A program made the translations under genes and the position numbers. From assembly GCA_003228105.1 (NCBI GenBank), contig QGNN01000015.1, positions 1 to 36,036 of the forward strand: a DNA stretch of 36,036 nucleotides, written 5' to 3'. This document shows positions 1-36,036 of this stretch, piece after piece. Below the pieces are notes generated by a model. It made no database searches and was not told where the DNA came from. It worked only from the letters and a program-made list of their open reading frames with translations. The stretch's first letter is position 1. Every line of letters begins with the position of its first letter. Source of the DNA: Chloroflexota bacterium (GTDB lineage Bacteria > Chloroflexota > Dehalococcoidia > Lucifugimonadales > UBA826).

Positions 1-593
1 GGTTCAAAGCTCACTCTATGAATGTCAGTCGGCCCCTTAGATCTTATAGCAGTCATATGATCTCTAGTGCCGTAACCTTTATTTTTTTCAAAAAAATAAC
101 CTGGGTATTCCATGCTCAAGCTAGACATATGAGAATCTCTAGTGACTTTAGCAATGATTGATGCCGCAGCAATTGTCCTTGATAATAGATCTCCTTTTAC
201 AATGGATTCATATGGAACATGGCATTCATCCAATTTGACTGCATCCACCAGAAGATAATCTGGTTTAATGAGAGATTTCTCTATAGCCCGTATCATCGCC
301 AATTTTGTAGCCAAAGCAATGCCTACATCATCTATTTCAGCAACACTAGCCCAACCAACTTCCGCACATAAAGATTCAGATTTTATTGCCTTTAAAAGGT
401 GTTCTCTCTTCCGGGCGGTGAGTTTTTTACTGTCAGTGACAGAAGAAAGTAGTGAGTCATCGACATTGGGAGGGAATATAACAAACCCAGCTGCTACAGG
501 TCCTGCTAAGCAACCTCTTCCAACTTCATCAACACCCCCAACCAAACGATAACCTTGGGAAATTAATTTCCGCTCGATTTCAAGCGAAGTCAT
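1..593 (-). CDS. rnhB: Ribonuclease HII, 3' end cut by the window edge
   Basis: RNase HII cleaves the RNA strand of RNA-DNA hybrids and removes single ribonucleotides from DNA, using two metal ions. Reading the minus strand from the ATG at 591-593 gives 197 codons with no stop before the window edge. The family signature GVDEVGRG carries the catalytic pair D22/E23. LLVDAV supplies D117 and the KGD motif supplies D135, completing the DEDD set. The helix AAASIIAKVTRD (about 142-153) and the ending HRVSFEP are typical of the last residues of bacterial RNase HII, so only a few codons should be missing. It lies 25 bp downstream of mnmA on the same strand and is probably co-transcribed with it. Identification is firm; the exact C-terminus cannot be seen. 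Confidence 0.93.
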   Translation of the reverse strand, partial: MTSLEIERKLISQGYRLVGGVDEVGRGCLAGPVAAGFVIFPPNVDDSLLSSVTDSKKLTARKREHLLKAIKSESLCAEVGWASVAEIDDVGIALATKLAMIRAIEKSLIKPDYLLVDAVKLDECHVPYESIVKGDLLSRTIAAASIIAKVTRDSHMSSLSMEYPGYFFEKNKGYGTRDHMTAIRSKGPTDIHRVSFE

Positions 594-618
594 AAGGTAT
601 CGTCACCTCTAAGCTGAA

Positions 619-1743
619 TTAGAAAACAGCTATAGTTTCACTGTTGTTATTGATGGGGGCATTCACCGCTAAATCTTCGATGATTCCACCTCCGATCATC
701 TCCTCATCTTGATAAAATACTACGGGTTGGCCAGGAGTTATAGCCCGCTGGGGTTCAACAAATCTTATATCTGCATAACCATCTCGAAGTACCACCAAAG
801 CCGGTTCTTCTTTAGCTTTGTATCTAATTCTTGCCTTCACTTCCATCTCGGCATCGATTTCTACTTTTGAGGTAAAACTCAATTTATTTGCTGTAAAATC
901 AGTTTCCATGAGATCTTCATCCGCTCCCAGCACAACTTCATTACTTTCAGAATTTATCTTTATAACGTACCTAGGTTCACCATCATTAGAATTAATGCCT
1001 AGTTTACGTCGCTGACCCACTGTGAAAAATTGAATTCCTGGATGCTCTCCCAAAATGTTTCCGTCAGTATCTATAAAATTTCCTGTCTTGGGCTTTACTC
1101 TTTCTTTGACGAAATCGCGATAATTACCACTTGGTATAAAACAGATCTCCTGGCTATCAGGTTTTCCCGCAACCAGTAAACCGGCTTCTTCAGCAAATCT
1201 TCTTATATCAACCTTGGTATATTCCCCGACTGGAAACTTCAGACGGCTTAATTCTTGCTGAGTAAGGGTATATAAGACGTACGATTGGTCCTTGCTTCCA
1301 TCTATACCTTTTAGCAGATGAAAATTATCATCACCGGCTGCAAGCCTTGCGTAGTGACCTGTTGCTATGTAGTCAGCATCAAGAAATAGAGCCCTTCTCA
1401 ATAAAAAATCGAACTTGATTTTGTCATTACACGCTAGGCATGGGTGAGGTGTCCTACCTGAATCGTATTCACTGACAAAGTAGTCCACCACGTGTTCTTG
1501 GAATTCTTTTTCGAAATTCACGAAGTAGTGGGGTATATCTAGCATTTGGCAGACTCGTCTAGCATCTTCCACATCTTCAACTGAACAACACCGGTTATTT
1601 GAGCCATGGGAATTCTCAGAGTCTTCTGTCCAAAGTCTCAATGTCATACCAACGACGTCGTATCCTTGATTCTTCAGCAGTAATGCAGCAACAGAAGAAT
1701 CTACCCCTCCACTCATCGCAACAATTACTTTTTCCTTTTTCAT
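619..1743 (-). CDS. mnmA: tRNA-specific 2-thiouridylase MnmA
   Basis: MnmA places the 2-thio group on uridine 34 of tRNA-Lys, -Glu and -Gln, using ATP to adenylate the base and persulfide sulfur relayed from a cysteine desulfurase. The 374-aa protein has the PP-loop SGGVDSS at residues 11-17. The catalytic cysteine C102 lies in HPCLACND, and its partner C201 lies in SQEICFIP. The TGHYAR motif (about 128-133) and the C-terminal beta-barrel region (FTVGQRRKLGI onward) are present. Length is normal for the family. The ATG at 1743 is the only sensible start because the PP-loop follows within ten residues. The gene is divergent from rsfS across 79 bp and leads into rnhB. Cytosolic enzyme; high certainty. 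Confidence 0.97.
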   Translation of the reverse strand: MKKEKVIVAMSGGVDSSVAALLLKNQGYDVVGMTLRLWTEDSENSHGSNNRCCSVEDVEDARRVCQMLDIPHYFVNFEKEFQEHVVDYFVSEYDSGRTPHPCLACNDKIKFDFLLRRALFLDADYIATGHYARLAAGDDNFHLLKGIDGSKDQSYVLYTLTQQELSRLKFPVGEYTKVDIRRFAEEAGLLVAGKPDSQEICFIPSGNYRDFVKERVKPKTGNFIDTDGNILGEHPGIQFFTVGQRRKLGINSNDGEPRYVIKINSESNEVVLGADEDLMETDFTANKLSFTSKVEIDAEMEVKARIRYKAKEEPALVVLRDGYADIRFVEPQRAITPGQPVVFYQDEEMIGGGIIEDLAVNAPINNNSETIAVF

Positions 1744-1807
1744 ACAATTAGGCTAGCACATAAATGATCAATTGTTATCTAAATAAACATCTTTTGAAGA
1801 AAGAATA

Positions 1808-1813
1808 TATAAT
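1808..1813 (+). promoter_or_regulatory. Candidate -10 box of rsfS, very close to the start codon
   Basis: A perfect TATAAT ends nine bases before the rsfS ATG at 1823. If used, transcription would begin about 3 bases before or at the start codon, giving a leaderless or nearly leaderless mRNA. No convincing -35 hexamer is seen 16-18 bases upstream, and no Shine-Dalgarno sequence precedes this ATG, which fits leaderless translation. AT-rich chance occurrence remains possible. Confidence 0.35.
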
Positions 1814-1822
1814 TCTAGCCTT

Positions 1823-2260
1823 ATGAAAAACTCGGAAAAAGATAATGGGTCCACATCAGCTGAATTGGAAATTGGCCACGCCTCTGATTTAAAGGAAGGC
1901 AATATACGATCTATTGACCACGGTAGGTATGCTTCTGATTTGGCAGTCGACTCCGCCACAAATTTACAGGCTGAAAACATACACCTGCTCGATGTGCGAG
2001 GCCTAAGTGACTTCACTGATTATTTTGTGATTCTCACTGCTACATCTTCGCGTCATCTAAGGGCAGTCGCATCAGATATTGAATTCTCCCTAAAGTCGGA
2101 GGGACACGTAATCCATCACAAGGAAGGAGACCATAACAGCGGCTGGACATTGCTGGACTATGGGAACCTAATCGTCCACCTATTTGCCCCAGAGTATCGA
2201 GAATTTTATGATTTAGAAAGTGTGTGGGCAGAAGCCAAAACTTTGAGGATTATTCAATAA
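1823..2260 (+). CDS. rsfS: Ribosomal silencing factor RsfS
   Basis: RsfS (DUF143/Iojap family) binds ribosomal protein L14 (uL14) on the large subunit and blocks subunit joining when nutrients are scarce. The 145-aa product has the whole family core from about residue 40: [16 protein letters not shown], a later [13 protein letters not shown] segment, and the ending [18 protein letters not shown]. An acidic, low-complexity N-terminal stretch of about 35 residues precedes the core and is longer than usual. A start inside it is possible, but no better ribosome binding site is visible. The 3' end overlaps the 3' end of ndk by 11 bp in tail-to-tail orientation, so the two transcripts may interfere. 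Identification is secure. Confidence 0.93.
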
Positions 2261-2699
2261 TCCACTGATCTATGGCCCTGTCATACTCCGTTATTTCCAA
2301 ACCCTCAAAGAATATAGACAATTCTCTTCTCGCGGACTCCAATGAGTCTGAACCGTGGATTAAATTCATCCCTATAGTCAAACCATAATCCCCTCTGATG
2401 GTTCCCGGAGCAGCTTCTTTAGGGTTTGTGGATCCCATAAGGTTCCTAGCTACTTCCACAGCATTTTCTCCCTCAAGTGCCATGGCAACTAATGGTGAAG
2501 ACGTTATAAATTTAACTAGGGAGTCAAAAAACGGCTTACCAACATGCTCTCCATAATGTTTGTTTGCCAATTCTTCATTAACGTGAACCATTTTAAGTCC
2601 GGCTATCCTCAGCCCTTTACGCTCAAGCCGGCCTATAATTTCGCCCACCAAGCCTCTCTGAACACCATCAGGTTTCACCAATATTAATGTCGTTTCCAA
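2250..2699 (-). CDS. ndk: Nucleoside diphosphate kinase
   Basis: Ndk moves the gamma-phosphate of ATP to other nucleoside diphosphates through a phosphohistidine. The 149-aa protein shows [16 protein letters not shown] at the N-terminus with K9, the Kpn loop region near 85-101, and the active-site NLIHGSDS with H115 as the phosphate-carrying residue. Length is typical. The start is a TTG at 2699, not ATG. It sits five bases after AAGGAA, a good ribosome binding site, and the nearby upstream ATG at 2713 is out of frame. The gene follows tsaB with a short gap in a tsaE-tsaB-ndk run on the minus strand. Confidence 0.97.
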
Positions 2700-2709
2700 T
2701 AGATTTCCT

Positions 2710-3393
2710 TCATGAATTATTTTTTACTGAATTATCTGCCGATTCAATTTGAGCGCTTCTTACGTAAATAGGCTCGAGTAAAATTGGATCATCAAATTCC
2801 CCACATTCCAATTTACCATAACCCAATTTCATTAAAACCGATGCGGCCCTAGTGGGAACTACGCTTCTGGAATATCTTCCACCGATAATACCTGCGTATT
2901 CAGATTCCAAAATGCCTTTGACACCTTCCCCACAAAAAAATGTATCATCAGTGTTATCAAAATCAATTTGATCATAATTACGAACGATGATGTCTTTTTG
3001 CTCTACATCACCATCAAAATACTTAGCGATATATACCCGCTCCCTACCTGCTGGAACCAATCCAATGATGTTTTGAGATATACCAAGATAGGGTTCGACT
3101 TCAACATCAGTTGTTGAAATACCGACGATTGGAATTTCGACACCTGCGCTCAAGGATTTAGCAATACTCATTCCAACCCTTAGGGCACTAAATGCACCCG
3201 GGCCCTTCGCTACAAATACTGCTGCCAAATCTTTTACAGAAATTTTCTGCCTATTTAACAAACTCTCTATAGCAGGCGCAAGTTCGACTGAATGATTTCT
3301 CTGAGAATGCCAAGTTACCTCTTGTATCAACTCTCCTTTTTCAGAGATTCCAACCGTAGCATATCGAGTGGAAGTATCTATACTAAGTTCCAT
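2710..3393 (-). CDS. tsaB: tRNA N6-threonylcarbamoyladenosine protein TsaB
   Basis: TsaB is the non-catalytic partner that dimerises with TsaD and works with TsaE to make t6A at position 37 of ANN-decoding tRNAs. The 227-aa product has the ASKHA-type opening [13 protein letters not shown] and the family signature [11 protein letters not shown] at residues 64-74, followed by AKSLSAG. The C-terminal half is divergent, as is common for TsaB. It begins four bases after the tsaE stop codon with no clear ribosome binding site, which suggests translational coupling. tsaD is not in this window. The tsaE-tsaB adjacency is a widespread arrangement and strengthens both calls. Confidence 0.93.
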
Positions 3394-3397
3394 TATT

Positions 3398-3874
3398 TTA
3401 ATTTACCGGGATCATAGATCTTCTAATTTCCCTACCTATTTTATCCAAACGATCCGATGGCCATCCGATGTCTATTTCTCTTTGATTCTCAGAAAGAAAA
3501 GAAAAATCAACAGTTAGGCTTTGATTTGGGAACGATTTATTCGCCTTGTTAGCCCATTCCACTATACAAACCCCGTCACCATACAAATATTCGTCAATTT
3601 GCATTCTTTCAAGACTTTCAACGCCCTCTAATCTGTAAAGATCCATATGGTATATCGGAAATTTCGCTTCATATTCAGTTATCAGTACAAATGTGGGGCT
3701 TCTTGCAAAATCGTCAGACCCGATGCCTTTAATAATTCCCTGGGTCATTTTTGTTTTTCCGCTCCCCAAATCTCCACTCAGCAATATCACATCTCCAGGG
3801 GAAATGAATGATCCGATAATTTTGCCTATCTTTATAGTATTTGATTCACTTGTGCTGACTACAGTTAAAGTCAT
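3398..3874 (-). CDS. tsaE: tRNA threonylcarbamoyladenosine ATPase TsaE
   Basis: TsaE is the small ATPase that resets the TsaB-TsaD complex during t6A synthesis. The 158-aa protein has a Walker A loop GDLGSGKT at residues 34-41, the SPTF motif at about 59-62, HMDLYRL at about 76-82, and the family EWA motif at about 106-108. The ATG at 3874 is preceded by AGGAAA, a usable ribosome binding site. It is first in a minus-strand run tsaE-tsaB-ndk and is divergent from the esterase gene across about 73 bp. Length matches the family. Confidence 0.95.
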   Translation of the reverse strand: MTLTVVSTSESNTIKIGKIIGSFISPGDVILLSGDLGSGKTKMTQGIIKGIGSDDFARSPTFVLITEYEAKFPIYHMDLYRLEGVESLERMQIDEYLYGDGVCIVEWANKANKSFPNQSLTVDFSFLSENQREIDIGWPSDRLDKIGREIRRSMIPVN

Positions 3875-3947
3875 AGTTTCCTATCACAAAAGGATTGATT
3901 GAAATACACTACAACTAACGATACCAAATATATGTAGGGAAAACTCA

Positions 3948-4616
3948 ATGAACTTCGAACAACTAAATGAAACTGCCTTACCATCAGTTATCGCGACTCC
4001 TGACCATTATGATCCTACACACGAATATGGAATGGTGGTGCTGATGCATGGGTTCGGTAGCCATATGCGAGACCTGGCAGGGTTGGCACCATTAATCAAT
4101 GAGACAGATTTTATTTATGCCTGTCCCAATGCCCCAATAGAGATGAGCATTGGCTTCGGCCAGCAGGGCTATGCATGGTTCCCAGCAGGAGGGCAAACTG
4201 AACCTGAAGACATTGACAAAGCAGTCTCCCAACTTCAACAATCTGTCGATTTTGCTATAGATAAATACCAGCCAGATCAATCCAATATTTACATTGGGGG
4301 ATTCTCGCAAGGAGGGATGATGACGATGCATGCAGGTCTCACCCGGCCAGATATTTATAAAGGCGCTATTATATTGAGTTCCCGGCTCACTCAGGCCGAC
4401 CTTTTCACTGACAGAATTGTTCATTTGGACAAAATTCCCATATTTATGTCGCACGGCACCAACGATCTTGTTATATCTATCGAAGATGGGCGTGATACAA
4501 AAGAATTATTGGATGAATACGGGTATCCAATAGAATACAAGGAATACCCAATGGCACATGAAATCAAAGAGGAGACCATATCTGATTTAAAAGATTGGCT
4601 CAGTGAAACTAGGTAA
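3948..4616 (+). CDS. Phospholipase/carboxylesterase-family alpha/beta hydrolase
   Basis: This 222-aa protein belongs to the alpha/beta hydrolase group that includes bacterial carboxylesterase EstB and acyl-protein thioesterases. MHGFGSH (about 33-39) forms the oxyanion region. The nucleophile S120 lies in GGFSQGG, the acid D173 in HGTNDLV, and the catalytic H204 in MAHEI. There is no signal peptide or membrane segment, so it is probably cytosolic. It likely acts on short-chain or lysophospholipid-type esters, but the substrate cannot be read from sequence. AGGGAAAA precedes the ATG at a good distance. A zinc-type dehydrogenase follows 28 bp downstream on the same strand, so the two may share a transcript. 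Confidence 0.88.
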   Translation: MNFEQLNETALPSVIATPDHYDPTHEYGMVVLMHGFGSHMRDLAGLAPLINETDFIYACPNAPIEMSIGFGQQGYAWFPAGGQTEPEDIDKAVSQLQQSVDFAIDKYQPDQSNIYIGGFSQGGMMTMHAGLTRPDIYKGAIILSSRLTQADLFTDRIVHLDKIPIFMSHGTNDLVISIEDGRDTKELLDEYGYPIEYKEYPMAHEIKEETISDLKDWLSETR

Positions 4617-4644
4617 AGTAATTTTGATCTGATATGGAGAATGT

Positions 4645-5679
4645 ATGAAAGCGGCCTTTTATAACGGCAACGGTGAAATGGAAATAAAAGAGCATCCTGA
4701 GCCAGCCCCTGAAAGCGGGGATGCAATCATTCAGGTACGGGCTACTGGGATATGTGGCTCGGACTTACTTATGAACAATGACAAAGAGGAGGCAGATGAA
4801 CTTCCTACCGGCCATGAGGTCACCGGTCAAATAGTGGAAGTCGGGTCCGAAGTCGACAGGAACCTTATAGGGCAAAGAGTAGCTATCGAGACTATCGGGC
4901 AGGGGAGGGCCTGTTCAACGTGTTGGTATTGCCGAATGGGGCAATACCGACAATGCCAGAACATGGCAGTCGTAGAAGGGGGTGGATTTGCTGAATTCAT
5001 CAGACGGAAAGCAATAGGCTGCTATCAAATTGGAGAGTCTATGACATGGGAGGAAGGAGCGCTGGTGGAACCACTCGCAGTATCTATACATGGAATCAGA
5101 CGAGGACTTATGAGTGGGGCGGAAACTGTGGCCATTCTTGGTTCTGGAACTATAGGACTGACGGCTGTTGTTGCGGCAAGACAACTCGGTGCTGGAAAAA
5201 TTTTCGTCACTGCTCGTCATAAACAGCAGGCTAACATGGCTTTAGCCCTCGGGGCAGACTATGCATGTGATCCCTCTAACGGGGATTTTGAGAAGTTGAT
5301 CCTGGAAAACACAGATGGAAGAGGGGCTGATCTTACAGTAGAGACCGTTGGAGGAAAAAATAACGCCACCTTGACACAATCGGTGGAATCTACTCGAATG
5401 CAAGGCAGAATAGTGATATTAGGTGGATTTAGAACACCCTTGGAATTTGACTGGCTTCAGCCACTTCTGAAGGAACAATCGTTTATATTTTCGTCATGCT
5501 ATGGTGTACTGAACGGCTACCATGATTACGAAATGGCAATTGACCTTCTATCACGAGATTCAAGCAAATTACACGAAATAGTTACACATAAATATTCTCT
5601 TGGTGATATTCAGAAAGGATTTAAATGTGCCTATGACAAAACTACCGGGTCAATAAAGGTTCAAATTCACCAGGATTAA
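4645..5679 (+). CDS. Zinc-dependent medium-chain alcohol/polyol dehydrogenase
   Basis: The 344-aa protein is a medium-chain dehydrogenase/reductase. C37 of GICGSD and H57-E58 of GHE look like catalytic zinc ligands. C90, C93, C96 and C104 form the structural zinc lobe. The NAD(P)-binding Rossmann turn is GSGTIG at about 165-170. The pattern LVEPLAVSIHG resembles threonine, sorbitol and L-idonate dehydrogenases rather than quinone reductases. It likely oxidises a secondary alcohol or polyol with NAD(P); the substrate is unknown. ATG codons occur at 4641 and 4645; the second is in frame and follows a GGAGA motif. It converges on the zinc-ribbon gene with a 23-bp gap and no evident terminator. 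Confidence 0.9.
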   Translation: MKAAFYNGNGEMEIKEHPEPAPESGDAIIQVRATGICGSDLLMNNDKEEADELPTGHEVTGQIVEVGSEVDRNLIGQRVAIETIGQGRACSTCWYCRMGQYRQCQNMAVVEGGGFAEFIRRKAIGCYQIGESMTWEEGALVEPLAVSIHGIRRGLMSGAETVAILGSGTIGLTAVVAARQLGAGKIFVTARHKQQANMALALGADYACDPSNGDFEKLILENTDGRGADLTVETVGGKNNATLTQSVESTRMQGRIVILGGFRTPLEFDWLQPLLKEQSFIFSSCYGVLNGYHDYEMAIDLLSRDSSKLHEIVTHKYSLGDIQKGFKCAYDKTTGSIKVQIHQD

Positions 5680-5702
5680 TCGACCAAACCAAAACAGCTA
5701 TC

Positions 5703-6518
5703 TTAGAACGCTCTAGGGGCCGAAAGAATATGATTAGCAATCCTCTGAATAGTTTCCCAGCCTTCGCTTGTCGGTACGAATTTTCTATCAGAAGTCAATG
5801 TCCAACCTCGAAATTCTTCTGACTGGCTTTTAATTTCTAGATTGCCTATTTTTTTTGACAATTCCTTGGTGGCAGTGTCCTGAGATAGTATGTTTATAAG
5901 ACCGCTAACGCCGTCATCTCCTTTCCAGGTGACGTCAACTACCTTACCGAATAAAGGAAAAGCTTTTTTTCTAACGGTCTTTATTCCAATTTTTTGGATA
6001 CCTGACCCATCGCCATCAAAAGGTATCCCCATCACAACCCACCATTTTGGAGGACTATCTTTACTCCGGTCCCTCTTCAAAATGCTTATCCATTTTATTG
6101 GCCCATCTGCAATGTCTATAACCCCTAGGGACCTTTGATACCAGGAATTTTCTACCTTTTCTTCCGGCCGCCCCCGTACGCCCATTTGGGCCTTAACTTT
6201 GGCAAAATCGGTTAGATACGAAGTTAATTCATCCCTAGATTTATCTCTGAGTTTTTCTTTCAACCCCGTAGATTCTTCCTCATACTTGAAGATATTGCTA
6301 CAGGAAATACAAAAACTATTTCCCATAGAGTTATTCTCTCCACATTTAGGACATATGATGTCCTTCTCTAGCACATCATTGAGATTAACAACATCCGTGG
6401 GTGGGCTTCCTATATCGGCATTTGGAGAATCTAACAAATGGGAAAGTTCACTGCCACACCGGACACAGAATGAAATCTCTTTATTGTTGGAGTGACCACA
6501 TTTTTCGCATCGAACCAT
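5703..6518 (-). CDS. Double zinc-ribbon protein of unknown function
   Basis: I do not recognise this 271-aa protein beyond its N-terminus. Two zinc-ribbon units are clear: C4/C7 with C18/C21, and C56/C59 with C70/C73, each in a CxxC..(10)..CxxC form. A basic, charged helix-like stretch follows (about 80-110). A beta-rich C-terminal half contains ISILKRDR, KWWVVMGIPFDG and a WTLTSDRKFVPTSEGW segment. There is no signal peptide or membrane helix. GGGAGG lies at a good distance before the ATG. It is the last gene of the long minus-strand run, 28 bp after the IlvD/Edd dehydratase, so it may be a passenger. Zinc-ribbon domains of this kind often mediate protein or nucleic-acid contacts, but no role can be assigned. 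Confidence 0.75.
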   Translation of the reverse strand: MVRCEKCGHSNNKEISFCVRCGSELSHLLDSPNADIGSPPTDVVNLNDVLEKDIICPKCGENNSMGNSFCISCSNIFKYEEESTGLKEKLRDKSRDELTSYLTDFAKVKAQMGVRGRPEEKVENSWYQRSLGVIDIADGPIKWISILKRDRSKDSPPKWWVVMGIPFDGDGSGIQKIGIKTVRKKAFPLFGKVVDVTWKGDDGVSGLINILSQDTATKELSKKIGNLEIKSQSEEFRGWTLTSDRKFVPTSEGWETIQRIANHILSAPRAF

Positions 6519-6546
6519 ACTGTATGCCTCCCTGTAACAGACTTAT

Positions 6547-8256
6547 CTACATGTTCTGAAGTGATTCAGCTCTGAGAAAATCGAAATCACACCCTTTATC
6601 TGCCTGCAATATATGCTGGGCATGAAGCCATTTATAACCGCGTTTAAAGTCGGGCGCCCTATTTTTGTGAGCATTTAGCCTTTCAGCCAACTCTTCATCC
6701 GTTACCAGTAAATTTAGTTTCCTGTTAGGAACGTCTAACTCAATCATGTCTCCATCTCTAATAGCAGCTAATGGGCCACCACCAGCTGACTCCGGGGTCA
6801 CGTGGACAACAACGGTACCGAATGCAGTACCACTCATTCTTGCATCGCTTAACCTAACCATATCCCTTACGCCAGTTGCCAAAATTTTCTTTGGAATAGG
6901 CAAAAAACCCCATTCGGGAATACCGGGCCCCCCAATGGGACCACTATTTTTCATAACCAGAATATCGTCAGGTGATACTTCAAGATCCGGATCATCAATA
7001 CGCTTCCCTAGGTCATCATGATCTTCAAAAACTATCGCTTTCCCTTTATGAACCATTAGGTCTGGAGATGCCGCAGTAGGTTTTATGACTGCCCCTGTGG
7101 GTGCTATATTTCCATACAGCACTGCCAATCCTCCTTCTGGGTCGAGCGGGTTACTCATCGGTCTAATAATGTCTTCATTATGAACAAGATGCCCGGCAAT
7201 ATTCTCACCTAAAGTTCTGCCTGTCACCGTAATGTTGTCTAAATCCAAAATGCTCTCGATTCTTCCCATTAAAGCCGGAACTCCACCGGCATAATAGAAA
7301 TCTTCCATCAAATATTGGCCCGAAGGCTTCAGGTTGAGCAAGAACGGGGTGGTCTTAGACAATTCGTCGAATCTCTCTAGGGAAAGATCTATACCTACCC
7401 GACCGGCAATAGCCGTTAAGTGCACTATAGCGTTTGTTGAACCGCCGATAGCATGCAAGCATTTGATTGCATTATCAAACGCCTTCTCATCCATTATTCT
7501 CGAAGGTGTTAGGTCCGAACTCACGTTCTTCACAATTTGCCTTCCAGCCTCTTCGGCATGCTGTTTCCGGCGAGAATCAACGGCCGGTATTGCAGCGTTT
7601 CCAGGCAATGACATACCTAAAGCTTCTCCCATAGTTCCCATAGTAGAAGCCGTTCCCATCGTCATACAGTGTCCATTGCTCCGAACTATGCAACTTTGTA
7701 ATTCGGCCCAATCGTCTTCATCTATGGTGCCAGCCCTAAGCTCAACTTCGTAGCGTCTGCAGTCCGTACATGATCCTAGTTCTTCCCCTTTCCAATTACC
7801 TTTAAGTTGAGGTCCTCCTGTGACCAATATAGCTGGTATATCAGCACTAGCGGCCCCCATCAGAAGAGCAGGGGTAGTTTTGTCGCATCCACCCAATAAA
7901 ACCACTCCATCTAGAGGGTTCGCTGTTATTGATTCTTCAACATCCATACTAAGTAAATTTCTGTAGAGCATGGTTGTTGGCTTCATGTTGTATTCACCAA
8001 GCGACATAACAGGGAACTCCATAGGGAATCCTCCAGCCTGCCAGACACCAATTTTCACAGATTGTGCTAAATCTCTTAAATGGGAATTGCAGTGGGTAAG
8101 CTCGCTCCAAGTGTTACAAATTCCTATTATTGGCTTGCCTTCATATGAAGATTCACTGAACCCCTCCGCTTTAAATGCCGCCCTCCTCAACCATCCGTAT
8201 AACTCCGGTGTATCGAACCATTCTCGACTTCTGTTAGGGGGTAGCTCAGTACTCAT
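6547..8256 (-). CDS. IlvD/Edd-family iron-sulfur dehydratase, probably acting on a sugar acid (or dihydroxy-acid dehydratase)
   Basis: Members of this family remove water from 2,3-dihydroxy acids, giving 2-keto acids, with a [2Fe-2S] cluster and Mg2+. The 569-aa protein has three cluster cysteines: C56 (LTHC), C124 (GGCDKTTP) and C197 (GHCMTMG). The catalytic serine motif is RMSGTAFGTVVVH near the C-terminus. The wording GWLRRAAFKAEGF, FPVMSLGE, NPLDGVVLLGGCDKTTPALLMGAAS and AVLYGNIAPTGAV is closer to pentonate (L-arabinonate type) dehydratases than to classical IlvD. I therefore favour a sugar-acid substrate, but branched-chain amino acid synthesis cannot be excluded without alignment. The start ATG overlaps the stop of the upstream 224-aa gene by four bases and follows AAGGAAG. 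Confidence 0.85.
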   Translation of the reverse strand: MSTELPPNRSREWFDTPELYGWLRRAAFKAEGFSESSYEGKPIIGICNTWSELTHCNSHLRDLAQSVKIGVWQAGGFPMEFPVMSLGEYNMKPTTMLYRNLLSMDVEESITANPLDGVVLLGGCDKTTPALLMGAASADIPAILVTGGPQLKGNWKGEELGSCTDCRRYEVELRAGTIDEDDWAELQSCIVRSNGHCMTMGTASTMGTMGEALGMSLPGNAAIPAVDSRRKQHAEEAGRQIVKNVSSDLTPSRIMDEKAFDNAIKCLHAIGGSTNAIVHLTAIAGRVGIDLSLERFDELSKTTPFLLNLKPSGQYLMEDFYYAGGVPALMGRIESILDLDNITVTGRTLGENIAGHLVHNEDIIRPMSNPLDPEGGLAVLYGNIAPTGAVIKPTAASPDLMVHKGKAIVFEDHDDLGKRIDDPDLEVSPDDILVMKNSGPIGGPGIPEWGFLPIPKKILATGVRDMVRLSDARMSGTAFGTVVVHVTPESAGGGPLAAIRDGDMIELDVPNRKLNLLVTDEELAERLNAHKNRAPDFKRGYKWLHAQHILQADKGCDFDFLRAESLQNM

Positions 8257-8927
8257 TCGACTTCCTTATCAGTATTATTTGAAACCTCTTCGTTAGGGTC
8301 AGTTTGACTCTCCTCAAAGCTCTTCTGCATGAGGCTTATTATCGACTGTTTCAATTGGTTTTGAGACGGAGGAGACACATAAAAGACCTGTATGTCCGAC
8401 GGGAACTGGACTCGATGGTCTTCTGATATAAATAAGGCAGCGACCCCATCTTCTTCCAGGGTTTCATCAATCTGTTTGCCTATGTATTCATATCTATCGT
8501 TCATAGCTGTCTGATAACTTGCCGATGCCAAATCAGATACTTTTTGACTTACTAAGCCTATGGACAGAAATCTCTGCCAGTCAGATAGTTCAAACAGCAA
8601 GTCTTGATCTTCAGTTTGTTCTAGGTGGCCTGAAGAGTCGGTAATTTCTTTAATTAGAGAGGCTGACCTTGGCGCAATTTGAGACAGTAACTGCTCTCCA
8701 GCCTTGCCTTCATCATGAATTAATTCGTGGAACACGTGCCGAATAGTTCCTAAAGATTTTTCCAAGTTTTGTAGCTGACCTTTAATTTGATCCCAGTGTG
8801 TGTCCGCAAGATCAGAAATCTGTTCTTCTAGTTGAGGAGGCACGGTCACCAGGGGCACCAAAAACAATTTCCTTTTTCTATCAAACTGGCTAGGGTCTGC
8901 TTTTCCTGTAGAACCTAATGTCTCCAT
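8253..8927 (-). CDS. Unknown 224-aa protein directly after formate dehydrogenase alpha
   Basis: I do not recognise this protein. It is mostly charged and helical, with two beta-like hydrophobic stretches: KLFLVPLVTVPP at about 20-31, and ALFISEDHRVQFPSDIQVFYVSPP in the last third. The C-terminal 25 residues are acidic and probably disordered. There are no cysteines for a cluster, no signal peptide and no membrane helix. Its ATG abuts the TAA of fdsA with no gap, and its own stop overlaps the next ATG by four bases, so it is almost certainly translated with the dehydrogenase. The fdhD-type sulfurtransferase gene often occupies this place in fds operons, but the protein lacks the expected cysteine motif. 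It may be an assembly or stability factor; this is inference from position only. Confidence 0.8.
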   Translation of the reverse strand: METLGSTGKADPSQFDRKRKLFLVPLVTVPPQLEEQISDLADTHWDQIKGQLQNLEKSLGTIRHVFHELIHDEGKAGEQLLSQIAPRSASLIKEITDSSGHLEQTEDQDLLFELSDWQRFLSIGLVSQKVSDLASASYQTAMNDRYEYIGKQIDETLEEDGVAALFISEDHRVQFPSDIQVFYVSPPSQNQLKQSIISLMQKSFEESQTDPNEEVSNNTDKEVE

Positions 8928-11609
8928 TTAATTTTTCTCCAGTCTTACCGCGCAAATTTTGTATTCAGGTATTTTGGAATCTGGGTCCAGAGCAGCATTG
9001 GTTAAGAAATTTGCCGCATGTTCTTGTAGCTTCACAAATGGAACAAAAATCTCACCAGACCTCATCTTGTCAGAATAAGACACTCTTCCTTCCATTGTTC
9101 CTCTTCTGGATTTGACAGTGATCCATTCTTCATCGTTAACTTGGTACTTTTCCCCGTCCTCTGGACTTATTGATATAAGAAGCTCGGGTGCTCGGGCTAG
9201 TAACCCTTCAGCTCTTTTAGTGATCGTGCCACCATGCCAGTGGTAAAGTATCCTCCCTGTATTTAATATCAAAGGGAACCTGTCTGTAGGCAACTCATCT
9301 GAAGCAGGACCTTGGTCGAAACCAACAAATTTTGCTCTGGAGCCTCTAGGAAAATCATACTCATAAAGAAATCTCGTACCCGGATGGTCTAGATCAGGGC
9401 AAGGCCATTGAATACCACCACCTTCCAGCCGGTCATAGGTTATACCTGCAATCATAGGAGTTAATGAGGACATTTCATCCCAAATTTCAGAGACGTCCTT
9501 ATATTCAAAATGATCTCCCAAACCCAAACCTTTCTTTATCGATATTCGCTGGGCTAAATCGCAAATTATCTCCCAGTCTGGTCTCGAGGATCCAACTGGC
9601 TTTATAGCCTCTCTGACCCTTTGAACCCTTCTTTCACTATTTGTAAATGTCCCGTCTTTTTCTGCAAATGAACATGCCGGCAAAACAACATCTGCTATTT
9701 GTGCTGTTTCATGTAGGAAAATATCCTGAACAATTAATAATTCTAGTTTTCCGAATGACTCTTCAGCATGATTCAGATCAGGTTCGCTTAGTAACGGATT
9801 TTCACCAGTGATATACATGGCTTTAATACGTCCATTGTCAATCTCACGAACCATATCAGTCACTACTAATCCTGCTTTATCAGGCAGAGGGTTACCGCCC
9901 CAAGCTGTCGAAAATTTTTCTACAGAATCAGCATTTATGGTCTGATAGCCTGGGAATGCATTCGGTAAACATCCAGCATCACCACACCCTTGGACATTAT
10001 TCTGACCACGAAGGGGCGAAATACCCGAACCCGATTTCCCAAGTTGCCCCGTAGCAAACGCCAAATTTAATAGCCCGTGAGCATTAGCAGTACCCATTGT
10101 ATGTTGTGTGATTCCCATACCCCATATAAGACACGAACCACTGAAAGGAGGAGCGGCATACATGCGGGCCGCTTCTATAATATCTGCTTCACTAACTCCT
10201 GTTATGGATTCCACATATTCTGGCGTGTATTTGGTGACAATATCTGACCAGTCGTCAAATCCTTCAGTTCTATTTTTTATGAAATTTTCGTCCGCTAGCC
10301 CATTTTCTAAAATCACATGAGCCATACCATTTAGCAAAGCAACATCTGTTCCTGGTCTTGGTCTGAGCCAAATATCTGCATAGTCGCACATGTCTATTCT
10401 TCGTGGGTTTATAACGATAAGTTTCGCGCCATGCTCGACTACAGCCCTCCGCATTCTGGAGGCGGCTACAGGATGATTAGAATTGGCATCCGACCCTATA
10501 ATCACAAGGCATCCGGCCTCTTCATAATCTATATATGAATTACTGGTCGCTCCGCTTCCAAGAGAGGCCAACATTGCCTCTACGGATGGCGAATGGCAAA
10601 GTCTTGTACAGTGGTCTATATGGTTACTTTGCATAACCAGACGTGAAAATTTTTGTTGTATGTATCCATCCTCATTTGTCGCCTTTGCAGAACATAGTGT
10701 GGCGAAACTATCACCTTCGTAGGCAAGCAATTTATCCGCTATGAAATCCAAAGCCTCATCCCAAGTCGCACGTTGTAAAGACCCATTTCTCCGAACCAAA
10801 GGCTCAGTCAGACGATCTTCATGATGAACAAATGTGTATCCAAATCTTCCTTTTACACATAGCATTCCCAAACTGGAATCATTTTCTGGATCATCCAGCA
10901 TTTCTACGATGGCGTCATCCGATGTTACTTGTGCCTTTATTCCGCAACCAACCCCACAGTAAGGACATGTGGTGATAACAGTTCTTTCAATAACTGCCGG
11001 TTCGACTTTGGTGGAAATAGCGCCTGTTGGGCACACTGATAGACATTGGCCACAGGTAGTACAGATAGATTCCAGCAAGGGCTTATCCATAAAGGTCCCG
11101 ATTCTGGCCTGGCTGGATGTTCCCAAAACATCTATAGCACCAATAAACTGATGGCCTGTTTGGCATGCCTGGGCGCACCTACCACAAAGGATGCAAGAGT
11201 CCATTGCTATATTAAATATTGGGTTGCTGGCATCTGTTTCCTCTCGAGACCGAGATTTCCACACCTGACCACTTATTGAATTGGACTCCATCACTCTAGA
11301 CAATTCCTTGTAATCGTCTTTATCTGAATGGACCATACCAGCAGTTAATTCCAGAACACTCTTTCTTATCAAATCAAGCTTGTTCCCGTTGGTTAAAATC
11401 TTCATACCCTGTGAGATAGGGGTCGAACACGACGCTGGGTAACCACGAACTCCCTCAATCTCCACTAAACAGGTTCGGCAAGCACCAATAGGTTTCATAT
11501 CCGGATCTTTGCATAACTGAGAAATAGCCGTCCCTGAAATGTTGATGGCATCAAGGACGGAACTATGTTCCGGCACCTGAACTTCTTTGCCATTTATGAA
11601 AACTTCCAT
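8928..11609 (-). CDS. fdsA: NAD-type formate dehydrogenase, molybdenum (or tungsten) alpha subunit
   Basis: The 893-aa catalytic subunit oxidises formate to CO2, or runs in reverse, at a bis-molybdopterin-guanine-dinucleotide centre. From the N-terminus it has a [2Fe-2S] ferredoxin domain (C33, C44, C47, C61), two [4Fe-4S] sites (C139/142/145/149 and C183/186/189/193), then the catalytic domain with its own [4Fe-4S] site (C215, C218, C222, C251) and K253 nearby. C338 in LCHSPS is the metal ligand, a cysteine and not selenocysteine, with the conserved H339. A C-terminal pterin-binding barrel completes it. There is no Tat signal, so it is cytosolic, as expected for FdsGBA enzymes. AGGAGGAGG lies before the ATG. 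It follows fdsG and fdsB, its likely NAD-linking partners. Confidence 0.92.
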   Translation of the reverse strand: MEVFINGKEVQVPEHSSVLDAINISGTAISQLCKDPDMKPIGACRTCLVEIEGVRGYPASCSTPISQGMKILTNGNKLDLIRKSVLELTAGMVHSDKDDYKELSRVMESNSISGQVWKSRSREETDASNPIFNIAMDSCILCGRCAQACQTGHQFIGAIDVLGTSSQARIGTFMDKPLLESICTTCGQCLSVCPTGAISTKVEPAVIERTVITTCPYCGVGCGIKAQVTSDDAIVEMLDDPENDSSLGMLCVKGRFGYTFVHHEDRLTEPLVRRNGSLQRATWDEALDFIADKLLAYEGDSFATLCSAKATNEDGYIQQKFSRLVMQSNHIDHCTRLCHSPSVEAMLASLGSGATSNSYIDYEEAGCLVIIGSDANSNHPVAASRMRRAVVEHGAKLIVINPRRIDMCDYADIWLRPRPGTDVALLNGMAHVILENGLADENFIKNRTEGFDDWSDIVTKYTPEYVESITGVSEADIIEAARMYAAPPFSGSCLIWGMGITQHTMGTANAHGLLNLAFATGQLGKSGSGISPLRGQNNVQGCGDAGCLPNAFPGYQTINADSVEKFSTAWGGNPLPDKAGLVVTDMVREIDNGRIKAMYITGENPLLSEPDLNHAEESFGKLELLIVQDIFLHETAQIADVVLPACSFAEKDGTFTNSERRVQRVREAIKPVGSSRPDWEIICDLAQRISIKKGLGLGDHFEYKDVSEIWDEMSSLTPMIAGITYDRLEGGGIQWPCPDLDHPGTRFLYEYDFPRGSRAKFVGFDQGPASDELPTDRFPLILNTGRILYHWHGGTITKRAEGLLARAPELLISISPEDGEKYQVNDEEWITVKSRRGTMEGRVSYSDKMRSGEIFVPFVKLQEHAANFLTNAALDPDSKIPEYKICAVRLEKN

Positions 11610-11626
11610 TAAATTCCTCCTCCTTG

Positions 11627-13135
11627 CTATCCCGGTGATACTTCCTGAAAATATGAGCCATAGCTCAGCACTGGATTGCCAGCGGCTTGACCTAACCCAC
11701 AGAGAGAGGCAGCATTTATAACTTCAGCCAACTGACCAATTCCATTCCAATCAATTGCGTCATCACCGGAGTCATTTGCCATCAACTCCAGTAAACGGGT
11801 AGTACCCTCTCGGCAAGGGGTGCATTTTCCGCATGATTCCCTCGCATTGTACTCAGAGAGCTTTCTAACCACCTCCAGCACATTAGTATCTTGAGATAGG
11901 CCTATCACACCCCCCGCACCCAACATCACTGATTTGCCATCTAAAAATCCTGGGCCTATTGATAAGTTGAGAGATTCAGAAGAGGGTATAACCCCACTTG
12001 AGGGACCACCTACAGCAATGGCAGATAGCGTATTTATACTAGAAATACCCCCGAATTTAACCATCAATTCCGCAAGGTTTGAGCCCATTGGTAACTCTGC
12101 AACCCCTGGAGTATTCACTGACCCGCTGATACTCAAAATTTTCGTTCCTGGAGTATCTGGGTCTCCTATTTTTTTAAACTCATCAGCACCATTAAGAACA
12201 ATCCAAGGCAGGTTACATAAAGTTTCGACATTATTAATGATTGTGGGCTGTTGGTTTAAACCAGATTCAGTAGGAAACGGTGGCCTCAAACGTGGTTCCC
12301 GTCTTTTACCTTCTATGGTATTGAGTAGGGTGGACTCTTCACCACATACATACCCCCCCGCACCTTTTAAGATTTCTATATCAATTGTGAAGCCACTGCC
12401 CATTATATTTGGCCCCAAGAAACCTTTTGAACGACATATTTCTAATGCGTTCAGCATTCTCTGATAAGACAGATGAGCCTCGGCATTCACATATAACCTA
12501 ATGGAAGTAGCTTTGGTAGCGTACGCTGCAATCAGGGCTCCTTCTATAAGACGGAACGGAACGCTTTCCATGACGTGCCGATCTTTAAATACTCCGGGCT
12601 CGCCTTCTTCAGCATTAATTACTATATGTCTTTCCTTGGAAGCTGTAGACATTGCGGAACGCCATTTAATTGAAACTGGAAAATATGCCCCACCTCTACC
12701 TCGGAGACCGGATTCTTCTACCATATCCACCGTTTGTTCCGGCGGCTGCAAAAGAACCTTAGCAAGAGCAGAAAAACCTTTATTTGCTATATATCCATAG
12801 ATGTCGCTAGCACTTATATTACCTGCATGCTCCAAAACTATTCTTGTCTGAGAATCAATGTAGTTCCTGACATTTGAATCACCCGTACTCGTTACTCTAA
12901 TCCCTTCTATATATTCACTAACGTCTTTTTCAGAATGAATCTTGGGACCAGCAAAGCATGCCCCATCGCAACCAGAATAATCCACGGCAATTGAAGCGGG
13001 TAATTTTTCTTCTAAACTCCTGTAAATCTCTTGGGATCCAACAGCCATACTACATTGGCCCACTTGAACCAATACTTCAGCTGGATTATTTACAGCTCTA
13101 TTGGCCACGGAGGTTATAAAATCTAGAGTATTCAT
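11627..13135 (-). CDS. fdsB: NuoF-like NAD/FMN subunit of formate dehydrogenase
   Basis: This 502-aa protein resembles NuoF, HoxF and FdsB and should carry electrons between the iron-sulfur chain and NAD+. The N-terminal thioredoxin-like part (1-80) keeps C28, C56 and C60. The FMN/NAD region begins at GLRGRGGA (143-150) and continues with INAEEGEPG (173-181) and GGYVCGEESTLLNTIEGKR (260-278). The C-terminal [4Fe-4S] ligands are C435, C438, C441 and C479. The motif normally written GRGGAGFPTG reads GRGGAYFPVS here. The gene starts two bases after the fdsG stop and is followed by fdsA after 17 bp. Given its position it could also serve the AOR-family enzyme upstream; this is inference. Confidence 0.92.
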   Translation of the reverse strand: MNTLDFITSVANRAVNNPAEVLVQVGQCSMAVGSQEIYRSLEEKLPASIAVDYSGCDGACFAGPKIHSEKDVSEYIEGIRVTSTGDSNVRNYIDSQTRIVLEHAGNISASDIYGYIANKGFSALAKVLLQPPEQTVDMVEESGLRGRGGAYFPVSIKWRSAMSTASKERHIVINAEEGEPGVFKDRHVMESVPFRLIEGALIAAYATKATSIRLYVNAEAHLSYQRMLNALEICRSKGFLGPNIMGSGFTIDIEILKGAGGYVCGEESTLLNTIEGKRREPRLRPPFPTESGLNQQPTIINNVETLCNLPWIVLNGADEFKKIGDPDTPGTKILSISGSVNTPGVAELPMGSNLAELMVKFGGISSINTLSAIAVGGPSSGVIPSSESLNLSIGPGFLDGKSVMLGAGGVIGLSQDTNVLEVVRKLSEYNARESCGKCTPCREGTTRLLELMANDSGDDAIDWNGIGQLAEVINAASLCGLGQAAGNPVLSYGSYFQEVSPG

Positions 13136-13136
13136 T

Positions 13137-13604
13137 TTAATTTTCTACCAACCTCAGTAAAGCATCACCGGGAACTTGTCTCCCATACCATCTGTGATCT
13201 ACCGATACCGCTGGTGCAACCGAGCACATGAATGCACAATCCGTTTTCTGCACTTCCAAATCAAAGCTAGTTTTATTAGATAAAAATTCCAGTATCTGGG
13301 CTGCTCCATTTTCACGACAAGCCACGCCGTCACATACCGACACTGTTTTTTCCGCAGGAGGGGAAAGCAACAATTCTGTGTACGTAGTTGCGGTACCGTA
13401 TACCTCACTAGCCGGAACACCCAAATGCCATCCTAAAACTTCTAGTCCCCAATCAGACAGGAAAGAAAATTTTTCCTGAAGAAAATGCAAAGCAGGGAGT
13501 AAGTACGACCTATCCCGTGGGAACTTATCTATTAATTCCCCCCGCAAATCGTTTCTTCGTTTTCTTTCCTCGTTATTTGAAGACATATTACTGGCGTTTA
13601 GCAC
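13137..13604 (-). CDS. fdsG: NuoE-like [2Fe-2S] subunit of formate dehydrogenase
   Basis: This 155-aa thioredoxin-fold subunit resembles NuoE/FdsG and carries one [2Fe-2S] cluster. The four ligands are complete: C91 and C96 (CDGVAC) and C123 and C127 (CAFMC). The helical N-terminal region, with LLPALHFLQEKF and GVPASEVYGTATTYTEL, is typical. The longest frame starts at a GTG lying inside the stop region of the upstream AOR gene, a 7-bp overlap; an ATG at 13586 (residue 7) is an alternative. Neither has a strong ribosome binding site, so coupling to AOR translation is likely. It passes electrons in the FdsGBA chain and possibly from AOR. Confidence 0.92.
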   Translation of the reverse strand: MLNASNMSSNNEERKRRNDLRGELIDKFPRDRSYLLPALHFLQEKFSFLSDWGLEVLGWHLGVPASEVYGTATTYTELLLSPPAEKTVSVCDGVACRENGAAQILEFLSNKTSFDLEVQKTDCAFMCSVAPAVSVDHRWYGRQVPGDALLRLVEN

Positions 13605-15400
13605 TCTATACCCAAACTTTTCAACTTTGACTCAGGTATAAGACCATCGCTTGTCCATTCTCTGGCATCATAATAAGACTTAATCATAGTACCCAAGTCA
13701 GATTCACTAAGTGACTGGCGGTTTTCACCATCTGATAGGGGTTCGGAAAATATCCTTTTGGGCAAGTTATCCTGGTCCATAACCCATCCTTCTCGAATGT
13801 TAAATTGCTTTTTCAGATTATTTATTCTTTCGCCGCATCGGGCAAGCTGATTTGGGTCCATATCCCATCCTGTTACGTCATTGAGGATTTCAGAGGATTC
13901 AACATAAAAATCATCAAACACCTTTCGGACGAATTTACACCAAATTAGGGAGTCCATAACCGCACTGTAATCTTCTCCGTCTACAACCATCTGGCCCCTT
14001 GAAAGTTTTCCACTATCGGAGCTTGATGCAAAATCGTACTCATAAGCAGAAGATCTATTATGACACGCCCCTCTGGTGCTTACAGCCAAGGCCAGAGCCA
14101 TAGTATGCAATGATCTGGGCTCATATCCCGGCATTTCAAGACCTTTGACATGCATGGCAAAATCTTCTGTTCCAAGGCCAATTTCTTTACTCACTCTGGC
14201 ACTGCCTTCTGCCAATATATCTCCGATACCTGACCGTTTAGCTATGGCATTTAACAATTTTCTAAGAAGGTCTTCGTCATTTTCATAAGTAGGCAGGAGT
14301 CCCAGCCATTGTTTGGGAAGCAACCCTTTTTGCATACACTCCATAAACCAAGCACAGGTAGAACCGGCACTGATAGTATCCATTCCCATTTCATCACAAA
14401 ATTTACTGCTTTTAAGTATCGTCTCTCTATCGGATATACCGACAAGAGGTCCCAATGCAAATAGTGATTGGTATTCCAACCTCACCTTTGCTGAACCACC
14501 GTTTGGTATGGTCACCAATTTTTCACATCCTATTGTGCAATTAGCGCAATGCGAAGTGGAAACTTTTTCTTCATTATGAATTGCCTCACCAGATATACTA
14601 TGAAAGTCTTTATTTGACTGATTCCTGAAATTCCCTATGGGGAGGACTTTTAATCGCTCAAACACTGAAAGATTTGCCATCGTTCCCAAGGTCCTATATT
14701 TCTCAGTAGCCTCCCCGAGGCTTTTTATAGCTAGCTGTTTTCTGGTTTTGGAAAGATTTGATTCGTTGAAATAATTCAACTTCTTATATCCCTTAAAGGA
14801 TATGGCCTTTATTTTCTTGGACCCCATCACAGCCCCGTTTCCGGTCCGACCGGCCTGCCGGCCCCCATCATTACTGATACTAGCAAACCTCACCATATTT
14901 TCACCCGCTGGGCCTATGCAAGCGATACCGTACCCTGGACCAAAAGTCTCTATCAAATGGCCTTCTGTCATGGAAGTGGTATTCCCCAATAGGTGTGAAG
15001 CGTCGTTGAATTGGATACCAGATTCATCAACCTTCAGAGACAGCCATTGGCTAGATGAACCGAGAATTATGACGGCATCGGCCCCTATACCTTTAATAGA
15101 CAGCGCCAACGAACTTGAAGATAGGGAATCCCCTATGAAGCCTGTTTGGGGTGATTTAGAAACCACTGCGAACTTTGACGTAGTGGTGAGGCGACTCCCT
15201 ACAAGAGGGCTTGCACAAAAAATTAATGGGTTAGCGGGAGAAAACGGGTCCGCTCCGGGAGGACAATAGTGATAAAGAAGATAGGCCCCTAAACCGCTGC
15301 CGCCAATAAAATCTTTGACTACCTCTTCCTGTAGATCTTCCCATCTCCAGGACTTCGTGGAAACGTCTATTATCAGAATTTTATTGTGGTACCCGAACAC
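13598..15400 (-). CDS. Aldehyde:ferredoxin oxidoreductase-family tungstopterin enzyme
   Basis: AOR-family enzymes oxidise aldehydes to acids, or reduce activated acids, at a tungsten or molybdenum bis-pterin centre with one [4Fe-4S] cluster. The 600-aa length is normal. The cluster ligands C285, C288, C292 and C488 match the classical spacing. Pterin-contact motifs are GRTGNGAVMGSKKIKAI (about 185-201), DEMGMDTISAGST (336-348) and KGLEMPGYEPR (419-429), with TRGACHNR after them. There is no signal peptide. Translation starts at a GTG at 15400, six bases after AGGAGG. It sits between a MoaD-like gene and the NuoE/NuoF-like genes, which supports a W/Mo cofactor and suggests that its electrons reach NAD. 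The substrate is unknown. Confidence 0.93.
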   Translation of the reverse strand: MFGYHNKILIIDVSTKSWRWEDLQEEVVKDFIGGSGLGAYLLYHYCPPGADPFSPANPLIFCASPLVGSRLTTTSKFAVVSKSPQTGFIGDSLSSSSLALSIKGIGADAVIILGSSSQWLSLKVDESGIQFNDASHLLGNTTSMTEGHLIETFGPGYGIACIGPAGENMVRFASISNDGGRQAGRTGNGAVMGSKKIKAISFKGYKKLNYFNESNLSKTRKQLAIKSLGEATEKYRTLGTMANLSVFERLKVLPIGNFRNQSNKDFHSISGEAIHNEEKVSTSHCANCTIGCEKLVTIPNGGSAKVRLEYQSLFALGPLVGISDRETILKSSKFCDEMGMDTISAGSTCAWFMECMQKGLLPKQWLGLLPTYENDEDLLRKLLNAIAKRSGIGDILAEGSARVSKEIGLGTEDFAMHVKGLEMPGYEPRSLHTMALALAVSTRGACHNRSSAYEYDFASSSDSGKLSRGQMVVDGEDYSAVMDSLIWCKFVRKVFDDFYVESSEILNDVTGWDMDPNQLARCGERINNLKKQFNIREGWVMDQDNLPKRIFSEPLSDGENRQSLSESDLGTMIKSYYDAREWTSDGLIPESKLKSLGIEC

Positions 15401-15401
15401 C

Positions 15402-15689
15402 TTATCCTCCTGCCTGGCTAGGCAATATCAACAGCGCATCACCATCACATAATTTCAGCTTCTCTGGATCTTGAAATCCAACCCCATTTAAGTTGAAAAC
15501 ATAACTTGACAAAAGTCTCTTATCACCGCTGTCCAAAACTTTACCGCCAAGAGCAGGAAATAGTAGCGCTAAGGCTCTAATAACATCCACGGCACCGACC
15601 TTAGACTCAGTAAACTCCAATTGAACAAGTTTCTGGCCAGCGATGATCCTACTGTTTCCGTATAACTCAACCGTCAAATTAATCGCCAT
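15402..15689 (-). CDS. MoaD/ThiS-like sulfur-carrier protein
   Basis: The 95-aa protein has the small beta-grasp pattern of MoaD: an opening beta strand INLTVELYG, a central helix, and the C-terminal Gly-Gly (SQAGG) that is adenylated and thiocarboxylated. MoaD donates the dithiolene sulfurs of molybdopterin. MoaD-like genes are often next to AOR genes, so this copy may be dedicated to the tungstopterin enzyme. Its first 11 bp overlap mobA. The last two codons, GGA GGA, also form the ribosome binding site of the AOR gene, so the functional C-terminus and the downstream start are tied together. MoaE is not in the window. Confidence 0.85.
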   Translation of the reverse strand: MAINLTVELYGNSRIIAGQKLVQLEFTESKVGAVDVIRALALLFPALGGKVLDSGDKRLLSSYVFNLNGVGFQDPEKLKLCDGDALLILPSQAGG

Positions 15690-16311
15690 TGAAATCTTTT
15701 CCCATTTGCAATGCTGTGAGAAGGTCCTCAGGTGTATTTACGTTAAAAAAACTATCTTCAGAACCTTCGATATTTAGAAATTCATTCTCTGATATCTGAC
15801 ACACCGTGATTTTCGGGAAATATCCGTCCATTTTCAAAAGCCCAGCCTTCAATCTAGTCTCGATATGCTCTAGGCAAGATTTATTATATAAGGCGTGGGT
15901 AGTTTGCAATCTGCCTTCAAATTTAGGAATGACAACATCGGGAGAAGGATCCGAAATTTTGGTCATCATAAATTTTATTAAGGCAGTCGACAAAAACGGC
16001 ATGTCACAGGCCGCCACAAATGACCAAGGAGTAGGGGATTCACTTAGACCTGAAAATAATCCGCCAAGGGAACCCGCTTCGCTGTAAGAATCGACAACAT
16101 AGTGAATTTTGTTTTCTATATCAAGTTCTTCGATTCGTTCCAATCTGTCCACAACCACCGTCTGAGAAGTAGTAATCCCGGCTAACCTTTGTATGGCCCT
16201 ATCGATGATACGGTCATTGCCAATACGTTCTACGGCCTTATCACGTCCTAAACGTCTACTTTTGCCACCTGCTAATAATATCCCGGTTAATTCGATAGGT
16301 ACCATTTGCAT
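15679..16311 (-). CDS. mobA: Molybdenum cofactor guanylyltransferase MobA
   Basis: MobA joins GMP to molybdopterin to make the guanine dinucleotide form of the cofactor, which the formate dehydrogenase in this window should need. The protein is about 210 aa. The nucleotide-binding motif LLAGGKSRRLGRDKA lies near residues 12-26, and the metal-binding CDMPFL is near residue 100. The frame also opens at a TTG at 16314, but the ATG at 16311, overlapping the upstream TGA by one base and preceded by GGAGAGG, is the better start. It overlaps the MoaD-like gene by 11 bp at its 3' end. Assignment is firm from the glycine-rich loop. Confidence 0.93.
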   Translation of the reverse strand: MQMVPIELTGILLAGGKSRRLGRDKAVERIGNDRIIDRAIQRLAGITTSQTVVVDRLERIEELDIENKIHYVVDSYSEAGSLGGLFSGLSESPTPWSFVAACDMPFLSTALIKFMMTKISDPSPDVVIPKFEGRLQTTHALYNKSCLEHIETRLKAGLLKMDGYFPKITVCQISENEFLNIEGSEDSFFNVNTPEDLLTALQMGKDFNGD

Positions 16312-18257
16312 CAACCTACCTCTCCAGCAACATTTCCCATTAGTGAAACGTCATAACCTCCAAGGGAGGCGATCTGGTTTTGTAAATCACCGCTCGAAAG
16401 ACGCTCTAATAAAATATCCACGGTCACAACCGAACCTATAAATTTTGACGGAACCACTATCTGAAACCTCTCGTTTTCCAAAGGTATGAATTCCAGATCG
16501 CTGGCCAGCGCAGCTGCCATGATTCCCATCCCAGCATCAACAAACCCCGAAGACACCGCCGCCGCTACATTCCAATGAGTGTACTCTTCGTTCTCGTAAC
16601 CAATAATTTTGGATGGGTCCAAATCTGACTGCTTTAGCAAATAGTCAAAAAGAAAACGGGTTCCGGATCCTCTTTGTCTATTCATGAATTTTGTATTCTT
16701 CGCAATCAAATCGTTAACTTTTTTTATTTCTTTTGGATTCCCTTTCTGAACCATCAACCCTTGTGTACGGCCCACAAAGTCATATATGCAAACTTTTTCA
16801 TTGGGTATATGCCGTTTTACGGCAGAAAAATTGTATTCCCCAGTTTCTTCATCAAGTAGGTGACTACCTGCCATATGAGCATATCCTTTGGATAGTGCCA
16901 ACAGTCCACCTACACTTCCCACACTAGAAGATATTAATCTGACACCACTTTTTGCAAAAGTTAATTCGCTTGCCAGTATGTCCAAGGCAATATCATGGCT
17001 TCCCGATATAAGTAGGGTTTTATCTATCTCAGAGCGTTGCCGATTTAAAATTACTGAAACGGCCGAACCTTCCTCAATACCCTCTGAATTAGCGGGTATC
17101 TTAATTACACCATCAGATTTGGATATCGATAGAGTCATAGCGGCCCCGCGGGTGGTTGGATTAGCTATGTAGTCTCCATTCACAGGCGCCACTACCACCC
17201 TCAAAAATTCTTCTTCTCCCAATGGAGAGGCGATTTTTTTCCCCATAACTGATTTTATTTGATCTGGAACGATTTCATTGGACTTCAAAAAATCATAAAT
17301 AATTGGCTTTAAAAACAGTTCCGCGGTAGTGAGGGCTGAAGAAGGATACCCAGGCATGCCAATTACTGGTTTCCCCGATACAGAGCCCAATATGACTGGA
17401 TGTCCAGGTCTGATAGCTACACCATGGACAATAACCTCCCCCAATTTGGACATCACAAAAGATGTAAAGTCCTCCGAGCCCGCTGAGGAACCCGCAATAA
17501 CTACCAAAATGTCACAGTCAGTTATAGCATGAAGCAACGCTCGTTCCAACAAAATTGGATCGTCGGGTACCGGGCTTTGAACTGATGCTTCGGCCCCCCA
17601 ATCTTCCGCCAGTGCCGATAGAAAAATGGAGTTAAATTCGATTATTTGGCCTGGTCCTGGAGTTTCTCCGATTTTTACTAATTCAGTTCCAGTTGGGATG
17701 AAGCAAACCTTCGGTGGAATATTAACTCTAACATCTGACAGGCCTGCCGCCCCGAGGCAAGCCAAGTCTAAAGATCTAATTATAGCGCCCTGTTGTAACA
17801 CCAATTCAGGGGCTGCAATATCTTCAGCTATCTTCCTAACATGCTGATATGGAGCTACAGGATTACGAATAAAGATTTCGGTAGCAGAATATTTCTCCAA
17901 ATCCTCTATCATAATCACAGAGTCGAAGCCTTCAGGTACAGGATCTCCAGTATCGACCCATCGAAAAGCGGCCCCTTCGATAAGTTTAATCGGTCTTGTT
18001 TCTGTCGCTCCCAACGAAGATTCGTATCTTATGGCGACGCCATCCATAGCAGAAGTGGTCACATGAGGCGACGATATCTTGGCAAAGACAGCCTGACTAG
18101 AAACTCTTCCAACAGAATCTTTGATGGAGATTATTTCAGTCTCTCTTTTCAAAGGGGAACCGATATCCAATAAATGATTTTGGTATTTATCTTGAGCAAT
18201 TTGAAGTGGGATATCTTTCAGGAAATAATTTCTTTCGAAATCGGCTTGTGGCGACAT
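16311..18257 (-). CDS. MoeA fused to a periplasmic-binding-like (LysR-substrate-type) domain
   Basis: Residues 1-405 are a MoeA protein, the enzyme that inserts molybdate or tungstate into adenylated molybdopterin. It has SAMDGVAI with D72, a GPGQIIEFNS turn and the late motif IRPGHPVILG..GKPVIGMPGYPSSA. Residues about 413-640 form a substrate-binding-protein-like domain with a GRTQGLMVQKGNP stretch and RGSGTRFLFDYL (529-540). This two-part architecture is a known family, frequent in archaea. The loop that usually reads TGDEL reads TGTELV here (T191), so one conserved acidic residue is missing. A regular moeA lies just upstream, so the two copies may have split roles, for instance sensing or choosing the metal; this is inference. 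Confidence 0.9.
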   Translation of the reverse strand: MSPQADFERNYFLKDIPLQIAQDKYQNHLLDIGSPLKRETEIISIKDSVGRVSSQAVFAKISSPHVTTSAMDGVAIRYESSLGATETRPIKLIEGAAFRWVDTGDPVPEGFDSVIMIEDLEKYSATEIFIRNPVAPYQHVRKIAEDIAAPELVLQQGAIIRSLDLACLGAAGLSDVRVNIPPKVCFIPTGTELVKIGETPGPGQIIEFNSIFLSALAEDWGAEASVQSPVPDDPILLERALLHAITDCDILVVIAGSSAGSEDFTSFVMSKLGEVIVHGVAIRPGHPVILGSVSGKPVIGMPGYPSSALTTAELFLKPIIYDFLKSNEIVPDQIKSVMGKKIASPLGEEEFLRVVVAPVNGDYIANPTTRGAAMTLSISKSDGVIKIPANSEGIEEGSAVSVILNRQRSEIDKTLLISGSHDIALDILASELTFAKSGVRLISSSVGSVGGLLALSKGYAHMAGSHLLDEETGEYNFSAVKRHIPNEKVCIYDFVGRTQGLMVQKGNPKEIKKVNDLIAKNTKFMNRQRGSGTRFLFDYLLKQSDLDPSKIIGYENEEYTHWNVAAAVSSGFVDAGMGIMAAALASDLEFIPLENERFQIVVPSKFIGSVVTVDILLERLSSGDLQNQIASLGGYDVSLMGNVAGEVG

Positions 18258-18272
18258 TGTTAGCCTTTATAT

Positions 18273-19502
18273 TTAATCTAAATAAACCTTTACAAGAGTG
18301 TCTTTATATATGCCGGAAGATTCAGAGTCGATTTCAACATATCCGTCAGATCCCAATATAGTGGAAATTAGATTAGATTTTCCATGTACCGGTACAGCGA
18401 AAATTTTACCATTTTCATTTTTTAACTGGACCCTGACATAATCCGTTCTACCACTAGTTGAAGGTAAATTAGAATTCAGAATTGCCTCAACAATTTTGTG
18501 ACCAGGAAATATTTTTTGACCAGCTATTAAACGTAACAAAGGGTCTACAACCACCTTGAATATAGTAATTGCAGACACTGGATTGCCCGGTAGACCGATT
18601 ATAGGCTTCCCAGCAGAGAACCCTAAAATTGTAGGTTTGCCAGGTTTTACAGATAACCCATGTACCAATACTCCTGGGGAGCCCATTTTGTTAATCACTT
18701 GTGCTGTGAGATCTCTAGAACTTATCGAACTACCTGCCGTGAAAACAACCATGTCCGAGATTTCTATTGCCCTTTTAGCGACTTCCAATAGCTCATTAAA
18801 TTCATCCGGAACTCTAGGAAACAAGGTAGGTAAGGCGCCAAGGCCTTCAACGAGAGTTCCGATCGTGTACAGATTAATATCCCGGATCATGCCTCCTTTT
18901 ACCTTTTCTTTGGGTGGAACTAATTCGTCTCCTGAAGATATAACTGCTACTTTAGGGCTCCGGTAGGCTTGGATGGAGGTTATCCCTAAAGACATTAACG
19001 CTCCTAATTCCGCATGACCAATTATTGTTCCAACTGCCAGTATGGAATCCCCAATTTGGAAGTCTTCACCGGCCATAATAACGTTCTCCCCCGATGCTAC
19101 GGGTCTATAAACTTCCAGAAGGCCGGTAGGTGTTATTTTTGTGTGTTCCACCATTACCACTGCATCAGCATTATTCGCCAACATTCCCCCTGTATAAGCA
19201 GTGGCCGCCTCTCCTGGGGACAGGGATAAAAATGCCTCACTGCCCATAGGTATTTCCCCCACCAATTCAACATATGCAGGAAGTGCATCAGATGCCCCAT
19301 AAGTATCAGAAGCTCTTACTGAATAGCCATCCATAGAAGATCTGTTAAAAGATGGGGAATTCTCCTCACTAACTACTCGTTTTGCAAGTGTTCTACCAGT
19401 AGCATCTTCTGTGTAGACTGTCTCAAATCCAACAGAAGATATCTTTTCAGACATCAAACTTATCGCATCTGGCGGTGATATCACGTTGAAGAAATTAGCC
19501 AT
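18273..19502 (-). CDS. moeA: Molybdopterin molybdotransferase MoeA
   Basis: This 409-aa protein is a standard MoeA. It has SSMDGYSV with D58, GEDF with D147, SSGDELV with D192 and the C-terminal signature KPGKPTILG..GKPIIGLPGNPVSA, where the paralogue has GYPSSA. It catalyses metal insertion into MPT-AMP, the last common step for mononuclear Mo and W enzymes. The frame opens with TTG then ATG; the ATG at 19502 follows GAGG and is preferred. It lies 15 bp before the MoeA-PBP gene and 51 bp after fhs. It is the copy with all the expected acidic residues and is the likely catalytic one. Confidence 0.94.
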   Translation of the reverse strand: MANFFNVISPPDAISLMSEKISSVGFETVYTEDATGRTLAKRVVSEENSPSFNRSSMDGYSVRASDTYGASDALPAYVELVGEIPMGSEAFLSLSPGEAATAYTGGMLANNADAVVMVEHTKITPTGLLEVYRPVASGENVIMAGEDFQIGDSILAVGTIIGHAELGALMSLGITSIQAYRSPKVAVISSGDELVPPKEKVKGGMIRDINLYTIGTLVEGLGALPTLFPRVPDEFNELLEVAKRAIEISDMVVFTAGSSISSRDLTAQVINKMGSPGVLVHGLSVKPGKPTILGFSAGKPIIGLPGNPVSAITIFKVVVDPLLRLIAGQKIFPGHKIVEAILNSNLPSTSGRTDYVRVQLKNENGKIFAVPVHGKSNLISTILGSDGYVEIDSESSGIYKDTLVKVYLD

Positions 19503-19553
19503 CAAAACCTCATCTAACCAAGTTATTAAGGCATGGCCAACCCAAATTAAATT

Positions 19554-21173
19554 CTAAAGCCCAACAATGTTACCCGAGCGATCCACATCTAGTGACCTGG
19601 GTTCCCCAGGCAGTCCCGGCATTGTCATGATACTTCCAGCGATCGGGTATATGAATCCTGCACCAACAGATGCTCTTGCATCAGATACTTTAAAGTCATA
19701 ATCAGAAGGAAGGCCTTTCAATGATCGGTTGTGTGAAAGTGACAAGTGGGTTTTTGCCATACATATTGGAAGGCCTCCCCATCCATTCTCTTCAAATTGT
19801 CTTAAAGCTCGTCTCGCGACGGGAGTGTAATTGACTCCAGTTGCGTTATAAACCTTGGTAGCTAAAGATGAGATTTTGTTCTCTAAGGAATCAGACAATT
19901 CATACATATAAGAAATTGAACCCGGAGAGTCGTTTGTGGCTTTAATAACAGCATCCGCTAGATCAAGGCCGCCCTCTCCTCCATCTTCATAAACTTTAGA
20001 CACGACAGCATACTCAGCGCCAGCCTCTGTTGAAAGAGATTTAACAAGCTCTGTTTCTTCCGAGTCATCTGTAGGAAAACTATTAACCGCAACAACTACG
20101 GGTAGATTAAAACTCTTTATCACTCCAATTAGATGTTTAAGATTAGACATTCCTTTAACTAGGGCTTCTCTATTGGCTGCATCCAAACTACGAAGTGGAG
20201 CTCCACCGTGCGATTTAAGGGCCCTGACAGAGGCCACAATGACTGCTGCTGCAGGCTCTAGGTCATTTAGCCGTGCCTTTATATGCATGAACTTCTCAAA
20301 CCCCAAATCAGCTCCAAAACCTGCTTCGGTCAAGACGTAATCAGCATAACCAAGGGCTAGTTGGTCTGAAACCACCGAACAACATCCATGAGCTATATTC
20401 CCGAACGGGCCCGTATGAACGAAAACCGGCTGGCCTTCGGTAGTTTGTACTATGTTCGGTTGAATAGCATAACGCAACAAAGACATCATAGATCCAACAG
20501 CCTTTATCTCTTCCGCTTGTACCGGGGTACCGTCATCCTTATATCCAACGACTATCTTGCTCAATCTTTTTCTGAGATCTTCCAAATTTGAAGACAGCGC
20601 CAAAATTGCCATCACCTCGGAGGCAGTGACAATGTCAAACCCTGTCTCACGGAGAGGGGCATTTGCTTTCCCTCCGAGACCCGTCAGCACGCTTCTGAGC
20701 GACCTCTCTTCCACGTCTGTCACTCTTCTAATAGTCACACCTTGCGGCGAAAATCCTTTGATTTTATTTCTTTGAGCGACATTATCCGTCAAAGCAACAA
20801 GTAAATTGTGAGCCGACCCAACTGCATGTGCGTCACCCGTGAAATGGATATTCACTTCATCTTCTGGCTCAACTTTGGATGCGCCACCGCCTGTTCCGCC
20901 GCCCTTTATCCCAAATATAGGACCAAGAGAAGGTTCCCGCAATGTTGCAACAACATTTTTTTTCATCTTACCCATCGCTTGCGCTAAACCAACTACCGTG
21001 GTGGTTTTTCCTTCCCCAGCCGGGGTGGGAGTTATACCAGTAACAACCACCAGTTTACCTTTTCGTTCCTTCTTAATTGCAGACAAAGACAATTTTGCCT
21101 TATAGGCACCATACGGAACGAGATCATCCGGAGAGATTCCTAATTCACTAGCAACATTTTCTATTAACTTCAT
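19554..21173 (-). CDS. fhs: Formate-tetrahydrofolate ligase
   Basis: Fhs makes 10-formyl-tetrahydrofolate from formate, THF and ATP. The 539-aa protein carries the ATP loop TPAGEGKTT at residues 50-58, the family motif REPSLGPIFGIKGGGTGGG (79-97) and VNIHFTGDAHAV (107-118). The RVTDVEERSLR and VFVHTGPFGNIAHG segments are also typical. Slightly shorter than the usual 555-560 aa. AAGG precedes the ATG. It heads the long minus-strand run that includes formate dehydrogenase, so formate can be oxidised for NADH or drawn into C1 metabolism by neighbouring genes. Whether it shares a transcript with the MFS gene 73 bp upstream is unclear. Confidence 0.97.
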   Translation of the reverse strand: MKLIENVASELGISPDDLVPYGAYKAKLSLSAIKKERKGKLVVVTGITPTPAGEGKTTTVVGLAQAMGKMKKNVVATLREPSLGPIFGIKGGGTGGGASKVEPEDEVNIHFTGDAHAVGSAHNLLVALTDNVAQRNKIKGFSPQGVTIRRVTDVEERSLRSVLTGLGGKANAPLRETGFDIVTASEVMAILALSSNLEDLRKRLSKIVVGYKDDGTPVQAEEIKAVGSMMSLLRYAIQPNIVQTTEGQPVFVHTGPFGNIAHGCCSVVSDQLALGYADYVLTEAGFGADLGFEKFMHIKARLNDLEPAAAVIVASVRALKSHGGAPLRSLDAANREALVKGMSNLKHLIGVIKSFNLPVVVAVNSFPTDDSEETELVKSLSTEAGAEYAVVSKVYEDGGEGGLDLADAVIKATNDSPGSISYMYELSDSLENKISSLATKVYNATGVNYTPVARRALRQFEENGWGGLPICMAKTHLSLSHNRSLKGLPSDYDFKVSDARASVGAGFIYPIAGSIMTMPGLPGEPRSLDVDRSGNIVGL

Positions 21174-21246
21174 AACCCAACCTTGAAAACCCTAACCATA
21201 TTTTCAACAATTAGAAAGGATATCACTGAACATCATATTTTATCGC

Positions 21247-22482
21247 TTATTGGTACCGTCTAATCTCTGGGTGTTTAAAAGTTATCCAAACCGTGAAAAG
21301 TATCAACAAGACCGCTAACACTGCAATTGAGCCTTGCCCACCTAACCAATCCGCCATAAGCCCTGCAGGCAATACGCCTAGGGGCATTAATCCCCAGTTC
21401 AACATATATATACTCATCACCCGCCCACGGTATTCTTCCTCAGCCTCCTCCATTATCAGGGCCATGTTAATGGACCGACGACCTGCATCGCCGAGGCCTA
21501 AAGGAAGCATTATTAATGCAGCAAATAAATACAGAGGTACAGCGGCAATCAAGAGGAGACTAAATCCTGACAAATACGAACTGATAAGTAGCACTTTCCC
21601 ACGCAATCTGCTGCCAAGGGAGGCTATATAAATAGATCCTATTAGGGCCCCGAGCCCCATAACAGAAACCAGTAAACCCATTGAATCTGCTTTCAACTCA
21701 TATATATCTACTATGAAAACTGGCATTATAAATCTAAAGGGCTGAGCTAAAATAGTCGTAGATAAAGCAATAGCGAGAAGTATCAAAATAAAGGAATTGT
21801 TACGAACATATTTTAATCCCTTAAGCATATCGTTAATTAGAACCGAAGGGCGATTGGAATCGGATGCTGACCCATTCTTTGGGGCCACACTGTATCCTTT
21901 GTTTTTTATCAGCATAGTGAATATGATCGAAGAGAAATTGAGAACTGTTATCAGCAAGTAAACTTTGCCAGGGCCAATGAATTCATAAAGTAATCCAGCT
22001 GCAGTAGGTGCGGCCAAAGTGCTGAAACTCATAGCAGCAGCATTCAGAGCCACAGCATTTGACACCAATTTCTGTCCTACCATTTGAGGAATTAAAGCTT
22101 GCCGAGCGGGCATCATAAAGGCGAAAACTGCTCCCTGGACAATCGATGCGATTAGCAAATGGACCCAAGTAACATTCTCAGTCAAAATTAAAATCGCAAC
22201 AACCAGCGATACGATACCTGCCAAGAGCTGCCCGGCTTGAATTATTCGTTTTTTGTGAAAGCGATCAGCAATGACACCACCAACCAACGCCAATGTAAGC
22301 ATAGGTATAGCCGAACCTGCATTAACTATTCCAAGGAGCATGCCAGAATTCTCAAGTTCGTAAACGAAGTAGCTCCTAACTAGCATCTGCATGTTCATTC
22401 CGAACATTAAGGTAAGCATCCCTATCCATAAAAAGAGAAAATCCCGATTCTTTAAAGACTGATAAGTCTCTGAAAAACTCAC
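21247..22482 (-). CDS. MFS transporter, drug/siderophore-exporter-like
   Basis: A hydrophobic protein of about 411 aa with roughly twelve membrane segments, in the major facilitator superfamily and closest in style to MFS_3 exporters (EntS-like). Early motifs are SLKNRDFLFLWIGM and, after the second helix, GGVIADRFHKKRIIQ, the MFS A-type loop. The frame is open back to a TTG at 22524, but the GTG at 22482 gives the usual family N-terminus; neither has a good ribosome binding site. The substrate is unknown. The leader carries a promoter and a multi-helix RNA-like element at 22547-22631, so expression may be controlled by an RNA switch or a structured 5' UTR. The C-terminal half is regular. Confidence 0.85.
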   Translation of the reverse strand: MSFSETYQSLKNRDFLFLWIGMLTLMFGMNMQMLVRSYFVYELENSGMLLGIVNAGSAIPMLTLALVGGVIADRFHKKRIIQAGQLLAGIVSLVVAILILTENVTWVHLLIASIVQGAVFAFMMPARQALIPQMVGQKLVSNAVALNAAAMSFSTLAAPTAAGLLYEFIGPGKVYLLITVLNFSSIIFTMLIKNKGYSVAPKNGSASDSNRPSVLINDMLKGLKYVRNNSFILILLAIALSTTILAQPFRFIMPVFIVDIYELKADSMGLLVSVMGLGALIGSIYIASLGSRLRGKVLLISSYLSGFSLLLIAAVPLYLFAALIMLPLGLGDAGRRSINMALIMEEAEEEYRGRVMSIYMLNWGLMPLGVLPAGLMADWLGGQGSIAVLAVLLILFTVWITFKHPEIRRYQ

Positions 22483-22546
22483 TATATGGATTGGAGAAAA
22501 TATGGATAAATTAGCATAACCCAACCTGATTTTGACGTCTAGTCTT

Positions 22547-22631
22547 CCCTCTGGAATGATTCAAAGGGGGCCCGAACCACGGTAGACTCTCATTCAAAAG
22601 AAAGGTCACCGCAGGTGTTCAGTTCGGACCC
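22547..22631 (-). ncRNA. Candidate structured leader RNA (riboswitch-like) upstream of the MFS gene
   Basis: Read on the minus strand this 85-nt segment folds into four helices. P1 pairs 22622-22631 with 22568-22577 (10 bp). It encloses P2 (22614-22617 with 22607-22610, 3-nt loop) and P3 (22600-22604 with 22587-22591, 8-nt loop). P4 (22562-22568 with 22547-22553, 8-nt loop) follows directly and shares one base with P1. P1, P3 and P4 each contain one position that is a G-U pair on the minus strand but a C-A mismatch on the plus strand, which points to a minus-strand RNA. A promoter just upstream would start transcription near 22634. I match it to no known riboswitch class. It could also be a small RNA or a palindromic repeat. 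Confidence 0.5.
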
Positions 22632-22640
22632 GTTTGAACT

Positions 22641-22668
22641 TATATAAATCGCACCGCAACTTTACAAA
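22641..22668 (-). promoter_or_regulatory. Candidate sigma-70-type promoter for the MFS leader
   Basis: On the minus strand, TTTGTA (22663-22668) and TATATA (22641-22646) are separated by 16 bases. The predicted start of transcription near 22634 is three bases before the first helix of the structured leader. The match is decent but was judged by eye in an AT-rich region. Confidence 0.4.
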
Positions 22669-22834
22669 CAAACTATTCATATTAGTTAGTACGGTTGTTG
22701 ATTCTATCATTACGTGCCCATTTCATAGGTGGAGAAGATTTGGTCTATAGAAATTGAAATTTGTAGCGAAAGAAGTGGTATCTGAAATTATGCTATGACC
22801 GTCAAGTACATGAAGCTCTAATTTAAATATGGTT
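22669..22834. other. Non-coding stretch between the MFS promoter and the aldolase remnant
   Basis: Together with the two flanking elements this makes a region of over 700 bp (22483-23230) without an intact gene. I see no further open frame, tRNA-like fold or long repeat in this part. It is AT-rich and contains stops in all frames. It may be decayed sequence from the aldolase gene whose front survives at 22835-23065. Confidence 0.5.
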
Positions 22835-23065
22835 TTAATCGTACCTTCCAATTCTCGGTGTGCCGAATTGAAAAAATCCTATGCGGGTATCTCCTCCGTA
22901 TATCCTGTCTGGAAAGCCTAAAAATATTCTTCCAATCTTAAATCCCGTTAAGCACATAAGCAGCGTTCCCATCAATTCAGCTACGTTCGGGCTTTGAAGC
23001 CCTACAAAAGGTCCTTTAGCTGGTTTGCCTGATAGCAGATCATTTCTAACGCCATTTATTCTCAT
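22835..23065 (-). pseudogene. Remnant of a HpcH/HpaI-type aldolase gene (N-terminus only)
   Basis: The 76-codon frame begins with MRINGVRNDLLSGKPAKG and continues PFVGLQSPNVAELMG, which matches in style the first 33 or so residues of HpcH/HpaI (2-keto-3-deoxy acid) aldolases. After that the sequence no longer resembles the expected AGFDW..D.EHG stretch, and it ends at a stop after 76 codons, where a full gene would have about 255. An intact-looking ribosome binding site AAGGTGG and an ATG remain, so the front of a real gene seems preserved while the body is deleted or scrambled. It differs from the complete aldolase at 29309-30091. A short functional protein cannot be excluded. Confidence 0.4.
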
Positions 23066-23159
23066 ATGCTTCCACCTTTTTCTTAACTTTTAGCTACAGC
23101 AAGCAAATTAATAAGATCGTAGGTAGGGGAGATTACAATATCTTGGGTCAATACGGGAT

Positions 23160-23165
23160 TATAAT
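23160..23165 (+). promoter_or_regulatory. Candidate -10 box of aroC
   Basis: A perfect TATAAT lies 65 bases before the aroC start codon. No clear -35 hexamer is seen at the right spacing. The leader downstream contains two mutually exclusive short hairpins (23190-23210 and 23205-23219). Confidence 0.4.
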
Positions 23166-23230
23166 ATTTTCTACACATATAAATACATTAAGGTAAGAAT
23201 TAGTAACCTTAATCAGGTTAACAACAAAAA

Positions 23231-24313
23231 ATGAGTAATTCATTCGGCAAAGCGTTCAGAATAACAACCTGGGGAGAATCGCACGGTGATGCTGTGGGGG
23301 TGGTAATAGACGGATGTCCGCCAGGCTTACCTATAAATTTGGAAGATATTCAAAGGGAACTCGACCGACGAAGGCCGGGACAAAGTGAAATATCCACTCA
23401 ACGGAAAGAAGGGGACAAAGCTGAGATATTATCGGGAGTATTTGAAGGATTATCTTTAGGAACCCCAATCTCAATTTCAGTGTGGAATACTGACGCGAAG
23501 GGCAAAGATTACGAGCATATGAAAAGCGTTTACCGACCTTCCCATGCTGATTATACCTATCAAGCCAAGTACGGAATCAGGAATTGGAAAGGTGGTGGAA
23601 GAGCCTCTGCCAGAGAAACTATAGGGCGAGTTGCTGCGGGAGCGATAGCAAAGAAGTTTTTATTGGCGGAATATGGCACTGAAATTGTTGCCTTCGTCAA
23701 GAGAATAAGTCACATAGAGTCAAACATTGGACACGAAGAGATAACCTTAGAAGGAATCGAAAGTAACATGGCCCGATGCCCAGACCAAGATGCTGCAGTC
23801 GCAATGATAGAAGCAGTCAAAACGGCTAGGAAGAACGGTGATTCATTGGGCGGGGTTGTGGAAGCGTTTGCGACAAATGTACCGGTTGGAATTGGGGAAC
23901 CTGTGTTCGACAAATTAGATGCTGACCTAGCAAAAGCAATGCTATCTTTGCCTGCCTGTAAAGGGTTTGAGGTCGGATCCGGTTTTGATGGAACCTACTC
24001 AACAGGCTCCCAACACAATGATCCTTTCTACATGTCGGAAGGTACAGTTCGAACCAAAACTAACAACTCTGGTGGTATTCAAGGTGGAATTAGTAACGGG
24101 GAATCCATCATTTTAAGGGCCGCATTCAAGCCAACAGCGACGATTATGAGTTCTCAGGATACAGTGGATGTTTTTGGCAATGATGTCGAATTGCAAGGTA
24201 GAGGGCGTCACGATCCATGCGTATTGCCAAGGGCAGTTCCAATCGTGGAATCTATGTTCGCCCTAGTACTATGTGATCACGTTATTCGCCATAGGGGACA
24301 AACAGGAAAATAA
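23231..24313 (+). CDS. aroC: Chorismate synthase
   Basis: AroC removes phosphate from EPSP to make chorismate, the branch point for aromatic amino acids and folate, and requires reduced FMN. The 360-aa protein has the signature [10 protein letters not shown] with H18, [10 protein letters not shown] with H105, the FMN-contact region [18 protein letters not shown] (121-138), and the late motif [13 protein letters not shown]. Length and motif order are standard. The ATG has only a weak, distant AGG upstream. The gene stands alone on the + strand, with a 3' hairpin terminator shared with the convergent SDR gene. Confidence 0.97.
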
Positions 24314-24341
24314 GGCCAGGGAGTTTTAATCTCCCTCGCCT
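24313..24341. terminator. Hairpin terminator between aroC and the SDR gene
   Basis: An 11-bp stem pairs 24313-24323 with 24331-24341, with one mismatch and a 7-nt loop. It begins at the last base of the aroC stop codon. On the minus strand it is followed by TTATTTT, a fair U-tract, so it should stop the glc-SDR transcript. On the plus strand the tail is less U-rich. It lies between two convergent genes and probably serves both. Confidence 0.7.
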
Positions 24342-24354
24342 TTAAAAAGCATTT

Positions 24355-25146
24355 TTAGACCACGGGTGATGTACCACCGTCAACGTTAACCGCAGTTCCA
24401 GTGATGTAGCTTGCCTTAGCTGATGCTAAGAAGCAGATCAAATCTCCGGCCTCGTGAGCCTCACCAATGCGACCCATCGGAACATTCTGTCCAACTATTT
24501 TCCAATGATCTTCCAACGTATAGCTAGAATCTTTTGCATTAGCTGATTCCCATCTTGCGCGGTGCTGGCCAGATTTCAATACTCCCACACAGACAGTATT
24601 TACTCTGATATTGTCTTTTGCCAATTCTCCTGCCCACGATTTTGTAAGCGAAATACCTGCTGCTCTAGACAATGAGGTAGGTTGCCCACCAGGATTAGGA
24701 GCCTTTCCTCCGGGGGTTGTCGTATTTACAATTGCACCAGCCCCAGATTTTTTCAAATGGGGAAGGGCAGCCCGTGCACAATAAACAGCCCCATAAACTT
24801 TTATGCCGAAATCTACTTTTAGGTCTTCATCAGTCATTTTTTCCAGGGTTGAAGCAGAAGAGGTGCCTGCGTTATTAACCAAAATATCTAATTGTCCAAA
24901 TTCTCCTACTACTTTGGCTACCATCGCTTTAACGTCGGATTCCACCGACACATCTGCTGCAACACCTATAGCCTCCCCGCCAGAAACATTCCTAACTTCT
25001 GCAACTGCTGCATTCAATTTTTCTTGAGTCCGGCCGACAATGGCGACTTTAGCTCCTTCCGAAGCCATAGATATGGCAGCGGCTTTTCCAATTCCATCAC
25101 TACCGCCAGTAATAATCGCGACTTTTCCTTTTAACCCTAGATCCAT
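24355..25146 (-). CDS. Short-chain dehydrogenase/reductase family protein with altered active site
   Basis: A 263-aa SDR with the cofactor motif TGGSDGIG (13-20), a D-V pair near 65-66, and NNAG at 91-94. The C-terminal SYITGTAVNVDGG (about residues 245-257) is typical of classical SDRs. The catalytic YxxxK motif is replaced by T157-S-L-S-R161, and the usual catalytic Ser region reads NTTTPGG (141-147). The fold and cofactor site look intact, but classical Tyr/Lys chemistry is not possible at that position. Its ATG follows AAGGAG, and it is the last gene of the glcDEF run, 18 bp after glcF. The substrate is unknown; it may handle a hydroxy- or keto-acid. Confidence 0.85.
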   Translation of the reverse strand: MDLGLKGKVAIITGGSDGIGKAAAISMASEGAKVAIVGRTQEKLNAAVAEVRNVSGGEAIGVAADVSVESDVKAMVAKVVGEFGQLDILVNNAGTSSASTLEKMTDEDLKVDFGIKVYGAVYCARAALPHLKKSGAGAIVNTTTPGGKAPNPGGQPTSLSRAAGISLTKSWAGELAKDNIRVNTVCVGVLKSGQHRARWESANAKDSSYTLEDHWKIVGQNVPMGRIGEAHEAGDLICFLASAKASYITGTAVNVDGGTSPVV

Positions 25147-25164
25147 AAAATTTCTCCTTGTTTT

Positions 25165-26463
25165 TTATTTTTTTGTATAAGTCTCGTCCAAAAGATCCGT
25201 AACATACTTTACTTCCACGTCCAATCCTGCCTCTCTAATCCCGTTCTGTAATTGCATGAAGCAACCCGGGTTGGCTGTTGCAATCGTGTCAGCTCCAGAA
25301 TCGATAATATTCTTCATCTTATTGGCCAAAATTTTCTTTGACATTTCGGGCTCGGTGATCATATATGTTCCACCCGCTCCACAACAGATATTGGATTCTT
25401 TCAATTCACAAAAATCTAATCCTTGGATAGATTTTAGTAAATTCCTAGGTGCATCTCTCACTTTTTGTACGTTTGCAAGATGGCATGAATCTTGATACGT
25501 AACCGCCCGAGGAACACCAGATTCGCCAGGCTGAAATTGAGCCCCAATTAGGTATTCATTTATATCAATAACTCTTTTACTAAAATTAGCAGCCTTTGAA
25601 CTATATTCTGGATCGTCAGCCAGCAGGGGACCATATTCCTTCATCCTGGCCCCACACCCTGCCGAGGCCACCACAATAGCTCCATCTATATTGTCTTTAG
25701 AAAAAGCTTCTATATTTTCTCGAGCAAGCTCTTTAGCTTTTTCTACGTCGCCAACGTGTGAATTTATTGCTCCACAGCAAACTTGAGACGAAGGAATCTC
25801 AACATCTTTTCCGGCTTTATTCAAAACTCGGACTGCTGCCCGCATTTGATTGCCCTGAGTGAGTGGCATGATGCAACCTGTAAGCATCTGGATCTTTTCA
25901 GCATCTACCACACCAGATTGGTACAAATGGCCATCGGCCCGGAAAAATTCCCCGTTTAGAGCCGGTGTCATCATTTCCAGATTCTCTAGTCTCCTAGATA
26001 TCAATCTCAATATTTTGGTTCTCCTCACCAATTTTTGGAACCCACTTTTGATGTAAAAATCCATCATTGCAACTAAAACCGAAAGGTTTTTCTGATTAGG
26101 CAATAAATACTTCAGAGCGATTTCATAGGCCAGGCGGGGAAGCAATCCAATTCTTCTGTAATCTCTCACGTGGTCCATGGTGGATTCAATTAAATTCCCA
26201 TATGGAACTCCTGAAGGACATACATCTTCACAAGCCCGACACTGAACACATAAATCCCAATGCCTCATCACTTGATTAGAAATTTCTAATCTTCCTTCAT
26301 TAACTGCCTTCATCAAGGCAATCCTTCCCCTTGGTGATTCCGTTTCCAACCCTGTAGCCAAATAAGTTGGGCAGGCCTGTAAACAGAAACCGCAATGGAC
26401 ACATTTGTACAATTCTGACTCATCGAGCCACGTGGGTTTTGGAATTTTTTCGACTTCAAGCAT
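25165..26463 (-). CDS. glcF: Glycolate oxidase iron-sulfur subunit GlcF
   Basis: GlcF carries electrons from the flavin subunits of glycolate oxidase to the respiratory chain. The 432-aa protein has two [4Fe-4S] ferredoxin motifs: C21/C24/C27 with C31, and C72/C75/C78 with C82. Two CCG domains follow, with QVCCGAINSHVGD and NICCGAGGTYMI as the cysteine pairs. There is no membrane helix; association with the membrane is expected to be peripheral. It begins six bases after the glcE stop. The glcD-glcE-glcF order supports glycolate (or a related 2-hydroxy acid such as lactate) as substrate. Confidence 0.93.
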   Translation of the reverse strand: MLEVEKIPKPTWLDESELYKCVHCGFCLQACPTYLATGLETESPRGRIALMKAVNEGRLEISNQVMRHWDLCVQCRACEDVCPSGVPYGNLIESTMDHVRDYRRIGLLPRLAYEIALKYLLPNQKNLSVLVAMMDFYIKSGFQKLVRRTKILRLISRRLENLEMMTPALNGEFFRADGHLYQSGVVDAEKIQMLTGCIMPLTQGNQMRAAVRVLNKAGKDVEIPSSQVCCGAINSHVGDVEKAKELARENIEAFSKDNIDGAIVVASAGCGARMKEYGPLLADDPEYSSKAANFSKRVIDINEYLIGAQFQPGESGVPRAVTYQDSCHLANVQKVRDAPRNLLKSIQGLDFCELKESNICCGAGGTYMITEPEMSKKILANKMKNIIDSGADTIATANPGCFMQLQNGIREAGLDVEVKYVTDLLDETYTKK

Positions 26464-26469
26464 ATCTAG

Positions 26470-27750
26470 TTAACTGTCTTCTTTATCTGTTAAATATCTT
26501 CCTCTATTTAATTTCTTATCTGGATCATATGTGTCTCTTAGAGATCGCATAATCCCAAGAGATCCCTCGTTTATTTGGCCCCACATATTAAACCCAATTT
26601 TTAAATCCGGTTGCAATTTTTCATAATTGATATGTGATTGGTTTTGCCGAGCTATGTTATGGATTTGTTCTATAACTTGAGTTGGCCTAGTTTTGTCTTC
26701 TTCAAGGAGACTTTCAATATAAAATTCCATAGTCCCGAACCCGGGTTGAATAGAAACAGCCAAAGTTGACCCAATTTCTTCGAAGTAATTAGCCATATCT
26801 CGCAACAAACCACGTAGCCTTGTTGGGGTAGAAAATACCCTTCCAGTAATACTAGAAATCGATCCGTATCCTTTAAAATCTCTAATTTTTTCCCATAATC
26901 GATCAGATGCGTTTTGCTCAAGAAAGTCGGTATGGGAATCCTGATATTGTTCGACCATTTTGTTCATAATATTTAATTGGCGATCAAATGCCATTTGTCT
27001 CCCACCAATTCTGATGACCATCAAGTATCGGCACCGTGGTGCATCGATTTGCAACGTTTTAATCAAATGTTCATTCATTCCAGTCAAAGCTAACGGCATC
27101 ACATAACTGTCGAAAACCTTTTCCGAAAAATTGTGTAACTCGTTTTCTGATTGAAATCCCACCAACAATGACCCTTGACGAGGGGGTAGGGGAGTCAATT
27201 TAAACGATATTTCTGATATGACCCCTAAGGTCCCATAGCCTCCGATATGTAATCTTGCCATATCATATCCCGCCACGTTTTTGACCACTGGACCACCACT
27301 TTTGGTTACTGTTCCCGATGGCAAAACTACTTGCATGCCAATTACCATGTCCCGCATATGAGCTAGTTGCCATCGCAAGTATCCTGGCGCATTTGATGCC
27401 AAAGTCCCTCCGATTGTTGCCTCTTCCGGAAAAGCAGCATCAACTGCCAAAAATTGTTCTTGTTCTCGTAATTGATTCTGCAAGCTATGTAAAGTAATAC
27501 CAGATTGAACTATACAGGTGAGATCAGCAGAATTATGCGCCACCAAATGGTTCATGTTTGAAAGATCCAAAGCATAATCATAGTGCGGCATTTTCGCGCC
27601 TATTTGAAGTCTGGTTGCCCCACCTACAGGAACTACAACCTTACCCGGCTCAGTGATGTCAGACAAAGCCGAAGAAAGTTCTATTGTATCTTCCGGGTAA
27701 ATCGGTCCTTGGCTGGGCTGAATGCCATCTATTAGATGTTTTTTTTCCAT
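26470..27750 (-). CDS. glcE: Glycolate oxidase FAD-binding subunit GlcE
   Basis: A flavoprotein of the PCMH-type FAD-binding family. The N-terminal PVGGATRLQIG (41-51), the LDLSNMNHL stretch and the GGTLASNAPGYLR and VKNVAGYDMARL segments match GlcE. At 426 aa it is longer than the E. coli protein (about 350 aa), with the extra length in the C-terminal half. The ATG at 27750 has only a weak ribosome binding site. It lies 21 bp after glcD and 6 bp before glcF, so it is surely in the same operon. It works together with GlcD in oxidising glycolate to glyoxylate. Confidence 0.92.
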   Translation of the reverse strand: MEKKHLIDGIQPSQGPIYPEDTIELSSALSDITEPGKVVVPVGGATRLQIGAKMPHYDYALDLSNMNHLVAHNSADLTCIVQSGITLHSLQNQLREQEQFLAVDAAFPEEATIGGTLASNAPGYLRWQLAHMRDMVIGMQVVLPSGTVTKSGGPVVKNVAGYDMARLHIGGYGTLGVISEISFKLTPLPPRQGSLLVGFQSENELHNFSEKVFDSYVMPLALTGMNEHLIKTLQIDAPRCRYLMVIRIGGRQMAFDRQLNIMNKMVEQYQDSHTDFLEQNASDRLWEKIRDFKGYGSISSITGRVFSTPTRLRGLLRDMANYFEEIGSTLAVSIQPGFGTMEFYIESLLEEDKTRPTQVIEQIHNIARQNQSHINYEKLQPDLKIGFNMWGQINEGSLGIMRSLRDTYDPDKKLNRGRYLTDKEDS

Positions 27751-27771
27751 TTTCTATTGGATACCTGCTAA

Positions 27772-29232
27772 TTATATATAGGCGCCCGGGCCTACCCTCG
27801 CAATTGCCCTAGCTTGAGAAATATCGCCGCACCCCGCACCAGTCGGGAAAACTTTGCCTGGGTTAAGCAGATCTTCAGTTTCAAAGGCCAATTTCAAAAG
27901 CGACATAGTTGCCATGTCTTCTTCACTAAACATTAAAGGCATTTGATCCTGTTTCTCTAAACCGATTCCATGTTCACCGGACAAAACTCCTCCCGAGTCC
28001 ACACAAATCCTTAGAATTTCAGCTCCTATAGCTAGTATGTTTTCAACATCCCCGGGTTTCCTTTCATCAAACAATATAGAAGGATGGAGGTTACCGTCGC
28101 CTGCATGTAACAAATTAGCTATCGGGTACCCACTTCTTTCAGATATTTCATTTATTTTCTTTAAAACATCAACTAGTTTCGTCCTTGGTATAGTCCCGTC
28201 AACCAGATAATAGTTTGGAGCCAACCTACCAAGTGCTCCCAATACACCTTTACGTCCCGACCATAATTTTTCTCTTTCAAGAGAATCCGTTGCCACCCTA
28301 ATTTCCAGAGGGCTGAATTCACGGCATATAGCTTCTATTTCTTCTGATTCCTCTTCAACGGATTCTAACAAGCCGTCCAACTCAACTAAAAGAACTGCCC
28401 CGGCCCCTTCAGGGTATCCCGCTCCTACAGCTTCCTCAGCTGCCTTGATACAAAAATGATCCATCATTTCCAAGGCAGCAGGCACCATTCCTGCACCTAT
28501 TATTCCTGTGACAGCCGCACTGGCATCCTCAATCGTTTCGAAGGACATCAACATGGTCTTCACATGCTCAGGCAATCTCAACAACCGAACAGATATTTTC
28601 GTCACGATTGCCAAGGTACCCTCTGACCCTATAGTTATTCCTCGAAGATCATATCCGATTCCGTCTCTCTCATTGTCCCCGAACCAAGTTATAGATCCGT
28701 CTGCTAATACAACTTCCATACCTAAAACATGATTTGTGGTAACACCATACGCTAAACAATGCGGGCCGCCGGAATTCTCTGCGATGTTTCCTCCGATTGT
28801 GCAAGCACGCTGACTAGATGGGTCAGGCGCATAGTATAGGCCCTCAGAAGCCACATGAGTGGATAGATCTAGATTTACCACACCCGGCTCCACAATTGCA
28901 TATCGATCACTTCTATTGACCTCTAATATCTGATTCATCCTTGTCATGGATAAAACAATTCCACCGTGTTCTGCTATAGCTCCCCCGCTAAGGCCGGTTC
29001 CTGCTCCTCTGGCCACAACAGGAAGCGAATTTAACCTAGCCAGTTTTAACACTTGGGATATTTCCTTTGCAGTATTTGGCAAAACTACAACTACTGGATT
29101 ACCGCGGTCAATTGACCCGTCATATTCATAAACTAAAAGGTCTGCTTGATCATCCAAAACATAGTCATCACCAACTATCCTCTTTAATTCAGATATCAAA
29201 TCCTTCATTTTCAGGGACTGTGATTGGCTCAT
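27772..29232 (-). CDS. glcD: Glycolate oxidase catalytic subunit GlcD
   Basis: GlcD is the catalytic FAD subunit that oxidises glycolate to glyoxylate; close relatives act on D-lactate. The 486-aa protein has the FAD-binding motif ARGAGTGLSGGA (74-85), GGNIAENSGGPHCLAYG near 148-164, and the C-terminal SGEHGIGLEK typical of the FAD-linked oxidase cap. Length is normal. AAAGAG precedes the ATG. It is first in the glcDEF-SDR operon and is divergent from the aldolase gene across 76 bp that contain an imperfect inverted repeat. Confidence 0.94.
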   Translation of the reverse strand: MSQSQSLKMKDLISELKRIVGDDYVLDDQADLLVYEYDGSIDRGNPVVVVLPNTAKEISQVLKLARLNSLPVVARGAGTGLSGGAIAEHGGIVLSMTRMNQILEVNRSDRYAIVEPGVVNLDLSTHVASEGLYYAPDPSSQRACTIGGNIAENSGGPHCLAYGVTTNHVLGMEVVLADGSITWFGDNERDGIGYDLRGITIGSEGTLAIVTKISVRLLRLPEHVKTMLMSFETIEDASAAVTGIIGAGMVPAALEMMDHFCIKAAEEAVGAGYPEGAGAVLLVELDGLLESVEEESEEIEAICREFSPLEIRVATDSLEREKLWSGRKGVLGALGRLAPNYYLVDGTIPRTKLVDVLKKINEISERSGYPIANLLHAGDGNLHPSILFDERKPGDVENILAIGAEILRICVDSGGVLSGEHGIGLEKQDQMPLMFSEEDMATMSLLKLAFETEDLLNPGKVFPTGAGCGDISQARAIARVGPGAYI

Positions 29233-29255
29233 TTGTTCACTCTTTTTCCATTAAA

Positions 29256-29280
29256 CTGTGATAATTCCTGAATAATGCAG
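29256..29280. promoter_or_regulatory. Imperfect inverted repeat in the glcD/aldolase divergent promoter region
   Basis: A 25-bp segment opens with CTG and ends with CAG, with ATTC and GAAT flanking a central CT. About 8 of 12 half-site positions match. It lies midway between two divergent genes of related function and could bind a regulator of both. Evidence is position and symmetry only. Confidence 0.25.
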
Positions 29281-29308
29281 AAATAGGGTATCTTAAACAT
29301 ATTCTAAT

Positions 29309-30091
29309 ATGAAAACTCAAAAAGTAAGTTTAAGTGCAGATAAAATGAAAGCCCGAGAAATGAAAGCTACCATGTTAGCGAAGACCCCCATGGTGGGAGT
29401 GTCAATGATGTTTAGCTCTCCCCAGTTGGTTGAAATGATTGCAGCACTCGGGTTCGACTGGGTGCTTTTTGACTGTGAACATGGATCTATAGACCTATCA
29501 AATCTTGAAGTGATGGCCATAGCTGCGAAGGCTGCAGGAATTACAGCTATTGCAAGGCCGCCCACCAACTCTCCCATTGATATTATGAGAGTAATGGACA
29601 GGGGAGTTGATGGAGTTCAGGTGCCTCACATTAAGAGCCAAAAGGAAGCGAAAGCCGCTGTAGAAGCTGTAAAATTCCACCCGTTGGGGAATAGAGGGTT
29701 GGCGATGGGCACTCGGCCATCAAATTACGGTATAGGAGTGGAGCTGGACCAATATTCTGAAACCTCTAACCTTGATTCCATAGTTGTTCTTCAAATAGAA
29801 GACCGAGAAGCCATAGAAAATCTAGACGAGATTTTATCCGTTGCAGATGTCGACGTCTTTTTCGTAGGGCCATCAGACTTATCACAATCTCTAGGCCATC
29901 CAGGCAAAGCAAATGAACCGCCTGTAAGCATTGCGATAAGAAAAATTTTCAAGTCTATAGCGGAAGCCGGATTGATATCCGGAACAGCCTCTTCTGAAAA
30001 GCATATGGGAAAAGCAAAAAAGGAAGGTTGCTGTTACCTTTATACTCACTTAAACAACGTTTTAAAACTAGGGGCAGAAAATTACCTGTAA
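29309..30091 (+). CDS. HpcH/HpaI-family aldolase/lyase
   Basis: A 260-aa class II aldolase of the HpcH/HpaI family, which cleaves or forms 2-keto-3-deoxy and related 2-keto-4-hydroxy acids with a divalent metal. Active-site markers are present: H58 in FDCEHG, R83 in IARPP, the metal ligand E164 in LQIED, and D190 in GPSDLS. Relatives include 2-dehydro-3-deoxyglucarate aldolase, whose product tartronate semialdehyde leads to glycerate; a glycerate kinase gene is close by. The ATG at 29309 lacks a ribosome binding site; a start at residue 13 (29345) would give the usual family length. The lutC-like gene follows 17 bp later. Confidence 0.88.
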   Translation: MKTQKVSLSADKMKAREMKATMLAKTPMVGVSMMFSSPQLVEMIAALGFDWVLFDCEHGSIDLSNLEVMAIAAKAAGITAIARPPTNSPIDIMRVMDRGVDGVQVPHIKSQKEAKAAVEAVKFHPLGNRGLAMGTRPSNYGIGVELDQYSETSNLDSIVVLQIEDREAIENLDEILSVADVDVFFVGPSDLSQSLGHPGKANEPPVSIAIRKIFKSIAEAGLISGTASSEKHMGKAKKEGCCYLYTHLNNVLKLGAENYL

Positions 30092-30108
30092 GTCCTAGCG
30101 GGGTTAAA

Positions 30109-30837
30109 ATGAGTCGCGAAAGTTTTTTAAATAGAGTTAAAGAGGCTTTGTCATCCGGTTCCAACGATGAAACGGATCTCTGCAAAGAACTACTAATTAA
30201 TGATAATGTCAATGATTTGATTGAACGAACCGAAGCCATTCGATACCAATCTCGCACCGACTGGATGAAACTATATGACACACTTACGCTTTCTTCACGG
30301 GCGGCAGGCTGGAAAGTGCACAGATGTGATAGTTATGACGAAGCATCTGACTACATAGCAACATTGGCATTCGAAAGAAATTTGAACCACATTGTAATTT
30401 CAGATCAAGAATCCACAGGAAGGCTAAACCTGGAAAAAGGCAATCTACCGCCTGAAAGTGAAATAACTGTCGTGAAACCTGACGACCAGAACCCTTCCTT
30501 TAACAGGCGGCGGGCTTTAGATGCTGACATTGGTATTACAGGGGTTGACTATGCAATAGCAGAAACTGGTACGTGTGTGGTCTCGGCAAGTAATGAAGTA
30601 GGTAGACTTGTAAGCCTAGCTCCTCCAATATACCTAGCTGTAGTTGACAAAGGACAAGTGCTACCATCGTTGGACGAGTTATTTACTATCCAAAAAAAGG
30701 ATTTTGTTGATGGCAGCGCAAATTCCTATACTAGTTTGATTTCAGGACCAAGTAGGTCTGCAGATATTGAATCTACCTTGGTCACAGGAGTTCACGGACC
30801 CGGAGAAGTTCATTTACTTCTCGTAGAAGAAGATTGA
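30109..30837 (+). CDS. lutC: LutC/YkgG-family (LUD-domain) protein
   Basis: LUD-domain proteins such as LutC are parts of the LutABC system that oxidises L-lactate, and occur with other 2-hydroxyacid oxidases. The 242-aa protein has the family core DIGITGVDYAIAETGTCVV, the APPIYLAVVDKGQV stretch and the closing ISGPSRSADIESTLVTGVHG. The frame stays open 27 codons upstream, but that part lies inside the aldolase gene; the ATG at 30109 directly follows a GGGG-rich stretch and is the sensible start. lutA and lutB are not adjacent; GlcF-like subunits nearby are related to LutA/LutB. Function here is inferred from family and context. Confidence 0.88.
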   Translation: MSRESFLNRVKEALSSGSNDETDLCKELLINDNVNDLIERTEAIRYQSRTDWMKLYDTLTLSSRAAGWKVHRCDSYDEASDYIATLAFERNLNHIVISDQESTGRLNLEKGNLPPESEITVVKPDDQNPSFNRRRALDADIGITGVDYAIAETGTCVVSASNEVGRLVSLAPPIYLAVVDKGQVLPSLDELFTIQKKDFVDGSANSYTSLISGPSRSADIESTLVTGVHGPGEVHLLLVEED

Positions 30838-30838
30838 T

Positions 30839-31981
30839 TTAAACTAAATCCATCCCAACCGATATGAACCGAAGACATTCTTCCACAGAATCAGATATCA
30901 GTTCGAAAGCCCTCTCTGAGGCCTCTTCAAGAGTAATCGGACCATTCACTATAGAGGTGGCAGCACGAATGCCGTGTTCATGAACTATCTTGAAATTACT
31001 CCCGAGTAATCCAGCAATCGCAATGGTGGGAATATTATGTTCTGAAGCTAGCCGGGCTACCCCTATTGGAGCTTTGTTATAGACAGTCTGAAAATCCATA
31101 CCTCCCTCTCCCGTTATTACCAGATCAACTGAGGAGAGTTTATCTCTTAAATTAACAGTGTCTAACACTATGTCCACACCAGCTTTTAACTCCGCACCCA
31201 TAAAGGCCATCATCCCAGCGCCTAAGCCACCGGCAGCACCAGCACCTGGAATTTCTGAAATATCTTTCTTTAAGTCCTTTTTCACCACTATGGCAAAATT
31301 GGAAAGGGCATCATCCAAACTCCGAACCATCTCCGGCGTTGCACCTTTTTGTGGTCCATATATAGCAGATGCCCCTTCTACCCCAGTTAATGGATTACTT
31401 ACATCGCATGCCACCAAAAATTTAGAATCTTTTATACGACTATCCATATTGGAAATATCCACCGTTTGCAGGTTTGATAGAGCGGCTCCACCAAAATTGA
31501 TAGCATTCCCTCGCCCATCCATCAAATTCGCTCCAAGGGCCTGAGCCATACCTCCCCCTGCATCGTTTGTCGCGCTCCCTCCTATTCCCACTATGAACTT
31601 ACGGAAACCTTCATCCAGAGCCTCAGAAATAGCTTGTCCCAAGCCGTATGTTGACGCATTTAAAGGGTCTCTTTCCTCGAGGCTCAGTAATGCAAGGCCG
31701 GACGTTCGGGCCATTTCTATGACTGCCGTAACTCCGTCACCCATCGCACCCCATTCGGCCTCAATCGTTTTACCAATTGGATTCTGAACGCTACAGGTCC
31801 TAACTTCACCTCCAGAGACCTCAACCAAAGTCTCCAAGGTCCCATCACCTCCGTCAGCCACCGGGCAAAGCACCACGTTGGCTTGAGGAAATACCCTTAA
31901 TATGCCAGTTTTAGTTGCCTCAGCCGCTGCTAAGGCAGATATACTCCCCTTAAATTCTTGAGGCGCAACCAATATCTTCAT
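30839..31981 (-). CDS. glxK: Glycerate 2-kinase (GarK/GlxK family)
   Basis: This kinase phosphorylates D-glycerate, giving 2-phosphoglycerate, which enters lower glycolysis. The 380-aa protein opens with KILVAPQEFKGS and VADGGDGT (about 43-50). It has the glycine-rich GIGGSATNDAGGGMAQALGA and the late VITGEGGMD motif, all standard. Length is normal. It converges on lutC with a 1-bp gap and no terminator. With glycolate oxidase and the aldolase nearby, it completes a plausible route from C2/C3 acids to central metabolism. Confidence 0.94.
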   Translation of the reverse strand: MKILVAPQEFKGSISALAAAEATKTGILRVFPQANVVLCPVADGGDGTLETLVEVSGGEVRTCSVQNPIGKTIEAEWGAMGDGVTAVIEMARTSGLALLSLEERDPLNASTYGLGQAISEALDEGFRKFIVGIGGSATNDAGGGMAQALGANLMDGRGNAINFGGAALSNLQTVDISNMDSRIKDSKFLVACDVSNPLTGVEGASAIYGPQKGATPEMVRSLDDALSNFAIVVKKDLKKDISEIPGAGAAGGLGAGMMAFMGAELKAGVDIVLDTVNLRDKLSSVDLVITGEGGMDFQTVYNKAPIGVARLASEHNIPTIAIAGLLGSNFKIVHEHGIRAATSIVNGPITLEEASERAFELISDSVEECLRFISVGMDLV

Positions 31982-32050
31982 ATCTTCCTAATCTACCTTT
32001 TAAGTAAAATTTTTCCTCAATATTGTCCGCATTTACGTTTGCACCCAATA

Positions 32051-32077
32051 TTGATATATTTCTATTGTTCGTAAAAT
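32051..32077 (+). promoter_or_regulatory. Candidate promoter for the small two-gene (PIN-type) operon
   Basis: TTGATA (32051-32056) and TAAAAT (32072-32077) are 15 bases apart, shorter than optimal. They lie about 58 bases before the first gene start. The region 31982-32134 holds no gene apart from a ten-codon open frame at 32103-32135. Confidence 0.3.
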
Positions 32078-32102
32078 GTAATCGCATTAATTTGAATTTT
32101 AA

Positions 32103-32135
32103 ATGAATATGGCCCGAAAACCAAAGGTATCATAA
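32103..32135 (+). CDS. Possible ten-codon leader peptide before the antitoxin-like gene
   Basis: ATG AAT ATG GCC and seven further codons encode MNMARKPKVS, and the stop TAA shares its last A with the ATG of the next gene (TAATG). The peptide looks like the start of the following protein (MPRKKNEG). It may couple translation, be a remnant of a duplicated start, or be chance. AAAGG, which would serve the downstream gene, lies inside it. Confidence 0.25.
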   Translation: MNMARKPKVS

Positions 32136-32446
32136 TGCCGAGAAAAAAGAATGAAGGACCGACCCGTCAATTGTTTGCCAAAATAAGTGAAGAAATATAT
32201 TTACTTACTAAGGCTAAATCTGCCGAATCCCGAATGTCTATGAGGGAAATACTAGAGGAATCCTTGGAATTATACCTAGGAACAAACCCTCTCGCTCGTT
32301 CTGGATCTCCGGGCACTCAAACAACTGCACAGCAGTCGATATGGCAGGACGAATACCTAAACCGGCAAGCCGACAGACCTGTAGGTTCTCCGATTGAATT
32401 ATCTGAAGAAGAAGCGAAAGAGATTGCCAGGAAGGCGTTTCTTTGA
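32135..32446 (+). CDS. Antitoxin-like small protein, first of a PIN-type pair
   Basis: I do not recognise this 103-aa protein with certainty. Residues about 14-47 (a QLFAKISEEIYLLTKAKSAE stretch, then SRMSMREILEESLELYL) have the strand-helix-helix look of ribbon-helix-helix or VapB-like DNA-binding antitoxins. The middle is Ser/Thr/Gln-rich and likely disordered. The C-terminal tail SPIELSEEEAKEIARKAFL is a charged helix of the kind antitoxins use to bind toxins. The ATG has AAAGG upstream. Its stop overlaps the start of the PIN-like gene (TGATG). Role is inferred from the pair arrangement. Confidence 0.65.
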   Translation: MPRKKNEGPTRQLFAKISEEIYLLTKAKSAESRMSMREILEESLELYLGTNPLARSGSPGTQTTAQQSIWQDEYLNRQADRPVGSPIELSEEEAKEIARKAFL

Positions 32447-32862
32447 TGTCTAAATTTACTGCCGTAATAGATTCCTCCATCTTATTGGGGTACAGATTGG
32501 GCCATTCAGGCTGCCAAGATTTATTGTACAAGGCAATTGACGGGGAAATAGAAATTTTTATTTCTCCATTGTCAGTTTCAAAAATATGGAGTTCTCAAGA
32601 TTTTGACCGCAAATCCGAAATCGGTTACTTAGGGCTACTCGAATTTATGACCATGTCTTTGATGGACATGGAAACGGCCATAAAAACTGGCCATACATTA
32701 AGAGAGAACTCAACCGATATTAATATAGATTTAGAGGCAGCAAATATTCTTTCTATTTGCAATATGTCAGGATATCCTCTTGTAACCACCAAGCCTGAAT
32801 TATACGGTGATTTATTTGATGGTGTAATTAGCTGTGAAGAGGCTATTAATAAGCTAACTTAA
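32446..32862 (+). CDS. PIN-domain-like protein, degenerate VapC-type toxin
   Basis: The 138-aa protein has a PIN-like opening AVIDSSILLG with D9, a middle SPLSVSKIWSS, a helix TDINIDLEAANILSICN with D91 and D95, and a late strand PLVTTKPELYGDLF. VapC nucleases normally have acidic residues in each of these places. The middle site lacks the usual Glu, and TTKPEL carries K116 where an Asp is expected. It may therefore be an inactive or altered relative. The start ATG overlaps the antitoxin stop by one base; a TTG three bases earlier is an alternative. It converges on uvrC with a 14-bp gap. Confidence 0.65.
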   Translation: MSKFTAVIDSSILLGYRLGHSGCQDLLYKAIDGEIEIFISPLSVSKIWSSQDFDRKSEIGYLGLLEFMTMSLMDMETAIKTGHTLRENSTDINIDLEAANILSICNMSGYPLVTTKPELYGDLFDGVISCEEAINKLT

Positions 32863-32876
32863 ACAATTAACAACAG

Positions 32877-34706
32877 CTAAATAGAAGTTTTTATCTTTTC
32901 AGCCAATTTAGTGTTTATACCAGCAATTTCTGATAATTCAGCTATCTCTGCAGATCTAATATTCTTTATAGAACCAAACTTTTTGAGCAAAGCCTTACGT
33001 TTTTGTGGACCGATACCCTCTATAGAATCCAGGGTAGATCTAAGGGTGCTTTTAGAGCGTTTCGTCCTATGGTATGTAATAGCAAATCTATGTGCCTCAT
33101 CTCTAGCTCTTTGAACCAGAAAAAGGGCAGGGGAATTTCTAGGTAAAACGATTGGCTCCAACATGTACGGAACAAACAATTCTTCGTTTTCTTTAGCTAA
33201 ACTGGCTAGTGGTATATCTGTCACCCCAAGTTCTAGAAATACTTGCAATGCAACACCAAGATGGCCTTTACCACCATCGATTAAAACCAAATCTGGGTCA
33301 CTTGCCCAAGATGAGGACGGTGAAACTTTATCAACCAACCTCTTGAAGCGCCTGCTCAACATCTCCCTCATCATAGAATAATCATCCACCCCTTTTACAT
33401 TTTTTATTTGGAACCTCCTATAGTCTGATGTCTTAGGTCTAGCGTTTTCAAATACCACCATACTGCCGACAGCATTGGTACCTTGTATGTTGGAAATGTC
33501 ATAACACTCGATTCGTCTAGGCGACCTCGGTAAATTTAAAGCCTCTTGGAGTTCTCCTATGGCTGTGTCATCTTGGTTCAATTTCACAAATTTCTTTATT
33601 TTATGTTGGTCCAATGCTTCTCTGGCATTATGGGAAACCATTTCCACCAGTCGCCTTTTCTCACCTCTAACAGGCTTGTGAAGCCGAACCGCAGATCCCC
33701 TTTTTGTCGAAAGGAATTCTTCTATATGGGAACCTTCCTCGCCCACAGGAATTTGGATTAACACAGTGGGAGGTATATAGGGCGTGACCTCATAAAACTG
33801 TTGGAGAAATGCATTTTGCACACCTTGTATATCATCGTACTGTCCAACCTCCATTAGGTATGAGTCACGGCCAATTAGCTTTCCTTGGCGAATAAAAAAT
33901 ATCTCAACCCAAGCGTCATTTGACCATTGGGAACAGGCTATAACATCCAAATTTTCTGGCTTCAAGGTGAGAACTTTTTGACCTTCATGAACTTTTTCTA
34001 TGGACTTTAACTGATCTCTTATAACGGCTGCTTTTTCAAATTCCAAATTTTCAGCCGACTGATTCATTTTGTCTTTTAAGGACCCGACAATCTGGTTTGT
34101 ACTACCTTCTAGAAAAAGAACCACCTGGTCAATAATATCTTTGTATTGGTTTTTATCCGCCGAACCAATACATGGTCCTATACACCTGTTTATGTGGAAA
34201 TCCAGGCACGCCCTGTCGTCTGTACCTGTGATGGTTTTGGTGCAAGATCTATAGGGAAATAGCTTCTTTAACAAGGACAATGTTTTCCTTACGCTTCCAA
34301 CGCTGGCGTAGGGGCCAAAATATTGTGCGTTGTCTTTCTGCACGTTTCTAGTTATGTAAACTTGTGGGAAATCTTCAGAATTATCTATTTTGATGAACGG
34401 ATAAGACTTGTCATCTTTTAATCTGGAATTAAATTGAGGTTGATATTCTTTGATCAAATTGCATTCAAGAATCAATGCTTCCTGTTCAGATTCCGTAACA
34501 ATAAATTCAAATTCTTCAATCTTTGAAACCAGTACACTTGTTTTGAGATCCTCATGATGATTCGGCACAAAATAGGATCTAAGACGATTTCTAAGATTGC
34601 TGGCCTTTCCAACATATAGGATGACGTTATTTTTATCCCGCATTAGATAAACCCCAGGACCGGTGGGCACATGAGCTAATCTTTCAGTGAATCTATCTAA
34701 CCCCAT
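32877..34706 (-). CDS. uvrC: Excinuclease ABC subunit UvrC
   Basis: UvrC makes both incisions around a DNA lesion marked by UvrAB. The 609-aa protein has the N-terminal GIY-YIG nuclease (GVYLMRDKNN and YVGKASNLRNRLRSYF, about 18-46), the cysteine-rich CLDFHINRCIGPCIG, a UVR motif EFEKAAVIRDQLKSIE near 218-233, the RNase H-like half with ECYDISNIQG and LVLIDGGKGHLG, and a C-terminal double helix-hairpin-helix. All parts are complete and length is normal. It follows the 107-aa gene after 35 bp and may share a transcript with xer. Confidence 0.97.
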   Translation of the reverse strand: MGLDRFTERLAHVPTGPGVYLMRDKNNVILYVGKASNLRNRLRSYFVPNHHEDLKTSVLVSKIEEFEFIVTESEQEALILECNLIKEYQPQFNSRLKDDKSYPFIKIDNSEDFPQVYITRNVQKDNAQYFGPYASVGSVRKTLSLLKKLFPYRSCTKTITGTDDRACLDFHINRCIGPCIGSADKNQYKDIIDQVVLFLEGSTNQIVGSLKDKMNQSAENLEFEKAAVIRDQLKSIEKVHEGQKVLTLKPENLDVIACSQWSNDAWVEIFFIRQGKLIGRDSYLMEVGQYDDIQGVQNAFLQQFYEVTPYIPPTVLIQIPVGEEGSHIEEFLSTKRGSAVRLHKPVRGEKRRLVEMVSHNAREALDQHKIKKFVKLNQDDTAIGELQEALNLPRSPRRIECYDISNIQGTNAVGSMVVFENARPKTSDYRRFQIKNVKGVDDYSMMREMLSRRFKRLVDKVSPSSSWASDPDLVLIDGGKGHLGVALQVFLELGVTDIPLASLAKENEELFVPYMLEPIVLPRNSPALFLVQRARDEAHRFAITYHRTKRSKSTLRSTLDSIEGIGPQKRKALLKKFGSIKNIRSAEIAELSEIAGINTKLAEKIKTSI

Positions 34707-34741
34707 AAGTTAGCCAGTTTGAACGTTCCCGGAGTGTTTCT

Positions 34742-35065
34742 CTAAGCCGTTATAGATGTAAAAGATAATGCAATCAGCAAAATAACAATAACGGCGGCAG
34801 TGACAGAAATACGCTTGATCTCACTCCCTAAGTAATCATATCTCAACACATTTGTCCCAACATGAGCGGCGCTAACGTTTTGGCGGGTAGATTTCATTTT
34901 TGGAGTAGAAATTCCTGGTTCAAATTCAATAGCTGGGTCAGCTTGAGAAGAACGTGGGGAATTTTGCATCACTCTTGAATCGACAACCTGGCTTTTTCCA
35001 GATTTTCGTCTTTTATTTCTTAGTTGCGCTTGTCTAGATGCCCTTTGTTGCCCTTTACTTGGCAT
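34742..35065 (-). CDS. Small basic protein with a C-terminal membrane helix, unknown
   Basis: A 107-aa protein not recognised by family. The first 30 residues are very basic (MPSKGQQRASRQAQLRNKRR). The middle is polar and likely disordered. The last 20 residues, VTAAVIVILLIALSFTSITA, form a single membrane helix, so the protein is probably tail-anchored with its basic end in the cytosol. AGGAG precedes the ATG at a good spacing. It sits between a Xer recombinase and uvrC on the same strand, 37 and 35 bp away. The basic region could touch nucleic acid or the ribosome, but that is a guess. Confidence 0.75.
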   Translation of the reverse strand: MPSKGQQRASRQAQLRNKRRKSGKSQVVDSRVMQNSPRSSQADPAIEFEPGISTPKMKSTRQNVSAAHVGTNVLRYDYLGSEIKRISVTAAVIVILLIALSFTSITA

Positions 35066-35102
35066 TTTGAAACTCCTACGATTCTATAAATATAATTTGC
35101 TA

Positions 35103-36014
35103 CTAATCAGTTTTTGCTCTTGGATGAGCATTATCATATTGATCTCTAACAAACTCCACCGTCAGATGCGTGTATATCTGTGTTGTTGAAATACTAGCAT
35201 GCCCAAGCAATTCTTGTACGTGCCTTATAGACGCTCCACCTTCCAGTAAGTGGGTGGCAAAGCTGTGTCTAAGTGTATGAGGAGTCATGAAATTTTCCAG
35301 CCCTATCGATTTTGCGTATTTCTTTACGATACCCCAAAATCCTTGCCGAGTTAGGCGGTTGCTTCTTCTATTCAAAAACAAAGATTTAGATTGTTGGTAC
35401 TTGAAAGTTGTCCTGCCTCTGCGAACATACCTATCAACACTATCCAAGGCAATCCTATGAACAGGTACTATCCTCTCTTTCGATCCTTTACCCATACATC
35501 TCACCGATCCAACAGTGAAATCAATGTCTTCGACATCTAGGCCTATTATTTCGCTAACCCTTAGCCCACTGGCATAAGCTATTTGCAACATAGCGGCATC
35601 TCGCATTGCATATACCGACGAAGAAAGCTGTAGGGGAAGGTGCAATAGCTTTTTAACGTCTGATAATTTCAAGACTTTGGGAAGACGCTGAGATCTTTTC
35701 GGAGTTGGAATCAGTTCAGTAGGATCATTCTCAATAATCCCTTCTGAATGTAAATAAGAAACAAATGATCTAACAGAGGCTAATTTCCTACCCTTAGTTG
35801 TAGAAAGGTAGCCTTTGTATGATAAGTACTTCACATATGTTTCTATGTGTTTGGAAGTGATCTGGTTAATATCGGTTAAATTAACATACTCATCAAACTG
35901 GTTGAGATCGCTTCTATACGACACCAAGGTATTGTTAGAACAAGCTCTCTCAACTACCAAATATTCTAGAAAATCCTCAATTAATGAGGTAATGGTATCC
36001 GATTCCGTTATCAT
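35103..36014 (-). CDS. XerC/XerD-type tyrosine recombinase
   Basis: A 303-aa site-specific recombinase. The N-terminal SAM-like core-binding domain (about 8-95) begins with FLEYLVVERACSNNTLVSYRSDL. The catalytic set is complete: R152 in ASGLRVSEI, K176 in GKGSKER, H247 and R250 in HTLRHSF, H272 in LLGHAS and the nucleophile Y281 in QIYTHLT. Length and motif order match chromosomal XerC/XerD, which resolve chromosome dimers at dif, more than phage integrases. I cannot tell XerC from XerD without alignment. The ATG at 36014 is near the window edge; upstream sequence is not visible. It heads a minus-strand run xer, 107-aa gene, uvrC. Confidence 0.92.
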   Translation of the reverse strand: MITESDTITSLIEDFLEYLVVERACSNNTLVSYRSDLNQFDEYVNLTDINQITSKHIETYVKYLSYKGYLSTTKGRKLASVRSFVSYLHSEGIIENDPTELIPTPKRSQRLPKVLKLSDVKKLLHLPLQLSSSVYAMRDAAMLQIAYASGLRVSEIIGLDVEDIDFTVGSVRCMGKGSKERIVPVHRIALDSVDRYVRRGRTTFKYQQSKSLFLNRRSNRLTRQGFWGIVKKYAKSIGLENFMTPHTLRHSFATHLLEGGASIRHVQELLGHASISTTQIYTHLTVEFVRDQYDNAHPRAKTD

Positions 36015-36036
36015 TAATTAGTCCCAATTTACCAAC

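Follow-up and report, generated by a model that had tools for sequence, protein, structure and literature searches.

What is the conserved stretch that lies, in the window (the whole 36,036 nt of DNA analysed, from a genome assembly of 1.6 Mb), between the divergent genes for chorismate synthase (aroC) and an MFS exporter (Table 1)? A sequence-only reading had drawn it as a four-helix leader RNA of the exporter and had considered a new riboswitch class, a small RNA or a repeat. After comparison with relatives, we regard it as probably an independent small noncoding RNA gene, found in a subgroup of SAR202, a major deep-ocean bacterial group, and sharing its promoter region with the divergent aroC.

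Structure and strand of the hairpin

Read on the minus strand, positions 22547-22634 fold with an energy of -38.7 kcal/mol (z -4.1), which none of 200 shuffled sequences equalled, while the four-helix drawing reaches only -27.2 kcal/mol (with P4 cut to 5 bp for scoring, since P1 and P4 share a C). With a DNA search (E <= 0.001), each of the eight genomes of the genus yielded a match, as did five further genomes of the family; for most members of the genus, the match begins only a few bases away from P1. Compensatory changes were present in 11 of the 23 pairs of an earlier structure, hand-drawn for ten family sequences, and a first covariance model was built from the same ten sequences. The larger alignment (A4, 52 sequences) was aligned to that model, but 42 of its sequences lie outside the training set, so that it provides a largely independent test: 94.2% of the pair cells are paired (24–49% in a control with the partners slid), double changes occur in 21 of the 23 pairs, and the 198 cells with compensatory changes are matched by none of 500 shuffles, as expected of a conserved structured RNA. 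Cells with G-U pairs outnumber those with A-C (92 vs. 9), which fixes the strand as minus, in agreement with the polarity first proposed.

The conserved element is, by this comparison, an irregular hairpin of 64 nt. Of the four helices originally drawn, P1 stands, with 99.8% of its cells paired in the 52 homologues; each of the nine pairs counted shows compensatory changes. The proposed P2 (CACC-TGC-GGTG) is contradicted, pairing in only 41% of cells, as is the proposed register of P3, paired in 72% of cells with zero compensatory change; P4 (22547-22567, minus strand) occurs in most genomes of the genus, though not in G003 (locus L007), and is absent from other genera. In the family consensus, P1 (9 bp) is followed by the bulge YUG-AACAC, P2 (7 bp), P2b (3 bp), the loop CU / UGAGN and a P3 of 3–5 bp, capped by a variable loop. 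Hardly any variation is seen in two internal loops, AACAC on the one hand and CU opposite UGAG on the other: across 29 family or genus groups, conservation is 97–100% for AACAC, CU, GAG and the C-G pair that closes the loop. Folding of single sequences recovers P1 nearly everywhere but the inner helices in only 49–65% of cells; the inner part therefore rests on covariation. Finally, the length of the hairpin varies by non-multiples of three, which argues against a reading frame.

Table 1. Position of the hairpin, its parts and the neighbouring features in the window
Feature	Position	Strand	Basis or remark
MFS exporter (EntS-like), GTG start	21247..22482	-	Pfam MFS_1/MFS_3; NCBIfam below cut-off; inconstant downstream neighbour
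Conserved hairpin	22568..22631	-	covariation in 52 homologues and fold energy
P1 (9 bp)	22631-22623/22576-22568	-	covariation, 52 homologues
Bulge CUGAACAC	22622-22615	-	between P1 and P2, 5' side
AACAC bulge, unpaired, 97–100% conserved	22615..22619	-	column counts, 29 family/genus groups
P2 (7 bp)	22614-22608/22583-22577	-	covariation, 52 homologues
P2b (3 bp), bulged U22584	22607-22605/22587-22585	-	covariation, 52 homologues
Internal loop, CU opposite UGAGA	22604-22603, 22592-22588	-	covariation, 52 homologues
UGAGA, 3' side of conserved internal loop (GAG 97%)	22588..22592	-	column counts, same 29 groups
P3	22602-22600/22595-22593	-	covariation, 52 homologues
Extended -10 TGATAGAAT, conserved promoter motif	22701..22709	-	TGNTANNNT in 42/49 loci
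aroC, chorismate synthase	23231..24313	+	divergent, constant neighbour

Distribution in SAR202 and comparison with RNA families

With the first covariance model, 54 of 250 genomes from the order showed a single match each. The rebuilt model matched 58, including two weak matches (G018 and G052) that are not beside aroC and were discounted; the match in family f18, which adjoins aroC and shows the fold, was retained. The RNA is thus carried by about 56 of the 250 genomes of this order (the SAR202 cluster of Chloroflexota), in 19 families and always as a single copy per genome. Outside the order, only weak, short or partial matches were obtained from 393 genomes across the class and 400 across the phylum, among them two stretches of 35–39 nt (G675, G716) and one sequence devoid of the 3' half of the motif (G810). 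Exact-pattern matches in unrelated genera are about as numerous as estimated by chance and reach no more than 18 bits under the model, and viral contigs yielded no exact pattern match. A dispersed repeat or the end of a mobile element, for which several copies per genome would be expected, is refuted by copy number and covariation: each genome has one copy, its position is conserved, its pairs covary and the viral contigs lack it, so that we give this explanation practically no credence.

None of the 4227 models of Rfam 15 matches the hairpin, at gathering or lax thresholds and weak scores included, which bears out the original remark that it belongs to no known riboswitch class; a tRNA/tmRNA search was equally negative. 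Like the bacterial small SRP RNA (RF00169), it is a single-copy hairpin RNA of comparable length, but the RF00169 model does not match at the locus, and a separate RF00169 gene lies elsewhere in all eight genomes tested, which rules out that identity. In the literature, we found no account of the hairpin RNA, nor of small RNAs of SAR202's own. The family is new to the databases searched and apparently undescribed. It resembles the orphan structured RNA candidates published earlier (e.g., the set of 104 motifs, PMC2864571) in that these, too, were found by covariation and have conserved loops, a restricted lineage and an open function; it differs from them in matching no Rfam model.

In the families bearing the RNA, AroC is 66–75% identical to that of the window, whereas the aroC of the sampled families without the RNA is a different one (32–39% identical), with no RNA beside it. 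These two unrelated lineages split the SAR202 order, which suggests that aroC may have been replaced in one branch. A joint arrival of the RNA with its aroC lineage was considered and rejected: other Chloroflexota classes have an aroC 59–72% identical to that of the window, without the RNA upstream. The RNA hence marks a lineage of SAR202 and does not accompany this type of aroC in general.

Neighbouring genes and promoters

In the loci studied, the RNA is located 5' of aroC and its transcription is directed away from it. In most members of the window's genus, the two are separated by an aldolase gene; the window keeps only a remnant of its first 34 codons (22964-23065), 91% identical to the intact gene of a sister species. 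At a few GC-rich loci, the automatically called frame in the expected place of aroC (cluster c3) is taken to be an antisense frame over aroC. On the other side, the gene is most often an MFS exporter, followed in several families by FTHFS and MoeA. Elsewhere, FTHFS comes directly, or else a Xan_ur permease, an amidohydrolase, an aminotransferase IV, a PhyH or an AIR-synthase-like gene, and at some loci the downstream genes have no Pfam match. Proteins of about 210 aa that belong to one family, again without Pfam match, are encoded near the RNA in several SAR202 families (e.g., L083:4184-4858, L100:4134-4763, L079:1790-2419). In the window, positions 8928-19505 carry a molybdenum/tungsten enzyme cluster: a molybdopterin oxidoreductase, an aldehyde ferredoxin oxidoreductase and two MoeA-type genes near FTHFS.

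Could the RNA be a cis-acting leader, i.e., a riboswitch or a protein-binding attenuator that forms part of the 5' UTR and controls the gene or operon that follows (often MFS-FTHFS-MoeA)? At 46 of 48 loci, the first downstream ORF has the same direction as the RNA, as would suit a leader too, the exporter is directly downstream in most families and FTHFS in others, the conserved loops are aptamer-like, and the stem with a U-run could be a regulated terminator. The structure as first drawn does end 65 nt before the GTG (at 22482), and its placement before transporters recurs widely, but the constant neighbour is the divergent aroC: the RNA persists where unrelated genes replace the exporter, the downstream genes have no common function (related genes would be expected behind a riboswitch), and the next gene is on the opposite strand in f2 (L097) and at one f6 locus (L095). 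Moreover, no alternative pairing able to act as a switch was found between the bulge and its 5' or 3' flanks: with the upstream flank, the mean longest match (3.2 vs. 2.5 in shuffled sequence) was judged not convincing, and with the downstream flank there is no excess over shuffled sequence.

Promoter motifs also bear on this point. The -35/-10 pair initially proposed (22641-22668, minus strand) is not conserved in the sister species, which keep instead the extended -10 lying further upstream. Of 49 loci, 42 have the motif TGNTANNNT at a distance of 20–75 nt upstream of P1, where base-shuffled sequence gives 3.4; judged from sequence, the RNA has a putative promoter of its own, as a small RNA gene should, and in the window its start site would be near 22694. 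Before the MFS start, a TANNNT hexamer (of TANACT/TAAGAT type before the ATG) stands 6–8 nt upstream in seven families (f2, f3, f6, f11, f31, f36 and f37), compared to 5% per ATG in a gene-body control (window of 4–8 nt), which suggests that the exporter mRNAs are leaderless there. Such a putative separate promoter, together with a run of at least four U after P1 in eight families (15 of 49 loci), speaks against the exporter leader originally envisaged. No separate exporter promoter was recognised in f1, f16 and f39, nor a clear one in the window's family, where the U-run is likewise absent; in such lineages, the leader is the main rival. Overall, we consider it unlikely, yet deserving of serious attention. 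Transporter-gene riboswitches and attenuators are comparable in their aptamer-like internal loops and in the exporter downstream in most families; the hairpin RNA differs from them in that its downstream genes lack a common function and many have their own promoter, and in that no expression platform is recognised.

In 28 of 49 loci, the extended -10 located between aroC and the RNA is symmetric (ATGNTANCAT), hence readable both ways; it is seen at 22701-22709 in the window and at homologous loci. This suggests a bidirectional promoter. Promoters with symmetric -10 elements have been described for E. coli (PMC12825309), and the likeness lies in a single -10 read in both directions; compared to those, the promoter of aroC and the RNA is putative, and one of its arms would yield a conserved structured RNA. 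The symmetric element and the U-run would also suit a passive insulating hairpin that halts transcription on the non-coding side of a bidirectional promoter of aroC. We find this improbable: a plain terminator has no need of invariant unpaired loops, and two thirds of the loci lack the U-run.

A candidate small RNA and its possible role

An independent small RNA, one of the options first listed, is now the favoured reading. It is preferred because nearly all pairs covary in a single-copy element without reading frame, because the RNA stays by aroC while the functions downstream change without common theme, and because of its own promoter motif, the separate exporter promoter in seven families and the U-run in eight; the scarcity of that U-run, absent in the window's family, counts against it, as do the want of a clear exporter promoter in that family and the shared direction of the RNA and the first downstream ORF. 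Its structure, strand, single copy, position and promoter motif are established by comparison of homologues, and we infer from them that it acts on its own instead of switching the gene that follows.

The RNA would be transcribed away from aroC out of the shared promoter region, as a discrete transcript running from just past the TGNTANNAT motif to P1; the product, probably of about 90–130 nt, would consist of a short variable 5' tail and the long irregular hairpin, of which the outer stem, with the U-run of several families, may act as its own terminator. The two nearly invariant loops (AACAC and CU/UGAG) could then bind a protein or another RNA. We found no conserved target or partner: candidate target sites (CAGGTGTTCA) are mostly within coding sequence, with no start-codon site in common. 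We tentatively propose, as a possibility that falls short of likely, a lineage-specific RNA with a trans-acting regulatory or protein-partnered role, co-expressed with aroC via the bidirectional promoter.

That the RNA has a function is very likely, given its single copy across 19 families and its nearly invariant unpaired loops. The alignment pinpoints the loops and stems to be mutated, and the covariance model is ready for transcript searches in marine metatranscriptomes.
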